Position numbers and translations under genes: made by a program
Shown here: one piece after another, positions 1-64,000 of the stretch
How the letters are laid out: each line of letters opens with the position of its first letter
Numbering within the stretch: position 1 is the first letter of the stretch
The notes under the pieces: model-generated
What the model saw: the letters and a program-made list of their open reading frames with translations, nothing else
Told to the model about the DNA's origin: nothing
The model's database searches: none
NCBI GenBank assembly: GCA_021324655.1
Contig: JAJPIP010000095.1
Coordinates: 1 to 64,000, forward strand
From: Pseudomonadota bacterium
Lineage (GTDB): Bacteria > Chloroflexota > UBA5177
Reading direction: 5' to 3'
Length of the DNA: 64,000 bases

Positions 1-168
1 GAGATGATCACCGTCTCGGTGGGGGTGGCGCATCACCGCGCCGGCGATGCCGGCACCGATCTCTTTACCCGCGCCGATCAGGCCATGTATCAAGCCAAGT
101 ATGCCGGTGGCAATGCCGTCGCCGTGGCGGACGAGGACGGGTTCCGAGCCCCGATTTGCGCTGCTTAG
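1..168 (+). CDS. GGDEF-domain protein, C-terminal end only
   Basis: The open frame enters from the left edge and stops with TAG at 166-168. The 55 visible residues match the end of a GGDEF (diguanylate cyclase) domain: the SVGVA strand, then the FTRADQAMYQAK helix typical of the last part of the fold. The catalytic GGDEF loop and any sensor domain lie outside the window, so cyclase activity cannot be judged. It converges on the pspA-like gene with a 4-nt overlap. With the HD-GYP protein at 3.4-4.7 kb it suggests active c-di-GMP signalling in this organism. Confidence 0.8.
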   Translation, partial: EMITVSVGVAHHRAGDAGTDLFTRADQAMYQAKYAGGNAVAVADEDGFRAPICAA

Positions 169-905
169 GCGGGCGGCAACTGGTTCTGATCGCCCTTGCC
201 GAGTTGGGCCTTAAGAGCGGCCAGTTGCTGGTCGATGGCGTCGCCTGACGTCCCTCCACTGAGGCGCAGCTGGCGGTCAATATCGTCCTCGCCGCTCAGC
301 TGCTGCGTCACGTCCTCCAGCGCGCCCGTCGTGACGAGCTCATCCAGCGCGCCGGCACGGGCTTCCATCTGCTCGATGCGGTCCTGCGCCCGCTGCAGCG
401 ACGCGCCGAGATTATTCATCTCGGTCGAGATGCCGGTAAACGACTCGCTAATGCGCACCTGGGCCTTACCTGCCGCATAGCGTGCTTTAAGCGCTTCCTT
501 CTCGGCACGGAATCTCTCGATCTGCGCCTGCAACTGCTGCGACCGCTCCGCCAGGTTCTCTTGCTGCGTGTCCAGTTGCTGGATCTGCTGCTCCATGCTG
601 CTGATCTGCGGCGTCAGCGCCTCGCGGCGCTGCAGCGCCATCCGCGCCAGCTGATCGTTGCCCTGCAGCACTGCCTGCTGTGCCTGGGACGACAATTTGG
701 CTTCTTGCTGGCGCAGCTTCTCTACCTGCATGCGCAGACGCTGCTTGGACGTGGCGATTTCGGCTAGCCCCCTGCGCACGTCCTTGAGGAGGGTCAGCTG
801 CTTCTCGTACGAGTAGTCCAGAGTTTCAGCGGGATTCTCTACTCGGTCCAGCGCCTTGTTCATTTTGGCGCCGAAGATGGCAAAGAATCGGCTCAAAAGG
901 GACAA
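165..905 (-). CDS. pspA: PspA/IM30 family membrane-remodelling protein
   Basis: A 246-residue, almost entirely helical protein rich in Gln, Glu, Arg and Leu, of the PspA/IM30/Vipp1 family. These proteins bind the inner face of the cytoplasmic membrane, oligomerise and protect or remodel it under stress. The N-terminus has the amphipathic helix (SLLSRFFAIFGAKMNKALD) and the EDPxE-like segment ENPAETLDYSYE, followed by long heptad-rich coiled coils to about residue 190. I chose the TTG at 905 because GGAGAG precedes it by a few bases and the amphipathic helix starts there; an upstream ATG at 962 would add 19 uncharacteristic residues. No PspBC or PspF partner is adjacent. Confidence 0.85.
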   Translation of the reverse strand: MSLLSRFFAIFGAKMNKALDRVENPAETLDYSYEKQLTLLKDVRRGLAEIATSKQRLRMQVEKLRQQEAKLSSQAQQAVLQGNDQLARMALQRREALTPQISSMEQQIQQLDTQQENLAERSQQLQAQIERFRAEKEALKARYAAGKAQVRISESFTGISTEMNNLGASLQRAQDRIEQMEARAGALDELVTTGALEDVTQQLSGEDDIDRQLRLSGGTSGDAIDQQLAALKAQLGKGDQNQLPPA

Positions 906-1018
906 CGGGCTCTCCTTCCGTCTACTGCAGCATTGTAGCGCGGCTTGCCGCGCGCCCGACATGTACGTACAATACCGCAGGCTGCTACCGGGCGGCTTAC
1001 CCCTCCTTTCTTCTTCTT

Positions 1019-1783
1019 ATGCCTGCACGTACTATCTCAATCGCCAACCAGAAGGGTGGGGTCGGGAAGACCGCCACGACCACCAACCTTGGGGCCACGC
1101 TGTATCACCTCGGGCACCGTGTCCTGGTGATCGACATGGACCCACAGGGGAACCTGTCGGCGAGCTTCGGCTCACGTTCCGGAATGGACACGACGGTGGC
1201 CGATGCCCTCCTCGATCGCAAGATTCCTCTCCCCATCGTGCCGATCTATGCGTCGGGCGAGGCGCGGCTCGATCTGGTTCCGGCCTCCGTGTCGCTGGCC
1301 ACGGCGGAAGCGGCGCTGATGAACAAGCTGGGGAGAGAGTTTCGTCTGCGCGACCAGCTTGCCGCCGTCGCGGATCGCTACGACTTCGTCCTTATCGACA
1401 CGCCTCCCGCGCTGGGCCTGTTGACCATCAACTCGCTGGTCGCGGCTCAGTTGGTGCTCGTCCCCACCGAAGCCAGATTTTTCTCCTTGCAAGGGCTGCA
1501 AATGCTTCAGGACAGCATCGACGAAATCTTGTACATTAATCCTAATTTGCGCATTCTTGGCATTCTCCTCAGCAAGTTTGACCGGCGACTCAGAGAAGAG
1601 CAGACGGTCGCCAAGTACCTGCGCGAAAACTGGGGGGCGCTGGTCTTCGACACCAGCGTGGGAACCAATTCCAAGATTCTGGAAGCGGCATCCGCGGGTA
1701 TTCCTTTGTTCGAGTTAGTGGGATCGCAGCGGGCGGCCGACATCTATCGATCGCTGGCGCAGGAGGTGCTCGCCCGTGTCTAG
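1019..1783 (+). CDS. parA: ParA/Soj-type ATPase
   Basis: A 254-residue P-loop ATPase of the ParA/MinD superfamily. The deviant Walker A KGGVGKT lies at residues 12-18, followed by DMDPQGN near 39 and the Walker B-like segment VLIDTPPALGL near 125. It lacks the C-terminal amphipathic helix of MinD, so Soj/ParA is the better match. Such ATPases bind DNA non-specifically and position chromosomes or protein complexes. No parB lies beside it. Instead its last 8 nt overlap the start of ftsZ, making it the first gene of a coupled operon with ftsZ, a DUF402 gene and an HD-GYP gene, which points to a role in division-site or cargo positioning (inference). Confidence 0.9.
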   Translation: MPARTISIANQKGGVGKTATTTNLGATLYHLGHRVLVIDMDPQGNLSASFGSRSGMDTTVADALLDRKIPLPIVPIYASGEARLDLVPASVSLATAEAALMNKLGREFRLRDQLAAVADRYDFVLIDTPPALGLLTINSLVAAQLVLVPTEARFFSLQGLQMLQDSIDEILYINPNLRILGILLSKFDRRLREEQTVAKYLRENWGALVFDTSVGTNSKILEAASAGIPLFELVGSQRAADIYRSLAQEVLARV

Positions 1784-2804
1784 GAAAGGCTTCGATCCGG
1801 ATCGTCTGGCCGACGGCCACCGCGAACGCCCCGTCATTCCGCAGATTCTCGCGCCCGAGACGGAAGCCATGGCCAAAGGGTTCACCGAGATCAAGGTCGT
1901 GGGCCTGGGTGGCGCCGGGAACAATACGATTGACCGCATGATCGAGTCGAACGTGCAGGGCATCGACTTTATCGCCGTGAACAGCGATGTACAGTCGCTC
2001 GACCGCACGCTGGCCCGCAAACGCGTCCAGATTGGAGAGCGCGTGACGCGGGGACTCGGGACCGGCGGCGACACGCGTGCCGGGGAAAAGGCGGCGGAGT
2101 CGGCGGCGGATGCTCTATACGAGGCGTTCCACGGCGCCGACATGATCTTCATTACGGCGGGCCTTGGTGGCGGCACCGGGTCCGGCGCGGCGCCGATCGT
2201 TGCCGATATCGCCCGCACGACGGGCGCCCTGACGGTCGGCGTGGTGACCATGCCTTTCTCGTTCGAAGGGACGCGGCGACGAGCGGCCGCGGCGGAGGCT
2301 CTGGACCGGCTACGTCCTTTACTTGATGCCACGATCGTCATTGCGAATGACCGACTGCTCGCCGCAGGCGAGCGTCTGGGCATTCGCGAGGCATTTCGGC
2401 TCGCCGACGAGACTCTCCACCACGGCATTCAGGGGGTCGCGGACCTGATTCTCACCCCGGGGGTGATCAACCTGGACTTCGCCGACGTCCGGTCGGTGAT
2501 GCATGGAGCCGGCACCGCCATGATGGCGATGGGGAGCGCGGCGGGAGAGGGCCGGGCGCTGCGAGCGGTGGAGAGCGCGTTACAGAGCCCGCTGCTGGAA
2601 GCGCCCATCGACGGCGCGCGCGGCATCCTGCTGAACATCTCCGGGCCGTCGGATCTGGGACTGCACGAGATCAACGAAGCGGCCGGTGCCGTCGCGTCGG
2701 TCGCGCACCCCGAGGCGAACATCATCTTCGGTGCCGCCCTCAACCCGCGTCTCGGGTCAGAAGTCCGGGTGACGATCATCGCGACCGGGTTCGGGCATTC
2801 GTGA
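1776..2804 (+). CDS. ftsZ: FtsZ-family GTPase lacking the C-terminal tail
   Basis: A 342-residue tubulin-like GTPase. The GTP-binding glycine loop GGGTGSG is at about residues 131-137, preceded by GAGNNTIDRM in the first nucleotide loop. The T7 loop NLDFADV at about 231 carries the Asp that completes the GTPase site of the next subunit. The start is GTG at 1776, with AGGAGG eight bases upstream; an internal ATG at 1869 begins nearer to the conserved core. The protein ends right after the last beta-strand of the C-terminal globular domain (TIIATGF), so the flexible linker and the conserved C-terminal peptide that bind FtsA, SepF or ZipA are absent. It is linked to parA, not to ftsA/ftsQ or mur genes, and could be a second FtsZ. 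Confidence 0.92.
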   Translation: MSRKGFDPDRLADGHRERPVIPQILAPETEAMAKGFTEIKVVGLGGAGNNTIDRMIESNVQGIDFIAVNSDVQSLDRTLARKRVQIGERVTRGLGTGGDTRAGEKAAESAADALYEAFHGADMIFITAGLGGGTGSGAAPIVADIARTTGALTVGVVTMPFSFEGTRRRAAAAEALDRLRPLLDATIVIANDRLLAAGERLGIREAFRLADETLHHGIQGVADLILTPGVINLDFADVRSVMHGAGTAMMAMGSAAGEGRALRAVESALQSPLLEAPIDGARGILLNISGPSDLGLHEINEAAGAVASVAHPEANIIFGAALNPRLGSEVRVTIIATGFGHS

Positions 2805-3379
2805 CGCGCCGCGTCACCTACCGATATATCCGCCCCCCTCACCCGCCCGCCGAGTACACGGCAGATGTTCTTGCCGCCGGACCCGAGTGGATCATCCTGG
2901 AAGCAACGTTGCAACCCTCGCGGCCGTTGCGCATCGACGGCCGCGAGGTGCTGGCCGCCGGCTACCGGGCCGTCTGGTTCCTGCACCGAGACCAGCCCTG
3001 GGATGTCGCCCGCATCTATCGTCCGGACGGCACGTTCATGGGGTACTATGCCGACGTCACGGAGCCGATCGGCTGGTCCGGAGACGACCCGGATACATTG
3101 CAACCCATCGTCGACCTCTTTCTCGACGTCTGGATCGCGCCCGACGGTCGCGCCTATGTGCTGGACCGCGACGAGTTCGAGGAGGCAGTGCGGAGAGGCG
3201 TCATTGGAGCGCGCCAGGAGGAAAACGCCAGTGTAGCACTTGAAGGACTGCTGAAGGGGGCGAGGGAGGGAGATTTCCCGCCCGAAGAAGTACGTGACTT
3301 TCGGCCCCTAGGCACGATAGAAGGATTGCCCACCTCGCAGAATAGTAGTAGTGTAGGCGCGGTGGGGAGGGCTCCTTGA
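2801..3379 (+). CDS. DUF402 domain protein
   Basis: A 192-residue protein of the DUF402 family. The recognisable part is the middle: a strand region with FMGYYADVTEP, then DLFLDVWIAPDG and LDRDEFEEA, which carry the acidic residues expected for metal binding. Characterised members hydrolyse nucleoside di- or triphosphates or bind RNA (FAU-1/Ntdp-like), so a phosphohydrolase role is plausible but not shown. GTG at 2801 overlaps the ftsZ stop by 4 nt, and its own stop overlaps the next start, so expression is coupled to ftsZ. The last 40 residues are low-complexity and probably disordered. Confidence 0.8.
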   Translation: MTRRVTYRYIRPPHPPAEYTADVLAAGPEWIILEATLQPSRPLRIDGREVLAAGYRAVWFLHRDQPWDVARIYRPDGTFMGYYADVTEPIGWSGDDPDTLQPIVDLFLDVWIAPDGRAYVLDRDEFEEAVRRGVIGARQEENASVALEGLLKGAREGDFPPEEVRDFRPLGTIEGLPTSQNSSSVGAVGRAP

Positions 3380-4716
3380 AGCGCAAGCTTTTCCTGAACG
3401 CATATATCGCCGCCATCGGGGTGGCGACGCTTCTGGTGATCGGGTTCGCGGTGGCGGCTGCGGCCCATCAGGTGGATTCCGCGCACTGGTCGAACGCGAC
3501 GATCCTCTACGCGGCGTTCTTTGCGATCCTGTCAATGATTGCCAGCCGGCAGTTGCTCTATTACCAGCCGTCCAGCCAGGTGGCCATGGGAACGGCCGCG
3601 CAAGTTGCTGCTATCGTGTCGCTCCCTCTCCCTTTCGCTCTCCTTGCCGTTGCGGCCGGAAAGGCCCTTAGTGAGCTCAGCCTCCTTATTCAAGGTAAGC
3701 GCAAAGCACGTGCCGTGGTGGTGAACATAGGAGGTACACTACTGGCAAACGTGGCTGGCGGGACTGCCTTCCACCTCTTGCACGGGGGACAGTTTCTGTG
3801 GTCGTCGGGCTTGACACCGTTGCTGGCGCTGCCGGCCTTCTTGTCACTGAGCATCCTGTATCACGCTGTGGATGCTCTCGTCATCGTTGGAGCGATCAGC
3901 CTGAGCAGCAACGAGTCTCCATGGCGGGCTTTCCGTGATATGGCCCTGAGCGTGTTCGCCCCACACCTCTCACTCGGCTTCGTCGGGCTTGTCTTCGCGG
4001 TGCTGTGGCACTTCTCGCCGGTACTGTCTCTGCTGATCATGATTCCCATCTGGCTCAGCATGCGCTCCTTCCAGGCCGTCGCGCGTCTCCAGCGTGAGAC
4101 CGTTGAGGCTGTGCTGAAGATGGCGGAAAGCATCGACTATCGCGATACCGGTACCTATGAGCACTCCAAGCGCATTGCCGACATGACGCGCCGGCTGGCA
4201 CGTTCGCTCGGACTCACTCCCGAACACATCTCCGATATTGTGCTGGCCTCGCAGGTGCACGATCTTGGAAAGATTGGGATCAGCAACGACATCTTGCTCA
4301 AGACCGGACGCCTGACCGATGAGGAGTATGTCGCGATGCAGGAGCATCCCGTCATTGGTGAGGAGATCCTGCGGAGCTACTCGGCCTTCCGGTCCAGCGC
4401 CACCATCGTGCGTCATCACCATGAGAGGTGGGACGGCAAGGGTTATCCCGATGGTCTCAAGGGTGAGGAGATACCTCTCGGCTCCCGTATCATCACCGTG
4501 GTCGACTCCTTCGACGCCATGACGGACGATCGTGTGTATCGGAAGGGCATGAGTGTCGAGGATGCCGTCCAGCGCCTCAAGGACGGCATCGGAAGTCAGT
4601 TTGACCCCCGTGTTTGCGGCGCCTTCATTCAAATGCTGATCGACGAGGGCGTTTACACGCCGCCGGAGACACATCCGGACCTGCTGCGTCTGGTGCGGGA
4701 GTCCGCCGCCGGTTAG
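3376..4716 (+). CDS. Membrane-anchored HD-GYP phosphodiesterase
   Basis: A 446-residue protein with an N-terminal membrane region (about six hydrophobic segments in residues 5-225) and a C-terminal HD-GYP domain. Diagnostic motifs are VHDLGKIG near 294 (the HD metal-binding pair), the HHERWDGKGYPDG segment near 350-360 (HHE and GYP), and VVDSFDAMTDDRVYR. HD-GYP domains hydrolyse c-di-GMP to pGpG or GMP, and all expected metal ligands seem present. The TTG start at 3376 follows GGGGAGG and overlaps the DUF402 stop by 4 nt. The membrane part resembles integral sensing domains of the MASE type but I cannot assign a family. It converges with the MFS gene, overlapping it by 4 nt. Confidence 0.9.
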   Translation: MKRKLFLNAYIAAIGVATLLVIGFAVAAAAHQVDSAHWSNATILYAAFFAILSMIASRQLLYYQPSSQVAMGTAAQVAAIVSLPLPFALLAVAAGKALSELSLLIQGKRKARAVVVNIGGTLLANVAGGTAFHLLHGGQFLWSSGLTPLLALPAFLSLSILYHAVDALVIVGAISLSSNESPWRAFRDMALSVFAPHLSLGFVGLVFAVLWHFSPVLSLLIMIPIWLSMRSFQAVARLQRETVEAVLKMAESIDYRDTGTYEHSKRIADMTRRLARSLGLTPEHISDIVLASQVHDLGKIGISNDILLKTGRLTDEEYVAMQEHPVIGEEILRSYSAFRSSATIVRHHHERWDGKGYPDGLKGEEIPLGSRIITVVDSFDAMTDDRVYRKGMSVEDAVQRLKDGIGSQFDPRVCGAFIQMLIDEGVYTPPETHPDLLRLVRESAAG

Positions 4717-5954
4717 CGTTGACCCCTGACCTGCGGATGGAGCCAGATCGCCAGGCTGGAACCGCAGACGGTGAGGCCGAGGATCAGCCACATGAGGGTG
4801 GGTGAGACCACGGTCAGGAGAACTCCCCCGATGGCCGATCCGAGGGCGAGAGACGTCTGAATGATCGTGCCGCGTCCCGCCACGACGCGGCCGCGCATCT
4901 CGCTTGGCGTGAGGGACTGGACGAGCGTCATCCCCGGGATGATGAAGAGGCTATTGAAGAAGCCGCTGACGGCCATGAGAGGAATCGCCGCATAGAGGGA
5001 GTGCACGACGGCGAAGCTGAGATAGGCCAGGCCCATACCGACGATGCCGAAACCGAAGAGGCGCCCCCGGGGCAACCGTCTTACCAGGCGGCTGGTTGCC
5101 CAGCTCCCGGCCAGCGCGCCGAGCCCCAGGCTGACCTCGAGCACACTAAAACGGAAAGCGCCGCTGACGAGTGGTCCCGGGAGAGGTCCCTGCGTGAGCG
5201 TGCGCGTGGCATAGATGGGGGCGACGACGAAGACAGCGCCCCCGGCCAGCGGCGCCAGCGTCATGGTGACCGTGCTCCAGCGAAGAAACGGATTGGAGAG
5301 CAGGTAGGAGATACCGTCGCGGATGCGCCGAGCGATTCCGTCCGCGCTGCTCGCGGCCGCCACCCGCGGGACGCGCATCTGAATCACGAGCATCGCCGAA
5401 AATAGGAAGGTCGCCGCATCTATGTAGAAGGGGATGGCGGGGCGCAGGGCGGCGACCATGATGCCGCCCGCCGCGTAGGCGATGTCGGCGGCCGTATTGA
5501 TACCGCGCAGGACGGAGTTGGCGTGCGTCAGGCTGCCCTCCGGCACGATGTCCGGCAGCGCGGCGTTCGCCGCCGTGTCAAAGAAGAGAGTGAGCCCATA
5601 GAGGACCAGCACTATGGGGTAGATGAGCCAGAGGCTGAGGGCGGTGAGCGCCGGCACGAGAATGAGCAACACAAAGCGGCCGACATCACACAGGACCAGC
5701 ACACGCCCGCGATCGACGCGATCGATCAGCGCGCCGACCGGCAGACCCAGGATCAGCGACGGCAGCACCCGGACGACATAGAACAGCCCGAGAGCCGGGG
5801 CAAAGCCATGCCCCAGCCGGATGATCAAGAAGATGAGAGCAATGAGAGCGACGCGATCGCCGACGACGGACACGCTGACGGCCGATGCGTACAGCCGGAA
5901 CTCGCGGCTGGGCACCGGGGTGTCGGCTACATCATTGACCGCGGGATCACTCAC
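4713..5954 (-). CDS. Major facilitator superfamily transporter
   Basis: A 413-residue integral membrane protein with about 12 hydrophobic segments in two halves, typical of MFS drug/metabolite exporters. The loop between helices 2 and 3 has the motif-A-like sequence GLPVGALIDRVDRGRVL. The start is GTG at 5954, after a purine-rich stretch. The closest look is to the MFS_3/enterobactin-exporter type of efflux carrier, but substrate cannot be predicted. It is a single-gene unit, divergent from the short transcript that starts near 6037 and convergent with the HD-GYP gene. Confidence 0.85.
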   Translation of the reverse strand: MSDPAVNDVADTPVPSREFRLYASAVSVSVVGDRVALIALIFLIIRLGHGFAPALGLFYVVRVLPSLILGLPVGALIDRVDRGRVLVLCDVGRFVLLILVPALTALSLWLIYPIVLVLYGLTLFFDTAANAALPDIVPEGSLTHANSVLRGINTAADIAYAAGGIMVAALRPAIPFYIDAATFLFSAMLVIQMRVPRVAAASSADGIARRIRDGISYLLSNPFLRWSTVTMTLAPLAGGAVFVVAPIYATRTLTQGPLPGPLVSGAFRFSVLEVSLGLGALAGSWATSRLVRRLPRGRLFGFGIVGMGLAYLSFAVVHSLYAAIPLMAVSGFFNSLFIIPGMTLVQSLTPSEMRGRVVAGRGTIIQTSLALGSAIGGVLLTVVSPTLMWLILGLTVCGSSLAIWLHPQVRGQR

Positions 5955-6001
5955 CCGGCACCCCCACCTCGTCCTGCCTTCACGTCAGGTTAATTTAACT
6001 C

Positions 6002-6030
6002 TTGACAGGACTAAAGACTCCTATTAGTAT
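6002..6030 (+). promoter_or_regulatory. Near-consensus sigma70 promoter
   Basis: A perfect TTGACA at 6002-6007 is followed after exactly 17 nt by TAGTAT at 6025-6030 (five of six matches to TATAAT). Such a strong match is unusual in this GC-rich window. The transcript would start near 6037 and run into a tandem repeat, a 19-codon ORF and hairpins. Confidence 0.7.
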
Positions 6031-6075
6031 GTGACCAAGGTCCTGACCCAGGGGTGACCAAAGTCCTACCCAGGG
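6031..6075 (+). repeat. Two-copy 22-23 bp tandem repeat in the leader
   Basis: Two imperfect copies of a unit beginning GTGACCAAGGTCCTGACCC occupy 6031-6053 and 6054-6075. They differ at one base and one or two indels. The repeat begins directly after the -10 element, at the predicted start of transcription, so it could be an operator or an RNA structural element. I could not match the leader to a known riboswitch class. Confidence 0.6.
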
Positions 6076-6162
6076 AATGGGCTGCAAGAGTCGAACCCAA
6101 AGGCGGTCCGAAGGGAAACGGGCGCCGGCGGGAAACAACCGTGGAACCTGAGGAGGGGAACG

Positions 6163-6222
6163 ATGCTCGCGTACGATATCGACTGGACGCCGGAGACCGA
6201 CGAGTTCTGCTGGACCGGCTAG
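6163..6222 (+). CDS. 19-residue ORF behind a strong promoter and ribosome site
   Basis: ATG at 6163 is preceded six bases upstream by GGAGG (within AGGAGGGG, 6151-6158). The ORF encodes MLAYDIDWTPETDEFCWTG and ends with TAG at 6222. The peptide is acidic and aromatic-rich (two Trp, Phe, Tyr, one Cys) and has no signal peptide or membrane segment. Its own promoter lies 130 nt upstream and hairpins follow it, so it looks like a discrete short transcription unit: a small peptide gene, a modified-peptide precursor, or a leader peptide for the permease at 6315. No modification enzyme or matching peptide family is evident nearby. Confidence 0.45.
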   Translation: MLAYDIDWTPETDEFCWTG

Positions 6223-6281
6223 TCTAGAACGCATTCACAACCTAGACTGAGACATCTGAGCCCGGCTGCAAGGCCGGGCTC
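6221..6281 (+). terminator. Two hairpins after the short ORF, probable terminator
   Basis: The first hairpin pairs AGTCTAG (6221-6227) with CTAGACT (6242-6248). The second pairs GAGCCCGGC (6258-6266) with GCCGGGCTC (6273-6281) across a 6-nt loop. Only a weak T run (GTATTT) follows the second, so termination may be partial, allowing read-through into the permease gene. Confidence 0.5.
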
Positions 6282-6314
6282 GGTGTATTTCGCGATGGTA
6301 GCAGACCACTAGCA

Positions 6315-7127
6315 TTGGGCGTGAATCGCCCCCTCTCTCGCCGGCTGGCCCCCGCACCGCAGGCCAGTTCGCTCTGGGTGCGCGCCGGCATGGCACGCCT
6401 CGCGTCTCTCGTGGTCGGAGCGGCCGTTCTGCTGGCCGTCTGGCTCGTCCTCGCTCGCGCTCTTCCGCCCGAGATCCTGCCGCCGCCGGGCGCGGTCTGG
6501 CTCAGCTTCCTTCAGTCGCTCCGCGACGGACTGTTTGTCCCTGCCTTCTTGACCACATTCGAAGAAGCCGGGCTGGGCTGGGTCATCGCCGTCATATGCG
6601 CGGTGCCGCTTGGGTATCTGCTTGGGCGGTTTCGTGTTCTGGAGGACGCCCTGGCGCCGTACCTCGCCGGGAGTCAGGCCATGCCGATTGTCGCTGTCGC
6701 TCCCTTGCTTCTCATCTGGCTGGGGTTCGGGTGGCAGCCCAAGGTGACGATCTGCGCCCTCATCGCCTTTTTCCCGATCCTGGCAACCACGGCCGACGGT
6801 GTGCGCGGCGTACCCCGCGATCTGGTGGATGCAGCGCGCGTCTTTGGAGCCGGCGGGCTTGCTCTGGCGGTCTGGATCTATCTACCCCTGGCTGCTCGTC
6901 CGATCTTCGCCGGCCTCAAAGTAGCGGCCGCGCTCGCCGTCACCGGCGCGGTGGTGGGCGAGTTCGTCTCGGCCGACCAGGGCCTGGGTTACCTCGTTAT
7001 GCAAGGACGCCAGAACTTCGAGATACCTCTCATGTTCGTCGCCCTCCTCGCCTTGTTTGCGCTCGGCGCCGCCGGGTACTTCGCGGTGAGCGTCGTCGAG
7101 CGCGCCGTGCTGCGGTGGGACGAGTAA
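6315..7127 (+). CDS. ABC transporter permease, SsuC/TauC/ThiX type
   Basis: A 270-residue integral membrane protein of the binding-protein-dependent transport permease family. After a basic N-terminus there are about six hydrophobic segments. The EAA-like loop is around DLVDAARVFGAGG, where the ATPase would dock. Length and helix pattern fit the sulfonate/taurine/pyrimidine-precursor importer subgroup. Neither an ATPase nor a substrate-binding protein gene lies next to it, which is odd for this family; partners may be elsewhere. Start is TTG 6315 or GTG 6321; an internal ATG at 6390 is also possible. It ends 1 bp from the convergent cofC. Confidence 0.8.
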   Translation: MGVNRPLSRRLAPAPQASSLWVRAGMARLASLVVGAAVLLAVWLVLARALPPEILPPPGAVWLSFLQSLRDGLFVPAFLTTFEEAGLGWVIAVICAVPLGYLLGRFRVLEDALAPYLAGSQAMPIVAVAPLLLIWLGFGWQPKVTICALIAFFPILATTADGVRGVPRDLVDAARVFGAGGLALAVWIYLPLAARPIFAGLKVAAALAVTGAVVGEFVSADQGLGYLVMQGRQNFEIPLMFVALLALFALGAAGYFAVSVVERAVLRWDE

Positions 7128-7128
7128 T

Positions 7129-7689
7129 CTACCGGTGCAGTGTCTGTAGCCTGCCCAGGTCGTCAACCGTGTCGAGATCAAAAGAGACGCCTGTCAGTCT
7201 GACCTGACTAACATCCAGCCCCCGTTCAAAAGCGAGACGGCGGTGGATCACAAAGCTGTCAGGGCCAAAGTGCGGCGGGAACGCGTCGGGAGGCCGCAGC
7301 AGCAGCGCTCCGGTACCTCCGTCTTGCGTCTCGGCCACGACGATTCCGGGCGCGGCGATCAGGGCGCGGACGTCGGCGGGACTGATGAGGGGTAAGTCGG
7401 CAGGCAGAATGAGAAGCCCGGCGCTGCCTGCCGCCCAACCGACGGCTGTCTGCAGCGATGCGTTGAGGTCACCCGCGTCAGGCAGTGTCTCCGCGCCCAA
7501 TCCCCGCGCAATATGCGGCTCAGGCGTGACCAGGGCAAGCCGGCCGACCACCCCCGATTCACGCACCGCTCCCACCACGCGCCGGACCATGGTCATGGCC
7601 AGTTCGGCACGCTCCGCACGATCGAGGGACGGCGCCAGGCGGCTCTTGGCCTCGCTCAGCCGCTTCAGAGGAACCACCGCGCTGATCAT
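7129..7689 (-). CDS. cofC: 2-phospho-L-lactate (phosphoenolpyruvate) guanylyltransferase
   Basis: A 186-residue nucleotidyltransferase of the CofC/FbiD family, which makes the GDP-activated three-carbon acid used in coenzyme F420 synthesis. The N-terminal MISAVVPLKRLSEAKSRLA is the family's nucleotide-binding signature, and ILPADLPLISPADV contains the metal-binding Asp pair. Its ATG overlaps the cofD stop by 4 nt, so the two are translated together. In bacteria the substrate is usually phosphoenolpyruvate, giving dehydro-F420-0; the adjacent nitroreductase fits that route. Confidence 0.9.
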   Translation of the reverse strand: MISAVVPLKRLSEAKSRLAPSLDRAERAELAMTMVRRVVGAVRESGVVGRLALVTPEPHIARGLGAETLPDAGDLNASLQTAVGWAAGSAGLLILPADLPLISPADVRALIAAPGIVVAETQDGGTGALLLRPPDAFPPHFGPDSFVIHRRLAFERGLDVSQVRLTGVSFDLDTVDDLGRLQTLHR

Positions 7690-8618
7690 CGGAGGGACCG
7701 GGCAAAGTCGAGCGTCTCCCGCGCCAGCCGGTCTTTGTCCGCCTCGTCACGCATCAGCGTGTCGGTCACCAGCACCGCAATGCCGAGGGCTTCGATCGCG
7801 GCACGCTGCCGGCAATCCCGCTCCGAAATGACGATGCCGTCGATGAGTCCGGCATAGAGGGCAGCCACGCCGGCCGAGGTGGCCGCCTGCCCGACCAGGC
7901 CCATCAGATCGCCCGCCGGTCCCGCGACGGAGCCCGTGCCGATCATGGGACTCACGGCAACGCGCGCCCCGGATGCCTGTTGTAGGGCTTCGCGAATATC
8001 GGGAACGGCAAGGATCGGCAGGATGCTGAGCACCGGATTCGAGTTGACGATGACGACGGCGTCAGCAGCCTGCAGCACCTGGATGATACCGCTCGCTGGC
8101 GATGCCGTCTCGGCGCCGTCATATCGGATTCCGTCGACGGACACTTGATGGCGGCGATGCACGAAGTACTCCTGGAAGTCGATCCAGCCCTCCTCGGCAT
8201 GCAGCCGTGTCGCGACCGGTTGGTCGGTCATGGGAATGATCGCGGCGCGTACCCCGAGCGCCTTGCGCATCTCGTCGGTCACGGCCGTCAGCGATGCGCC
8301 GCTCTCGAGTCGCCAGGTGCGGTAGATGTCCGTCCCCAGGTCACGATCTCCCGCGTGAAACCAGGATGGCGCGCCGTACGTCCGGAGCATCCCGAGGGCC
8401 TGGAACGTGTCGCCCTCGATTCCCCACCCGGCACCAATCTGCGCCAGTCCGGCCAGCGTGTACATCACAGTGTCCAGATCGGGACTGACCCGCAATCCCC
8501 ACATCTCGACATCATCCGCCGTGTTGACGATGACGCTGAGCGTCTCGGGCGGGACGGAGCGATAGAGGCCGCGGACCAGCTTGGCCCCGCCCACGCCGCC
8601 GCAGAGCGCGGCAATCAT
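7686..8618 (-). CDS. cofD: LPPG:Fo phospholactyl (PEP) transferase
   Basis: A 310-residue CofD/FbiA protein. It transfers the phosphoenolpyruvyl or phospholactyl group from the GDP-activated donor to Fo, making (dehydro-)F420-0. The N-terminal CGGVGGAKLVRGL loop is diagnostic, and NTADDVEMWGLRVSPDLDT carries the conserved Asp residues. It sits between the nitroreductase and cofC with 4-nt overlaps on both sides. Fo synthase and the glutamate ligase CofE are not in the window. Do not confuse it with the related YvcK protein at 16.7 kb, which has a different role. Confidence 0.92.
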   Translation of the reverse strand: MIAALCGGVGGAKLVRGLYRSVPPETLSVIVNTADDVEMWGLRVSPDLDTVMYTLAGLAQIGAGWGIEGDTFQALGMLRTYGAPSWFHAGDRDLGTDIYRTWRLESGASLTAVTDEMRKALGVRAAIIPMTDQPVATRLHAEEGWIDFQEYFVHRRHQVSVDGIRYDGAETASPASGIIQVLQAADAVVIVNSNPVLSILPILAVPDIREALQQASGARVAVSPMIGTGSVAGPAGDLMGLVGQAATSAGVAALYAGLIDGIVISERDCRQRAAIEALGIAVLVTDTLMRDEADKDRLARETLDFARSLR

Positions 8619-9229
8619 CGGTGTCGCACCACCTCGTCAAAGGGCCGGCGCGCGCGCACCTTGCCCGGCTGGTCCGGGAAGCCCAGCAGGACCAGCGCCT
8701 GCGGATGCTCGTCCGCGGGCAGGTCGAGCGCCAAGCGTACGTCGTCCGGGCAGTACATCGGCGCCGCCATCCAGCAGGTGCCCAGACCCCGCTCGTGCGC
8801 CAGCAGGAAGAGGGTTTGCAACGCGCCTCCCACGCTCTGGACGGCCATTTGCCATTCCAGAGCGCTCAGCCGCTCGTCGCTGTATTCACGGAGTCCATCG
8901 CCGCTGAGAGAGCACAGGAGCGCGGCCGGCGCGGAGGCAATACGTAGCCGGGAGCGCCCCGTCTGCCGCGCGATTTCGCGGCCGGGCACGCCGCCGGCTT
9001 CCAGATCACGCGCGAGCGCCAGCGCCATCGCCGTCGCCAGGCGGTGCCGGCCACTCTCCGAAAGAATGGTGAAGCGCCAGGGTTGTGTGTTGTGCGGAGA
9101 CGGCGCCCACTGCACTGCTGTCAGGAGGTCGCCGATGAGGTCGGGCGACACCGGATCCTGGCGAAACATGCGGACAGAACGGCGTGTCAGGACGAGCTCA
9201 CGGAATGAAGTGGCCACCATGCGCCCCAT
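8615..9229 (-). CDS. Nitroreductase-family protein, probable dehydro-F420 reductase
   Basis: A 204-residue FMN-dependent nitroreductase-fold protein. Conserved parts are RRSVRMFRQDPV near the start, APSPHNTQPWRF (flavin binding), and GLGTCWMAAP. The sequence resembles the C-terminal domain of actinobacterial FbiB, which reduces dehydro-F420 to F420 and is normally fused to the CofE ligase. Here it stands alone as the first gene of the nitroreductase-cofD-cofC operon. Established: FbiB function. Inferred: same role here, from similarity and position. The start is ATG 9229 or, three codons later, 9220. Confidence 0.8.
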   Translation of the reverse strand: MGRMVATSFRELVLTRRSVRMFRQDPVSPDLIGDLLTAVQWAPSPHNTQPWRFTILSESGRHRLATAMALALARDLEAGGVPGREIARQTGRSRLRIASAPAALLCSLSGDGLREYSDERLSALEWQMAVQSVGGALQTLFLLAHERGLGTCWMAAPMYCPDDVRLALDLPADEHPQALVLLGFPDQPGKVRARRPFDEVVRHR

Positions 9230-9278
9230 CGTACACAGCCGTCACCTGCCGGTTGTTCGTCGCTATACTGATCCGTCC

Positions 9279-9797
9279 ATGACCTCGCGACTCCAGCTCA
9301 TCGTCCTGGCCGCTGCCGCCGTCATCGTGGCGGTCGCTGTGGCCGTCACCCTGGCGCAGGGAAGTCAAGCCTCCCCGCTCGACTCTCATCTCCAGAGCAC
9401 GGCGGCTCAGCTGCAAGCGCAGCTGACCTTACCCAACGCGCCGTATACCAACCAGGGCTCCTTCCTGAACGCGTTCAATCTGTACCAGCACAACGAGCAG
9501 AACCGTCTCCAGTCTGTGGCCCCGGGTCTCCGGCGTGAGGGACGCTTTGCCCAGGTCTGGGTCTACGAGAACACGACCATGCCGCCCGTCTGGCGTCTAC
9601 TGCGCTCCCACGGTGAGCCGCTGATCACGAGTGGAGGCAGCCTGGTACAGGAAGCTCTGCACGGGAAGAGCACGTTCACCACTATCCAGCAGGGGAACCT
9701 GCAATTCCGGGCATACATCACGCCGCTGTCTGTTCCGCCGTTTCTGCACACCAACGGCACGAGCGGCGCGATCGAGGTTTTTCAGGTCACGTCGTAG
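9279..9797 (+). CDS. Orphan membrane-anchored sensor-like protein
   Basis: A 172-residue protein starting at ATG 9279. The first 30 residues form one strong hydrophobic helix (a signal anchor), followed by about 140 mainly extracytoplasmic residues. The layout looks like the sensor half of a histidine kinase, and the protein stops after [10 protein letters not shown], where a second membrane helix and HAMP domain would be expected. No kinase domain follows in any frame before pdxS. It may be an orphan accessory sensor or the remnant of a truncated kinase. The frame is open far upstream, but that upstream part overlaps cofD and the nitroreductase gene antisense and is not coding. Confidence 0.6.
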
Positions 9798-10020
9798 CGA
9801 CGAACCGCCCTTCGGGGCCGTCACACCGCCATGGGTCCGTCGAGCATGTGCCACTCGTGGCCGGGGTGGCTCACCCGGGTGCCGGTGCGCTATGCCATGC
9901 AATCTTGTCCGGCGTCATCGCTCGCCGCCGGAGAATTGGTCTGGTAAAATAAGGAGCATGTGGCCTGAAGGCAAGGCCAATTTATCGACCGGGCCGAACG
10001 GCCGACTGAAGGAGAGTGCG

Positions 10021-10902
10021 ATGGAGACCGGAACCTTCCGCGTCAAAAGCGGACACGCCGAGATGCTCAAAGGCGGCGTGATTATGGATGTGGTGACCGC
10101 CGACCAGGCACGCATCGCCGAGGAAGCGGGTGCGGTGGCGGTCATGGCGCTGGAGCGCGTTCCCTCCGACATTCGCGCCCATGGCGGCGTGGCCCGGATG
10201 AGCGATCCGCTGTTGGTCGAGGAGATCATGAACGCGGTGACCATTCCCGTCATGGCGAAGTGCCGGATCGGGCACTTCGCGGAGGCGCAGGTGCTCCAGG
10301 CGATCGGCGTGGACTATATCGATGAAAGCGAAGTTCTGACTCCGGCCGACGACAACTTCCACATCGACAAGTGGGACTTCACCGTGCCGTTCGTCTGTGG
10401 GGCGCGCAACCTGGGCGAGGCGCTGCGCCGGATCGGCGAGGGCGCGGCCATGATCCGCACCAAGGGGGAAGCCGGCTCCGGGAACATCGTCGAGGCCGTT
10501 CGTCACATGCGGACCGTCAACGATGAGATCCGCCGCATTCACGGTCTCTCCCGTGAGCAGCTGATGACCGCTGCGAAGGATCTGGGAGCGCCGTACGAGC
10601 TGGTGCTCTACGTCCATGAAAACGGCAAGCTGCCGGTGGTGAACTTCTGTGCGGGCGGTGTGGCCACGCCGGCCGACGCCGCCCTCATGATGCAGCTCGG
10701 CGCCGACGGCATCTTTGTCGGCTCCGGCATCTTCAAGAGCGAGAATCCGGCGGTGCGCGCCAAGGCCGTGGTCGAGGCAACCACTCACTACGAGAATCCC
10801 GACGTGGTGGCTGAGGTCAGCAAGGGGCTGGGTGAGGCGATGCGCGGGCTCGAAATCAGCCAGATCCCGGAGCGCGAGCTGCTGGCGACGCGCGGTTGGT
10901 AA
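10021..10902 (+). CDS. pdxS: Pyridoxal 5'-phosphate synthase subunit PdxS
   Basis: A 293-residue (beta/alpha)8 protein, the normal family length. It condenses ribose 5-phosphate, glyceraldehyde 3-phosphate and PdxT-derived ammonia to PLP. Expected active-site lysines are present in MKCRIGH-like [11 protein letters not shown] and in the [17 protein letters not shown] phosphate loop; the early [16 protein letters not shown] segment is diagnostic. I chose ATG 10021 because AAGGAG lies seven bases upstream and family members start here; an in-frame ATG at 9958 also has a purine-rich site. pdxT overlaps its stop. Confidence 0.97.
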
Positions 10903-11504
10903 TGATGCGCATCGGTGTCCTCGCCCTGCAGGGCGATGTCCGTGAGCACAGCCGCATGCTGGCGGAGGCGGGTGTCGAGCCCGTCTCCGTCAAGTGGCCG
11001 CGCGAGCTCGCCGCACTCGCCGGCCTCATCATTCCGGGTGGTGAGAGTACGACGATCGGCAAGTTGTTGCGCCGTTTCGATCTGCTCGCCCCACTGCAGC
11101 AGGCAGTGCGCGAGGGATTCCCGGTCTACGGGACGTGCGCGGGGATGATCTTGCTGGCCGATCGCGTGGAAGGCGCGGGGGTGGATCAGCCGACGATTGG
11201 CGGCATGGATTTGACCGTGCGGCGGAATGCCTTCGGCCGGCAGCGTGAAAGCTTCGAGGCTGATCTCGACATGCCCGCGGTCGGCGACCGGCCGCTGCCG
11301 GCTGTCTTTATCCGCGCTCCCCTCATCGAGGAGGTCGGGCCGGAGGTCGAGGTGCTGGCTCGGCTGCCCGATGGCCGTGTGGTCGCGGCCAGGCAAGCCA
11401 ATCTGCTGGTCACTTCCTTCCACCCCGAGTTGACGAACGATGCGCGCCTGCACGGCTACTTCGCCGCCATGTGCGCGGCGGCGCGCGATCCCGCGGCGGT
11501 GTGA
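10902..11504 (+). CDS. pdxT: Pyridoxal 5'-phosphate synthase glutaminase PdxT
   Basis: A class I glutaminase of about 200 residues that releases ammonia from glutamine and channels it to PdxS. GVLALQGDVREH opens the fold, PGGESTT forms the oxyanion region, the catalytic Cys is in YGTCAGM, and the His/Glu pair is in SFHPELTND. Two adjacent ATG codons (10902 and 10905) follow the pdxS stop with overlap, so the two subunits are made together. Its stop overlaps the GTG of the MocR-type regulator. Confidence 0.96.
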   Translation: MMRIGVLALQGDVREHSRMLAEAGVEPVSVKWPRELAALAGLIIPGGESTTIGKLLRRFDLLAPLQQAVREGFPVYGTCAGMILLADRVEGAGVDQPTIGGMDLTVRRNAFGRQRESFEADLDMPAVGDRPLPAVFIRAPLIEEVGPEVEVLARLPDGRVVAARQANLLVTSFHPELTNDARLHGYFAAMCAAARDPAAV

Positions 11505-12931
11505 ACGACTTCCTTCAGATCGATCCCGGCTCGCCCGTCCCACTGCACCGGCAGGTCTATGACGGGATCCGAGAGGCGATCCTGGGGGGCAAGCTGCAGG
11601 CCGGGGAAAGACTTCCCCCGACACGTGTGCTCGCGGAAGACCTGACCGTCTCGCGGCAGACGGTCACCGACGCCTACGAGCAGCTCCAGACCGAGGGATA
11701 TCTTGAAGGGCGCCGGGGCGCCGGTACCTTCGTCGCGACGACCGTGCCGGATCGCTCGGCTCAGCCGGCGTTCTCGCCACCGCTCTCTCGCTGGGCGAAG
11801 CGGCTCCCCACGGCGCCGGCGCCCGCTCCTCCGGCTCGTTACGATTTCCAGCCGGATCGCCTGGCGGCCGATGTATTTCCGTGGGACGCGTGGGACGCCG
11901 CCGTGCGCCACGCCTCAGCCGAGCATGAGAGGCTCTTCGCGCCTCCCGATCCCGGGGGTCACCGAGGATTGCGTGTGGCCGTGGCTGAGCACGTGCGCCG
12001 GCACCGTGCGGTCCCCGCTGATCCTGAGCGCGTCGTCATCGTCAGCGGCACCCAGCAGGGCCTCAACCTTCTGGCTCTCCTCACTCTGGAGGGGGGCGAC
12101 CGCGCCGCGCTGGAAGACCCCGGCTATCCCAGCGCTCGCCTTGCCCTGGAAGCGGCAGGCGCGGTTATTTCGTCGATTCCCGTGGACGCTGAGGGGATCC
12201 AACCGGGTGAGGTGGACGCGGCCGGTCCGCACCGGCTCATCTACGTGACCCCCTCGCACCAGTATCCGACGGGCGCAACGCTGCCGTTGGGGCGCCGCCT
12301 GGAATTGCTGGAGGTCGCGTATCGCCAGCAGGCCATCATCGTCGAGGACGACTATGACAGCGAGTTCCGCTATGAAGGACGCCCTGTTGAAGCCCTGCAA
12401 GCTCTTGACGACGCCGGGATCGTCGTCTACGCCGGCACCTTCTCCAAGTCGCTGATGCCGGGGCTGCGCCTCGGCTTTCTTGTCCTGCCGGCGCCATTGG
12501 TCGCTCCTTTCGTTGCCGCCAAGGCGGTGTGGGACAGCGGTACACCGATGATGGAGCAATCGGCGCTCGCTGCCTTTATGGAGAGTGGGGAATACGAGCG
12601 TCACATCCGGAAGATGCGCCGCGTCTACCGCGCTCGCCATGATGCCCTGCTCGCGGCCCTGCAGCGCTACCTACCGCATGTAGCGGAAGCCGCGCCGAGC
12701 CAGGGTGGGCTCAGCCTGTTGGTGCGACTCAACACGGCCCTCGACGCCGACTCGATCGTCGAGCACGCCGCCCGGGCAGGCATTGCCGTGCGCGCGGCGA
12801 CGGGGCTCTACCAGCGGCCGCCGGATCGGCCGGCCCTCCTTCTCGGCTTTGGCGGCATCTCTCTGGAGGATATAGATCCAGGGATAGCGCGCTTGGCGGA
12901 GATTATCGCGGCATCAAGACGCCGCCCGTAG
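11501..12931 (+). CDS. pdxR: MocR/PdxR-type regulator (GntR helix-turn-helix plus aminotransferase fold)
   Basis: A 476-residue fusion. Residues 1-75 form a GntR winged helix (PLHRQVYDGIREAI, then LTVSRQTVTDAYEQL as recognition region). From about 115 a fold-type I aminotransferase-like domain follows, with the PLP-binding Lys near 316 in TFSKSLMPGLRLG. MocR proteins sense PLP through this domain, and PdxR members control PLP synthesis genes. GTG 11501 overlaps the pdxT stop (GTGA), so unlike the common divergent arrangement the regulator is the third gene of the operon it presumably controls. Its end overlaps the convergent ketosynthase gene by 18 nt. Confidence 0.9.
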   Translation: MNDFLQIDPGSPVPLHRQVYDGIREAILGGKLQAGERLPPTRVLAEDLTVSRQTVTDAYEQLQTEGYLEGRRGAGTFVATTVPDRSAQPAFSPPLSRWAKRLPTAPAPAPPARYDFQPDRLAADVFPWDAWDAAVRHASAEHERLFAPPDPGGHRGLRVAVAEHVRRHRAVPADPERVVIVSGTQQGLNLLALLTLEGGDRAALEDPGYPSARLALEAAGAVISSIPVDAEGIQPGEVDAAGPHRLIYVTPSHQYPTGATLPLGRRLELLEVAYRQQAIIVEDDYDSEFRYEGRPVEALQALDDAGIVVYAGTFSKSLMPGLRLGFLVLPAPLVAPFVAAKAVWDSGTPMMEQSALAAFMESGEYERHIRKMRRVYRARHDALLAALQRYLPHVAEAAPSQGGLSLLVRLNTALDADSIVEHAARAGIAVRAATGLYQRPPDRPALLLGFGGISLEDIDPGIARLAEIIAASRRRP

Positions 12932-14146
12932 GACCAGAGCGGCGTTGATCCCGCCGAAGCCGAAGGATGTGGTGAGCGCCACGTCAACGTGCTCCGAGGC
13001 TTCTTCACTCAAGATCGTGAGGGAGCAATCAGGATCCCGGCGATTGAGGTTGGCGCTGCCGGGAAGAATGCCGTGGTGCAGGGCGAGTGCGGTGATGGCG
13101 GCCTCGATGGCACCGGAGGCACCGAGCGCGTGGCCGTACAGGGCTTTGGTGCTGCTGACCGGTATCGCCGGCACGCGAGAACCGAGGACATGGGTCAAGG
13201 CCCGGCTCTCGGCGGCATCACCAAGGGGAGTGCCTGTCGCATGGGCATTCACGTAGCCGACCGCATCCGGCTCGACTCCGGCATCGCGCAGGGCAAGGCA
13301 CACCGCGCGGGCGGCATCATCACCGGAGGGTCGCGGAGCCGTCATGTGATAGGCGTCATTGCTGCGGCCGAAGCCGGCGAGCTCCGCGTAGATGCGGGCG
13401 CCGCGGCGTTGGGCAGCGCCCTCCTCCTCCACGACCAGCACGGCTGAACCCTCCGCCATGACAAAGCCGTCCCGATCGGCATCAAAGGGGCGGCACGCGC
13501 CGGCCGGGTCGTGATTGTGGGTAGACATGGCTTTGATGACGGAGAACGCGCCGAAAGTGAGAGGGGCCAGCGGGACTTCACAGCCACCCGCCAGCATGAG
13601 ATCAGCATCTCCGGCACGAATGGCGTGCAAGGCGTCGCCGATCGCCACCGCGCCCGAGGCACAGGAGCTGGCGTTGGCGAGTGACGGGCCGCGTAGGCCG
13701 AACTCTATGGCGATCTGTGCTCCACCGGCTCCGCCATAGACGGACAAGGCAAGGGCCGTGGGGATCGAGCGGGCACCGTGCACCAGGTACTCGCGATGGC
13801 AATCCTCCCCGTAGGCGATCCCGCCCAACGCCGACCCGAGCGATACGCCGGCCCGAGCCGGATTCACTCGGGACCGGTCGAGACCGGCGTCGTCGAGAGC
13901 GAGGGAGGCGGCCGCGACCGCGAATTGAGCGAAGCGATCCAGCCGGCGGAGGGCGCGCGCATCCGTGTAGACCATCGGGTCGAAGTCATCGACCTCGGCG
14001 CCGAGATGGGAACGAAATGGCGTTGGGTCAAATCGTGAGATTAAGCGAATTGCCGACTGCCCCCGCCGCACGCCGGCCCACAGCTCCTCGACGCCGATTC
14101 CTATCGCCGTAACCGCTCCGATTCCGGTGATAACCGCGCGCCTCAT
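12914..14146 (-). CDS. Beta-ketoacyl-ACP synthase (FabF/KAS II-like)
   Basis: A 410-residue thiolase-fold condensing enzyme. The Cys-His-His triad is intact: C162 in NASSCASGAVA, H302 in NAHATGTPLGD and H339 in KALYGHALGASG. It would decarboxylate malonyl-ACP and elongate an acyl-ACP. Start is ATG 14146, preceded by GGAGGCGGA and overlapping the SRPBCC stop; the open frame extends 37 codons upstream but without similarity. It is the last gene of a coupled operon with a methyltransferase, FAD reductase and cyclase-like protein, and no acyl carrier protein or other fab gene is adjacent. This suggests a specialised lipid or polyketide pathway rather than housekeeping fatty acid synthesis. Confidence 0.9.
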   Translation of the reverse strand: MRRAVITGIGAVTAIGIGVEELWAGVRRGQSAIRLISRFDPTPFRSHLGAEVDDFDPMVYTDARALRRLDRFAQFAVAAASLALDDAGLDRSRVNPARAGVSLGSALGGIAYGEDCHREYLVHGARSIPTALALSVYGGAGGAQIAIEFGLRGPSLANASSCASGAVAIGDALHAIRAGDADLMLAGGCEVPLAPLTFGAFSVIKAMSTHNHDPAGACRPFDADRDGFVMAEGSAVLVVEEEGAAQRRGARIYAELAGFGRSNDAYHMTAPRPSGDDAARAVCLALRDAGVEPDAVGYVNAHATGTPLGDAAESRALTHVLGSRVPAIPVSSTKALYGHALGASGAIEAAITALALHHGILPGSANLNRRDPDCSLTILSEEASEHVDVALTTSFGFGGINAALVLRAAS

Positions 14147-14592
14147 GCTGCCCTGGCCTCCGCCTCCTGCCGGACGCCGGCGAGCGTCCGATCGGCGATG
14201 TGCATGACGAAGAGCGTCCCCACGATGTAGCGCGCCGGCGCGGGGCGAAGCCACCAACGCCGTGGCGTCAGATCATGATCGATCGAGACGGTACAGCCGC
14301 GGCCGCTGGGCACGATGTGCCAGACGACGTCCATGCCCTGAGTGACGCCGGCAGTGTGATGGTAGGTAATCTCATTGCGCTCCGGATGCAGCTCCTGTCT
14401 GGCCGACCACCGGACCGGGATCCCACTTCGCGATGCACCCATGTGCACGATACGCTCCTCCCCTGTCCCCTCGCTGCGGACGTATCGGTAGTGAGGCAGA
14501 ATCTCGGGCCATCGCTCGACGGCGGCGGCGATGTCCCAGATGATCGTTGCCGGCGCCGCGATCTCGATGCGATTTTCGGTGTGGATGCTCAC
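14143..14592 (-). CDS. SRPBCC (START-like) cyclase/dehydrase-family protein
   Basis: A protein of about 149 residues with the hydrophobic-cavity SRPBCC fold: ENRIEIAAPATIIWDIAAAVERWP is the typical first strand and helix, and YIVGTLFVMHIADRTLAGV the long C-terminal helix. This family includes polyketide cyclases/aromatases and lipid-binding proteins. I prefer GTG 14592, whose GTGA overlaps the upstream stop; ATG 14610 would add six residues. Position between a FAD reductase and a ketosynthase supports a role in cyclising or binding a pathway intermediate (inference). Confidence 0.75.
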   Translation of the reverse strand: MSIHTENRIEIAAPATIIWDIAAAVERWPEILPHYRYVRSEGTGEERIVHMGASRSGIPVRWSARQELHPERNEITYHHTAGVTQGMDVVWHIVPSGRGCTVSIDHDLTPRRWWLRPAPARYIVGTLFVMHIADRTLAGVRQEAEARAA

Positions 14593-15779
14593 GGCCGAAG
14601 CGCCTGCCATAGCGGTACCAGGGCGAGGAACTCGTGAGCCGGGACGACGTCCCCCAGGACATTGGAGAGAATCTCTCCGCTCGGCCGGGTTGATAGGCGC
14701 GGCAAGGCGTACGCCAGCAGTGAGGGAAAGCGGATGAAGAGTTGCACGAGCATCGTCACCACCTCCTTCTGCCGGAACGCCTCTCGCCTCATCCTGTCAT
14801 ACGCACCCAGTTGCGATTCGGACAGGTCGCCGCGCTCCAGAGCCGCGACCGCCGCGTCCGCCGCCAGTTCTGCGCCGCGGAGCGCGCGATAAATGCCTTC
14901 CCCGGTGAAAGGGTCGAAGAACCCTGCGGCATCTCCCACCAGAAGGGCGCCGGCGACACTGTGGCGGGACGCCCGAGAGCCCAGCGGGACGAGCCCGCGG
15001 ACGTTTCCGACGCGGCGCGTGCCGGCCAGGAGCTCACGCAAGGCGGGGACCGATGCAATGGTCGCGTCCAGGAGGGCTTGTGCGGAAAGCCCGCGCCGGC
15101 GCATGCTGTCGGCCGGCACCACGGCCGCCACGTTGAGTAGCCCATCGGGCAGCGGGGCGACGCCGCAATATCCGCCGGGAAAGACGATCATCTGTCCTGC
15201 GCCGGACGGTACCGTCCCCTCGTGATAGGCGACCAGCCCCAATCGGCGCGGCCAACGAGGAGGGCGTGCCAGACCCAGACGCCGCGTCATGACGGACCGG
15301 GCGCCGTCTGCGACGACGGTGAGCGCGGCCTCGATCGTCACATCGTCGCCGCCTCTCGACCCCGCGACGCCCACGACCCGGCCGTCGCGATACAGAGGTT
15401 CTCGCACCACGGCCCCTTCCATGAGCGTCGCACCGGCTCCACAGGCCGCGGCCACCAGACGCGCGTCCAGAATGCGGCGCGGCAGACTCATGGCGGGGCG
15501 GCCATGACCTTCGACCGCATAGCGCACCCGGTACAGGGCGGCCTGCGGGGCGATGATGTCCATGCCGGGAAAGCGGTGCGCGCCGTCCAGTACAGGGGCG
15601 AGCCCAACGCCGCTCAAGACATCCGCAACACCGGGACTCAGGTACTCCGCGCACGTCTTGGCGCGGGGAAAGTGGGAGCGGTCGAGCAGCGCCACCGACA
15701 GGCCCCGACGCGCCAGGAGAAGGGCGGTCAGCGCTCCCGCCGGACCGGCTCCCGCGATCGCCACATCGAAGCGCGTCAT
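14589..15779 (-). CDS. Geranylgeranyl-reductase-family FAD-dependent oxidoreductase
   Basis: A 396-residue flavoprotein. The N-terminal VAIAGAGPAGALTALLLARRG is the dinucleotide-binding motif, and LLVGDAAGFFDPFTGEGIYRAL is the second FAD-contacting motif typical of the geranylgeranyl reductase/PHBH group. FPRAKTCAEYLSPG resembles the family's substrate-site segment. Members reduce isoprenoid double bonds or oxidise aromatic or polyketide rings. It overlaps the methyltransferase stop and the SRPBCC start by 4 nt each, so it is stoichiometrically linked with them. The substrate is unknown. Confidence 0.85.
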   Translation of the reverse strand: MTRFDVAIAGAGPAGALTALLLARRGLSVALLDRSHFPRAKTCAEYLSPGVADVLSGVGLAPVLDGAHRFPGMDIIAPQAALYRVRYAVEGHGRPAMSLPRRILDARLVAAACGAGATLMEGAVVREPLYRDGRVVGVAGSRGGDDVTIEAALTVVADGARSVMTRRLGLARPPRWPRRLGLVAYHEGTVPSGAGQMIVFPGGYCGVAPLPDGLLNVAAVVPADSMRRRGLSAQALLDATIASVPALRELLAGTRRVGNVRGLVPLGSRASRHSVAGALLVGDAAGFFDPFTGEGIYRALRGAELAADAAVAALERGDLSESQLGAYDRMRREAFRQKEVVTMLVQLFIRFPSLLAYALPRLSTRPSGEILSNVLGDVVPAHEFLALVPLWQALRP

Positions 15780-16510
15780 CGTTGTGCGACCAGGGCCATC
15801 CGAAACAGCGGCTGAGGGATGACAACGGCGTTGGGGATACCGGCAGCGCGAGCCAATTCAGCCAGTTCCGGCCGCGTGTAGGCACGGAGAACGGAGAGAG
15901 GGCCATCGTGGCGAGTGACAGGATCGCGCGCGAGGAGGCGTGTCGCCAACCAGGTTCCGGCGTATGCCGCGCGGCCTCTCTCTAAATCGAGCACGACGAC
16001 CGCGCGGCGGCAGACGCGCCACAATTCGGCGAGCACCTGTCGTGCCTCGGTCGGCTCGAAGTGGTGCAGCGCAAGACAGCAGAGCACGACGTCGAACGTG
16101 TGGTCGTGATACGGCAGGCACCGCGCGTCGCCTTGCTGTAGCGCGATTGGGTGTGTCCCCACATGCCGGCGCGCGACCTCCAGGATCTCCGGTGAGACGT
16201 CGCATGCCGTGATGGAGGGCTCAAGGCGCATCCGCCTCAATCGGCGGTAAACGGCCAGCGGAATGTCGGCCGAGCCGGTGCCGACGTCGAGGATAGAATC
16301 GCCGCGACGTGCCAGGCGGGTCACCAGGCGCACCGCCATGGCGCGTTCGCCGAGCAGGAGGTTCAGCCGTCGGATGTCCGCCAGGTTCGAGTCGAGGTGG
16401 TCCGCCATCAGCCCGGGACGGTCCAGAATTTCCGGTGTCGACCGGCGGAGAACGATGGGTAGCGTGAAGCGACTCCTGACGGGGCAGGAAGGCTTATCCT
16501 TCATCGACAC
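15776..16510 (-). CDS. Class I SAM-dependent methyltransferase
   Basis: A 244-residue Rossmann-fold methyltransferase, first gene of the four-gene operon. Motif I is ILDVGTGSADIPLAV, followed by ITACDVSPEILEVARRH, the acidic post-I QQGDARCLPY, and DVVLCCLALHHF. Overall it resembles the UbiE/MenG-like small-molecule methyltransferases often found with polyketide or quinone biosynthesis genes. Substrate is unknown. The divergent region up to the yvcK start (about 190 bp) should hold its promoter, but I cannot point to clear elements. Confidence 0.85.
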   Translation of the reverse strand: MSMKDKPSCPVRSRFTLPIVLRRSTPEILDRPGLMADHLDSNLADIRRLNLLLGERAMAVRLVTRLARRGDSILDVGTGSADIPLAVYRRLRRMRLEPSITACDVSPEILEVARRHVGTHPIALQQGDARCLPYHDHTFDVVLCCLALHHFEPTEARQVLAELWRVCRRAVVVLDLERGRAAYAGTWLATRLLARDPVTRHDGPLSVLRAYTRPELAELARAAGIPNAVVIPQPLFRMALVAQR

Positions 16511-16699
16511 GTCGCGCGGCCGGCCCCCGCGGCCAACAGGTCATTCTAGTCAGGCATGTCATACGGCCCCACGCATCAGCCCGAGACTGCTACACTACGT
16601 CAACTTTTGAGGGAGTGGTGACGCCGGGTGTGGGAGGGTGAGGTTCGACCCATTTCGACAGTAACGGCAAGCGAGTACACTGCGGGGGAGGCTGCAGGC

Positions 16700-17707
16700 G
16701 TGCGAGACGGTGCGGGGAGTGATCTGAAGGTAGCCGTCATGGGAGGCGGCACCGGCATTTACGCGGTTCTCACCGGTCTCCGCCACCATACGGACCAGAT
16801 CACCGCTATCGTCTCCATGTCGGACAACGGCGGCTCGTCCGGCAGACTCCGCGATGAATTCGGGTTCCTGCCGCCCGGCGATGTGCGCCGCTGCCTGGTC
16901 GCGCTGGCCTCCGATGACGAGGCCCATGTGCTCCGGCGCCTCTTCGAGTACCGCTTCGATCGCGGACACGGCCTGAATGGTCACACCTTCGGCAATCTGC
17001 TCCTCACGGCGCTGACCGACATCCTCGGCGGCGAGGATCGGGCGATTGATGCCGCCGCGCAGATCCTGAACATCCACGGACGGGTGCTGCCGGTGACGCT
17101 CGCCGACACCACCCTGTGTGCGCGCCTCTCCGATGGGCACGTGATCCATGGCGAGACCGACATTGACGTCCGCAAGGCCTACCATGACGCGGCTATCGAG
17201 GAGGTCTACCTGGAGCCGTCCGATGTGGATGCGAATCCCGAGGCCCTCGCCGCGATCGCCGGAGCCGATCTCATCGTGCTGGGCCCGGGCGATCTGTACA
17301 CGAGCATCGTCCCCAACCTCCTGGTCCCGGGCATCGCCGAGGCGATCCGTGACGCGCGGGGCAAGCGTGTCTACGTCTGCAATGTGATGACCAAGGCCGG
17401 CGAGACCGATGGCTTTGCCGCCAGCGACTTCATTCGCGAGATCCAGCGCTATCTCGGCGGAGACGTGCTGGATGCCGCCGTCCTGAACTATCACGAGTCG
17501 CTGCCGCGTGATCTGTACGAGCGGTACAAGGCCGAGGGATCCGAACCGGTGGCGATCGATCTGGGCGGCTGTTACGAGCGCGTGCCGCAGCTGGCCATCC
17601 GGCCCCTGACCGCGGCGGGTGCCCTTGTCCGTCATAATCCCGATCTTCTGGCCCAAACGCTTCTTGAAGTCGCGCACACCGATGCGACTGAACTTGCGGT
17701 TGGATAG
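16700..17707 (+). CDS. yvcK: YvcK/CofD-like gluconeogenesis and morphogenesis factor
   Basis: A 335-residue Rossmann-like protein of the YvcK family. AVMGGGTGIYAVLTGLR is the nucleotide-binding start, and VSMSDNGGSSGRLRDEFG is the family signature. YvcK proteins bind UDP-GlcNAc and are required for normal morphology and growth on gluconeogenic carbon sources; they are structural relatives of CofD but not F420 enzymes. I chose GTG 16700 because GGGGGAGG lies eight bases upstream and the length fits; GTG 16628 would add 24 unconserved residues. whiA and rapZ, its frequent partners, are not adjacent here. Confidence 0.88.
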   Translation: MRDGAGSDLKVAVMGGGTGIYAVLTGLRHHTDQITAIVSMSDNGGSSGRLRDEFGFLPPGDVRRCLVALASDDEAHVLRRLFEYRFDRGHGLNGHTFGNLLLTALTDILGGEDRAIDAAAQILNIHGRVLPVTLADTTLCARLSDGHVIHGETDIDVRKAYHDAAIEEVYLEPSDVDANPEALAAIAGADLIVLGPGDLYTSIVPNLLVPGIAEAIRDARGKRVYVCNVMTKAGETDGFAASDFIREIQRYLGGDVLDAAVLNYHESLPRDLYERYKAEGSEPVAIDLGGCYERVPQLAIRPLTAAGALVRHNPDLLAQTLLEVAHTDATELAVG

Positions 17708-17767
17708 CTCCCGACACGCGCAATAACCCGGCCTTGAACGACGCCGTCATTTGCCCCTATCCAAAAA

Positions 17768-17876
17768 CCGGAGTTTTCCGGTAAACTTATCCGTATGGAA
17801 GGCCTCGTGGCCGCGAAATCGAATCAAGTAACGTGAGAGGCCATCAAACCGCGAGGGTTTGATGGCTCTTTTTTTG
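17768..17876 (+). terminator. Hairpin plus strong intrinsic terminator in the helicase leader
   Basis: CCGGA/TCCGG at 17768-17781 can form a small hairpin. Then GCCATCAAACC (17840-17850) pairs perfectly with GGTTTGATGGC (17856-17866), followed by TCTTTTTTTT: an 11-bp GC/AT stem with a T tract, a textbook intrinsic terminator. It lies 130 nt after the yvcK stop and only about 55 nt before the helicase start. A 13-codon ORF starts at ATG 17795 between the two hairpins. It may end the yvcK transcript or act as an attenuator for the helicase. Confidence 0.8.
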
Positions 17877-17930
17877 GGTGTTCCGATCAGGCATGTGGCC
17901 CGGGATGCCCCCTGCATGAAAGGACACTCT

Positions 17931-19253
17931 GTGACGACATTTGCCGAAATGGGCCTGGATCATCAGCTGCTGGAGACGCTCCGCCGCATGGATGTGACCG
18001 AGCCCACCCCGATTCAAGCTGCCGCCATTCCACCCATGATGGAGGGCCGCGATGTTGCCGGACAGGCGCGCACCGGATCGGGAAAGACCCTTGCCTTCAG
18101 CATTCCGCTGATCACCCGCTGTGACCCGGCGCAGGACGGCGCCCAGGCGCTGATCCTGGTGCCCACGCGTGAGCTGGCCGGCCAGGTCGCCCGGGTGGTT
18201 GACAAGCTGATCGAGCCCACCGGATTGCGGGCTGCCCAGATTTACGGCGGCCGTGACATGTCCGACCAGATTCAGCTGCTCAACACGAGCCCGCAGATCA
18301 TCATCGGGACGCCCGGCCGCATTCTGGATCACCTCTATCGGGGCATCCTGTCGCTGCGCGATCTACGTGTGCTGGTGCTCGACGAGGCCGACGAGATGCT
18401 GGATGCCGGTTTCGGTCCCGACGTCGACCGCATTCTCGACTGCATGCTGCACGCGCCGCAGATGGCGCTTTTCTCGGCCACCATGCCGGAATGGGTCCAC
18501 GCGATCATTCAGAAGCGTCTGCGCGATCCCGAGATCATCAACGTGGAAGAGGGCAAGCGCGGCCCAACCGATACCGTGGAGCACACGGTGATTGAGGTGC
18601 CCTCCGGACGCAAGCTGGATGCGCTGCGCATGCTTCTCGACGAGCGGGGAGCCGGCAATGTCGTGATCTTTGCCCGCACCAAACTCGGCGTCGAGAAACT
18701 GGAGCGGCAACTACGCGACGCCGGCTATGATGTCGCCGCCCTGCAAGGGAACATGACCCAGGGCAACCGGGAGCGTGTTTTGCGGGGCTTCCGGCGCGGG
18801 CGACCGCCGATTCTTGTCGCGACCAACGTGGCGGCGCGGGGACTCGATATCCTCTCCATCGAGCAGGTCATCAACTTCGACGTCCCGGAATCGGCGGAGT
18901 CCCTCACCCATCGTCTGGGCCGGACCGGCCGCATGGGGCGCCACGGCAGCGCCGTGACACTACTCGCCCCGGCCGAAGGACGCAAGTGGCAGGCGATCGA
19001 GCGTGAGCTGGGGCAGAAAATCGACCGCGAGCGGTTTGGACCAGAGCCGAGCCGCGAGGAGCCGGCGCCGCGCCAGGAATCGGGTGGGGAAGACCGCCGC
19101 CCCCGGCACCGGTCGGGATCTCCGCAGCGCGTCAAGCACCCCATCACCTGCGCGAGTTGCGGGCGACAGACGACCGTGAACTTCGTGCCGCGCGGCGATC
19201 GTCCGGTGTATTGCGCGAGCTGTCACCGCGAGCGCAAGGAGAGCGCGGCCTAA
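17931..19253 (+). CDS. DEAD-box RNA helicase with C-terminal zinc ribbon
   Basis: A 440-residue ATP-dependent RNA helicase. The Q motif region TFAEMGL...PTPIQ is followed by motif I ARTGSGKT, Ia PTRELAGQ, Ib TPGRI, II DEAD, III SAT, then RecA domain 2 with ARGLDI and HRLGRTGRMGR. After about residue 385 comes a charged linker and a C-x2-C-x17-C-x2-C zinc-binding segment (CASC ... CASC). GTG 17931 is chosen because AAAGGA precedes it by six bases and DEAD proteins typically begin with the TFAEMGL segment; ATG 17916 is an alternative. Such helicases act in ribosome assembly or mRNA turnover, often under cold stress. The leader terminator suggests conditional expression. Confidence 0.93.
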   Translation: MTTFAEMGLDHQLLETLRRMDVTEPTPIQAAAIPPMMEGRDVAGQARTGSGKTLAFSIPLITRCDPAQDGAQALILVPTRELAGQVARVVDKLIEPTGLRAAQIYGGRDMSDQIQLLNTSPQIIIGTPGRILDHLYRGILSLRDLRVLVLDEADEMLDAGFGPDVDRILDCMLHAPQMALFSATMPEWVHAIIQKRLRDPEIINVEEGKRGPTDTVEHTVIEVPSGRKLDALRMLLDERGAGNVVIFARTKLGVEKLERQLRDAGYDVAALQGNMTQGNRERVLRGFRRGRPPILVATNVAARGLDILSIEQVINFDVPESAESLTHRLGRTGRMGRHGSAVTLLAPAEGRKWQAIERELGQKIDRERFGPEPSREEPAPRQESGGEDRRPRHRSGSPQRVKHPITCASCGRQTTVNFVPRGDRPVYCASCHRERKESAA

Positions 19254-19261
19254 ACGCCCCC

Positions 19262-19500
19262 GGGTGGACGAGCAGCTCCGCGGCCGCGGGGAAGGCCGGG
19301 GCGATGACGTAGGCCCCGCAGGAGACTTCGATCCGAGTACCGGCGTGGTGCAGCGGGTAGATGGCGTTGCGCGGAATATAACGCGAGCTCTTGGTGTCGG
19401 CCTGGACACTGATTCTGTCGTGCTGCGGACGCCATAGACCGTCCCGCAGCTCGAGCTCGGCCGGCGCCGCGTCACCGTGCCGGGGATGTGCCTGACCACA
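19262..19500 (-). pseudogene. Probable degraded gene fragment, family unknown
   Basis: On the minus strand one frame between a stop at 19501-19503 and about 19262 reads as plausible protein with normal GC-rich third positions, for example RDGLWRPQHDRISVQADTKS and later VSCGAYVIAPAFPAAAELLV. It has no start codon and no stop at the end of the sensible region; beyond it the frame runs antisense through the helicase C-terminus and becomes arginine/serine-rich nonsense. This suggests a remnant left by a deletion or insertion between helicase and phosphotransferase genes. I do not recognise the family. It fills most of the 276-bp gap. Confidence 0.35.
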
Positions 19501-19529
19501 TCATTGGGAAGGAGGGAGAGCCCCAAGTT

Positions 19530-20528
19530 GTGATTGCCTACAGGCGGGCCACTGCCATGACCGGAATCGAAGCTTCGACCTCTCCCCCTCCCTTGCCGCG
19601 CTGGTTCGGACCTAGAGCCGGTCCAGATGACCCGGCCGTCTCGGCGCTGATCGACCGCGTCGCGCACGGGGCCGGATGGGCAGACATCGGCGGCGGGTTC
19701 AACCTCAACGTGCGGATAGACGCTGAGCCGCCGGTGGTCCTACGGGTTCATAGGCCGTGGGTCCGCCGCGGGCGGGTCGTGGGACTGCGGCGCCTGCGGG
19801 AGCGGCTCCAGGGGACGCAAGTCCGCGTCGCTCGGCCGATTCCGATCTCCGGCGGCGACCTCCTGAGGGTCGCTGATCGTTGGGCTGATATTGAGGAGTT
19901 CATCGATCATGTCCAGCTACCGGCGGGCGAGGACTCCTCCTTCCGCCTCTTCGAGGAGCTCGGACGCCTTCACACTGCGCTCAAAGCAGTCTGGGAGCCC
20001 AGTCCGCCCGAACCCCTCGACGACCACAGAACCTTCGGGCAACTGCGTTACTCGGTCGGCTTCACACGCCGCAGACTCGGACCCCGCAGCGAGCCGGTCG
20101 TGCATCGGATGCGCCGACTGACGGGCGAGCTCTCCAAGCTCCGGAAGGAGGTCGAGCTGCCATGCACTCCGATTCATGGGGACTACAAATTGGGCAACGT
20201 GGGAGCACTGTCAGACGGCTCATGGGCCACCTTCGACCTGGATTTCGCGAGGGTCAGGGAGCGGATGTACGACGTCGCGGCCAGCCTGCACCACGTCGCG
20301 CAGTGCGGCGAATTGCTCGAGCCGCGGCGACTGCTCGACGCCTACGAAGGCACGGCTCCGGAACCGCTGACTCGCGACGAGCGCCGTTGGCTCCCCGGGG
20401 CTCTTGCCCTTATACCCTTGCACTGGGCTGCCACCGCAGGACTCGTGGGCGGCGGCATCCGCGAGGCCGAGAGCGCAATGACCGCCGCCGAGGCCTGGTG
20501 GTCACGCCGGGCTGAACTCTCGTCGTAG
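19530..20528 (+). CDS. Aminoglycoside phosphotransferase (APH)-fold kinase
   Basis: A protein of about 332 residues with a kinase-like fold. The catalytic loop is IHGDYKLGNV, and the metal-binding Asp is in FDLDFAR; VVLRVHRPWV provides the ATP-binding strand. APH-family proteins phosphorylate aminoglycosides, choline, homoserine, fructosamine or other small molecules; nothing here fixes the substrate, so resistance should not be assumed. GTG 19530 has AAGGAGGG about eleven bases upstream; ATG 19557 is an alternative. It stands alone next to a gene remnant, consistent with acquisition by transfer. Confidence 0.75.
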   Translation: MIAYRRATAMTGIEASTSPPPLPRWFGPRAGPDDPAVSALIDRVAHGAGWADIGGGFNLNVRIDAEPPVVLRVHRPWVRRGRVVGLRRLRERLQGTQVRVARPIPISGGDLLRVADRWADIEEFIDHVQLPAGEDSSFRLFEELGRLHTALKAVWEPSPPEPLDDHRTFGQLRYSVGFTRRRLGPRSEPVVHRMRRLTGELSKLRKEVELPCTPIHGDYKLGNVGALSDGSWATFDLDFARVRERMYDVAASLHHVAQCGELLEPRRLLDAYEGTAPEPLTRDERRWLPGALALIPLHWAATAGLVGGGIREAESAMTAAEAWWSRRAELSS

Positions 20529-20651
20529 TCCGGCGGCCGAATCGAGACGACTCCCGATGCCGGCCGGATAAGAATTGATTGACGCGGGTAAGGGCAGTGC
20601 CAACTTGACGTGCGCTCCCTGACAGCTCAGGTGCCGGAAGCCCAGATGACA

Positions 20652-21776
20652 TTAGCACTGAGCGCCGTGCCGCCGGTATGTCTCGACACCTTGCGTTGCT
20701 GCTTCCATCGCCTCGGGGATCGGGTTCACGCCAATGCCGGGTCCGGGCGGCACACTCAGCGTGCTGTCGTCGTTGAGGACAAAATCCGGACCGGCGATGT
20801 CGTGCTCGAAGTAGCGGGCGCTGGCGGAGATATCGCCGGGGAGTGTGAAGCCGGGGAGGCTGGCCAGCGCCACGTTGTGGGCGCGGCCGATGTTGGTTTC
20901 CAGCATGCCGCCGCACCAGACCGGTGCGCCGCGGTCCCGGCAGAGTCGCTCGATGGCCATGCTCTGCATGTGTCCACCCACACGGCCCGGCTTGATATTG
21001 ATGATCCGGCAGCTGCCGAGGTCGAGCGCGTGGCGCGCGTCGTCCGGGGAATGGATGCTCTCGTCGAGGCAGATGGCCGTCGCCAGCTGCCGCTGCAGGG
21101 CGGCGTGATCGACGATGTCGTCCGGACCGAGCGGCTGCTCGATCAGCAGGAGATTCTCGCCGTCCATGGCCTCAAAGATCGGAGCAGCGGCGAGGGTATA
21201 CGCGGAGTTGGCGTCGGCCTGTAACAGGATATCGGGGTAGGCGGCGCGCACCGCCTGCACGTCGCGCACGTCATGGCCCGGCGCGATCTTGACCTTGATC
21301 CGCCCGTATCCCTGATCCAGATACTGTCCGACGACCTCGACCAGCCGGCCGGGCGTCTCCTGGATGCCGACACTCACCCCGACCGGCACGCGGTCACGCG
21401 TCCCCCCCAGGAGATCGCGCAGCGACATGTCCCGGAGTCGCGCCATCCAGTCCCAGGCCGCCATCTCGAGTGCCGCCTTGGCCATCCGGTTCCCACGAAT
21501 GGGTGCAAAGAGCTCCCACACGTCGGACGGGTGGGCCAGATCTGCCTCCAGCAGGAGCGGCATGAGAAAGTCCGCCATGATGTGGCGGCAGGTCTCCAGC
21601 GTCTCCCCCGAGTACCACGGGCCGAGACTGGCCACACACTCGCCGCAGCCCTCGCGACCCTCGCCGCGGATCGTGACGATGAGTGCGTCGCGCTCCGTTT
21701 CCGTCCCGAAGCTCGTCGTGAACGGCGACAGCAGCGGCAGAGAGATCTGGCGTAGCTCAATCGAGTCGATCTTCAT
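20652..21776 (-). CDS. N-acylamino-acid racemase / o-succinylbenzoate synthase family enolase
   Basis: A 374-residue enolase-superfamily enzyme. The catalytic set is complete: K161 and K163 in RIKVKIAPG, metal ligands D188 (QADANSAY), E213 (LLIEQPL) and D238 (CLDES), and K262 in NIKPGRVGG. These positions match those of characterised N-succinylamino-acid racemases (NSAR), which often also make o-succinylbenzoate for menaquinone. The preceding GNAT gene overlaps it by 4 nt, and no other men gene is near. In Geobacillus a GNAT succinyltransferase plus NSAR converts D- to L-amino acids, so NSAR is the better guess. Confidence 0.88.
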   Translation of the reverse strand: MKIDSIELRQISLPLLSPFTTSFGTETERDALIVTIRGEGREGCGECVASLGPWYSGETLETCRHIMADFLMPLLLEADLAHPSDVWELFAPIRGNRMAKAALEMAAWDWMARLRDMSLRDLLGGTRDRVPVGVSVGIQETPGRLVEVVGQYLDQGYGRIKVKIAPGHDVRDVQAVRAAYPDILLQADANSAYTLAAAPIFEAMDGENLLLIEQPLGPDDIVDHAALQRQLATAICLDESIHSPDDARHALDLGSCRIINIKPGRVGGHMQSMAIERLCRDRGAPVWCGGMLETNIGRAHNVALASLPGFTLPGDISASARYFEHDIAGPDFVLNDDSTLSVPPGPGIGVNPIPEAMEAATQGVETYRRHGAQC

Positions 21777-22525
21777 CCCTGCTCCTTGTCCAGGACGTAG
21801 GCCCCGTCAATCACATCATGCGCCACGAATCCGGCGCTCAGGGCCCGCTCGAACGCCTCGCGCTGGGCCATGCGCCAGCGATGCGCACCGCTGGGATCTT
21901 CCCTCTTCTCGCGGCCGATGTCGCCGGGAATCGCGATCGAGACGGTGGCGGCGGTGAGTGCCGCCGTGTCGAGGGTGAGATCCGGCGCCAGGAGAGGGAC
22001 CGGCTGCCGTTTCCGGCGTCCGGACGGTGCAGCAAGATGCCACTCAGCGATGAGCCGGTCGGTGGGTAGTCCGGCATTGAGGCTGTCGTTCAGATCGCCG
22101 TACAGGTTGACACGGTAGGTCCGCGCTTCTGCCCGCAGCACGTGAAGGTTGAGGTACGCATTGCGGCGCTGCAGCGGATCGAACGTCCAGATCATGAGGT
22201 CGAGCCCCTGCGACAGGGCCCTGTCGCGCTGGGCCTGCTTGAGCGCGGTGCCGATACCCTGGCCGCGGTGGTCCGGATGAACCGCCAGCAGGTGAGACAC
22301 ATGACATAACTGGTCCTGGTACCTGCCAAGGAACCCGAGACAGAAGCCGGCCAGCTTATCGCCCTCGTACGCACCGAGCACGATGCCGCCGTCATTGGCC
22401 GCGACGTACAGCACATGCGCCGGCACAATGCCCCGTGGATCGAAGCTCCAGACGACGTCCTGCAGGTCTTCTGCCTGCGCGAAGTCCCTCGCATCGGTCA
22501 GGTCCCGGATAGCCGTTGCCGCCAT
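21773..22525 (-). CDS. GNAT-family N-acyltransferase
   Basis: A 250-residue GNAT protein, longer than simple acetyltransferases. The acyl-CoA-binding motif A is HLLAVHPDHRGQGIGTALK, and KLAGFCLGFLG precedes it as the central strand. It overlaps the racemase start by 4 nt and starts 21 bp after the Nudix stop. In the known D-amino-acid pathway a GNAT enzyme N-succinylates D-amino acids, the racemase inverts them and a desuccinylase releases L-amino acids; the coupling here fits the first two steps. No desuccinylase gene is adjacent. Confidence 0.85.
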   Translation of the reverse strand: MAATAIRDLTDARDFAQAEDLQDVVWSFDPRGIVPAHVLYVAANDGGIVLGAYEGDKLAGFCLGFLGRYQDQLCHVSHLLAVHPDHRGQGIGTALKQAQRDRALSQGLDLMIWTFDPLQRRNAYLNLHVLRAEARTYRVNLYGDLNDSLNAGLPTDRLIAEWHLAAPSGRRKRQPVPLLAPDLTLDTAALTAATVSIAIPGDIGREKREDPSGAHRWRMAQREAFERALSAGFVAHDVIDGAYVLDKEQG

Positions 22526-22546
22526 GCCACACTCTACAGGCTGATT

Positions 22547-23002
22547 TCAGGCCTGCAGGACACTCTCAATCGCCTCACGCTGCCGGCGATCGAGTTGGGG
22601 GAGCGCGCTCACCGGGAAGAACGCGCCGTCCGTGACCTCGCCGCGATCGAGACGCAGCGTACCCCCTACCACACTGCACCGAAAGCAAATATCCAGGTGT
22701 TTCCACTGCGCGATGCGCGTCGCCGCCAGGCAGTCTATTCGCACGTCGAGGCCCGTCTCCTCACGCATCTCTCGCCGCAGGGCGTCCTCCGGCGATTCGC
22801 TGGCGCCGACGAAGCCGCCGGGTAGCTCCCAATCGGTGCTCTCGCGAAAGCGGTGCCGGAGCAGCAAAATCTCGGAGCGGTCGTTCAAGACGACCGCGGC
22901 GACACCGACGGTATACGTGGGCATCAGCCAGTGAACGATCCGGCGGCGCAGAGAAACCGGAATCCGCTGCCACCCACGGGCGCCGATCGCCCGGTACCTC
23001 AT
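22547..23002 (-). CDS. Nudix hydrolase
   Basis: A 151-residue Nudix protein. The Nudix box runs from GGFVGASESPEDALRREMRE into ETGLDV, matching GX5EX7REUXEEXGU with all catalytic glutamates. The preceding TYTVGVAAVVLNDRSEILLLRH strand region is also typical. Substrate cannot be set; nucleoside diphosphate derivatives are usual. Its ATG is directly adjacent to the MOSC stop, so the two are probably cotranscribed with the GNAT and racemase genes. Confidence 0.9.
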   Translation of the reverse strand: MRYRAIGARGWQRIPVSLRRRIVHWLMPTYTVGVAAVVLNDRSEILLLRHRFRESTDWELPGGFVGASESPEDALRREMREETGLDVRIDCLAATRIAQWKHLDICFRCSVVGGTLRLDRGEVTDGAFFPVSALPQLDRRQREAIESVLQA

Positions 23003-23515
23003 CTACGATGCGGCGTGTCCTGCGCCGGACTCGATGAGGATATCCACCGTCTGGCCCACCCACAGTTCACCGCCGTGAACGACGCGGGCCAGGGCTCCTT
23101 GCTCGCCGTTCTGCATCGCGTCCCGCAGGCCTGGGACGATGAAGTCCATGGCGAAGCACGGTCTGCGCTCCACGGTGATTTCCAGCTCTGCCCCGCCCTC
23201 ACATCGCAGGCGCACCCCGGATAGGTCCGGGAGGTGAATATCCCCGTCCAGGATGACCTGCGACTTGATGAGATTCCGCTCGATTGATCCGAACACCGCT
23301 TCGTGCCGGCCGATGGTGCCTTCGTCGATAAGGCTGACCTGGCGCTTCCGCTCGCGTCCCGCCTGCCACGTCCGGAAATAGCGCCGATCCTGCCGGATCC
23401 CGCGCCCCTCGACGACATCCAGCCTCGGCATGGCGAGCATGGGGGTTGGTCCCGCATCCTCCGGCCGGCTGCTGCGGTCTCCGTGGATGTAGAGGGCCGC
23501 GATGCGGGTACGCAT
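23003..23515 (-). CDS. MOSC domain protein
   Basis: A 170-residue stand-alone MOSC protein. NLIKSQVILD and the strand-rich SGVRLRCEGGAELEITVERR lead to the conserved Cys in RRPCFAMD, the residue thought to bind sulfur or molybdenum in MOSC domains; GGELWVGQTVDI is the closing segment. MOSC proteins act in molybdenum cofactor-linked sulfur transfer or N-hydroxylated substrate reduction. ATG 23515 has a strong GGAGGTGA site. It heads the operon with Nudix, GNAT and racemase genes. Confidence 0.85.
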   Translation of the reverse strand: MRTRIAALYIHGDRSSRPEDAGPTPMLAMPRLDVVEGRGIRQDRRYFRTWQAGRERKRQVSLIDEGTIGRHEAVFGSIERNLIKSQVILDGDIHLPDLSGVRLRCEGGAELEITVERRPCFAMDFIVPGLRDAMQNGEQGALARVVHGGELWVGQTVDILIESGAGHAAS

Positions 23516-23564
23516 AAATCACCTCCGATTTCCACCATGGTACCGGACGGTGATGGGGGACCGG

Positions 23565-24344
23565 CTATCCGGTTGGTGGGGGCGGGAACTCGTCGGAGCT
23601 GCCGATGCGCTCGGAGGGCGCCTCGCTGTCGCTCGCGGCGCCGGTGCCGGGTCGCCAGCTGTCGCCTTCCGCCGCCGGCAAGGATGGCGCCGTGGTCGGC
23701 GGACCCGTCTCCACTTGCTGACCGGCGATCGCGACCACTGCTCCCCCGTTGGCGGCAATGAGGGTGGCCGCCTGACCCGGGCGGACCGACCGCGCGACCC
23801 GCAGGAGGATGCCCCCCGGTCCCGGCTCGAGACGGATGCCGGCCCCGACCGCGCCCTGCAGGATGGCTGACTTGGCTCGCTGCGCCGCCGTCTCATCCAG
23901 GAAGAGGCCATCGATTGGCGCCGATTCTCGTTTCACCACGACCCGGCCGCCTCGGCCCCACTCCCGTGACAACTCGAACCACTCGCGGAACTCGCGAGCG
24001 GAGAGATCACCCAGGAAGTAGCCGTGGCGCAGCGCGATATCGCCGACGTCGACGTGCTGGGCGCGGAACGTCGCGGGATCGATGTAGAAACCGGCGGCGG
24101 GGAAGTATTCTCCCGCCACCACGATCTGCCCCTCGTGACGCAGGATGTCGGCGTCCGCCCGTAGCCGCTGGGCGACGGTGAGCCAATTCAGTCCGACGGG
24201 CGGGATCGCCGGACCGGACGATCGCTCCACCGGCCAGGTGGGCGACCCGGGTGTGTCCGCAACACGCGTGTCCTCACGGGCAAACTCTGCCTCGGCGTCG
24301 AGCCGCGCCGCATCCATGTCACCCAGACCCTCAGGTTCTTGCAT
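23565..24344 (-). CDS. Hypothetical protein
   Basis: A 259-residue protein I do not recognise. Residues 50-205 look folded, with alternating hydrophobic strands (GQIVVAGEYFPAAGFYID, VDVGDIALRHGYFLGDLSAREF), while the N-terminal 50 and the last 50 residues are acidic, Pro/Ser-rich and probably disordered. There is no signal peptide or membrane helix. It lies 49 bp upstream of the MOSC gene on the same strand and may be the first gene of that operon. Divergent thrS starts 112 bp away. Confidence 0.7.
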   Translation of the reverse strand: MQEPEGLGDMDAARLDAEAEFAREDTRVADTPGSPTWPVERSSGPAIPPVGLNWLTVAQRLRADADILRHEGQIVVAGEYFPAAGFYIDPATFRAQHVDVGDIALRHGYFLGDLSAREFREWFELSREWGRGGRVVVKRESAPIDGLFLDETAAQRAKSAILQGAVGAGIRLEPGPGGILLRVARSVRPGQAATLIAANGGAVVAIAGQQVETGPPTTAPSLPAAEGDSWRPGTGAASDSEAPSERIGSSDEFPPPPTG

Positions 24345-24455
24345 ATGGTCCTTCCTCGCCGGCGGGAACCCGCGTGTTCTGCCCGCACCAATCGTCGTTC
24401 ACTGAAGGGTTGGGGGCAAGCGGATACCATGTTATAGACCAGACCGAGGATTTCC

Positions 24456-26255
24456 ATGCCCGAAGACACCAACGTCGACGTGGTCGAAAAAGAGATGACA
24501 CCTGTCGAGCGCATGCGGCACTCCGGAGCGCACGTCATGGCGGAGGCCGTCACCGACCTTTTCCCGGAGGCCAGGCTCGGCATCGGTCCCCCCATCGAGA
24601 ATGGGTTCTACTACGACTTCGAGCTGCCGCGTCCGCTGACACCGGACGACCTAGACGCGATCGAGGGGCGCATGCGGGAGAGCATCGCCGCCGACAAGCG
24701 CTTCGAGCGCCGGCCGGTCACGAAGGAGGAAGCGGAAAATCTTTTCTCCGACCAGCCCTACAAGCTGGAGTTGATCAACGAATTCGGCGATGGGTCGCTC
24801 TCCGTCTACCAGCATGGCGACTTTGTCGACCTCTGCCGGGGACCGCATGTGGCGAGCACCGGTGAGCTCTGGCCTTTCAAGCTGATGAGCGTCGCCGGCG
24901 CGTACTGGCGCGGCAGTGAGAAAAACCCGATGCTGCAGCGCATCTACGGCACCATGTTTCCGACCGAGGAGGAACTGGAGGAACACCTGCAGCGGCTGGA
25001 GATGGCGCGGGAACGTGACCATCGGAAGCTGGGGCGTGAGCTCGGCCTCTTTACCTTCAGCCCCGACATCGGCTCCGGCATCCCGCTCTTTTTGCCGCGC
25101 GGGGAGATGCTCCGCCATGTCATGGAGTCGTACGTGCGTGACACCCAGACGCGCTACGGCTATCAGCATGTGTGGACGGGCAACCTCGTCAAGCGCGAGC
25201 TGTATGTGAAGTCGGGACATCTGGCGCATTATTCGGATGTCATGTTTCCGGTGATGCAGGGTGAGGGCGAGAGCGAAGTGTACATGCTCAAGCCCATGAA
25301 CTGTCCGAGTCACATGACCCTCTACAACACGCAGTACCACAGCTACCGCGATCTTCCGCTGCGCTACGCCGAGTTCTCCACGCTGTACCGCTACGAGCGG
25401 TCGGGGGAGCTGGCCGGCTTGACGCGCGTGCGCGCTCTCACTCAGGACGACTGTCATATCTTCTGCACGGAGGATCAGATTCAGGAGGAGTTCACCCGCG
25501 CCATCGAGCTGATCCGCGAGGTGCTCTCCACCTACGGTCTCTCCGATTACCGCGTCCAGCTCTCCCTGCGCGATCCTCATGACACCGATAAGTTCGTCGC
25601 CGACGAAGAGAAGTGGAATCGTGCCGAGGAGGCGCTGCGCTCCTCGCTGGACGCGCTCGGCATCGAGTACGAGCCCGTGCTTGGCGAGGCGGCATTCTAC
25701 GGTCCCAAAGCCGATTTCATGGCGAAGGACGCCCTGGGACGGGAGTGGCAGCTGTCCACCATCCAGATCGACTTCATCCAACCCGCCCGTTTGAACTGCG
25801 AGTATATCGGCGAGGATGGTCAGCCGCACACGCCGGTCGTCATCCACCGCGCCGTGACCGGGACCACCGAACGGTTCCTCGGCATCCTCATCGAGCACTT
25901 CGGTGGTGCCTTCCCCACCTGGCTGTCGCCCGTCCAGGCGATGATCCTGCCCATCGCCGATCGCCATCAGGAGTACGCGCGGCATCTGGCCCAACGCCTG
26001 GCCGACACCGGCATCCGGGCCGAGGTCGACGACCGCAGCGAACGCCTGCAGCTGAAGATCCGTGAAGCGCAGCTCCAGAAGATCCCCTACACGCTCGTCG
26101 TCGGCAACCGCGAGGTAGAGACCGATTCCGTTTCCGTCCGTATCCGAGGGGGACAGGATCTGGGCAGCATGCCCGTGGAGACCCTGACACAGTTGATGCG
26201 GCGTGACATCGACCAGAAAGCGCTGACCCCGCCGATAGAACCGCCTGCTGCGTGA
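24456..26255 (+). CDS. thrS: Threonyl-tRNA synthetase without TGS domain
   Basis: A 599-residue class II aminoacyl-tRNA synthetase. It starts with the editing domain (HSGAHVMAEA and CRGPHV contribute the editing-site His/Cys residues), followed by the catalytic core with zinc ligands in MKPMNCPSH, DDCHIFC and VIHRAVTGTTERF, and the C-terminal anticodon-binding domain. The usual N-terminal TGS domain of about 60 residues is absent: an in-frame stop sits 19 nt before ATG 24456. Only 112 bp separate it from the divergent gene and no T-box leader is apparent. The lipoprotein gene overlaps its stop. Confidence 0.96.
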   Translation: MPEDTNVDVVEKEMTPVERMRHSGAHVMAEAVTDLFPEARLGIGPPIENGFYYDFELPRPLTPDDLDAIEGRMRESIAADKRFERRPVTKEEAENLFSDQPYKLELINEFGDGSLSVYQHGDFVDLCRGPHVASTGELWPFKLMSVAGAYWRGSEKNPMLQRIYGTMFPTEEELEEHLQRLEMARERDHRKLGRELGLFTFSPDIGSGIPLFLPRGEMLRHVMESYVRDTQTRYGYQHVWTGNLVKRELYVKSGHLAHYSDVMFPVMQGEGESEVYMLKPMNCPSHMTLYNTQYHSYRDLPLRYAEFSTLYRYERSGELAGLTRVRALTQDDCHIFCTEDQIQEEFTRAIELIREVLSTYGLSDYRVQLSLRDPHDTDKFVADEEKWNRAEEALRSSLDALGIEYEPVLGEAAFYGPKADFMAKDALGREWQLSTIQIDFIQPARLNCEYIGEDGQPHTPVVIHRAVTGTTERFLGILIEHFGGAFPTWLSPVQAMILPIADRHQEYARHLAQRLADTGIRAEVDDRSERLQLKIREAQLQKIPYTLVVGNREVETDSVSVRIRGGQDLGSMPVETLTQLMRRDIDQKALTPPIEPPAA

Positions 26256-26713
26256 TCCGCTCCCTGCTCCTTACCTTGCCGCTCCTGCTCGGCGGCTGCC
26301 TTTCCGGAGTCCAGCCGACCCAGAGCGATCCGGTCTGTTCGTGGACCAGCACCGTGCCGTCCCATCCCGACACCATCTGCCGCGCCGTCTTCCGGACGAT
26401 CAGTGCGATGCTGCGGGCCGAACTGCACGGAGATACCGCCGCCATCCGCGCGCTCAGTCTCCCCGGCGCCACACCGGTCTATATCGCCGATGGCCGCCGG
26501 CTGCGGACGGAGCACGCCGCCGGGCTCCATGTGGTGCCCAGCTTTACGCTGGAGGCGGACGGCCCGCTGATCGGCGCGCGCTACGATGTCCTGGGACGGG
26601 CGCCGAAGATGCAAGTCAACGAGGAGTTCACCGTGAAGCTGCGGGTGACCGGTGGGAGCGCGGTCATTGCCGAGGCCAGGCCGCCCCTCGAGTCCAGCGC
26701 GGACATCGAATAG
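26252..26713 (+). CDS. Putative lipoprotein
   Basis: A 153-residue secreted protein starting at GTG 26252, which overlaps the thrS stop (GTGA). The N-terminus is a lipoprotein signal: a short hydrophobic stretch then LLLGGC, with Cys16 as the lipidation site. The mature part has no motif I recognise; segments such as GLHVVPSFTLEADGPLIGARYDVLG suggest a small beta-rich domain. It is coupled to the heme A synthase gene downstream, so a role at the membrane, perhaps in oxidase assembly, is conceivable but unsupported. Confidence 0.75.
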   Translation: MIRSLLLTLPLLLGGCLSGVQPTQSDPVCSWTSTVPSHPDTICRAVFRTISAMLRAELHGDTAAIRALSLPGATPVYIADGRRLRTEHAAGLHVVPSFTLEADGPLIGARYDVLGRAPKMQVNEEFTVKLRVTGGSAVIAEARPPLESSADIE

Positions 26714-26751
26714 TGGACAGCCCGGCACGCGGCACAGGATCATGGGACGCA

Positions 26752-27795
26752 ATGCAACGCGTGACGAGGGTACTGGGCGTTGCCGCGACGGCAGGGATGT
26801 TCCTGGTGCTGGTCATGGGGGCCACGGTCACCAACACCGGCTCCGAGCACGGCTGCGGACGGTCGTGGCCGCTTTGCCATGGCCGTCTGATTCCCCAGAT
26901 GGCGGTCTCCACGGCGATCGAATTCAGCCACCGCGCGGTGGTGGGCGTCGAGTCTCTTCTCATCATCTGCTTCGCGATCGCCGCCGTCGTCAGCTACCGG
27001 AGGCGCGATATCCGGCTGCTGGCCGCGGTCATGGTGCTCTTCCTCTTTCTGCAAGCGGGCCTGGGGGCGTGGGCCGTCATGGCCCCGCAGCTGGCCGCCG
27101 TACTCGCTCTCCACTTCGGCGTCTCGCTGATCGCCTTTGCCAGCGTCCTGCTGGCCACGGCGGCAGTCTTTGAGGCGGATGGGGCCGAAAGGCTGCGGGC
27201 CCTCTCGTTGCCGGCGGGGTACGCCCCGTACGTCTGGGGCCTGACCGTGTATAGCTACGTGGTTGTCTATCTGGGGGCGCTGACGCGGCACGTCAATGCC
27301 GACGATGTCTGCCGCGGCTGGCCGCTTTGCTCGCCCACGATGCCTGCACTGTCCGATCTCGTGGTCATCAATCTGCTGCATCGGGCGGCGGCGCTGCTCC
27401 TGGTGGCCGCTATCGGCATCTTGGTCGTCTGGACGCGACGTCTGCACGGCCGGCCCGACTTGCGGTGGGGCGCCTGGGGGGCGCTGGTCCTGGTGGTTCT
27501 GCAGGCGGGAGCGGGCGCGGCGGTCGTGCTGACGCATGTGGATCTCTTCAGCGCCTTGTCCCACGCCGCGCTGGTCGGCCTCCTCTTTGCCGACCTGACG
27601 TACCTCTGCATGCACGTCGTTCCGCCGCCTGCCGTTGCGGCGAGCCGTTGGCGTCTCCCCCTGGTGGAGCGAGTAGGCTCACGTGGTGAGTCTCTCCTCG
27701 CACCAGCAGACCCAGTCCTCTCCTCCCAGCTCCCCCCAGCCGGCAGTCCAGGTCGAACATCTCGTCAAGAGGTACGGCGACCGGACGGCGGTTGA
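26752..27795 (+). CDS. ctaA: Heme A synthase (COX15/CtaA family)
   Basis: A protein of about 347 residues with eight hydrophobic segments in two similar halves. Both halves carry the Cys pair of Gram-positive-type CtaA (CGRSWPLC near 35 and CRGWPLC near 185) and heme-ligand His residues in EFSHRAVVG, LHFGVSL, LLHRAAALL and LSHAALVG. It oxidises heme O to heme A for cytochrome oxidase. Start is ATG 26752; GTG 26713, overlapping the lipoprotein stop, would add 13 residues. The last 40 residues are not membrane and overlap the next gene by 113 nt, an unusually long overlap. Confidence 0.9.
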   Translation: MQRVTRVLGVAATAGMFLVLVMGATVTNTGSEHGCGRSWPLCHGRLIPQMAVSTAIEFSHRAVVGVESLLIICFAIAAVVSYRRRDIRLLAAVMVLFLFLQAGLGAWAVMAPQLAAVLALHFGVSLIAFASVLLATAAVFEADGAERLRALSLPAGYAPYVWGLTVYSYVVVYLGALTRHVNADDVCRGWPLCSPTMPALSDLVVINLLHRAAALLLVAAIGILVVWTRRLHGRPDLRWGAWGALVLVVLQAGAGAAVVLTHVDLFSALSHAALVGLLFADLTYLCMHVVPPPAVAASRWRLPLVERVGSRGESLLAPADPVLSSQLPPAGSPGRTSRQEVRRPDGG

Positions 27796-28645
27796 CGATC
27801 TCTCCTTTGAGGTCCAGTCCGGCGAGGTCTTCGCACTCCTGGGTCCGAACGGCGCGGGAAAGACGACGACCATCGAGATTCTGGAAGGATTCCGCGTTCC
27901 CGATGGCGGCAAGGTCAGCGTTCTGGGGCGGAACCCGCGCACGCAGGCGCGAGAGCTGAAGCAGCATGTCGGGATCATGCTCCAGGATGGAGGACTGTAC
28001 CCCGCGATCACGCCGGAGGAGGCGCTGACTCTCTTCGCGACCTTCTACCGTGAGGCGCGTCCCGCCGCGGAGCTTTTACGGGTGTTGGGACTCGAGGAGG
28101 TCCGGCGCACGCGGTACCGGCGGCTGTCGGGCGGCGAGAGGCAACGCTTACGCCTGGCGCTTGCTCTACTGAATCGCCCGCGCCTGATCTTTCTGGATGA
28201 GCCCACGGCGGGCCTGGACCCGCAGGCCCGCCGCTCCGTGTGGACGCTGATTGAGGATTTGCGCAGCCAGGGTGTCACGGTGGTGCTCACCACGCACTAT
28301 CTGGAAGAAGCGGAGCGCCTGTCCGATCAGGTCTCCATCATCGACCACGGGCGCGTCATCGCGGCCGGCCGGCCGCACGAGCTGACGCGGCGCGGCCGGT
28401 CTGATGTCTTCGTCCGGGGCGATTCCCCGCTCTCGCCTGACCTCCTGACGGCAGTCCCCTCCGCTCTCTCTGCACGGGAGCAGGGCGCGGGCTGGATCGT
28501 CGAGACGCGCGACACGGCCGCTTTTCTGACCGAGATCACGCATGCAGCGCAGAGGGCCGGTGTGCGTTTGACGGAGCTGCGCGTGGGCGCGGCCTCCCTG
28601 GAGGACGTCTACCTGCAATTGACAGAGCGGCGGGACGCCGAGTGA
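27683..28645 (+). CDS. ABC transporter ATP-binding protein
   Basis: A 320-residue ABC ATPase of the DrrA/CcmA type. Walker A is GPNGAGKTT near residue 54, signature LSGGERQRLRLAL, Walker B LIFLDEPTAGLDP, and H-loop LTTHYLEE. The first 20 residues are Ser/Gln/Pro-rich and unconserved, so the true start may be later than GTG 27683 or 27686. It is coupled to an ABC-2 permease by a GTGA overlap, forming an exporter pair. The position after heme A synthase suggests possible involvement in respiratory-chain assembly, but antibiotic or lipid export is equally likely. Confidence 0.9.
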   Translation: MVSLSSHQQTQSSPPSSPQPAVQVEHLVKRYGDRTAVDDLSFEVQSGEVFALLGPNGAGKTTTIEILEGFRVPDGGKVSVLGRNPRTQARELKQHVGIMLQDGGLYPAITPEEALTLFATFYREARPAAELLRVLGLEEVRRTRYRRLSGGERQRLRLALALLNRPRLIFLDEPTAGLDPQARRSVWTLIEDLRSQGVTVVLTTHYLEEAERLSDQVSIIDHGRVIAAGRPHELTRRGRSDVFVRGDSPLSPDLLTAVPSALSAREQGAGWIVETRDTAAFLTEITHAAQRAGVRLTELRVGAASLEDVYLQLTERRDAE

Positions 28646-29358
28646 GAGAAATCGCCGCGCTGGCCCGAACCGAGTTGCTCCTCACGCTGCGGCGGAGTGA
28701 AAGCGTGCTGGTAACGCTGATCATTCCCCTTGCGCTTCTCGTGTTCTTTTCTTCGGCGCGACTGCTCCCGCCGGCCGGCCGTGTGATCGGCATTCTGCTG
28801 ACCGGGACGGTGACGCTCAGTATCATCTCGACGTCCCTGGTCAGTCTGGGAATCGCGACCGCCTACGAACGGTACTATGGCGTCCTCAAGCAATTGGGCG
28901 CCACGCCTCTCCCCCGTGCTGCCTTGATCACCGGGAAGTTGCTGGCAGTGCTGGCGCTGGAAGTCGTGCAGATCGCGCTCCTGGCGGCGGTCGCAGCGGT
29001 CTTCTATGGTTGGCGGCCGGGTGGTGCGGTTCCCGTGGCGCTACTCGCCCTGCTGCTCGGAACGGCCGCTTTCGTCGGCATCGGCCTCTCCATGGCAGGC
29101 GCCCTCCGCGCTGAAGCCACCCTCGGTCTCGCCAACGGCCTCTTTCTCTTCTTCCTGCTGCTCGGCGGCTTGTATGTGCCCCTGGATCATCTTCCGATCT
29201 GGCTCCAGCCTCCGGCTCGCGTGCTGCCGGCCTACGTCCTGGTCGAGGTCCTGCGCTCCGCGGCCCGCAACGCTCCCATCTGGAGCGATCTGGCACTGCT
29301 GGCGGGCTGGGCGATCCTGATGCCCCTGCTGGCGGTTCGCCTCTTCCGCTGGGAGTGA
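28642..29358 (+). CDS. ABC-2 type transporter permease
   Basis: A 238-residue membrane protein with six hydrophobic segments, matching the ABC-2 permease family. TAYERYYGVLKQLGATPLPR is the typical cytoplasmic loop, and FLLLGGLYVPLDHLPIWLQ the conserved external turn near the end. GTG 28642 overlaps the ATPase stop. Together they form a complete two-gene exporter. It ends 5 bp from the convergent gene at 29364. Confidence 0.88.
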   Translation: MREIAALARTELLLTLRRSESVLVTLIIPLALLVFFSSARLLPPAGRVIGILLTGTVTLSIISTSLVSLGIATAYERYYGVLKQLGATPLPRAALITGKLLAVLALEVVQIALLAAVAAVFYGWRPGGAVPVALLALLLGTAAFVGIGLSMAGALRAEATLGLANGLFLFFLLLGGLYVPLDHLPIWLQPPARVLPAYVLVEVLRSAARNAPIWSDLALLAGWAILMPLLAVRLFRWE

Positions 29359-29363
29359 TTCCC

Positions 29364-30080
29364 CTACGCCGATCCCGCGGCGTCGTCCGCGTGCCACGTG
29401 GCCAGGATGCGTGCTTGCCGGCGGCGCGCCAGAAGCACGAGGGCGGCAATCACGACGCCGAAGACGGCGAGGGCGACCGCCCAGAAGATTTCGACATTGC
29501 GGGTGGCGGACGCCTCTGTTGCGAGCACGAGCGGAATTGATGCCTGGGCGGCCACCGCGGCGCAACGGGCATAGCTCTCGGCGCAGAGTGGCTGAGCGCG
29601 CTGTTTGAGACGGGTCTCATCACGCCCGGACAGGAGGTCGGAGCTCACGGCGAGCCCGCTGCGTGTGACCAGGATCAACACACCGGACAGCCCCAGGTTG
29701 CCGGCCAGGCCGTCCGCCGCCTGCTGCTCCGTCCGGAAATGCTTGGGGTAGCTCGGCAGCAGGGCAAATTTGACCGTGATGCTTCGGCAGGCTGCCCGCC
29801 CGGCTACTCGCTCGAGCATATTGATGTCCGGAGGTGCGGCATGACCGGCCTTGATGACAGCCGGTGCAATGTACACGCTCCCGCTTCCCAGTACCAGGCT
29901 GGCGGCCGCGTCCGGCGCGTCACTCCCTACCACCGGCGTGGAAGTGATCGTGACAACGCACGTGGATGCGCTATGCGCCCCAGGAACGCTTGCCGAGGCG
30001 ACACGCGGGATACCGGCCGCTGCCACCGCGGTGAAGAGGAGCGAGAACAAGAGTCGATGCACCGGAACCTCCAACGCCAT
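29364..30080 (-). CDS. Secreted/membrane-anchored protein of unknown function
   Basis: A protein of about 238 residues. From ATG 30080 it has a signal peptide (MALEVPVHRLLFSLLFTAVA), an extracytoplasmic part of 170 residues, and one C-terminal membrane helix (FWAVALAVFGVVIAALVLLA) followed by a basic tail. The central region (AADGLAGNLGLSGVLILVTRSGLAVSS) faintly resembles TPM-type extracytoplasmic domains, but I do not claim membership. The open frame starts at 30149, but the signal peptide supports 30080. It is a single gene. Confidence 0.7.
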   Translation of the reverse strand: MALEVPVHRLLFSLLFTAVAAAGIPRVASASVPGAHSASTCVVTITSTPVVGSDAPDAAASLVLGSGSVYIAPAVIKAGHAAPPDINMLERVAGRAACRSITVKFALLPSYPKHFRTEQQAADGLAGNLGLSGVLILVTRSGLAVSSDLLSGRDETRLKQRAQPLCAESYARCAAVAAQASIPLVLATEASATRNVEIFWAVALAVFGVVIAALVLLARRRQARILATWHADDAAGSA

Positions 30081-30197
30081 CCCATGGTAGACACTGGGAG
30101 GCCGTCGCCCGCTTCGGGTCAGTGATGTCCTCTGCCCGCTCGATCCCATCGTGCCTGCCGTTCGCCGGACGGTGGTTCGTCATAGAAGGAGGGTCTG

Positions 30198-30578
30198 ATG
30201 AATCCTGAAAAGCCGCGCATCATTGGGCTACACCATGCACAGATCACTGTGCCGGTTGGAGAGGAGGACCGTGCCCGCCGGTTCTATTGTGATCTCCTGG
30301 ACCTGACAGAGATACCCAAGCCGGAGTCACTGCGCGGCCGAGGCGGCTTCTGGCTGCAGGTGGGTGATCGACAGGTTCACATCGGGACGGAGCGGGGTGT
30401 CGATCGCTCGTCAACGAAAGCGCATCTCGCCTACCAGGTGAACGGCATCGAGGCATGGCGAGAGCGCTTACGCGCGGCCGGTGTCGCCATCGAGGAGAGC
30501 GTGCCGGTTGACGGCGCGACGCGCTTTGAGTGTCGCGATCCCTTCGGCAATAGGATTGAAATTATTCAGCTCCTCTAA
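30198..30578 (+). CDS. VOC-family (glyoxalase-like) protein
   Basis: A 126-residue vicinal-oxygen-chelate protein with two beta-alpha-beta-beta-beta modules. LHHAQITVPVGEEDRARRFY starts the first module with a likely metal His, and RFECRDPFGNRIEIIQL is the conserved end with the second-site Glu. Members include glyoxalase I, dioxygenases and resistance proteins; the role here is undetermined. ATG 30198 has a GAAGGAGGG site. Confidence 0.85.
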   Translation: MNPEKPRIIGLHHAQITVPVGEEDRARRFYCDLLDLTEIPKPESLRGRGGFWLQVGDRQVHIGTERGVDRSSTKAHLAYQVNGIEAWRERLRAAGVAIEESVPVDGATRFECRDPFGNRIEIIQLL

Positions 30579-30583
30579 GTATC

Positions 30584-30598
30584 GGCACGCTTATTGCA
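30584..30598 (+). promoter_or_regulatory. -24/-12-like element upstream of the first repeat-domain gene
   Basis: GGCACGCTTATTGCA matches the sigma54 promoter pattern: GG at 30584-30585, ten bases, GC at 30596-30597. A 15-bp element differing at only two positions occurs upstream of the paralogous gene at 31724. It lies just after the VOC stop codon and about 100 nt before the GTG at 30701. Confidence 0.5.
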
Positions 30599-30700
30599 GA
30601 ACTCGTGTGCCGAACGGGGGCCCGGGCGCCGTGAGCCTGCGGCGAGGGATGGTCCGCGCCTGGGGACCGCCGCACATCTCTGTGATCTGGGAGGGGCATC

Positions 30701-31660
30701 GTGTCGACTACTGTTCAGCAGAGATCGCCGAACCGGTGGATCTTGCCGGTCATTCTGCTCATCATCCTCGCTGTCATCGTCCTGGCGGTCATCTTCGGTC
30801 CTCGTCTCATGAAGGCGGCGTCCGCGCACCCGACGGCGACTCCCCTTGTCATTACGGCGACCCCGGGTCCAACGTCGGTCACGACGGTCGTCGTGACGGC
30901 AACACCCGGAGCAGCCACCGCCACGGCAAACCCGACGGTGGGCGGCAAGACTCCCACATCGGGTGGTCACGGAACACGCGTCAAAGGGGGCGTGACTCCA
31001 CTGCCCGGCGTCGCGATTACACCTGTTCCGGGTCTGGTGCTCGGCATGATTACCCATCCCGTCGCGGTGGTCCATACCGTGCAGGCGGGAGCGACGGCCG
31101 GCAGCAAGAAATACGCTTTCTATCTGCATCCCCTGCAGGTCGTGAAGAGAGATCTCCCGGCGTATGGCTTTCGGCCACCGATTGATGTCATTTCGCCACC
31201 GCGTCCGTATCCTGCCTCTATTCCCCGGCGCGATCGCCAGGCGGTAGTCCTGTACCAGAAGCACCCGTACTTCGTGTTTCTAGCCCAGCCCGCCACGCAG
31301 GGCGCAAAGGGGATCTGGATGATCGTCACGATCCGACCGCCGGCGACCCTGCGCACGGGCACGATCGCCCGGCCGGCGACTATCGTCGCGCGCACCCAGC
31401 ATCTGGCGAATACCAACGCCAAATACCACTACTACTTCAATCCCACCAGGGTCGCGACGACCGACCTGCCGGACTACGGCTTCGAACCGCAATACATCAC
31501 TCTCGTCGCCCCGGCCAAGCCGGTCTCCTCAACCACTGCCCGACCTCTGCGGTTGGTCGTCATCCGCTACCTTGGCACGACGTACGACGTGTACGTTGCG
31601 CAACCAGGCGTACGGGGTGTCAAAGGGATCTGGATGATCGTGACCATCAGGCCGGTCTGA
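30701..31660 (+). CDS. Membrane-anchored protein with two copies of an unknown domain
   Basis: A 319-residue protein starting at GTG 30701. Residues 12-33 form a single membrane helix, followed by a Thr/Pro/Ala-rich extracytoplasmic stalk to about 115. Two copies of a domain of about 77 residues occupy 137-213 and 241-318. Both share YxHP/YxNP near the start, DLPxYGF, a central variable part, and end with the same GxKGIWMIVTIRP. The paralogue at 31783 carries two more copies. I do not recognise the domain; its secretion and repetition suggest a cell-envelope binding module. Confidence 0.75.
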   Translation: MSTTVQQRSPNRWILPVILLIILAVIVLAVIFGPRLMKAASAHPTATPLVITATPGPTSVTTVVVTATPGAATATANPTVGGKTPTSGGHGTRVKGGVTPLPGVAITPVPGLVLGMITHPVAVVHTVQAGATAGSKKYAFYLHPLQVVKRDLPAYGFRPPIDVISPPRPYPASIPRRDRQAVVLYQKHPYFVFLAQPATQGAKGIWMIVTIRPPATLRTGTIARPATIVARTQHLANTNAKYHYYFNPTRVATTDLPDYGFEPQYITLVAPAKPVSSTTARPLRLVVIRYLGTTYDVYVAQPGVRGVKGIWMIVTIRPV

Positions 31661-31723
31661 CGGAGCGGCCGCTCTCCTGCCGCCTGCGAACGACGTGCCC
31701 CATCCCTGAGCGTGACGTTGGCA

Positions 31724-31738
31724 GGCATGTTTATTGCA
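31724..31738 (+). promoter_or_regulatory. -24/-12-like element upstream of the second repeat-domain gene
   Basis: GGCATGTTTATTGCA repeats the element at 30584 with two pyrimidine changes, again with GG-N10-GC spacing (31724-31725 and 31736-31737). It is 45 nt before the GTG at 31783. A short palindrome TTGCATTGCAA follows at 31757-31767. Confidence 0.5.
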
Positions 31739-31782
31739 CATAGTGATGAGAGCATGTTGCATTGCAATGGGGGGTAGGACTG

Positions 31783-32973
31783 GTGAGCAGACTCAAGAGT
31801 TGGATTCCAGTGGGGTTACTGATCATAGCGCTGGCCGGGTGTGGTTCCTCTCCCTCCCAGGCGGAAAAGAAGGTAGTGGTGGTGCCGCGTCCCTCGTCGA
31901 CGCCACAGACAACGGTGGTTGTCATCACCCCCACTCCAAAGCCCAAGCATGCGGCGTCGACGCACCATAAGCGCCACAAGAAGCACACCAAACACGCGAC
32001 GAAGAAGTCGGTCCACAAAACAAGCCACCACAAAGCGAGCCATAAGTCGGTCCACAAGTCGTCGCACCGGTCCGGACCGAAGCCGACCCCGACGGCGACC
32101 CATCACGCAAAGCCGACGGCGACCGCGACCCGCCACAGCACGGGGGCAACGCACACGGCGACGCCGACGCCCAAGGCGGCTGTTGCTCGCCCGACCGCGA
32201 CCGCCACGCCGAAGCCGACGGCGACGCCAAAGCCGACTGCGCGCCCCCGTCCGCACCGAGCTACCGCGACCCCGATCGGCCGCAGCCCCAGGACCACGCC
32301 AACGCCGACGACGAAGCGCAAACTGCTGCTTGGTCCGATTCCGCACCGGGCGAGCACTCTGGCTTTCCTGCAGAAGCAGGTGGATCACCACAACCCGGCG
32401 TACCAGTACTACACCAATCCAGTCGAGGTGATTCGCCATAACCTCCCCACCTATGGCTTCACCCAGCACCAGATCTTCGTGGTCGAGCCTGTTGCCGTCG
32501 AGATCCTCTATCACGGCCATCACTACAGCGTGTATCTCTCGCAGCTCGTAAAGAAGGGCCCGGGCAACGCCTGGTTCATCGTCGCCATCGAGCACACCGG
32601 GGTGAATCCGTTCGCGGCGCCGACTCCGCATCCCGCCGGTAGTCATACGACCACGGCGACCCCGCTGCCGGCCGGTCAGCCCTTCATTGGATTCGTGCCG
32701 CACGTGTATGCGCACGCGGGAACCATTCAGGCTCAGCTACTGGCCAGGAACCCGGCATACCGGTACTACGGGAATCCCGTCCTGGTCCTCGAGCGCAATT
32801 TGCCGCGGTACGGGTTTGTCGCTCCGGTCCCGATCGTGACGCCGCTCAAGATCACGGTTAGCTATGGCGGCAAAGAGTACGACGTGACGCTCACTCAGCC
32901 GGAAAAGAAAGGCACCCTCGGGATCTGGGTGATCACGAACATCGCTCGGCACACCGGGAAACCCGCGATCTAA
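31783..32973 (+). CDS. Lipoprotein with His/Lys/Thr/Pro-rich stalk and two copies of the same unknown domain
   Basis: A 396-residue lipoprotein. The signal ends in IIALAGC, making Cys20 the lipid anchor. Residues 45-190 are a low-complexity stalk, first rich in His and Lys, then in TPKPTAT-type repeats. Two copies of the domain seen in the upstream gene follow, near 200-272 and 310-390; both contain NPAYxYYxNPVxVxxxNLPxYGF and end with a K-G-x-G-x-A/I-W strand. GTG 31783 follows a G-rich ribosome site; ATG 31762 would place seven residues before the signal. The paired genes probably arose by duplication and act at the cell surface. Confidence 0.75.
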   Translation: MSRLKSWIPVGLLIIALAGCGSSPSQAEKKVVVVPRPSSTPQTTVVVITPTPKPKHAASTHHKRHKKHTKHATKKSVHKTSHHKASHKSVHKSSHRSGPKPTPTATHHAKPTATATRHSTGATHTATPTPKAAVARPTATATPKPTATPKPTARPRPHRATATPIGRSPRTTPTPTTKRKLLLGPIPHRASTLAFLQKQVDHHNPAYQYYTNPVEVIRHNLPTYGFTQHQIFVVEPVAVEILYHGHHYSVYLSQLVKKGPGNAWFIVAIEHTGVNPFAAPTPHPAGSHTTTATPLPAGQPFIGFVPHVYAHAGTIQAQLLARNPAYRYYGNPVLVLERNLPRYGFVAPVPIVTPLKITVSYGGKEYDVTLTQPEKKGTLGIWVITNIARHTGKPAI

Positions 32974-32991
32974 TCGTGATATGACAAGAAA

Positions 32992-33019
32992 GGCGCTCCC
33001 GCCGCGCGGCGGGAGCGCC
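32992..33019 (-). terminator. Intrinsic terminator of the P1 peptidase gene
   Basis: A perfect 12-bp stem, GGCGCTCCCGCC with GGCGGGAGCGCC, closes a 4-nt loop. On the minus strand it is followed by TTTCTTGTC, so it best ends the minus-strand peptidase transcript; it could also stop transcripts from the lipoprotein gene on the plus strand. Confidence 0.75.
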
Positions 33020-33033
33020 TCATGTACGGGTTG

Positions 33034-33945
33034 CTACCCAAGTGCCGGGAGGCCGCCCAGCGGCGTCGCATTGAGGACAGCGGCCCGCACGGCACGCTCG
33101 ACGGCACGCGCAGCCGCTGTACCGAGCAGGAGGGGATCGGGGGCCGGCCCCCGTCCGGTAGCCAGGGCAAACAGTGTGTCGCCGTCATACAGCGTGTGGA
33201 CGGGCCGGATGGTGCGCGCCAGTCCCGTCTGCCCGGACACTGCCAGGTACTGAGCGCGCTCCGGATCGAGTTGCGCATCGGTGGCGACGACCCCGATCGT
33301 CGTGTTCATGGCCGGCGGTTTCGTCTCGTCTGTATCGTTTCCCCGCCCCCCGGCGAGTACCTGTCCGTTCGAAGCCAGGACATCTCCCATGGCATTGACG
33401 GCGACGATCGCCCCCACGGTGATGTCGGCGATGCGCTCGCTGGCCGTGCCGATGCCGGACTTGACCGCCCACGCCAGGCCCTGCAGCTTGCCCACCGTCG
33501 CGCCGGTGCCGGCACCGACACAACCCTGTGCCACCGGCCCCCCGGCGGCCTGCGACGCCGCGCGGTATCCCATGGCCCCGTCGGGCCAGACCGGCTTCCC
33601 GATCCCGAGGTCGAAGATGACGGCGCCGGGAACGATCGGCACCTTGATGATCCCCGTGTCGAAGCCGAGGCCGTTCTCGTAGAGGTATCGCACCACGCCG
33701 CCGGCGGCGTCGAGACCAAAGGCGCTCCCCCCGGTCAGCAGAATGGCCTGTGCCCGCTCCACCAGCGTCGCCGGCCGGCACAGGTCGGTCTCCCGTGTCC
33801 CGGGAGCGGATCCTCGCACGTCCACTCCTACCACGGCGCCGCCCCGACACAGCACCACCGTACAGCCCGTCAGGCTGTCTACATCCTGTACCTGACCAAC
33901 TTCAATGCCCGCCACGTCGGTTATGGCGTCGTACATTGACCTCAC
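33034..33945 (-). CDS. P1/S58-family self-processing aminohydrolase (DmpA/NylC-like)
   Basis: A 303-residue protein of the DmpA/NylC family of N-terminal nucleophile hydrolases. GGSAFGLDAAGGV and GCVGAGTGATVGK are family hallmarks. The autoprocessing site is expected before T215 in PAMN/TTIGVVATDA, as in NylC, where the freed Thr is the catalytic nucleophile; DmpA itself uses Ser. Members cleave aminopeptide, beta-peptide or nylon-oligomer amide bonds. Start is ATG 33945 or 33936. A strong terminator follows. Confidence 0.88.
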   Translation of the reverse strand: MRSMYDAITDVAGIEVGQVQDVDSLTGCTVVLCRGGAVVGVDVRGSAPGTRETDLCRPATLVERAQAILLTGGSAFGLDAAGGVVRYLYENGLGFDTGIIKVPIVPGAVIFDLGIGKPVWPDGAMGYRAASQAAGGPVAQGCVGAGTGATVGKLQGLAWAVKSGIGTASERIADITVGAIVAVNAMGDVLASNGQVLAGGRGNDTDETKPPAMNTTIGVVATDAQLDPERAQYLAVSGQTGLARTIRPVHTLYDGDTLFALATGRGPAPDPLLLGTAAARAVERAVRAAVLNATPLGGLPALG

Positions 33946-34134
33946 GGTATCGTGAGATGCCGCTTGGGCTCAAGCGATCCAGGGGTAGGGCATAGGGCTC
34001 GTGCATTATCCCGTGGTGGTCGCCCCGCGTGGCGACTAGCCCGGTGTGGTCTACGTCGGCGACAGGCGGGCCGGCACTCGGGCCGGCCACTACGACCCGG
34101 CGATGCCGTTTATTCATGAGCCCTGGGGTAGGGC
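33946..34134. other. Intergenic region with hairpins and a 12-bp direct repeat
   Basis: No convincing gene lies between the divergent peptidase and panC genes. GGGGTAGGGCAT occurs at 33982-33993 and again at 34125-34136, where it supplies the panC ribosome site and start codon. Hairpins CTCACG/CGTGAG and GCTTG/CAAGC precede the first copy, and inverted GC-rich segments lie between the copies. The promoter of panC should be here, but I see no clear -35/-10 pair. Confidence 0.5.
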
Positions 34135-34995
34135 ATGGACGTTGTCGAAGATGTAAGTGAGCTGCGGCGGCGCGTGGGAGCCGAGCGGTGTGCCGGCCGG
34201 ACGATCGGGCTCGTGCCGACGATGGGCTATCTGCACGCCGGTCACCGCAGTCTCCTCGATGCGGCGCGTCGGGACAACGACATGGTCGTCGCCAGTATCT
34301 TCGTCAACCCCACCCAGTTCGGGCCGGGAGAAGATCTGGCGTCCTATCCGCGTGACCTGAAGCGCGACCACGCGGTTCTCGATGCCGCAGGCACCGATCT
34401 CCTGTTTCTTCCCTCGGCGGCGGATATGTATCCGGACGGGGCGGGGGCGCAAGCCATCTGGGTCGAACCGGGGGCACTGGCCGGGAATCTCTGCGGCGCG
34501 TCGCGCCCGGGACATTTCCGCGGGGTCGCGACTGTCGTCACCAAGCTTCTCAACATGGTGCAACCCGATACGCTGTACCTCGGGCAGAAGGACGTGCAGC
34601 AAGCTGCCATTCTTCGCCGCATGGTGCGTGACCTTGCCTTTCCGGTGTCCGTCCGGGTGCTGCCGACAGTGCGAGAGCCGGATGGTCTCGCCCTCAGCTC
34701 GCGCAACGCCTACCTCACACCGGAAGAACGGGCAGAAGCGCCTGCCCTGAAACGTGCGCTGGATTGCGCGCTGGCGATGATCGGGACCGGTGAGCGCGAT
34801 GTCGCTCGGTTAGTCGCCGGCATGGAGGAGGTGATTCGGCGTGACGCGCCGGATGGCCGGATCGATTACATCTCGGTGGTGGACGCCGCGACGCTGCAGC
34901 CCGTCGTGTCTCTCCAGGGCGATGTCCTCATCGCCCTTGCGGTCTATCTTGGAAAGGCGCGGCTCATTGACAACGCAGAGATCACGATCGGATAA
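34135..34995 (+). CDS. panC: Pantoate--beta-alanine ligase
   Basis: A 286-residue enzyme that joins pantoate and beta-alanine with ATP in pantothenate synthesis. VPTMGYLHAGH contains the nucleotidyltransferase HxGH motif, SIFVNPTQFGPGEDL the substrate-binding segment, and LALSSRN the KMSKS-like loop. Length is normal. It is followed 3 bp later by panB, the reverse of the common panB-panC order. panD and panE are not nearby. Confidence 0.96.
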   Translation: MDVVEDVSELRRRVGAERCAGRTIGLVPTMGYLHAGHRSLLDAARRDNDMVVASIFVNPTQFGPGEDLASYPRDLKRDHAVLDAAGTDLLFLPSAADMYPDGAGAQAIWVEPGALAGNLCGASRPGHFRGVATVVTKLLNMVQPDTLYLGQKDVQQAAILRRMVRDLAFPVSVRVLPTVREPDGLALSSRNAYLTPEERAEAPALKRALDCALAMIGTGERDVARLVAGMEEVIRRDAPDGRIDYISVVDAATLQPVVSLQGDVLIALAVYLGKARLIDNAEITIG

Positions 34996-34998
34996 ACG

Positions 34999-35844
34999 AT
35001 GCGTGTCACCATCCGAGATATCCAGCGCATGACCAATCGCGGTGAGCATCCGGTTATGGTCACCGCCTACGATTACACCTCGGCGCAGCTCGTCGATCGT
35101 GCCGGCATACCCATGATCCTGGTCGGCGATACGCTCGGCATGGTGGTACTGGGCTATGACACCACGATTCCCGTGACCCTCGACGACATCATTCACCATG
35201 CCCGGGCCGTGACGCGGGGGAGTACCAATGCCCTGGTCATCGCCGATTTGCCCTTCATGACGTATACGACGCCCGACGTTGCCGAGCAGTCCGTCAAGCG
35301 CATCATGCAGGAAGCCGGAGTCCAGGCCGTCAAGCTGGAAGGAGGGGCGGAGATCGTGCCGACGGTGCGGCGCCTGGTCGAGCTGGGAGTGCCCGTCATG
35401 GGGCACATCGGGTTGACTCCACAGTCGGTCAATCAATTGAGCGGTATGCGTGTGCAGGGACGCCGCGCCGAGGATGCGCGCCGACTTATCGCAGATGCTC
35501 TCGCCCTGGAGGAGGCGGGCGTCTTTGCCGTCGTGCTGGAGTTGGTGCCGATGGAGTTGGCTGCCGAGATTGCACGGCGCCTGCATGTCACGACGGTCGG
35601 AATCGGGGCCGGCCCGGGAACCGATGGGCAGGTCCAGGTCTGGCACGATCTACTCGGTCTGTACTCCGACTTCGTGCCTCGCCACGCTCGTCAGTATGCC
35701 CGACTCGGCGACACGATCGTCGACGCTTTGACCCGGTATCGGGATGATGTCCACGCCGGCAGTTTTCCCACAACCGAACACGCGTCCTCTATGAAACCAG
35801 AGGATCTTGACGCTGCTATCCGCCTCCTCGACGGGGAGGGCTAG
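34999..35844 (+). CDS. panB: 3-methyl-2-oxobutanoate hydroxymethyltransferase
   Basis: A 281-residue enzyme making ketopantoate from ketoisovalerate and methylene-tetrahydrofolate. [17 protein letters not shown] and [15 protein letters not shown] (metal-binding Asp) begin the barrel, KLEGG carries a substrate lysine, and [14 protein letters not shown] is the conserved phosphate-like loop. It forms the panCB operon and converges with the reductoisomerase-like gene, overlapping it by 4 nt. The product ketopantoate needs a reductase; no panE is present in the window. Confidence 0.96.
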
Positions 35845-36827
35845 TCGCCGTCGAGGTGCATCCGACGCCGCAACTCTCCTCCCAAGGCGTCGATCTCGCC
35901 GAAGTCTCGCCGGACGTCTGATAGCATGTCGTCCTCGTCCTCCGTGTAGGCGGCGATCCAGCGCCGCGCGAAGTCCCCGCCCTGGATGTCGGCAAGAACT
36001 GCTCGCAGGCTCTGCCTCGTGCTTGCGTCGACGATCCGAGGGCCCGCCGTCAGCGCTCCGAATTCGGCTGTGTCGCTAATGTGCCGGTAGAGGTACTCAA
36101 AGCCGTCCCGGTGGATGAGGTCCACGATCAGTTTGACCTGGTGAATGCACTCGAAGAACGCCAGCTCAGGCTGATACCCGGCGTCGATCAGCGTCTGAAA
36201 GCCGGCTCGCATGAGATAGGGGATGCCGCCGCACAGGATAGCCTGCTCCCCAAACAGGTCGGTCTCCGTCTCCTCGGCGAACGTACTGCGAATCACGCCG
36301 GCGCGCGTTGAGCCGATGGCACAGGCATAGGCCAGTGCCAGCCCTTCCGCATCGGTCCCCGGGTCGTGGGCGACGGCGAACACCGCCGGCACGCCGCGTC
36401 CCAGTTCATACTGCCTGCGCACGGCACTTCCAGGGCCAATGGGGGCAACCAGCAGCACGGCAACGTCGGGGGGCGGCACCACTTGCCCGTAATGATAGGC
36501 AAAGCCGTGCGAGAAGAGGATCGAGCCGTGATCCATGACGGGACGAATCTCGTCGCGGTACACGGACGCTTGATCCTGCTCCGGTACGAGCGATACGACC
36601 AGCGCCGCTCCGGCGGCGGCATCTTTGACCGGCCGAACATCGAATCCGTCGTTCGCCGCCTGCAACCAGCCGCGACCATCCGGCCTCGCCCCAATGACGA
36701 CGTCACAGCCGCTGTCACGCAGATTCAGCGCTTGCGCTCGGCCCTGGCTACCGTATCCGATAACCGCGATGCGCCGGGCCAACAGCAGGCCAGGATCAAC
36801 ATCCGCATCATAGTAGATTCGAGACAA
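35841..36827 (-). CDS. Ketol-acid reductoisomerase-like protein with altered active site
   Basis: A 328-residue class I KARI homologue with the NAD(P)-binding motif [12 protein letters not shown] and the knotted C-terminal domain. Metal ligands D190 and E194 ([10 protein letters not shown]), E226 and S251 are kept, as is H107. Two conserved catalytic positions are changed: the Lys of the APKxPG motif is I130, and the second glutamate of FECxHE is Q230. Both matter for the metal-dependent isomerisation step. The reductase half may survive, so reduction of a ketoacid such as ketopantoate (neighbouring panB product) is possible. It is 42 bp downstream of a hypothetical gene on the same strand. 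I do not call it ilvC. Confidence 0.85.
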
Positions 36828-36869
36828 GGCCCCCTCTGCGCGCCGGGCTGCCTCATCATCCTACATGGC

Positions 36870-37268
36870 TTACGCGCTCAATCCCTGTCGGACCCGGTCG
36901 GAGAGGAGCTGCGCGCGTTCACGTTCCACGAGCGACAGGACGGCCGCGATCAGCGGCCGCTGATCGTCGGTCACGCAACTCAGCACGGCATCTTCGAAGA
37001 GACTACTCGCGGCCAGAATGGCAACCGGCGGCGCTCCACCCTCCAGGAGGTGATCCACGTAATTGCGAGCATACTCCTGGTAGATCGCCGGATCGTTGAG
37101 CTCCACCGCGCTCGCGAGTTTGTCGAGGGTCGACTGCACGTCGCCCGGGTTCGGCCGCATGTGGGCACTCAGCCAACTCATGCGGCCCGCGAGGTAGTGG
37201 TCGAGAATGGGGCCGGTCAACTCGCGGAGATGACGCGCCGTCTCACGGCGAAAGAGGGAAGAGGACAT
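36870..37268 (-). CDS. Hypothetical helical protein
   Basis: A protein of about 132 residues, starting at ATG 37268 (an ATG nine codons upstream also exists). It is all-helical and cytoplasmic, with segments such as LGGPILDHYLAG-like TGPILDHYLAGRMSWLSAHM and VDHLLEGGAPPVAILAASSL. The pattern recalls the N-terminal helical sensory domains of RsbR-type proteins, but similarity is too weak to assign. It precedes the reductoisomerase-like gene and may be cotranscribed with it. Confidence 0.6.
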   Translation of the reverse strand: MSSSLFRRETARHLRELTGPILDHYLAGRMSWLSAHMRPNPGDVQSTLDKLASAVELNDPAIYQEYARNYVDHLLEGGAPPVAILAASSLFEDAVLSCVTDDQRPLIAAVLSLVERERAQLLSDRVRQGLSA

Positions 37269-37366
37269 CGTGGTAGACAGTGTGGCACACCGCACGTCTG
37301 TTGTCGAGAGGCAGCCGAGGCGACTTTTTTGAATGTTCAGAGATTTGGGCGCCCCGATCTCTCGTG

Positions 37367-38338
37367 TCAGCTGCGGCGGCGGATGACAACATCCGCCAGG
37401 TCGATAAGAGAGTCTTTGGCGACACCGGCGGGAAAAAGGTCAAGCGCGCGCCGCGCTTCATCGGCGTACTCCGCCGCCCGCGCGAGACCCTCGTCAGGCG
37501 CTCCCGACGCGCGCACCGCCGCGATCACCGTCTCGAGGTTCTCGCCGGTCTGCAGATCCGCGAGGAGAGGGTCGCCACCGGGCAGGGACTGCGCCCAGAG
37601 AATGACGGGCAGAGTGATCGTCCCATGGCGAAGGTCATTCCCGGCGGGTTTGCCGAGCCGGCTCTCTTCCCCCACGAAGTCCAGCACGTCGTCGGCAATC
37701 TGAAACGCCATGCCGAGATTCGTGCCGTACCGTCGGAGTGCGTCTATGTGCGTCTCGCTCTGGCCGCTGACGACAGCTGCTCCTTCGCAGCACATCGCGA
37801 AGAGGCTGGCCGTTTTGCCGGCAATACGTTGCAGGTAATCGTCTTCATCGACGAGCCGCGCTTTCGACGACGCGTACTGCTGCAACTCCCCACTGCTCAT
37901 TGCCATCACCGTTTGACTGAGGAGCGCCATGATCCGGACGCTGTTGAGCTCTGAAGCGAGCGCCGCGGATTGGGCAAAGAGGAAGTCTCCCAGGAGAATG
38001 GCAACCGTCGGGTCCCACACCGCGTTGATCGTGGCCAGACCGCGGCGGGTCAGGGCCTCGTCGACCGAATCGTCGTGGACCAGTGTCGCCGTGTGAATCA
38101 CTTCCAGTGACGCGGCGAGCGTGACGAGCCGATCTCGGTCGTACCGTCCCAGCTTCCCGGACAGCATGACGAGGGCGGGACGGATCTGCTTGCCGGTTGT
38201 CTGAAAGACGTAGGCGAGAGTGTCGCCAAGCAGGGGGTGATGTCCCATCGAGAGGCCACGGAGTCTCTCTCCGACCAGGGCGATATCGTCGGCCACCGGC
38301 GCCAGGTAACCTGTCGCTCCGATCACGATAGTGCCCAC
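37367..38338 (-). CDS. Polyprenyl diphosphate synthase
   Basis: A 323-residue trans-isoprenyl diphosphate synthase. The first Asp-rich motif DDSVD is at 89-93 and the second DDVLD at 216-220; GKQIRPALVMLSGKL is the substrate-binding FARM-preceding helix. Two bulky residues before the first motif are small or polar (TLVHDD), consistent with a long-chain product such as the quinone side chain. It overlaps tatD by 16 nt at the end of a minus-strand run that may be one operon back to the rhodanese gene. Confidence 0.92.
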   Translation of the reverse strand: MGTIVIGATGYLAPVADDIALVGERLRGLSMGHHPLLGDTLAYVFQTTGKQIRPALVMLSGKLGRYDRDRLVTLAASLEVIHTATLVHDDSVDEALTRRGLATINAVWDPTVAILLGDFLFAQSAALASELNSVRIMALLSQTVMAMSSGELQQYASSKARLVDEDDYLQRIAGKTASLFAMCCEGAAVVSGQSETHIDALRRYGTNLGMAFQIADDVLDFVGEESRLGKPAGNDLRHGTITLPVILWAQSLPGGDPLLADLQTGENLETVIAAVRASGAPDEGLARAAEYADEARRALDLFPAGVAKDSLIDLADVVIRRRS

Positions 38339-39108
38339 CCGAAAACGGACGCGGCGTTGGCGCTGACTCGCGCCGCCAGGTCCTCAGGCGTCATGCCGCG
38401 CACGTCCGCCAGGACGTCCGCCGTCATTCGCACGTACGCCGGCTCGTTCCGGCGGCCCCGCCGCGGCTGGGGCGCCAGGACCGGCGCATCAGATTCCAGG
38501 AGAAGGCGATCGGCCGGAACCTGCGCGGCGACGGACCGGAGCTCCTCGGCGCGCGGGAACGTCAGGTTTCCGGCAAAGGAGATATAGCTGCCCTTGGCCA
38601 GGGCGTGCTTGGCTGTCTCCCCGTCGCCTCCGTAGCAGTGAAGAACGGCACGATCGCTGGGCTGCAGCGCAGACACGATCGCCGTCTCTGCGCCGCGGCT
38701 GTGGATGCTCACGGGTAATCCTCTGTGTCGTGCCCATTCGAGTTGCGTCTCGAAGGCACGTTGCTGGACCGCACGCTCCATTGACTCCCGCGTGAAATCC
38801 AGACCGATCTCTCCCACTGCGACTACCTTCTCCTCGCCGAGCAGCATTTCCAGCGCTGCCGCTTCCTCGTCAAATCGGCTCGCCTGGTGCGGATGAAGTC
38901 CGACGGCCGCGTAGACGCTGTGGTACCGGTGCGCGATCTGTATAGCCGTCCGGCTGCTCTCCAGATTCTCTCCCACGGCCAGAATCGGCCCAATCCCTGC
39001 CTCGGCCGCCCGCGCGATCACAGCCTCGAGATCGCCGAAAAGAGATTCGGCATCGAGATGCGCGTGCGTGTCCGGTAGCTGCCTCCGTCCCTCTACGGAT
39101 GATATCAC
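38323..39108 (-). CDS. TatD-family metal-dependent hydrolase
   Basis: A 261-residue TIM-barrel hydrolase of the TatD/YcfH type. DTHAHLD gives the first two metal His residues, VGEIGLDF the Glu, SIHSRGA and LHCYGG further metal His residues, and LLLESDAPVLAP the catalytic Asp. Such proteins are 3'-5' DNases or hydrolases with roles in repair and quality control. ATG 39108 overlaps the rsmI stop. The rsmI-tatD pairing is also seen in Firmicutes. Confidence 0.93.
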   Translation of the reverse strand: MISSVEGRRQLPDTHAHLDAESLFGDLEAVIARAAEAGIGPILAVGENLESSRTAIQIAHRYHSVYAAVGLHPHQASRFDEEAAALEMLLGEEKVVAVGEIGLDFTRESMERAVQQRAFETQLEWARHRGLPVSIHSRGAETAIVSALQPSDRAVLHCYGGDGETAKHALAKGSYISFAGNLTFPRAEELRSVAAQVPADRLLLESDAPVLAPQPRRGRRNEPAYVRMTADVLADVRGMTPEDLAARVSANAASVFGWALS

Positions 39109-39935
39109 TGGCCCTCCGGCTCCAGAGACAACCAGAGACGGTACGCCTCGTTGCGGGCGATCCCAAACTCGGACACCACGTCCTCGATCGCCGTCTTCCG
39201 GCCCTCGCCTGCGCGTCGTCTCGCCCGCAAGGCGTCGAGCGCCTCGTCGGTGCGATCCTCTTGAAGCGGTGGCGCCCCGGCGATCACCAGGGTGAACTCC
39301 CCGCGCGGCGCCACGATCTCGAAATGGGCCGCCACCTCGCCGACGGTTCCGCGGAGTATGGTTTCGTGGACTTTCGTCATCTCGCGCGCCGCGACCATCT
39401 TCCGATCTCCCAGTACCTCGCCGATGTTGGCGAGGGTGGTTCTCAGGCGATGCGGCGCTTCATAGACGACGAGTGAGTACGGGAGGGATGCGAGCTGGGC
39501 GAGGCGGTGGCGCTGTTCGGACGTCCGTCGGGGCAGAAAGCCGGCGAAGAGGAAGCCCGGTGCGGGTAGAGAGGCCGCCACGACTGCCGTCACGACGGCA
39601 CTAGCGCCCGGCAGTACTTCGACCGGGATCGCGCCTCGAATGGCCGCCTCGATCAGCTCAAAGCCGGGATCGGCGATGGCCGGCATTCCGGCGCTGGAGA
39701 CAAGCGCCACATCTCCCGACTCCAGCAGGCTGAGGGCGGCGTCGAGACGAGCCCGCTTGTTGTGCTGGTGATAGCTGATGAGGCGTGCGCCGATCTCAAA
39801 GTGGGTGAGCAGCTTGCGCGTGTGCCGGGTGTCCTCGGCGAGGATGACGGGTACCGTTCGCAGCACGCTCAGCGCCCGAAGCGTGATGTCCTCGAGGTTA
39901 CCGATCGGCGTCGGTACAACGTAGAGCCGCCCCAC
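39105..39935 (-). CDS. rsmI: 16S rRNA (cytidine1402-2'-O)-methyltransferase
   Basis: A 276-residue SAM-dependent methyltransferase of the RsmI family. LYVVPTPIGNLEDITLRAL is the family's N-terminal signature; AEDTRHTRKLLTHF, SSAGMPAIADPGFEL and LPGASAVVTAV are further conserved blocks. It methylates the ribose of C1402 in the decoding centre. GTG 39935, four bases after the HIT stop, is the start; the longer open frame upstream lies antisense-free but inside the HIT gene in another frame and lacks similarity. Confidence 0.93.
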   Translation of the reverse strand: MGRLYVVPTPIGNLEDITLRALSVLRTVPVILAEDTRHTRKLLTHFEIGARLISYHQHNKRARLDAALSLLESGDVALVSSAGMPAIADPGFELIEAAIRGAIPVEVLPGASAVVTAVVAASLPAPGFLFAGFLPRRTSEQRHRLAQLASLPYSLVVYEAPHRLRTTLANIGEVLGDRKMVAAREMTKVHETILRGTVGEVAAHFEIVAPRGEFTLVIAGAPPLQEDRTDEALDALRARRRAGEGRKTAIEDVVSEFGIARNEAYRLWLSLEPEGQ

Positions 39936-39939
39936 GATG

Positions 39940-40284
39940 TCAGCCGGGCGGCCAACCCATGCGCCGGCCACCCAGCACGTGCATGTGGAGGTGCCGCACG
40001 CTCTGCAGGGCTTGCTCGCCATTGTTGACGACAGTCCGGAATCCGCTGTCGGCGATTCCCTCCTGGGCGGCGACGCGGGCCGCCGCCAGGCACATCGCGC
40101 CCAGGAGTCCCTGATGCTCGCTAGCAGCATCGGCGAAGCTGCCGATATGTTCGCGCGGAATAATGAGCACGTGGACCGGGGCCTGTGGGTTGACGTCGCG
40201 AAATGCGATGAGATCCTCGTTCTGGAAGACGATATCGGCGGGCAATTCGCCGAGAGCGATCTTGCAGAACAGACAGTCCGTCAC
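39940..40284 (-). CDS. HIT-family nucleotide hydrolase
   Basis: A 114-residue Hint-type protein. The histidine triad is H98, H100, H102 in RHLHMHVLGG, CLFC near the start is the zinc-binding pair, and HVLIIPREHI the conserved strand with a fourth His. Hint proteins hydrolyse nucleoside phosphoramidates such as AMP-lysine. ATG 40284 overlaps the hemC stop by 4 nt and the gene runs directly into rsmI. Confidence 0.93.
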   Translation of the reverse strand: MTDCLFCKIALGELPADIVFQNEDLIAFRDVNPQAPVHVLIIPREHIGSFADAASEHQGLLGAMCLAAARVAAQEGIADSGFRTVVNNGEQALQSVRHLHMHVLGGRRMGWPPG

Positions 40285-41204
40285 GGACCAGTATAGGCAC
40301 CGATGCCGGCCAGCAAACGCTCGCCGACGTTCTTCCCGAGTGCCGCGGCCGCCTCGAGTGGGCCGGTCGCTGTCGCCCGCTCAGCCTGTCCTCCACGGGA
40401 CGAGGATGCCACGGCCCAGAGCGTGATGGCGTTGCTATCCACTTCCGCATACGCGCCGACCGGACTGGAGCAGCCGGCTCCAAGGGTGCGCACGACCTCG
40501 CGCTCGGCCACCGCGATCACGCGGCTGCGAGGATTATCGATCGCCCTGGCAAGCGTCAACGCCGGATCGGCGATACGTCCCTGGACGGCAATGATGCCCT
40601 GACCCGCATCTGGAACCCACCGGTGGGGTGGAAGAAACTCGGTCGCCTCTCCCAGCCGCCCGAGTCGCTCCAGACCGGCGGCGGCCAGGATGGTGCCGGC
40701 GTATTCGCCATTCCGCACCTTCGCAAGGCGTGTCTCAACATTGCCCCTGATATCGGCAACGATCAGATCGGGCCGCAACTCCCCGAGAAGCATCCGGCGT
40801 CGCGGACTGCTGGTCCCGATTCGGGTTCCGGCAGGAAGCTCCATCAACCCGGCTCCTGTTCCGGAGACAAGCACGTCACGAGGGTCGGCACGGGGCGAGA
40901 ATGCAGCGATTTCCAAACCCTGGACGGTGCTGTCGCCCGGTATGTCTTTGAGGCTGTGCACGGCGAGATCAATGGCTCCGTCCAGCAAAGCAGCTTCGAT
41001 GGCACGGACGAACACGCCCTTGTCACCGAACTGTGAGAGCGGCCGGTCCTGGACGCGATCGCCCTCCGTCCGGATCACCACGACCTCGATCTGCACCCCC
41101 CGGTGCGCCTCTTCCAGCGCTTCCTGCACCAGCGCCGTCTGCGCGCGCGCCAGGGCGCTCCCGCGTGTTCCGAGGCGAAGCTGTCCTTCCCGTCCCACGG
41201 TCAC
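40281..41204 (-). CDS. hemC: Hydroxymethylbilane synthase (porphobilinogen deaminase)
   Basis: A 307-residue enzyme polymerising four porphobilinogens into hydroxymethylbilane. RLGTRGSALARAQT begins the fold, SLKDIPGD is the conserved substrate-binding region, SSPRRR carries the arginines, and the dipyrromethane cofactor attaches to the Cys in TLGAGCSSPVGAY. It overlaps the HIT gene. Neighbouring heme genes (hemA, hemB, hemD) are absent, so the pathway is dispersed; ctaA elsewhere in the window uses its product. Confidence 0.96.
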   Translation of the reverse strand: MTVGREGQLRLGTRGSALARAQTALVQEALEEAHRGVQIEVVVIRTEGDRVQDRPLSQFGDKGVFVRAIEAALLDGAIDLAVHSLKDIPGDSTVQGLEIAAFSPRADPRDVLVSGTGAGLMELPAGTRIGTSSPRRRMLLGELRPDLIVADIRGNVETRLAKVRNGEYAGTILAAAGLERLGRLGEATEFLPPHRWVPDAGQGIIAVQGRIADPALTLARAIDNPRSRVIAVAEREVVRTLGAGCSSPVGAYAEVDSNAITLWAVASSSRGGQAERATATGPLEAAAALGKNVGERLLAGIGAYTGP

Positions 41205-41224
41205 AATCTAGCAGCAGAACCGGG

Positions 41225-41899
41225 CTAGTGCCCGAGCAGTTGAGGGATGGTGACAAACCGGTAACCGCGCCGTTTCAACGCGGTGATCAGAGGTTGCAGG
41301 GCAAAGGCATCCTGCGACTGGGCGCCCACGTGCATGGCGATAATTGCCCCGGGCTGGACGTTTTCCAGGCAGCGCTGGAGGATGGTGCTCACGCTGAACC
41401 CTTCCCAGCCTCCCGAATCGATTGTCCACATGATCATGTAGCGATAGCCGAGGTGACGGATGAGCGTCAGCGTGCCGTTGTCGTAGTCACCATACGGTGG
41501 GCGGAAGTAGGGTTTCATGGAGTGGCCGGTCAGGCGGCGGACAATGGAATCGGCAGACCGGATCTCCCAGACGCGCTGCGCGGTGGACAGCGGACGGGAG
41601 CGTGTCGAATAACCAGTAAAAGATCGGTGGTCGTACGTGTGGTTAATGAACCGGTCGTGGTCGCGCGCCATGCGGCGGACGAGATCCGGGTTCTGCTGTG
41701 CCCAGCGCCCGGTCATGCCGAACGTCGCGTGGATGTGATTGCGCTCCAGTGTGGCCAGGATGCGCGCCGCGTAGCCCCGGTCGGCTCCGGCGTCGAAGGT
41801 GAGTGCGACGACGCGGTGGGCCGGACGGCCCTGGGAGATGACCTGCGCTTGCGGAGCGGTCAGGGAGACGCTCAGCAGGAGCGCTCCCAGAATCTTCAC
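41225..41899 (-). CDS. Secreted polysaccharide deacetylase (NodB domain)
   Basis: A 224-residue protein with an N-terminal signal (KILGALLLSVSLTAPQAQ) and a NodB catalytic domain: TFDAGAD provides the two metal Asp residues, NHTYDH the HxxxH metal ligands, and FRPPYGDYD the catalytic Arg segment. It would remove acetyl groups from peptidoglycan, chitin-like or exopolysaccharide chains outside the cytoplasmic membrane. GTG 41899 overlaps the rhodanese stop (GTGA). The substrate is unknown. Confidence 0.9.
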   Translation of the reverse strand: MKILGALLLSVSLTAPQAQVISQGRPAHRVVALTFDAGADRGYAARILATLERNHIHATFGMTGRWAQQNPDLVRRMARDHDRFINHTYDHRSFTGYSTRSRPLSTAQRVWEIRSADSIVRRLTGHSMKPYFRPPYGDYDNGTLTLIRHLGYRYMIMWTIDSGGWEGFSVSTILQRCLENVQPGAIIAMHVGAQSQDAFALQPLITALKRRGYRFVTIPQLLGH

Positions 41900-42690
41900 C
41901 GCGCTATCTCGCGGCTGGGATCTGCTTGCCAGTCGCTGTATCCCGGGGAATAGAGTGCAACGTGTGGGTAGCCGAGCGCGCGCAGGACAAGGAAGGTCTC
42001 CGAAGCACGGTTGCCGGACTGGCAATACACATAGACGTCCTTGTCCGGCTCGACGCCGATCGCGCGGTACAGATCTTCCAACTCGCCCCGCTCTTTGAAG
42101 CGCGCGATATCGTCGGCGTCGCGTGTCAGGTTATTGGACCAGTCGAGATTGATGGCTCCCGGCACATGTCCCGCTCGCTCGCCCGGGTGCGCCTGCACGC
42201 CCAGGTACTCTCCGGGACTCCGCGTGTCAAGCACCACCGCGTGCGCATCGTGGACGGCCCTGGCGACTTGCTCTGCGTTAGCACGGACAGGCCTGTTGGG
42301 CTCGCCGATCTCGTAGGTTGTCGGCTCCGGTGTCGCCGGCATGTATTCCAGATCCCGGCCGCCGTGGCGCCAGGCGGTCGCGCCGCCGTCGAGGACGGAG
42401 ACCTGGGGATGATCGTAGTACGTGAGCACCCAGTACAGGCGCGCCGCGTCGGGGGATGCCCCGTCGTCATAGGCGACGACGTGGGAATCTCGTGTGACTC
42501 CGAGCCGGCCAAGAAGTCGGGCAAGAGCTTGCGGATCTGGTGGACCCTGGGGTCCGTGGAGAAAAACCGTGGGGAGGTTCACGGCGCCGGGCAGATGCCC
42601 CTGCGCGTAAAAGAACGGAGCACGCACATCCACCAACGCGAGATTTGCGTCCTTCGCGTGCTCTGCCAGCCAGTCGGCATCGACGATCAT
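41896..42690 (-). CDS. Two-domain sulfurtransferase (rhodanese)
   Basis: A 264-residue tandem rhodanese of the thiosulfate/3-mercaptopyruvate sulfurtransferase type. The first domain (LVDVRAPFFYAQGHLPGAVN) is inactive, with DDG in place of the Cys loop. The second has the catalytic Cys in VYCQSGNRAS. It transfers sulfur from thiosulfate or mercaptopyruvate to thiophilic acceptors. ATG 42690 has a strong GGAAGGAG site and appears to start the minus-strand run to the polyprenyl synthase gene. Confidence 0.93.
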   Translation of the reverse strand: MIVDADWLAEHAKDANLALVDVRAPFFYAQGHLPGAVNLPTVFLHGPQGPPDPQALARLLGRLGVTRDSHVVAYDDGASPDAARLYWVLTYYDHPQVSVLDGGATAWRHGGRDLEYMPATPEPTTYEIGEPNRPVRANAEQVARAVHDAHAVVLDTRSPGEYLGVQAHPGERAGHVPGAINLDWSNNLTRDADDIARFKERGELEDLYRAIGVEPDKDVYVYCQSGNRASETFLVLRALGYPHVALYSPGYSDWQADPSREIAR

Positions 42691-42747
42691 TCGCGTCTCC
42701 TTCCGGGTGGTCGGCCCATTTATTCTAGGCGGCTAGCATGAGATGGG

Positions 42748-43614
42748 GTGCCTGTGAAAGTCCTCGTCCTTGATACCTACAACCTGCTCTTTCGGTCGTA
42801 CAGCAGTCTGCCGGCCGCCATCGTTGATGCCGGCGAGCGGCCGGCCCATGCCGTCTACGGGCTATTGGCAGCGATTGTGCGCCTGATTCGGGAGGAGAAG
42901 CCGGACGCCATCCTTGCCGCTTTCGACCGTCCCGACGCGCCGACCTTTCGCCATGCCTTGTATCCGGAGTACCAGGCGCAGCGGGGCCCACTCGGTGGGG
43001 AGAACGCGGAAGACTTTGCTCGGCAAGTCGAGGTCGCGCTGGCAGTGCTGCCCGAACTGGGAGTGGCCACGCACGGTGTGTCGGGATACGAGGCAGACGA
43101 CATCATGGGAAGCGCCGCCTCGCGTTGGCGAGCCGAGGGCAGAGATGTCGTCATTGTCTCGACTGACCGCGACTTGCTCCAATTGGTTGGATCGCAGGTG
43201 GCCGTCGTGGTTCCGGGCAAAACGCCGCTGCGGATCACCGACGCCACCGGCGCGCGCGATCGCCTGGGCGTCGCGCCCGAGTACGTGACGACGTACAAGG
43301 GCCTGGCCGGCGATGCCTCTGACAACATCCCTGGTGTCGCCGGGATCGGGCACAAGACCGCCGTGTCGCTTGTCGATACGTACGGAGATCTTGACACGAT
43401 CTACGCACATCTGGATGCTCTCCCGCCTCGCACCGCCCGCGCCCTCGAGGCAGGGCGCGAGGCTGCCTACCTCTATCGGGAGGTGGCGACGATCCGTACT
43501 GACCTCGATGTGCCGCCTCTGCTCCCGCTGTGTATCACCGAGACGGAAGGGCCACGGGAGTTGTTGGAGCGCGCCGGCCATCCCCTCAAGCCCAGGGCGT
43601 CGGCCGGCGCATGA
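42748..43614 (+). CDS. 5'-3' exonuclease (PolA N-terminal-like)
   Basis: A 288-residue FEN-type nuclease equivalent to the 5' nuclease domain of DNA polymerase I but without polymerase. VLDTYNLLFRSY and DAILAAFDRPDAPTFRH supply the first acidic cluster, GYEADDI and VSTDRDLLQLV the central metal ligands, and KGLAGDASDNIPGVAGIGHKTA the helix-hairpin-helix DNA-binding segment. GTG 42748 is the start. It likely acts in Okazaki-fragment processing or repair alongside a separate polymerase. Confidence 0.92.
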   Translation: MPVKVLVLDTYNLLFRSYSSLPAAIVDAGERPAHAVYGLLAAIVRLIREEKPDAILAAFDRPDAPTFRHALYPEYQAQRGPLGGENAEDFARQVEVALAVLPELGVATHGVSGYEADDIMGSAASRWRAEGRDVVIVSTDRDLLQLVGSQVAVVVPGKTPLRITDATGARDRLGVAPEYVTTYKGLAGDASDNIPGVAGIGHKTAVSLVDTYGDLDTIYAHLDALPPRTARALEAGREAAYLYREVATIRTDLDVPPLLPLCITETEGPRELLERAGHPLKPRASAGA

Positions 43615-43640
43615 AAAAAGCTCGTGCCGGCGGCACGAGC
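43614..43640 (-). terminator. Terminator after tRNA-Arg
   Basis: GCTCGTGCC (43620-43628) pairs with GGCACGAGC (43632-43640) over a 3-nt loop. On the minus strand six T residues follow immediately (43619-43614). It is a strong intrinsic terminator four bases after the tRNA 3' end. Confidence 0.85.
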
Positions 43641-43644
43641 GAGG

Positions 43645-43721
43645 TGGTACGCCCGGAGGGATTCGAACCCCCGACCTTTAGGTCCGCAACCTAACGCTCT
43701 ATCCAACTGAGCTACGGGCGC
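43645..43721 (-). tRNA. tRNA-Arg (anticodon GCG)
   Basis: A 77-nt tRNA with genomically encoded CCA. Acceptor GCGCCCG pairs with CGGGCGT (a G1-U72 wobble), D stem GCTC/GAGC, anticodon stem TTAGG/CCTAA enclosing the loop TTGCGGA, and T arm GGGGG-TTCGAAT-CCCTC. The anticodon is GCG, reading CGC (and CGU by wobble) as arginine. The rest is very like the ordinary bacterial tRNA-Arg(ACG), so it looks like that tRNA with A34 changed to G34. Confidence 0.95.
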
Positions 43722-43863
43722 CTGAAATGAAAGGCCGCACCGGCGCGCGGAAACAGCCGCTTCGGTGCGCAACTAAGTGTACTGAACAAGACGGTATCGG
43801 GCAAGGGCGGGGAGGGCGGACCGGCGGCCGGCGACCACCTGGCGCAGGCGTGGGGGGTCCAAA

Positions 43864-43881
43864 GTAACGCCGTTGTAACGC
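43864..43881 (+). promoter_or_regulatory. 11-bp-period direct repeat upstream of the SARP-kinase gene
   Basis: Two perfect copies of GTAACGC separated by CGTT (43864-43870 and 43875-43881), i.e. an 11-bp period. Nine bases further is TAGAGT, a possible -10 element. This geometry is that of SARP or OmpR/PhoB activator sites overlapping the -35 region. A related repeat with the same spacing precedes the phosphatase gene at 47.5 kb. Confidence 0.55.
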
Positions 43882-44008
43882 GCCACTCCTTAGAGTCACC
43901 GTATGCGCCCGTCCCCGTACCCTGAGGACCGGTTTTCCTCGACATTGCGCTCGTTGGCCGCTATAATTCCGGCCACTACCTGGAGTTGCGACAGGACCGA
44001 GGGGGTCC

Positions 44009-47000
44009 ATGACGGATCGGGAGACGGGGTCAGGGAGTACACGCTATCGAGTAGGCGTGCTCGGCCCGTTGATCGTGGAGCGCGATGGGGTTCCCCTCGA
44101 TACGGCCCGCTGGCAGCATCGTGTCCAGACCCTCTTCAAACTCCTTGTCACGTCACCGGGGCGTCAGCGTCGCCGCGACGATCTTATCGACGTGCTGTGG
44201 CCGGACGCCGATCCCGACGCCGCGTCCGGCAATCTCCGTATCGTCGTCCATCGGCTGCGCCTCGCCCTCGACAGCGATCCGTCGGCGGTACTTTCGGCGA
44301 ATGGTTGGGTCACACTCAATCCGGCCTACGACTGGGTCCTCGATCTGGAGGAGATGGAAGAGTTAGCCTGCTCGGCACGGGGGGATTTGGGACGCCTCGA
44401 AAAGGCTGTCTCCCTGATGAGAGGTGAGCCCCTCGTGGAGGATCGGTATGATGACTGGGCCGCGCCGCTGATCGAGCGGGCCAGACACACCTGGCGGGAC
44501 GCGTGCCTGCAGCTCGCCGCGATTTTCACGGCGCGCGGCCACCACGAGGAAGCGGCGTCCTGGTACCGGCAAGTCCTCGATGCCGATCCGCTCGACGAGG
44601 AGGCGGTGCGCGGTCTCGTGTCGGCCATGGGTCGGGCCGGTCAGGCGGCGGACGCTCTGCGGACCTACGAGAGATTCCGCCAGGTGCTGGCGAACGATCT
44701 GGATGCTGAGCCGGCTCCGGAGACAGAAGTCCTCATCGAGCGCCTTCGGAGCCAGGCGACCGACGAGGGAGAGCGGGCTCTGCCCCGTGGCAGTTTTCTG
44801 GGAGCCGAACCGGACTCACCCCTGGTGGGGCGGGCCGATGAAGTGGAGCGGGCGCTCCTGGCGGCCGACGCGACCGAAGCCGGCGCGGGGCGATTGGTGA
44901 TGGTCACGGGTGAAGTGGGTGCCGGCAAGACGCGCCTCGCCCAGGAGGTGATGTTGCGTGTGCGCGATCGTGCCTTCGTCGCGGCGGCGGCCCGATGTTA
45001 CCTGCGCGACCGGGCCGTTCCATTCGCCGTTTTTCTCGACCTCATGTCGCAGGTCGAGTCCACGCTTCCACCTTCGATGCGGGACGAGGCACGCGCTCGC
45101 TGGCCGCTCCTTACTCTGCTCCTGCCCCATGGACGGCAGGCACCGGCGCCAGAGGACCCGGACGATCAGCATGCCCTATTTCGCGAGTGTGCTGCCTTCC
45201 TGGGATGGGCGGCGGAAAGGAGACCCCTCGCTCTTCTGCTCGATGATCTGCAGTACGCGGACGAAGGCACCCTCGATCTGATCGCCTACCTGGCCCGTGA
45301 AATACGCGGGCATTCCGTTTATGTGCTGGCCTGCTATCGCGATGGCGATATCAGTCGGGAGCACCCGCTGGCGGCGACCGTGCGAGACATGATGCGAGAA
45401 GGTGTGGTCGAGCGCATTGCCCTTAACCGCTTCACTCTGGAAGAGACGGGCGAACTGATTGCAGCCCTGCTGCGAGCCGGCCAGATACCCGGCGAATTCC
45501 CCGAGTTCGTCTTTCGCCGAACCCGCGGCAATCCGCTGTTTGTTGGGAAGATGATTCGTTCGTTGGGTGGCCGTTATCGTCTGCTCCGTCAGGTGGGTGC
45601 AGGCGGCATGGGGCGTGTATTCGAGGCGGTTGACGATCGAACCGGGCAGCGGGTGGCAGTCAAGCTCATGTTCGGGCGAACCGAGGCCGATCCAAAAGAG
45701 GTACTGCGATTCCAACAGGAGGGCGCGGTTCTCGCCGGCCTGCGACATCCGAACATCGTCCAGGTTCACGGCACGTTTGTGGAAGAGTACGCCAGTTGTA
45801 TCGCCATGGAAATGCTGGATGGACAGCCGCTGTCGGCCCTCCTCGAGAACGGCCCGCTGCCACTTGGCCGGGCGAAAAAACTCGCCACGCAAATTCTGTC
45901 GGCCCTCGCCGCAGCCCATGAGCGCGGGGTCGTGCACCGCGACATCAAACCGGCCAACGTGATGGTGCTGGACGATGACCACGCCGTCGTGACGGACTTC
46001 GGGGTCGCTCACCTCGCCCGCCACGGGACCGACACCAGTCTCACCTCGACCGGGCTAACCCTCGGTACGCCTCTCTACATGGCTCCCGAGCAGATCCAGG
46101 CCGGCAGGGTTGATGCGCGCACCGATCTCTATGCGGTTGGTGCGCTTCTCTATCACATGGTGACGGGCCGTCCTCCATTTCACGCCGATGACTCACTGGC
46201 GGTCGCTTTCATGCATGTCAATGACGCTCCGGTACCGGTGCGCGCGCGCCGGCCAGGCGCCGGTGAGGAATGGGACGCCGTCACGCTGCGAGCGCTGGCC
46301 AAGTCCCCCGACGACCGCTACCAGAGTGCTGTCGCGATGGCGCGGACTCTCTCGTCTCTGCCGGTCAATGAGCGAGAACCGGCCCGCCACCCCTCGACCC
46401 AGGCACCTTCGCTGCCGCACCAGGAGCCCAGCCCCGGCGGGCCGGGGGCCACCCGCTCGGTTGCCACCCTGCTCGGACTGGCCGCTGTGGCGTTGATCGC
46501 CGCCGTCTGGATCCTCCCTCACATCTTTCGATCGTCCCCCGCCATCTCGGCGTCCCTGCGTGGGCCCGATGCCGTGGCTGTCGACAGCCGCGGCGATGTC
46601 TACGTCACCGATCGCGGGAACGATCGTGTCGTTGAGTTCAACCCCGCGGGGCGCCTGATCAACGCGTGGGGGACACAGGGCGGCGGGAGCCTGCAATTTA
46701 GCAATCCCGGTGACCTCGCCCTGGCCCCCGACGGCAATCTGTACGTTGTAGATAACGCCAACCGGCGCATCGAGGTGCTATGGGGCGGGAGGCAAGTAGC
46801 CGGAGACCAGGTTGACGCGGGCTCCCTCACCTTTGACCGATCGGGACATCTCTTTGCCTCCGACTTCGGAGACTACCGGATCTGGGAATATGCCCGCGGG
46901 TGGCGACTCATCCGCATACTGCCGGCCCCCGAAATCCGAGTTGGCGCGCAGCCCTTTTCCGCCGGCATGGCCACTGACAGACAGGGGAACCTCTATGTCG

Positions 47001-47371
47001 CCGATCGGCTGAACGACCGGATAGTGAAACTGGCAGCCTCGGGTCACGTCCTGGCGGCGTATGGCCGCTATGGCTCCGGCATGCTATCCGCGGGCAGCGT
47101 CGCCCAATTCGACACGCCTTCCGCGGTGGCCGTGGACCGGCATGGCCAAATCTATGTCGGCGACACCCACAACGACCGCGTCGAGATCTTGTCTCCAGCC
47201 GGTCGTGTCCTGCGCGTCCTGCCCCCACCGAATAGCGGAACCGTGCTGGGCCAGGTGACGAGCGTCGCCGTGGATCAGCGCGGGGACATCTACGCCGCGG
47301 AGTATTACGACAACCAGCTGGTCAAGCTCGCGCCCAACGGGCGAGTGCTCTGGGTGACGCCGGGATCGTAA
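44009..47371 (+). CDS. SARP-BTAD / STAND ATPase / Ser-Thr kinase / NHL-propeller fusion protein
   Basis: A 1120-residue multidomain protein. Residues 12-105 form an OmpR-like winged helix and 110-255 a BTAD region, as in SARP activators. Residues 275-515 are a STAND-type ATPase with Walker A GEVGAGKT (about 301-308) and Walker B LALLLDDLQYAD (about 407-416). A Ser/Thr kinase follows (about 520-785): glycine loop GAGGMGRVFEA, VAVK lysine near 551, HRDIKPANVM near 643, DFG near 663, APEQ near 692. A Pro-rich linker leads to a membrane helix (about 818-838), then an extracytoplasmic NHL beta-propeller to the end. The kinase-helix-NHL half resembles mycobacterial PknD; fusion to a DNA-binding SARP is very unusual and would tether the regulator to the membrane. 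Own 11-bp operator-like repeat upstream. Confidence 0.92.
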   Translation: MTDRETGSGSTRYRVGVLGPLIVERDGVPLDTARWQHRVQTLFKLLVTSPGRQRRRDDLIDVLWPDADPDAASGNLRIVVHRLRLALDSDPSAVLSANGWVTLNPAYDWVLDLEEMEELACSARGDLGRLEKAVSLMRGEPLVEDRYDDWAAPLIERARHTWRDACLQLAAIFTARGHHEEAASWYRQVLDADPLDEEAVRGLVSAMGRAGQAADALRTYERFRQVLANDLDAEPAPETEVLIERLRSQATDEGERALPRGSFLGAEPDSPLVGRADEVERALLAADATEAGAGRLVMVTGEVGAGKTRLAQEVMLRVRDRAFVAAAARCYLRDRAVPFAVFLDLMSQVESTLPPSMRDEARARWPLLTLLLPHGRQAPAPEDPDDQHALFRECAAFLGWAAERRPLALLLDDLQYADEGTLDLIAYLAREIRGHSVYVLACYRDGDISREHPLAATVRDMMREGVVERIALNRFTLEETGELIAALLRAGQIPGEFPEFVFRRTRGNPLFVGKMIRSLGGRYRLLRQVGAGGMGRVFEAVDDRTGQRVAVKLMFGRTEADPKEVLRFQQEGAVLAGLRHPNIVQVHGTFVEEYASCIAMEMLDGQPLSALLENGPLPLGRAKKLATQILSALAAAHERGVVHRDIKPANVMVLDDDHAVVTDFGVAHLARHGTDTSLTSTGLTLGTPLYMAPEQIQAGRVDARTDLYAVGALLYHMVTGRPPFHADDSLAVAFMHVNDAPVPVRARRPGAGEEWDAVTLRALAKSPDDRYQSAVAMARTLSSLPVNEREPARHPSTQAPSLPHQEPSPGGPGATRSVATLLGLAAVALIAAVWILPHIFRSSPAISASLRGPDAVAVDSRGDVYVTDRGNDRVVEFNPAGRLINAWGTQGGGSLQFSNPGDLALAPDGNLYVVDNANRRIEVLWGGRQVAGDQVDAGSLTFDRSGHLFASDFGDYRIWEYARGWRLIRILPAPEIRVGAQPFSAGMATDRQGNLYVADRLNDRIVKLAASGHVLAAYGRYGSGMLSAGSVAQFDTPSAVAVDRHGQIYVGDTHNDRVEILSPAGRVLRVLPPPNSGTVLGQVTSVAVDQRGDIYAAEYYDNQLVKLAPNGRVLWVTPGS

Positions 47372-47470
47372 CCGTCCGAACGTCGTTCGGTCTCTGATTC
47401 GGGCCACGCGGCGAGATATCTCTCTCCTCGCAGCCTGTCGAAGAAGCCTGGTCTCACCGGATGGCCACGT

Positions 47471-47488
47471 GTAACGACTCTGTAACGT
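47471..47488 (+). promoter_or_regulatory. 11-bp-period direct repeat upstream of the secreted phosphatase genes
   Basis: GTAACG at 47471-47476 and again at 47482-47487, an 11-bp period, inside a gap of 257 bp between the fusion gene and the phosphoesterase gene. Nine bases after the second half comes CACTAT, at the same distance as TAGAGT in the site at 43.9 kb; both possible -10 elements keep A at position 2 and T at position 6. Sharing of core and geometry suggests a common activator. Confidence 0.55.
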
Positions 47489-47628
47489 TGCGCCTGCCAC
47501 TATGCGCTCACCATCCGTTCAGGGTCTGCGGGTCACGAATTGTCCAAGGAGGTGGTGCCGTGAGTAGACAGACAGCACAGGAGCTAGGTCCAGGGAGGAA
47601 TCGACAACATCCATGGAGGAGGACAGCA

Positions 47629-49542
47629 ATGAAAGGACTCGTTTTGAGACGTCTTGCACCGGCGGTTGCGGTTGTGGCGCTCCTGGCGTTCGCATCCGTC
47701 CCGCATGGTTCTGCCGCCGGCGTGATCGTGTCGGGCGGGGCTCCGGTCGCCGCTGTCGGACTTGATCACTCACTGGCGACGACGCTGTCGACGACCACGC
47801 CGATCAAGCACCTGGTCGTCATCTTCCAGGAGAACGTCTCGTTTGATCACTACTTCGGGACGTATCCCTACGCTGCCAATCCGCCGGGCGAGCCGGTCTT
47901 CACCCCGCGCGGCAACACTCCCGCCGTCAATGGCCTGACGCCGCAGCTCCTTACCCAGAATCCCAACAGTGTTCAGCCCTTCCGCCTGGATCGGTTGCAG
48001 GCGCTGACCTGCGATCAGTCGCACACTTACACGGCTGAGCAGCAGGCCGAGGACAACGGTCTGATGGACAAATTCGTTCAGTACACCGAGGGCAAGGCGG
48101 GTAACAGCCGGCAGTACTGCCCAGCCGGGACGGTAATGGGGTACTACGACGGCAACACCGTGACCGCCCTCTGGAACTACGCTCAGCACTTCGCCATGAG
48201 CGATAACGCCTATGGCACCCTCTTTGGTCCCTCGACCCCCGGCGCGCTCGATCTCGTCGCCGCCGATACGTACGGCGCCATCTGCGGGCCGGCGACCTTT
48301 GTCTACAACGCCCCCGCCTGCAGCACGACGACGCCGCCCGCTACCTCAGGCGGGACCGGCACGGTCTACCGCGACGCCGACCCCTACTACGATGACTGCG
48401 CGAACAAGAGCAAGGGCGCCGCTCTGACCGCGCCGAACATCGGCAACTTCCTCGATACGGCCGGCATCACCTGGGGGTGGTTCCAGGGTGGCTTCGCCGA
48501 TTGCAAAGCCAAACACCCGCTGACGGCCGTCGACCGCCTGATGGGCATCGACCCGGCGACCGACGCCATCACCTACGGGGAGTACGACGCCCATCACAAT
48601 CCCTTCCAGTACTTCGCCTCGACGGCGAATCCTCACCACCTGCCCCCCAGCAGCGCTGCCATGATCGGGCAGACCGATCAGGCCAACCACCTCTACGACC
48701 TCACTGACTTCTGGACAGCGGCGGATGCCGGCAACATGCCGGCGGTCTCCTTCCTCAAGGCGCCGGGGTATCAGGACGGCCATGCCGGCAGCTCTGATCC
48801 GCTCGACGAGCAGGAGTTCCTGGTCGACACCATCAGCCACCTGATGAGCCTGCCCTCGTGGCGAACCACAGCGATCATCGTCCAGTACGATGATTCCGAC
48901 GGCTGGTACGACCACGTGCGGGGCCCGATCGTTAACCATTCGGCAACCTCGCTCGACTTCGGCTGCGGCACGACCACGGATGGGCCGGGGGCCCGCTGCG
49001 GCTACGGACCCCGCCTTCCGTACCTGGTCATCTCACCGTACGCGCGGGACAACGATGTCGATCACACCTTGATCGACCAGACCTCGACCACGCGCTTCAT
49101 CGAGGACAATTGGCTGGGCGGCGAGCGCCTGACGGCGCAATCCTTCGACAATCGCGCCGGCTCGATCCTGGGGATGTTCGACTTCAACCATTCCTCGGGC
49201 CGCCGCCTCTTCCTCGATCCTCAGATGGGAACCGTGCTGCCGGATCAGGACGCCTTCGAGGTGGACTTCTCCAGCATGACGCCCGATCAGGGCATGGTCT
49301 ACTTCGGCTCCGGTCCCGGGTGCACGGGACTGGTGGAAGTTGCCACCCAGGACGCGGGGACGGGCACGACGGAACATCGCGTCCTGGTCACGGGCAACGA
49401 TCTCCCCGGCTCGGTTGGGGATAACGGGATCGTGCCGGGCACCACCTACTGGTACGAGACGGTGACCTTCTCGCCGAGCAGCGGGCAACAGATTGACAAC
49501 AACGGTGGCAAGTGCTACTCGGTGACCGTTCCATCGTCCTGA
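47629..49542 (+). CDS. Secreted phosphoesterase (phospholipase C / acid phosphatase family)
   Basis: A 637-residue secreted enzyme of the phosphoesterase family that includes phospholipases C and AcpA. A signal peptide covers residues 1-30. IKHLVVIFQENVSFDHYFG is the family's metal- and phosphate-binding start; VQYDDSDGWYDHV near 425 and PYLVISPYARDNDVDHT carry the other active-site residues. A separate C-terminal domain of about 90 residues (from near 545) with two Cys is shared with the next gene. ATG 47629 has GGAGGAGGAC upstream; the longer open frame lacks a signal. It may scavenge phosphate from lipids or phosphoesters. Confidence 0.9.
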   Translation: MKGLVLRRLAPAVAVVALLAFASVPHGSAAGVIVSGGAPVAAVGLDHSLATTLSTTTPIKHLVVIFQENVSFDHYFGTYPYAANPPGEPVFTPRGNTPAVNGLTPQLLTQNPNSVQPFRLDRLQALTCDQSHTYTAEQQAEDNGLMDKFVQYTEGKAGNSRQYCPAGTVMGYYDGNTVTALWNYAQHFAMSDNAYGTLFGPSTPGALDLVAADTYGAICGPATFVYNAPACSTTTPPATSGGTGTVYRDADPYYDDCANKSKGAALTAPNIGNFLDTAGITWGWFQGGFADCKAKHPLTAVDRLMGIDPATDAITYGEYDAHHNPFQYFASTANPHHLPPSSAAMIGQTDQANHLYDLTDFWTAADAGNMPAVSFLKAPGYQDGHAGSSDPLDEQEFLVDTISHLMSLPSWRTTAIIVQYDDSDGWYDHVRGPIVNHSATSLDFGCGTTTDGPGARCGYGPRLPYLVISPYARDNDVDHTLIDQTSTTRFIEDNWLGGERLTAQSFDNRAGSILGMFDFNHSSGRRLFLDPQMGTVLPDQDAFEVDFSSMTPDQGMVYFGSGPGCTGLVEVATQDAGTGTTEHRVLVTGNDLPGSVGDNGIVPGTTYWYETVTFSPSSGQQIDNNGGKCYSVTVPSS

Positions 49543-49603
49543 CGTGACGGTCGTGTTGCAGCGCTTAGCTATGGGATGCCAAGGGCACCCGAAGGGGAGC
49601 ATC

Positions 49604-50902
49604 ATGAAACGCGTCGTGACCAGTTTGATGGTGGTCGTGCTGATGTCCTGGGTGGGGTGGAGCAATCGCTCCGCCCGCGCGCAGGGTGCCGCGGTCACCG
49701 TGATGGCGGCGGGTGATATCGCCTGTAGTCCCAGCGATCCAAACTTCAACCATGGTCAGGGGACGGCCAGGTTCTGCCACGAGATGGCCACGTCGAATCT
49801 GATCGTGGCAGCCCATCCCGATGCCGTGTTCGCGCTGGGTGATCTCCAGTACGGCGGTGGCACGCTCGCCGCGTTCCAGCAGTCGTACGGGCCCAGCTGG
49901 GGACGGGTTCGCGCCATCACCTACCCCTTGCTCGGCAACGAGGACTATGCGAACCCGGATGCCATGGGCTACTTCGGCTACTTCGGAAAGCTCGCCCGGA
50001 ACGACCCGGGCGGCTACTACAGCTTCGACCTCGGCGCGTGGCACATCATCTCACTGAACAGTCTGTGTAATGAGCCCGGGGTCGGCGGATGCGGCATCGG
50101 GAGCTCGCAAGAGACCTGGCTCTTGGACGATCTCGCCTCCCATCGGTCTGCCTGCACCCTCGCCATGTGGCACTTTCCGCGCTTTACCTCCGGCAAGAAC
50201 GGCAACCACCCGGAGATGCAGACCTTCTGGGATGACCTGTACGCCTTTGGGACCGATATTCTGCTCCACGGCCACGACCACATCTACGAGCGCTTCGCCC
50301 CCCAGAACCCCGGGCAGCAGGCCGACCCGCGCGGCATTCGAGAGTTCATCGTGGGCACCGGCGGCAATAACCACCAACCCCACTTCGGCACCCTGCAACC
50401 CAACAATGAGGTGCTGGACAATACGACGTTTGGCGTGTTGAAGCTATCGCTGGCCGACGGATCCTACGCCTGGGAGTTCCTGCCTGATCAACAGGCCGGG
50501 AACGGCAAGTTGACCGACCAGGGGACGGGAACGTGCCATCCCGTCGGCGCCGGCTCGACCGGGCCGCGGGCGGTCCCCCTTCTCTCCGCGGATGGCGATG
50601 GCGGCATGGTGGCGCGCTTCACCGTGGATTACATGAGTAAAGATCCGGGACAGGGTGAGGTTCTCTTCGGTCCCGGTCCTGGCTGCACCGGTCTGATCAT
50701 GACCGCGACGGCGGACCGGGGCGCGGGCAGCACGCATCATCGGTTCATCGTGACCGGTGACGACCTGGCCGGACCCGGCGACGATACCGGCCTCCTGCCG
50801 GGGGCCACCTACTGGTACGAGACGGCCACCATGACGGGCTCAGGTTCTGAGATTGATAACAACGGCGGCAAGTGTTACGCCGTGACGATACCGAAGAGTT
50901 AA
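49604..50902 (+). CDS. Secreted metallophosphoesterase
   Basis: A 432-residue secreted calcineurin-type phosphoesterase (purple acid phosphatase-like). After a signal peptide (MKRVVTSLMVVVLMSWVGWS), metal motifs are AAGDIAC, ALGDLQYGGG, LLGNEDY, MWHFPRF and LHGHDHIYER. In the third motif the usual GNH is GN-E, so the catalytic His is missing or displaced. The last 90 residues repeat the C-terminal domain of the preceding enzyme (GCTGL, HRFIVTGDDL, ATYWYETAT, IDNNGGKCYAVT). It starts 61 bp after that gene and is presumably cotranscribed. Confidence 0.88.
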   Translation: MKRVVTSLMVVVLMSWVGWSNRSARAQGAAVTVMAAGDIACSPSDPNFNHGQGTARFCHEMATSNLIVAAHPDAVFALGDLQYGGGTLAAFQQSYGPSWGRVRAITYPLLGNEDYANPDAMGYFGYFGKLARNDPGGYYSFDLGAWHIISLNSLCNEPGVGGCGIGSSQETWLLDDLASHRSACTLAMWHFPRFTSGKNGNHPEMQTFWDDLYAFGTDILLHGHDHIYERFAPQNPGQQADPRGIREFIVGTGGNNHQPHFGTLQPNNEVLDNTTFGVLKLSLADGSYAWEFLPDQQAGNGKLTDQGTGTCHPVGAGSTGPRAVPLLSADGDGGMVARFTVDYMSKDPGQGEVLFGPGPGCTGLIMTATADRGAGSTHHRFIVTGDDLAGPGDDTGLLPGATYWYETATMTGSGSEIDNNGGKCYAVTIPKS

Positions 50903-51054
50903 CCAAGGACGGGGGATGCTCCGGGCCATCACTGACTCCTGTGCGTGTGGTGGCCCGGAGTTACCCGGGCGCGCCTTGGGGACTCAGCGGCCGGACGTGC
51001 CATCCCTTTCGTCGCCGCGCGTGCACCGGACGGACGCAATGGGGCATGCGGCCG

Positions 51055-52560
51055 TCAGAACGGCCGGCTCGCGCCGTCGATCGGCAGCTTCATCGTGAAG
51101 GTCGTACCCGCACCGGGCGAGGAATCCACTGTCAGATCACCGCCGTGGGCGTCGGCGATTCCGCGGGCGAGGTAGAGGCCCAGCCCCAAGCCGGACGAAT
51201 CACCGCGAGAGGCGTGGCGCGTGAAGAGGTGAGGCAGGAGGTCCGAGGCAATGCCGGGGCCCTCGTCATGGATGTCGATCACGGCCCACTCGGTTTCCTC
51301 TCCGGACCGGCGTCCCGCGTTCACCATGATCGGCACGCCGGGTTCGGTGTGCTGAATTGCATTCCCGATCAAATTGTGCAGGGCCTGAGTGATCCGCATG
51401 GGATCAACACTGGCCGTCAGCCTCTCGGGGCCGCGCACCTGGATGTCGGTGCTATCGACCTCGACATCGGCAACGACGTTGTTAATCAACTCCATGATGT
51501 TGGTCGGACGGCGACTGAGAGAGAACACGCCACCCTGCAGACGAGAGGCATCGAGGAGATCGCGGACCATTCTGCGGAGACGATCCAGCGACTCCGAGAT
51601 CCGCTCGGCCTGACTCGCCGCACCCGCGTTGTCCTCCCGCACCAGTCGCCGGAGCAGGAGATCCAGCTGACCCTTCACCGGCGTAATCTGATTGCCCAGG
51701 TCGTGGGCCACCGTCTCGAGCATTTCCTCGGCAACCAGCCGACGCGTCTCGTCGATCGCCTGGCGTGTCACTGCCTCATGTAATTGCGCGCGGTGCGCGA
51801 CGATCGCGACCCATCGACTGGCGGCGTCCAGAAATTCGCGTTCCGCGGGCCCGAATCGATCGGGATGCGTCGATTCGGACGCCAGGATACCCCGAATCTT
51901 GCCGTCCACCTGCAGCGGAACCACGTACATCGAGCGAACGCCGAGAGCATGAACGATCCCACGACTCACTTCAGGATCCTGGTCGGCGTGCCCCGTGAAG
52001 AAAGGCTCGCCTGTCTCGAAGACCTGCACCTGGCGTCCGCCGTTCGCGATTGGTACGCGATTCAGACCGACACGTATCTGCGCCCGCCCGATTTCGGTGT
52101 TGCTGGTCCCGAGGGCTACCAGTGTCCCCGTCTCCTCCTCGTAGAGAAAGAGGTCGACTTTGTCGGCGCCCATGGCCCGGGCGATGAGGTCGCCGGCCTG
52201 GTTCATCGCGTCGCGAACCGTTACGGCGTCGATCTCCAGGAGCTGCTGGAGGGTGTACCGCAGAATTCTATCGGCGCGACTTCCATCACTGCCCGACGGT
52301 TGAAGGCTATGCGCCGGTTCGGCGACGCTGAAGCCGACGGCCTCCATGAGCGCGCCGAGCGGAAGTTGGATCGCCTCGGCGAGGTGGGCGAGCAACGGCA
52401 AGGAAGGCAGCCCGTACTTGCCGTTCTCCAAAGCCGAGATGCGTTCCTGACTCCATCCCAGGCGCTCGGCGACCTGCGCCTGCGTCAGACCCAGCTCGCG
52501 CCGGCGCTCGCGGACTGTGGCACCGAGCTTCTCAAGATCGGTTTCAGCCCCTGTCGCCAC
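51055..52560 (-). CDS. XRE-GAF histidine kinase
   Basis: A 501-residue cytoplasmic kinase. Residues 10-75 are an XRE helix-turn-helix (RELGLTQAQVAERLGWSQER), residues 105-270 a GAF sensor domain, then the phosphoacceptor helix with His near 284 in ETVAHDLGNQITPVKG and an HATPase domain (LHNLIGNAIQHTEPG, DEGPGI, GLGLGLYLARG). A DNA-binding domain fused to the kinase itself is uncommon and suggests it senses while bound to DNA. The response regulator gene lies 119 bp upstream on the same strand, and an 11-bp-period repeat array sits in that gap. No membrane segment is present. Confidence 0.9.
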   Translation of the reverse strand: MATGAETDLEKLGATVRERRRELGLTQAQVAERLGWSQERISALENGKYGLPSLPLLAHLAEAIQLPLGALMEAVGFSVAEPAHSLQPSGSDGSRADRILRYTLQQLLEIDAVTVRDAMNQAGDLIARAMGADKVDLFLYEEETGTLVALGTSNTEIGRAQIRVGLNRVPIANGGRQVQVFETGEPFFTGHADQDPEVSRGIVHALGVRSMYVVPLQVDGKIRGILASESTHPDRFGPAEREFLDAASRWVAIVAHRAQLHEAVTRQAIDETRRLVAEEMLETVAHDLGNQITPVKGQLDLLLRRLVREDNAGAASQAERISESLDRLRRMVRDLLDASRLQGGVFSLSRRPTNIMELINNVVADVEVDSTDIQVRGPERLTASVDPMRITQALHNLIGNAIQHTEPGVPIMVNAGRRSGEETEWAVIDIHDEGPGIASDLLPHLFTRHASRGDSSGLGLGLYLARGIADAHGGDLTVDSSPGAGTTFTMKLPIDGASRPF

Positions 52561-52634
52561 GTTCCGCGTCCTCCCGTGTCGCCATGCGCCACAGGAGTGT
52601 ACCTATCGGACATAACGTGTGGAGGGATGGAACC

Positions 52635-52652
52635 TAACAGACGCATAACAGA
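52635..52652 (-). promoter_or_regulatory. 11-bp-period repeat array upstream of the XRE-kinase gene
   Basis: On the minus strand TCTGTTA occurs twice with 4 bp between (52652-52646 and 52641-52635), an exact 11-bp period. CTGTTATGCGTCTGTTAG resembles the enterobacterial Pho box CTGTCAT-N4-CTGTCAT with C to T changes. Upstream T-rich segments continue the same 11-bp phase for two more units. It lies between the regulator and kinase genes and probably controls the kinase gene. Confidence 0.5.
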
Positions 52653-52679
52653 ATGAAACGCTTCATAAAGACGCGTAAG

Positions 52680-53384
52680 TCACTCGGTGTGGCGCGCCGC
52701 AAGGAGGCGGTATCCGATCCCACGTTCCGTCTGAATGTAGGCGGGTGACTCGTCATTGTCTTCCAACTTGTCCCGGAGGCGCTGGATGAACACGCGGAGT
52801 GAGGCCAGGTCGTTCCCGTACTCCGGCCCCCAGACCCGGCTGAGGAGATATTGGTGAGGCAGCGTGCGTCCGGAGTGACGCATGAGCTCTTCGAGGAGGC
52901 GGTATTCCGTGGCGGTGAGCGGCACCACCCGGCCGTCCACCCGGACCTGACGCGTGACTGGATCCAGCGTGAGGCCGCCGACCGAGATGGTTTGCACCGG
53001 CTCGGCACCGTCCGCTGTTTGCGCGCGCCGGAGTAGCGCACGAAGGCGTGCCAATAGTTCCAGATGGTCGAACGGCTTGGTCAGGTAGTCGTCGGCACCG
53101 AGGTCAAACGCATGGACCTTATCGGACGTGGCGCCGCGCACGGTGAGCATCATGATGGGGACCTGCGAGATCTGACGGATACGCGAGAGGACGTCGAAGC
53201 CGTCCGGCGGGGGCAGAGAGACATCGAGCACGACCAGGTCGGGTAGTTCGCGGCTGAAGCCGCGCAGTGCCTCGGTGCCGCTCTGCGCCAGCACCACGTC
53301 GGCGTCCGGCCACATCATCCGCACGCCGTACGCCACCATCGCCGCTACATCCGGCTCATCGTCCGCGATCAGGATTTTGGGCAT
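52680..53384 (-). CDS. OmpR/PhoB-family response regulator
   Basis: A 234-residue two-component regulator. The receiver domain has the acidic pocket DDE at 8-10, phosphoacceptor D54 in VVLDVSLPPP, and KPF near 105. The C-terminal winged helix contains the PhoB-type segments LTATEYRLLEELMRH and YIQTERGIGYRL. Such regulators bind direct repeats with 11-bp spacing, as found upstream of the kinase gene, the phosphatase genes and the SARP-kinase gene. It is the obvious partner of the XRE-GAF kinase downstream. Confidence 0.93.
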   Translation of the reverse strand: MPKILIADDEPDVAAMVAYGVRMMWPDADVVLAQSGTEALRGFSRELPDLVVLDVSLPPPDGFDVLSRIRQISQVPIMMLTVRGATSDKVHAFDLGADDYLTKPFDHLELLARLRALLRRAQTADGAEPVQTISVGGLTLDPVTRQVRVDGRVVPLTATEYRLLEELMRHSGRTLPHQYLLSRVWGPEYGNDLASLRVFIQRLRDKLEDNDESPAYIQTERGIGYRLLAARHTE

Positions 53385-53598
53385 TGTTTACTGCCCCGGA
53401 GATATCCGGCGACGCAGTCGCTTGTCAGGAACGTTGCTGAGTATATGCCTGCTGGGGACATCCCTGTCCAGTCTCCGGCTCCGCTCGGGCACTGTGGGTG
53501 TGATACAGGTACAGACAGGAACCGGGAACGAAGAAAACGCCCATGATCCCGATGTAGGCCACGCGGGGGAGAAGGCTCCAGATCGCCGAGGAGTGGAG

Positions 53599-54561
53599 AT
53601 GCCGATCTTCGAGATGCCGCTTGCCGAGCTACAGCAGTACCGTGGTTCGAGTCCGCGCCCTCCCGATATTGACCGATTCTGGGACGCTGCCGTGGGTGAT
53701 ATGCGGGCCGTTGATCCGGATGTCACCCTGCGCCCGCACCCCTTCCCGACGTCTGCCGCCGAGATGTTCGATCTCACCTTCACGGGAGTAGGCGGCGCAC
53801 GCGTCTATGCCAAGTACCTGCGCCTCGCCAACGGCTCCGGAGCGGCGCATCCGGCCATTCTTCTGTTCCATGGCTACGCCGGAAACAGCGGGGACTGGGG
53901 AGACAAGCTGGCCTGGGTGGCCCAGGGCTATTCAGTCGCCGCCATGGATGTCCGGGGTCAGGGTGGCTCCTCTCAGGACACCGGAGGGACGCGCGGGAAC
54001 ACCCTGCACGGACACATCATCCGCGGCCTCGACGACGGGGCGGAGTCTCTACTGTTCCGAAGTGTCTTTCTCGATACGGCGCAACTGGCCGGGATCGTCC
54101 TGGGGTTTCCTGAGGTGGATGAGACTCGGGTGGGCGCGATGGGCGCGTCGCAGGGAGGGGCGCTGACGGTCGCCTGCGCCGCTCTGGAGCCGCGGATCGC
54201 GCTGGCGGCGCCGACCTTCCCCTTTCTGTCCGATTACCGGCGTGTTTGGGGCATGGACCTCGACGTGGACGCCTATGCTGAGCTGCGCGAGTACCTTCGT
54301 CTCTTCGATCCGACCCACGAGCGCATCGGCGAGATGTTCGCCCGTCTCGCCTATATCGACATCCAGAATCTGGCCCACCGTATCCGGGCTCGCATTCTCT
54401 GGACGACCGGACTCATGGACACGATCTGCCCGCCGTCCACGCAGTTCGCCGTGTACAACAAGATCACGGCACCCAAGGAGATGATCATCTATCCCGACTT
54501 CGGGCACGAGGACCTGCCGGGCCTGCTGGATAGACAGATGGCGTTCTTCGCCAATATGTAG
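53599..54561 (+). CDS. Acetylxylan esterase / cephalosporin-C deacetylase family (CE7) hydrolase
   Basis: A 320-residue alpha/beta hydrolase of family CE7. The pattern RGQGGSSQD, nucleophile S184 in GASQGGALT, Asp in TGLMDTICPPST and His in DFGHEDL define the triad and family. CE7 enzymes remove acetyl groups from xylo-oligosaccharides and antibiotics inside the cell. No signal peptide is present. ATG 53599 follows GAGGAGTGG; the longer open frame upstream overlaps the regulator gene antisense and is not coding. The gene stands alone. Confidence 0.92.
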   Translation: MPIFEMPLAELQQYRGSSPRPPDIDRFWDAAVGDMRAVDPDVTLRPHPFPTSAAEMFDLTFTGVGGARVYAKYLRLANGSGAAHPAILLFHGYAGNSGDWGDKLAWVAQGYSVAAMDVRGQGGSSQDTGGTRGNTLHGHIIRGLDDGAESLLFRSVFLDTAQLAGIVLGFPEVDETRVGAMGASQGGALTVACAALEPRIALAAPTFPFLSDYRRVWGMDLDVDAYAELREYLRLFDPTHERIGEMFARLAYIDIQNLAHRIRARILWTTGLMDTICPPSTQFAVYNKITAPKEMIIYPDFGHEDLPGLLDRQMAFFANM

Positions 54562-54947
54562 TCGTGGCACGCGGACCCGGGTCGATCTGCGCGGGCCCGG
54601 CCGGATGGAGAGTGGAAAGAAGGGGGTGGCGCACGGTGCCGTCTGCGAAGGCCGGGAGACCTTGGAAGCACTGGCAGGGGCGGGTGGCGACTCGCCCTTC
54701 CCACCGGCTGTGAACCCCGAGCCGGACTGCCGGTCCTGCCTCACCCTCCCCTTAAGGCCCTAGATGGAAATTAGGGTCTCTGCCCTATTGCGTGCTTCCC
54801 CTTCTAGGCGTACGTTGTCAATTAGAGACCGGGATGGGGAAGGGCCGGCGACGGCTCGTGGCCCGTCGAGGTGACGGTCTTTGTGGCGCGGTTGGGTGCC
54901 GCGTCATTGGCGCCGTTTATCGTCCGCGAACAGAGGAGGAACCACCG
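54562..54947. other. 386-bp intergenic region with one small hairpin
   Basis: I see no gene here. CCCTA (54758-54762) can pair with TAGGG (54772-54776). Downstream is the leader of the secreted protein gene with its GAGGAGG ribosome site at 54933-54939. An in-frame ATG at 54834 would add 38 Arg-rich residues before the signal peptide and is unlikely to be the start. No clear promoter pair is visible. Confidence 0.5.
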
Positions 54948-55919
54948 GTGTACCGCATCCTTAGTCCCCTGGCCTTTCTGGCCGCGATCGTCTTCTGCAC
55001 GATGCCGAGCCATGCAGCAACGCCCCCCTGGAGACCCGTCAATGCCAGCGGGCCTCACGGCATCGTGCCTTCGCATGCGTCGCCATTTGCTCGGAGCGGA
55101 TCCGGCAACCTGGTCTATCACTCGGGCGGGTCGGTCCAGACCGGGACAAAAACGACCTATGCGATCTACTGGAACCCGTGGGGCGCGACCGATGATGCCA
55201 GCTATCAGAGCACCATCAACACCTACTTCAGCAACGTCGCGGCCGCCAGTGGCGCGGCCAGCAACGTGTACGACGTCGACACCCAGTACTACCAGAACAT
55301 TGGCAGCACGGCCTACATCACCTATGCCGAGACCAGTGCCGGCTCCGGCACGGACACCACGACGCCCAGCTCCAGTGGGTGCTCGTCCACCGCGGGCGGG
55401 ACACTCGGCTGCGTCAGCGACGCGCAGATGCAGCAAGAGGTGCTGAACTACGTCCATGCCAACAACCTGCCGGAGGGACTCGGTCACGAGTACTTCGTTT
55501 TCCTGGGTAATGGGGTGTCCACCTGCTCCGGCTCCTCCTGCTTCGTCTCCCAGTTCTGCGCCTACCATGGCAGCTTCACCGACAGCAGCACGGGCCAGAC
55601 CGTCCTCTATGCCAACATGCCGTACGCGGGCTACAGCCTCTCGGCCTGTGGCAGTGGTCAGTACCCGAACGGCGACTCGGCGGCGGATTCCACGATCAAC
55701 GTGACCTCGCATGAGGCCAACGAGACGATCACCGATCCCCTCGGCAACGCCTGGTACGATCGCACGGGCTACGAGATTGGCGACAAGTGTGCCTGGAACT
55801 TCGGCACCGCGCTCGGCGGCGTGAGCGGCAAGGAGTACAACCAGGTCATTAACGGTCACGACTACTACCTGCAGCAGGAGTGGAGCAACAAGAACTCCGG
55901 CTGCGTCCTGCACATGTAG
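54948..55919 (+). CDS. Secreted protein with HExxE-type motif
   Basis: A 323-residue secreted protein. The signal peptide (YRILSPLAFLAAIVFCTMP) ends near SHAA. The mature part is rich in Ser, Thr, Asn and aromatic residues with several Cys, typical of extracellular proteins. TSHEANETITDPLGNAWYD near 255-275 looks like a zinc-binding HExxE...D site, followed by GYEIGDKC; this block is common to a group of bacterial secreted proteins of uncertain function (possibly proteolytic). GTG 54948 has GAGGAGG eight bases upstream. Confidence 0.8.
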   Translation: MYRILSPLAFLAAIVFCTMPSHAATPPWRPVNASGPHGIVPSHASPFARSGSGNLVYHSGGSVQTGTKTTYAIYWNPWGATDDASYQSTINTYFSNVAAASGAASNVYDVDTQYYQNIGSTAYITYAETSAGSGTDTTTPSSSGCSSTAGGTLGCVSDAQMQQEVLNYVHANNLPEGLGHEYFVFLGNGVSTCSGSSCFVSQFCAYHGSFTDSSTGQTVLYANMPYAGYSLSACGSGQYPNGDSAADSTINVTSHEANETITDPLGNAWYDRTGYEIGDKCAWNFGTALGGVSGKEYNQVINGHDYYLQQEWSNKNSGCVLHM

Positions 55920-55943
55920 ACCCGTCGATCGTTCGATCCGGCG

Positions 55944-55980
55944 AGAGCCCCGGGCCTGGCGCCGCCCGGGGCTCTTTCTT
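55944..55980 (+). terminator. Strong intrinsic terminator
   Basis: AGAGCCCCGGGC (55944-55955) pairs with GCCCGGGGCTCT (55964-55975) over an 8-nt loop, followed by TTCTTT. It lies 25 nt after the secreted protein stop and should end that transcript. Confidence 0.85.
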
Positions 55981-56107
55981 TGCCGTCTCGGCGGCCGGTG
56001 CGTCGTTGATGCCTCCAATCTCTCCAGGTGCGGCTAACATATGCATCTGACTGACGGATGCCGCAATCGCGATGATGGGCCCCAAGAGAGATACCCGAGG
56101 CCCGTCA

Positions 56108-56272
56108 ATGCGACAGTCTGTAAAGCTTTCTCAGCAATTCGGTCAAAATACTTTGGCTGTCCTGGTTCTTCTGCCGTTCGTTGCCCTGACTTTTCTCGGC
56201 CAGGCGGCGGCCTGCGGGTTCTGGGCTCTCCTGACGCGGCGCGGGTTCGATCCTTTCGATACGGAAGCATAA
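56108..56272 (+). CDS. Possible small single-span membrane protein
   Basis: A 54-residue ORF with a central hydrophobic span (NTLAVLVLLPFVALTFLGQA) flanked by a basic N-terminus and a short acidic tail. The membrane-protein layout is convincing, but the ribosome site is weak (GAGG ten bases upstream) and an ATG twelve codons earlier (56072) also exists. It occupies most of the gap between the terminator at 55.98 kb and the glycosidase gene. I do not recognise a family. Confidence 0.4.
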   Translation: MRQSVKLSQQFGQNTLAVLVLLPFVALTFLGQAAACGFWALLTRRGFDPFDTEA

Positions 56273-56397
56273 GGGCGTATTCTCGCGGTCCTTATGTCCG
56301 GCGCCTGACCTCCGGTGGCTGAAATGCGTCGTGTATCATCGGCAACAACGCGGTGCCGATGCATCGCCGCGCGAACATCTGGAGACGTCATACCCGC

Positions 56398-57717
56398 ATG
56401 AGCGAATCGCACGATACCGCCGCGGGCCACTCGGCCCCGCTCGTCTGTCTGGCTTGCCTCATCCTTCTCGTGGCCGCGTCAACCCTGTCCGTCCGCGCCG
56501 CCGGAACGCAGCGTGGCGCCGTGCCGAACGCAACCGAAGTTAAGAAGTGCAAGTACGTGAAAAAGGTCATCCACGGCAAGAAGCGGCGAGTCAAAGTGTG
56601 CAAGACCGTCACCGTCACGAAGAAGCATCCCACGCCTCGGCCCACAGCAACTCCTACACCTCGGCCTTCCCCGTCGCCGACGCCGAGACCGAGCTTCCCA
56701 GTGACGTCCGCGAGCTTGAAGAGCAAAGGCGGGGTGAATGTGGAACCGGGGATGCGGCCATGGCGGTACAACGGGCCTCAGCCGGACTCCTGGTGGTGTA
56801 CCGATGGCGTCGATTGTCTGATCGATCCCAACAACCCCTACCAGGTGCAAGGGATCACGGTCATGATCGATCAAGAGATGAAGCTGGCCGCCTCGCTCGG
56901 CATTGCCACCATCCGGGTGGAGTTCGACTGGCCCCTGATCGAAACCAGTCGGGGGGTCTACAACTGGAGCCGGGCCGACTACATCGTGCGGGAAGCGGTC
57001 AAGTACGGTCTCCAGCTGCAGCCGGTCCTGGTCTACACGCCACAGTGGGCCTCGAGTGATCCCAGCGGCACCGATTGGTACGAAGTCCCGCCGGCGCAAA
57101 ATAGTGACTGGACCGGCTTTGTCAGTACCATCGTCCACCGCTACAAGAACTGCGTCCACTACTGGGAGCTCTGGAATGAGCCGGATGGCGGCGGCTACTG
57201 GTGGAGCAATGCGGGCTCGGGCTTGCAGCAGTTCGCCCAGGCCATCGCCTCCCCCGGCTACCAGGCGGTCAAGAGCGCCGATCCCTCGGCCCAGGTGATC
57301 ATCGGGACCTACTATGCCGATACCTCCTGGTGGTCGGGCTTGGTGAGTGATGGCGCCGGCCATGCCTTCGACATTGCCTCCACCCATGACTACTCCAACA
57401 CCGTGCTCACCTCGGTCCAGACCATGCAGAGCTGGCTCAACAGCGAAGGCATGGGCAGCAAGCCCATCTGGATCGGGGAGTATGGGCTCGACCAAGGCAG
57501 CAATACCACCAGCGATACCCAGCACACGCAGCTCATCCAGACCGTCTTGGGCGGCACGGGGTATCAGCAAGCCCAGTACTACACCTTGCGCGACGAACTC
57601 CCTCGCTCTTGCTGTCCCATCTCCGGAGCAGAGTCCCGGTACTTGGGGCTCGTCCAGCACAACGATGTTACCCAGAAAGAGGGTTTCACCGTGATGCAGA
57701 ACCTCTTGCAGCCGTAG
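56398..57717 (+). CDS. Secreted clan GH-A glycoside hydrolase
   Basis: A 439-residue secreted protein. From ATG 56398 there is an N-terminal hydrophobic signal (APLVCLACLILLVAAS), a Lys/Val-rich then Pro/Thr-rich stalk to about residue 100, and a TIM-barrel domain. The acid/base Glu is E261 in YWELWNEPDGG and the nucleophile E361 in IWIGEYGLDQ, the arrangement of clan GH-A (families 5/39/related). It probably cleaves beta-linked polysaccharides outside the cell. The N-terminal KKCKYVKKVIHGKKRRVKVC segment with paired Cys is unusual. A longer open frame starts at 56353. Confidence 0.85.
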   Translation: MSESHDTAAGHSAPLVCLACLILLVAASTLSVRAAGTQRGAVPNATEVKKCKYVKKVIHGKKRRVKVCKTVTVTKKHPTPRPTATPTPRPSPSPTPRPSFPVTSASLKSKGGVNVEPGMRPWRYNGPQPDSWWCTDGVDCLIDPNNPYQVQGITVMIDQEMKLAASLGIATIRVEFDWPLIETSRGVYNWSRADYIVREAVKYGLQLQPVLVYTPQWASSDPSGTDWYEVPPAQNSDWTGFVSTIVHRYKNCVHYWELWNEPDGGGYWWSNAGSGLQQFAQAIASPGYQAVKSADPSAQVIIGTYYADTSWWSGLVSDGAGHAFDIASTHDYSNTVLTSVQTMQSWLNSEGMGSKPIWIGEYGLDQGSNTTSDTQHTQLIQTVLGGTGYQQAQYYTLRDELPRSCCPISGAESRYLGLVQHNDVTQKEGFTVMQNLLQP

Positions 57718-57761
57718 TAATTGGGGTAGGTGCGACGGGCCGGGTGACCCCGCGGCCACTC

Positions 57762-58583
57762 CTACCGGCGCGTCAGGCTCACGTCCACCCGATCAGGTAC
57801 GGCTGAGAACGGCAGGGACGAGACCGACGTCGGGGCAAATAGGCTCACCGAGTTCATGAGTTGCACCAGGGTCGGCAGATCCTGCACGAAATACCGCTTC
57901 CAGAGGCGGCCCGGTTCCTGGAGAAACCGGTAGAACCACTCCAACCCGGCGCCTTGCATCCAGGATGGCGCGCGGTTCAAGCGCCCCGCCAGGATGTCGA
58001 GCGTCCCGCCGACTCCGATCGACACCGGTACTTGAAGTGACTCCATATGACGCTGAATCCACGTCTCCTGCCGTGGAGCGCCAAAGGCGACGAGCAGGAT
58101 ATCGGGCTTTGCCCTCCGCACGATCTCTATGGTTTTCGCATCGTCAGGATCTCCCACCCGGGGCGGAGAGTAGGTGCCCGCCACGTGCAGAGACGGATAG
58201 AGCGTCCGCAACCGGCTCGCGGCCCGACCGGCCACTCCCGGGGCCGCTCCCAGCAGGAACAGCCGGTAACCCTGGCTGACGCACAGAGCCGCGCAGCTCT
58301 TGACGAGATCAACGCCGGCCACCCGTTCCGTTAGGTGATCGCCCAAAAAGCGCGACGACCAGACCAGAGGCATCCCGTCGGCCACGACCATGTGTGCCCT
58401 GTTGACCATCTCGAGGAACGACGCATCATGGACGCCGAGCCGAAGAAAGTCGAGATTGGCCGTGACAACGTGATGCGGGCTTCCTTCTCGAACATACTCA
58501 TCGATGCGCTGTATCGCGCCGGCCGCATCAATGTTGTCGATTCCCATCCCGAGCAGGTAAACGCGATCCCCCGCTGTCCCCAT
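57762..58583 (-). CDS. WecG/TagA/CpsF-family glycosyltransferase
   Basis: A protein of 273 residues of the GT26 family. VTANLDFLRLG, VVADGMPLVWSSRFLG and the C-terminal LLVAFGAPRQETWIQRH plus GVGGTLDILAGRLNRAP are diagnostic blocks. Members add N-acetylmannosaminuronic acid or N-acetylmannosamine to lipid-linked sugars in wall teichoic acid, enterobacterial common antigen or capsule synthesis. Start is ATG 58583 or 58607. With the GT2 and acyltransferase genes further on it suggests a surface polysaccharide locus. Confidence 0.92.
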   Translation of the reverse strand: MGTAGDRVYLLGMGIDNIDAAGAIQRIDEYVREGSPHHVVTANLDFLRLGVHDASFLEMVNRAHMVVADGMPLVWSSRFLGDHLTERVAGVDLVKSCAALCVSQGYRLFLLGAAPGVAGRAASRLRTLYPSLHVAGTYSPPRVGDPDDAKTIEIVRRAKPDILLVAFGAPRQETWIQRHMESLQVPVSIGVGGTLDILAGRLNRAPSWMQGAGLEWFYRFLQEPGRLWKRYFVQDLPTLVQLMNSVSLFAPTSVSSLPFSAVPDRVDVSLTRR

Positions 58584-58806
58584 GATCCTTGTCCCCCCGT
58601 TTGACACCAGTCGCTATCTGAGGCAGTCCTCCATTTGGCGTGCGAGCAGCGTAAGGGACGAGACTTCGAAACGACTTTCTCGACGCTTCATTTCCACTTC
58701 ACATGCGACGTTAAGCGAATATTTTGTGACGCCAGGCAATCACGGCGTGAGGTGGCGGACGGTGAGGTGGCTCGTGGGCCGCCTTGCGGAAGACACCGCG
58801 GGGCGC

Positions 58807-60618
58807 TTATGCGCTGTCGCGTTCGGACGCTTGGGCGGAGGAGCGTGAGCGCGATTCTCTCAGGTGACGGCTCAGCTGATAGTCGCCGGCGGCTTCCGGT
58901 CGATCCCGCAGTGTGCCACGACGCAGGGAGCCGGCAGAACTCTGCAGCCGCCATGTTCCGTCTATGCAGCGAATGAGCCCTCGTCCCCGGAGGGCAAACA
59001 CGGCTTCTTCGACGAAATGGGGGATGCCCTCGGACGCCTCGAGAACGGCCTCGATGATGCCTGTCTCGGCTTGGCCGTTCAGCAGGCTTTGCACGAGTTC
59101 AGTCACGTCCTGTATCGTCAACGGTTCGAGGCGTAGGGTCGATGTCGCACTGCTTTCACTGAATTGCTGCAGGAGCCAGGTTAAGACCTGGTTCGTGGCG
59201 AGCTCATCGTCCCGCACGGTGCATACGACCAACAGGGGAAAGCCTTCGACGATTCGGGCTAAATGGGCGAGGAACTCCAGACTTCGTTCATCGGCGTGTT
59301 GAACGTCTTCCAGAACCAGCACGCTCGGCGCCAACTGCGACATGCGAGCAAGGACGTAGGTCAGGGCAGCGAAGATACGGGACTCGTTCAAAGGCTCCGG
59401 ATAGTACCCCATGACACGCCCGATGGTTGGAGCCAGCATCCCCAGTTCCTTCTCGAAGGTTCCAATCAGGTGGGCCAGGGACTTGGGCGGGACGCGGAGC
59501 GAGATGCCGTCAAGAGCTGCACCGAACAGTCCATACGGGCGCGTCTGCGTCTCAGGATAGGCCGCGCTCCACATGGTCAAGGCCCCGCGCGAGCCCGCTT
59601 CCTCCGCTATCTTCCGGGCCACCCAGCTCTTCCCGATGCCGGCTGGACCCATCAACACAATCACGCCACCGACGCCAAGGAACAGTTGATCGATTGACCG
59701 TCGGCACCCGCTCAAGATGTCTTCGCGTGGAGCCTCACTCGGCTCACGGGCGGGCGCGCCCGGGTCTTTCGTCACGGTCCGAGCGACCGGTGAGTCGAAT
59801 TCTCCTTGCAGGATGCGCTGATAGATCGCCACCGTGGATGGATCGGGCTCCGCATCAAGCTCCTCACGGAGAGCAGCAGCGAGCTGGTGGAACTGACGCA
59901 GCGCCAACTGCCGCTGTCCCGTCGCTGCATAGAGTCGCATGACGGCAACGTGTGCCTGCTCGTGTGCTTCGTCGATAGCGATGACCCGGCGCAGTGCCTC
60001 CAGTGCTGGTTCCAGATCTCCGCGAGACTCGTGGAGGGACGCGAGATCGAGGAGCACCGACTGGTGGAGTTCCTCCAGTGCCGATCGTTCTCGCAGCACC
60101 CAATCTTCGTAACGGTCTTCAGGCAGCAGTGGCCCCGTATACAGACTGAGGGCACGCTCGTGTAACGTTGGGTCGCCACTTCCGAGTGCTTGAATGGCTG
60201 CCAGCCGAAAGTCTTCGACATCCGTGAAGATGCCGGCCTCGGACTCGAGCGCGACCAGGTCACCGTGGAACCGCACATAAGAGGAGCCGGTGTTGGGTAG
60301 CAGGTCGGGCTCCAGCGAGCGGCGTGCCACGTAAATGACCTTGTGAAGGTTGTTCACCGCCGACTCGAACGTCATGCCCGGCCACAGGGCATCAACGATC
60401 TCTCCACGGTGAAGCCTTCTTCCCGGAGCAAGCGTGAGCATCTTGATCAAGCTCTTTGCTCGCCGCAAATACCAGCTCTCGGTCGGGACAACGCGCGTCC
60501 CAACCCGCACCTCGAATGCACCGAGGAGAGATATATAAAGAGGCTCTACGTCCTCGGTCGCATGGCCGAGCCGGGAGCGGACTGCCGCGCCCGGATCACC
60601 TTCCACTTCCGCCGTCAC
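58807..60618 (-). CDS. SARP-type regulator with STAND ATPase
   Basis: A protein of about 603 residues. The N-terminal winged helix (YISLLGAFEVRVGTRVVP, then LHRGEIVDALWPG) and BTAD region form a SARP activator; a STAND ATPase follows with Walker A LMGPAGIGKS near 322 and Walker B VLVLEDVQHAD. The protein ends soon after the ATPase and lacks the TPR or LuxR tail of AfsR/MalT-type relatives. GTG 60618 after GGCGGGGGA is the likely start; the open frame extends 58 residues upstream without similarity. A PAS-LuxR gene lies just upstream on the same strand. It is a relative of the front half of the fusion protein at 44 kb. Confidence 0.88.
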   Translation of the reverse strand: MTAEVEGDPGAAVRSRLGHATEDVEPLYISLLGAFEVRVGTRVVPTESWYLRRAKSLIKMLTLAPGRRLHRGEIVDALWPGMTFESAVNNLHKVIYVARRSLEPDLLPNTGSSYVRFHGDLVALESEAGIFTDVEDFRLAAIQALGSGDPTLHERALSLYTGPLLPEDRYEDWVLRERSALEELHQSVLLDLASLHESRGDLEPALEALRRVIAIDEAHEQAHVAVMRLYAATGQRQLALRQFHQLAAALREELDAEPDPSTVAIYQRILQGEFDSPVARTVTKDPGAPAREPSEAPREDILSGCRRSIDQLFLGVGGVIVLMGPAGIGKSWVARKIAEEAGSRGALTMWSAAYPETQTRPYGLFGAALDGISLRVPPKSLAHLIGTFEKELGMLAPTIGRVMGYYPEPLNESRIFAALTYVLARMSQLAPSVLVLEDVQHADERSLEFLAHLARIVEGFPLLVVCTVRDDELATNQVLTWLLQQFSESSATSTLRLEPLTIQDVTELVQSLLNGQAETGIIEAVLEASEGIPHFVEEAVFALRGRGLIRCIDGTWRLQSSAGSLRRGTLRDRPEAAGDYQLSRHLRESRSRSSAQASERDSA

Positions 60619-60790
60619 CTTGGTCCCCCGCCTTAATAGGATCGCCTGATCGATTCCGGATCCACAGGTGCCCCCAAGACCCGGATCGCGCGCTGGTCGC
60701 CCGATGTGCGGCTGCGGCAGCACCGTCTCCTGCCACCGCGGTCCTGAAGATCGAGTTATGACCAACATACGAGCAGCCCCGCCAAGTGTC

Positions 60791-60811
60791 AATACCTCAA
60801 AAAGGGGTATT
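60791..60811. promoter_or_regulatory. Palindrome between LuxR and SARP genes
   Basis: AATACC (60791-60796) and GGTATT (60806-60811) form an inverted repeat around an A-rich centre, 37 bp after the LuxR stop and 170 bp before the SARP start. It may be an operator for the SARP gene or part of a weak terminator; no T run follows on the minus strand. The surrounding 229 bp hold no other recognisable element. Confidence 0.35.
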
Positions 60812-60847
60812 TTCGGCGGAACTGCTCGTGATGGACGTGAGAATCTG

Positions 60848-61465
60848 CTATGAGGCGAGAAGGTTGTATGTCAACGCGACGGTGACGGCCTCCGCCTTGT
60901 TTCGGGCACCCAGCTTACCCAGAATGCGCTGCACGTAGTTGCGAGCTGTGGAATGGCTGATGCCGACGTGCACCGCGATGCTGCGAGCGTCGAGTCCTTC
61001 CACGACGCACGCCAGTACCTCGCGCTCCCGAGGCGTTAGCTCGTCGATCACTCGATCGTCATCGAGATGCCGAACGCGCTCCCCTGTCAAGGCGGGGGAG
61101 TCCATGTCGTGATGGTCGGCGGCGAGACTCGCCGTCAGCATGAGGAATCCGACGCACTCGCGATTCATGATCTTGACCGGCACCGGTACCATCGTCACCG
61201 GCGTGTGCCGCCCCTTTACCGAGACAGTCACGTTCACTGCGGTTGCCAATCGGTTTTCCCGCATCGCGCGCTGTGTCCGGCAGAGCGCGCAGCACCCATC
61301 GGTGCGGACGGTGTGCACGACCGCGTGCCACTCCGCGCCCATCACTGCATCGGTTCGTACCTCAAACAGGTCGTTCGCCCTGTCGTTCCAGACAACGATG
61401 CGCCTGAATTCGTTCACGGCGCAAAAAGGCACGTCGATACGATCAAACCCGGCTAGTGTCTCCAT
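60848..61465 (-). CDS. PAS-LuxR transcriptional regulator
   Basis: A 205-residue regulator. Residues 10-120 resemble a PAS domain (NEFRRIVVWNDRANDLFEV) with a Cys cluster CCALC near 58-62 that could bind metal or sense redox. Residues 140-200 are a LuxR-type helix-turn-helix (LTPREREVLACVVEGLDARS, then NYVQRILGKLGARNKAEAV). It has no receiver domain. It lies upstream of the SARP-STAND gene on the same strand, possibly controlling it. Confidence 0.9.
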   Translation of the reverse strand: METLAGFDRIDVPFCAVNEFRRIVVWNDRANDLFEVRTDAVMGAEWHAVVHTVRTDGCCALCRTQRAMRENRLATAVNVTVSVKGRHTPVTMVPVPVKIMNRECVGFLMLTASLAADHHDMDSPALTGERVRHLDDDRVIDELTPREREVLACVVEGLDARSIAVHVGISHSTARNYVQRILGKLGARNKAEAVTVALTYNLLAS

Positions 61466-61587
61466 GTATGTCCCCCCTTTTGTCGCTTCGCCGCGTGTGC
61501 CCCACGGCTTGAGGCAGATAGTAGGAGGGCAAACTTCCGTGACCCTTCGCCTGCTCTTACTTTTCGCTTCTTTTTGCGAGAGATTAT

Positions 61588-62790
61588 TCAGATCGAGCGG
61601 TCGGGAGAGATCGTCTCATCGCCGCGCGGTGTTCTGATCCATGTCTTCGCTCCTCTCGCTACGAGCGCCCTCGCGTAGAGGTGTCCTTTCCAGAGCACAT
61701 AGAGAGGCGCGGAGAGCAGCGCCGCATAGACGTGGGACGGAGCCCGAGAGATCCGCAGCCCGCAGCCGACATAGAAAGCTTCGCCAAGAAGCAGAAGAGA
61801 CGCGGCCCAAACGCGTCCGGGGCTCCGGATGGCCAGTGAGACTGCCCAGTAGAGGACCGAGACACCGACGAGCACGGACAGCGGCGGAATCGCTTGCTCC
61901 GCGATCGCGTCGAGGTGGCGGGCGTCACGTCGGCGAAGAGAAGCGGCCAGAAACGGCCGCCAGTACCGGCGGAGCAGGAGCAACCTTCCACGCTCCCAGC
62001 GCGCGTTTTGTGTCTGCGCCCCTGCCAGGGTAGTGGGCATGCGTGATGTGACGCTCGTCTCCGGCGCGTAGTGGACAACATGACCGGTATCCACGAGCTG
62101 CATATGCAGCTCGGCATCTTCGGCCAGGGTAAAGGCCGTCCATCCCATCCGGGCCAGGACATTCCGCGAGAAACACATACCGTTGCCGCGGAGGCCGACG
62201 GATAGCCCGAGGCGTTCGCGGCCGAGGGGGCGCAGGTCATTGAAGAGAGCGAAGCCGAGGAAGCGCAGAGCGGCCGAGCGCGAGTCCGCGGAGTTGGAGA
62301 CCATATAGCGGCACTGGAGGACGTCCTCTCCCCGCTCCAGGTGGCGATCCAGAACATCCAGAAGGTTCGGCTCGACAACCGAGTCGGCGTCGACGAAGAC
62401 AAAAGCATCGTACCTGTCCATCTCTAAACGGCCGAGAAGCCACCGAAGGGCGTGGCCCTTTCCCGTCGCGTCGCGGTCGTGTCGCTCGTGCGCGGTTGCA
62501 CCCATCTCTCGGGCGACGTCGGCCGTCGCATCCGTGCAGTTGTCGGCGACCACGTGGACGTCGATCTGGTCGGCCGGGTAGTCGACAGCGTGCAGGCTCT
62601 TGAGAAGGTCCGGCAACAACAGAAACTCATTGTGGGCCGGGATCAGGATGCAGAACCGGCGCCCTCGAGCTGTCGGCTGCGGTGGCCGCGCGCCAATCAG
62701 TGCCGCCACGCTCAGTAGGTCGAGATACAGCACTTGTAGCAGCGATGGGATCAGAGCCGCCTGGAACAGGCGATGAAATAACAGGCGCAT
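61588..62790 (-). CDS. Membrane-associated family 2 glycosyltransferase
   Basis: A protein of about 400 residues. One hydrophobic helix at the N-terminus precedes the GT-A domain: CILIPAHNE, VVADNCTDAT, FVDADSVVE (DxD), TLAEDAELHM (catalytic Asp) and QNARWERG (the QxxRW motif of processive enzymes). Three further membrane segments follow. This layout matches cellulose/hyaluronan-type polymerising transferases and N-glycosyltransferases. ATG 62790 is preferred; the frame opens at 62832. It is divergent from the acyltransferase gene. Confidence 0.88.
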   Translation of the reverse strand: MRLLFHRLFQAALIPSLLQVLYLDLLSVAALIGARPPQPTARGRRFCILIPAHNEFLLLPDLLKSLHAVDYPADQIDVHVVADNCTDATADVAREMGATAHERHDRDATGKGHALRWLLGRLEMDRYDAFVFVDADSVVEPNLLDVLDRHLERGEDVLQCRYMVSNSADSRSAALRFLGFALFNDLRPLGRERLGLSVGLRGNGMCFSRNVLARMGWTAFTLAEDAELHMQLVDTGHVVHYAPETSVTSRMPTTLAGAQTQNARWERGRLLLLRRYWRPFLAASLRRRDARHLDAIAEQAIPPLSVLVGVSVLYWAVSLAIRSPGRVWAASLLLLGEAFYVGCGLRISRAPSHVYAALLSAPLYVLWKGHLYARALVARGAKTWIRTPRGDETISPDRSI

Positions 62791-62864
62791 CGTCGAGATT
62801 CGCGTCCTCGTCGGCAGTGTGCTTCTCGCCAATTACCCTACGTCGTCATGTGATACGGCCCAAC

Positions 62865-62917
62865 ATGCAAATGCAGCGGGCTCCCGCCCGCGACCCGCCT
62901 TCGCTCCGCATTTGCAT
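62865..62917. repeat. 10-bp inverted repeat between divergent genes
   Basis: ATGCAAATGC (62865-62874) and GCATTTGCAT (62908-62917) are perfect inverted arms 33 bp apart, in the promoter region between the GT2 and acyltransferase genes. The AT-rich arms stand out against a GC-rich centre. It could be a two-site operator for a dimeric regulator or a stem-loop. Confidence 0.5.
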
Positions 62918-63014
62918 CTACAGTCAGGTCACGCGGCGCGGCATCATGTGCATCGAGACTCTATGTATTTCAGACCACCGGATCTCGGCGGAATGAGTGG
63001 AGGGGATGCAAGCG

Positions 63015-64000
63015 ATGGCGGTGACGGCAGAGATTCCGGTCGAGAAGAGTCAGACGGAGGCGGCGCCCCGTCCTCGCGCTTCACGATTGGCGCGGTTGGG
63101 GATTCCGGCCACGGCGGGCAACCGGTTGCCCGGCGTCGACGGCTTGCGCGCGGTCGCGGCCCTGTGGGTCGTGCTGTTCCACATGGATGCCTTTAGCCAC
63201 GCACGTTTTCATCTGCTCCCGCTCCAGATGCTGCTTCGTACCGGTTCAACCGGTGTCAGCCTCTTCCTCGTATTGAGCGGCTTCTGCCTGTATATTCCCT
63301 TCGCCGGAGGCCGGACGGATCGCTTCCGTACCCGCGACTTTCTCTTGCGCCGCTGCCGGCGTCTCATGCCGGCCTACTACGTATCGCTCGCCATTTTCCT
63401 TGTCCTGAACATCGGTCTGTTTGCGTGGCTGGGATTCCCCGGCTTCTCCGGGCCCAATCTCCTGCTCCAGGCGCTGGCTCACGCCACCCTCACACATACG
63501 CTCTTCACGAACACCTTCTATGCCGTCAACGGGGCGTACTGGTCACTCGGCCTTGAATGGCAGCTCTATCTCAGCATGCCCTTCATCATCTGGGGCATTC
63601 GACGCTTCGGATTGACTCGTACGGTGGCCACGGTCGTCTGCTGCAATATCCTCTACGGCCTCGTCCTGGGTCTGTTGATTCGGCACAACGTCATCGCCGG
63701 CGGCGGGCCCCTGGCCAATGTGGTCCTTCCCAATGAGCTGTTCGGCCGCTGGGCGGAATTCGCTTTCGGCGTGGCGGCGGCTGAACTCTACGTCACCGGA
63801 CGATTGAATGATCTGGGCCGCCGGCTGAAGTGGGTCATCCCGTGCTTGATCCCCGCTTTTGTGGCCGTCAGTGTGTGGTCGGGCCTGCACGGGCTCGTCA
63901 TCGGGGCCGGCCGGCACATCATGTACGGCCTCGTGTTTTTCTGCCTGCTCAGTCTGGTTCTGGCGTCGAACAACATAGTGAGCCGGCTCGCCGGCTGGAC
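63015..64000 (+). CDS. Acyltransferase 3 (OafA-like), truncated by window end
   Basis: An integral membrane acyltransferase of the OafA/YrhL family that runs off the right edge. After a charged N-terminus it begins NRLPGVDGLRAVAALWVVLFH, where the His is the family's conserved first-helix residue, then SGFCLYIPF and RRCRRLMPAYYVSL (the R-x10-H/RR segment). At least eight hydrophobic spans are visible. These proteins O-acetylate or acylate surface polysaccharides. ATG 63015 lies seven bases after GGAGGGG; ATG 63006 is in frame too. It fits with the nearby glycosyltransferases. Confidence 0.88.
   Translation, partial: MAVTAEIPVEKSQTEAAPRPRASRLARLGIPATAGNRLPGVDGLRAVAALWVVLFHMDAFSHARFHLLPLQMLLRTGSTGVSLFLVLSGFCLYIPFAGGRTDRFRTRDFLLRRCRRLMPAYYVSLAIFLVLNIGLFAWLGFPGFSGPNLLLQALAHATLTHTLFTNTFYAVNGAYWSLGLEWQLYLSMPFIIWGIRRFGLTRTVATVVCCNILYGLVLGLLIRHNVIAGGGPLANVVLPNELFGRWAEFAFGVAAAELYVTGRLNDLGRRLKWVIPCLIPAFVAVSVWSGLHGLVIGAGRHIMYGLVFFCLLSLVLASNNIVSRLAGW

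Follow-up and report, generated by a model that had tools for sequence, protein, structure and literature searches.

AfsR of Streptomyces combines a SARP module, a NOD/STAND core, and a C-terminal TPR part, and is phosphorylated by the separate kinases AfsK, AfsL, and PkaG. Phosphorylation on Ser/Thr by separate kinases, AfsK among them, serves the control of AfsR, and phosphorylation by AfsK results in stronger DNA binding (PMC10972967, PMC10936776). In Mycobacterium, PknD (Mbk), located in the pst locus (PMC1262709), consists of a kinase, a transmembrane (TM) helix, and an NHL propeller, without STAND or DNA-binding part. EmbR and PknH place a SARP-type regulator under Ser/Thr kinase control (PMC1262709) as two separate proteins, EmbR having an FHA domain (PMC10936776), and PknK, a transcription regulator, holds a kinase and a STAND NTPase in one chain (PMC9045387).

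The gene described here lies in a 64,000-nucleotide stretch of DNA (the window). Its product shares with AfsR the order of SARP winged helix, BTAD, and STAND, but carries a kinase in place of the part after the STAND core, plus a TM helix and a presumed sensor. Kinase, TM helix, and NHL propeller follow in the same order as in PknD; unlike a PknD-type protein, whose kinase is N-terminal and without other cytoplasmic domains, this chain begins with approximately 510 residues of SARP and STAND modules. A SARP-type regulator is paired with a Ser/Thr kinase as in EmbR-PknH, but within one protein. Kinase and STAND NTPase share a chain as in PknK, where the order is reversed, with the kinase N-terminal; PknK acts on separate regulators such as VirS and has no SARP head, TM helix, or propeller. 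Activators of the CadC/ToxR type have an OmpR-type winged helix tethered through one TM helix to an outside sensor, comparable to the layout presumed here, but without a kinase and without an NTPase. No SARP or BTAD protein joined to a kinase was found in the literature searched, subscription papers lying outside it, so that absence is not proven. The architecture, made of known modules, is apparently undescribed, in line with the original prediction.

Modules of the fused protein

The gene is a single ATG-initiated frame of 1,120 codons without internal stop, and the reverse strand in register with it is broken up by stops. The five modules predicted in order from this frame were borne out by the open reading frame, the Pfam domain search, and the motifs (Table 1). 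Pfam matches comprise BTAD at residues 128-247 (E 2e-18), AAA_16 at 271-433 (E 3e-23), Pkinase at 523-735 (E 3e-48), and NHL starting at residue 850 (E 5e-24). The Trans_reg_C match at 40-92 (E 2e-4) scores 21.8, below the Pfam cut-off of 26.2, and one SARP from the same taxonomic order scores similarly (23.6 bits). In a PDB search with the N-terminal half, AfsR is the best match (E 7e-16), covering winged helix and BTAD at residues 8-246; the OmpR-type winged helix followed by BTAD that characterizes a SARP is present. The NHL part matches the PknD NHL structures 1rwi/1rwl (E 2e-22), and a PDB fold search with the protein returned mostly kinase and NHL matches.

The STAND core carries Walker A GEVGAGKTR (301-309), Walker B LLLDDLQ (409-415), and RRTRGNP (503-509, with GNP at 507-509). 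No winged-helix/TPR part was found after the GNP motif, which sets the protein apart from large SARPs of the AfsR type; the kinase begins about 10 residues past the motif, at residue ~518. Ordinary SARP-STAND proteins of these genomes (e.g. L061 and L079) have the GNP motif followed by the winged-helix/TPR part. The predicted STAND ATPase therefore holds as an NTPase core with intact motifs, but not as a complete module, being truncated by the absence of that part. The kinase, whose standing had been made to depend on its catalytic residues, retains all of them: the G-loop (530-538), K552, E571, H643-R-D645, K647, N650, D663-F-G, and P693-E694. Among these, K552, E571, D645, N650, D663, and E694, the mark of a Hanks-type kinase, are invariant across all five STAND-kinase fusion proteins described below.

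Topology prediction gives one strong TM segment. An AlphaFold model based on 5 aligned sequences (mean pLDDT 69.6, pTM 0.43) places the NTPase, the kinase, one helix (822-838), and the propeller as separate modules, the propeller having 23 strands that are read as six blades. The N-terminal winged helix and the linker 790-845 have low confidence in the model.

Table 1. Features of the locus, with positions in the window, and of the related fusion proteins.
Feature	Position	Strand	Basis or remark
Box 1, AGTAACG-CCGT-TGTAACG	43863..43880	+	one mismatch; conserved in G002
-10-like TAGAGT, 10 nt past box 1	43891-43896	+	
Sigma-70-like promoter TCGACA-17-TATAAT ahead of fusion gene	43939..43967	+	read from alignment; conserved in G002
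Fusion gene, 1,120 aa: SARP winged helix + BTAD + STAND NTPase core + Ser/Thr kinase + TM + NHL propeller	44009..47371	+	ORF, Pfam, orthologue
SARP module (residues ~13-250): winged helix 13-100, recognition helix about 75-87, BTAD 101-250	44045..44758	+	Pfam, PDB match, alignment
STAND NTPase core (residues ~269-512)	44813..45544	+	Pfam and motifs
Hanks-type Ser/Thr kinase (residues ~518-785), PknB-like	45560..46363	+	Pfam and catalytic residues
Single transmembrane helix (residues 818-836)	46460..46516	+	predicted
NHL propeller (residues ~845-1120), read as six-bladed, presumed extracytoplasmic	46541..47368	+	Pfam, PknD NHL match, model
Box 2, TGTAACG-ACTC-TGTAACG	47470..47487	+	conserved in G002
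CACTAT, 10 nt past box 2	47498-47503	+	
Secreted phosphoesterase (PF04185; phospholipase C / acid phosphatase type), proposed target gene	47629..49542	+	
Secreted calcineurin-like phosphoesterase	49604..50902	+	by inspection; no Pfam match at 1e-5
L055: HTH_31 + AAA_16 + kinase + TM + NHL	single contig		
L056 (G003): HTH_31 + AAA_16 + kinase + TM + Bmp/PnrA-like C-terminal sensor	5189-8143 of L056, single contig		
L057 (G001): AAA_16 + kinase + TM + NHL, without DNA-binding head	single contig		

Reality, relatives and origin of the fusion

The source genome (G000; 3.8 Mb) is a draft of 114 contigs, in which an assembly or frameshift artefact might be suspected. This reading was rejected and carries a negligible probability. 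G002, which belongs to a different genus of this family, shows the same domain order. Its orthologue is cut by a contig end: one contig matches residues 8-730 (62% identity) and a second one residues 685-1119 (54%). These contigs overlap at their ends by exactly 141 nt, as is typical of a node in an assembly graph, and joining them gives 1,125 aa without stop. Three further proteins (L055, L056, and L057), from two further genomes of the family, contain the STAND-kinase junction within single contigs, and GC3 is even across the junction in the fusion gene. The stretch at residues 510-525, where a misassembly or frameshift had been considered, thus holds a junction present in five proteins from four genomes. 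The SARP-STAND-kinase-TM-NHL fusion is real and conserved.

The spacing from the GNP motif to the glycine loop is identical in all five fusion proteins, and the C-terminus of L056 reads as a natural sensor swap. A profile search with the STAND-kinase core detected the fusion in four of the five family genomes and in neither of the two other genomes of the class; elsewhere among 400 phylum genomes no fusion appeared among the three best candidates scored per genome. A junction DNA pattern, independent of candidate ranking and recovering 4 of the 5 known fusions, limited the recognisable junctions among the 400 phylum genomes to G000-G003. The same pattern was matched in 51 of 397 Actinomycetota genomes; a STAND-kinase junction there was rejected, none being seen among the matched stretches listed and inspected, part of which were translated. 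Scanning genome contigs with the whole protein gave single-domain relatives only. The proposed search for the same architecture across genomes yields the full order once more, in G002, and, within the genomes searched, a core recognised only in the family.

The five fusions group together in the kinase tree (support 87/71); adding an unfused kinase-TM-NHL protein of G002 gives a clade with support 100/100, which makes that protein the sister kinase of the fusions. The STAND tree is compatible with a single origin (support 53/11, weak). We infer that a STAND gene and a kinase-TM-NHL gene were joined once, and that heads and sensors were swapped afterwards. Sequence identity of the G000 and G002 proteins reaches 72% in the winged helix, 68% in the kinase, 59% in BTAD, 56% in STAND, and 53% in NHL, and is lowest (32-33%) in the juxtamembrane and TM segments. 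Since winged helix and kinase are the best conserved, DNA binding and kinase activity both look constrained, and neither the DNA-binding nor the kinase end is decaying. Three of the five fusion proteins have no SARP head, indicating that the STAND-kinase core does not require one.

Boxes, promoters and neighbouring genes

A direct repeat predicted at 43864-43881 is real and is placed at 43863-43880 (box 1), ahead of the fusion gene; a second, better copy at 47470-47487 (box 2) precedes the next gene, that of the secreted PF04185 phosphoesterase. With up to 2 mismatches, TGTAACG-N4-TGTAACG is expected by chance 0.10 times in the window. With at most one mismatch, the whole of G000 contains six sites and the reversed control none, and G002 contains two only, in the corresponding positions on either side of its fusion gene, where intergenic alignments of the two genomes show the box as a clear conserved island. 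The hexamer TAnnnT follows the box after 10 nt in 5 of 11 sites and after 9 nt in one, with no other distance up to 24. SARP promoters have repeats 11 bp apart that overlap the -35 region and end about 8 bp before the -10, a layout that the 10-nt distance from box to -10 fits (PMC10936776). The two direct repeats, at 11-bp pitch and with the repeat geometry of AfsR binding sites, are candidate SARP sites. The sigma-70-like promoter downstream of box 1 could provide basal expression of the fusion gene.

The same geometry (7+4+7, with 10 nt to the -10) is shared by PhoB sites. The pstS promoter of G003 has a one-mismatch box among other repeats, TGTAACAACTCTGTAACG, and pstS of G004 has weaker copies. 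A PstS-type phosphate-binding protein (PF12849) has good matches in G003-G005 and was not found in G000 and G002, drafts in which absence is uncertain. Across 301 genomes the exact box was counted 17 times, 13 of them outside the family of G000, compared with about 10 for the reversed control; a phylum-wide Pho box was rejected, the number outside the family being mostly chance. A -10-like hexamer lies 9-10 nt downstream in 7 of 10 exact-box sites inspected, as counted by eye. The same box with a -10-like hexamer 10 nt after it was seen in L201, L202, L206, and L210, from distant members of the phylum; in L210 the exact box comes after an OmpR-type regulator/histidine kinase pair, and in L206 the box adjoins a divergent SARP-like gene.

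Boxes stand at SARP genes in G000, G002, and G005, and about ten other SARP loci inspected have no box nearby. In G005, a genome of the same order, genes for an unfused kinase-TM protein, a PF04185 phosphoesterase, and a SARP-STAND-TPR protein adjoin (L079:925-7830), with a box directly after the SARP gene; a second SARP-STAND-TPR gene of this genome (L132:1466-5160) overlaps a box at its end and is followed by a secreted RCC1-repeat protein. A PF04185-family gene also comes after the fusion orthologue in G002. Further box-led genes in G000 and relatives encode a type I phosphodiesterase (a looser match), a PIG-V-like mannosyltransferase, and several secreted proteins. The calcineurin-like phosphoesterase gene is possibly co-transcribed with the PF04185 gene before it. 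Beyond these genes, the minus strand of the window carries at 51055-52560 a protein that, by inspection, starts with an HTH, continues with a GAF-like part, and ends as a histidine kinase, a DNA-binding domain thus being fused to a histidine kinase; a response regulator adjoins it at 52698-53387. About 11 kb downstream of the fusion gene, at 58810-60792 on the minus strand, lies a second SARP/BTAD-type protein of 661 aa, with no TGTAACG box near.

Proposed mechanism and its significance

From the observed domain order, conservation, boxes, and gene order, we infer a membrane-anchored SARP activator that is controlled by its own kinase and acts on its own gene and the neighbouring phosphoesterase gene, a proposal given about an even chance of being right. 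The NHL propeller would lie outside the cell, and the SARP module, STAND core, and kinase would be cytoplasmic. In response to a ligand or a state of the surface, propeller packing and dimerisation would change, upon which the kinase would phosphorylate itself and the adjoining STAND/SARP part, comparable to the action of separate kinases on AfsR. Paired SARP modules would then occupy the boxes, which would overlap the -35 region, and switch on both the fusion gene and the gene of the secreted phosphoesterase. This best accounts for the intact domains and residues, the orthologue in another genus, the conservation pattern, the conserved boxes with SARP-like spacing, and the clustering of kinase-TM, phosphoesterase, and SARP genes with a box in G005, and has a precedent in AfsK-AfsR. 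It is weakened by the box geometry, which equally fits PhoB-type sites, as at pstS of G003 and the L210 pair, by the lack of a box at most other SARP genes inspected, and by the three of five fusion proteins without SARP head.

The boxes may instead be sites of PhoB or another OmpR-type regulator governing a phosphate or surface regulon, with the fusion acting mainly as a kinase and its SARP part binding elsewhere. That explanation is unlikely but has several points in its favour, namely the Pho-box geometry, the near-perfect copy at pstS of G003 and weaker ones in G004, phosphoesterases as targets, and a PhoB-like regulator in G000 that is 60% identical to that of G003. Against it, G002 keeps both boxes, yet its best PhoB match reaches only 47%, like its other response regulators; G000 and G002, both drafts, gave no PstS match; G005 has PhoB but no box at its pstS locus; and SARP genes carry boxes in three genomes.

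A tethered SARP dimer would have to find its way to its own locus, an unusual demand for which regulators of the CadC/ToxR type are a known example. The problem would vanish if a signal led to proteolysis and a soluble SARP-STAND(-kinase) fragment were set free to activate the genes, and both the poorly conserved juxtamembrane and TM segments and the low-confidence linker would allow cleavage; however, no protease or cleavage motif was identified, and such release is improbable. An equally slim chance is assigned to the STAND-kinase core being the working unit, a nucleotide-driven kinase assembly at the membrane whose SARP/HTH heads mainly dimerise or target it, DNA binding being secondary. 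The core, with its fixed spacing, is common to all five proteins, while heads vary or are absent, as in G001, but between the G000 and G002 proteins no domain is better conserved than the winged helix, and boxes flank the fusion gene in both genomes.

Returning to the membrane-anchored SARP activator, a single-chain kinase-activator is the likely mechanism, judged from sequence. Bacterial Ser/Thr kinases usually act on genes via separate regulators, and which regulator belongs to which kinase is difficult to establish; in this locus the kinase, the regulator, and the probable target promoters are genetically tied, and the relatives provide natural domain swaps. With the fusion it can be asked directly whether kinase control of a DNA-binding domain works within one chain. 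As a Rosetta-stone hint, the fusion suggests joint action of SARP-STAND regulators with kinase-TM proteins encoded nearby, as in G005. The exchanged ends in relatives suggest modular wiring of an outside signal straight to a gene. Somewhat more tentatively than the mechanism itself, the fusions may represent a class of transcription factors specific to this lineage, single-chain receptor kinases with a common STAND-kinase core, in which heads (SARP/HTH) and sensors (NHL/Bmp/PnrA-like) are exchanged and kinase action would relay an outside signal within the chain or dimer to the DNA-binding end.
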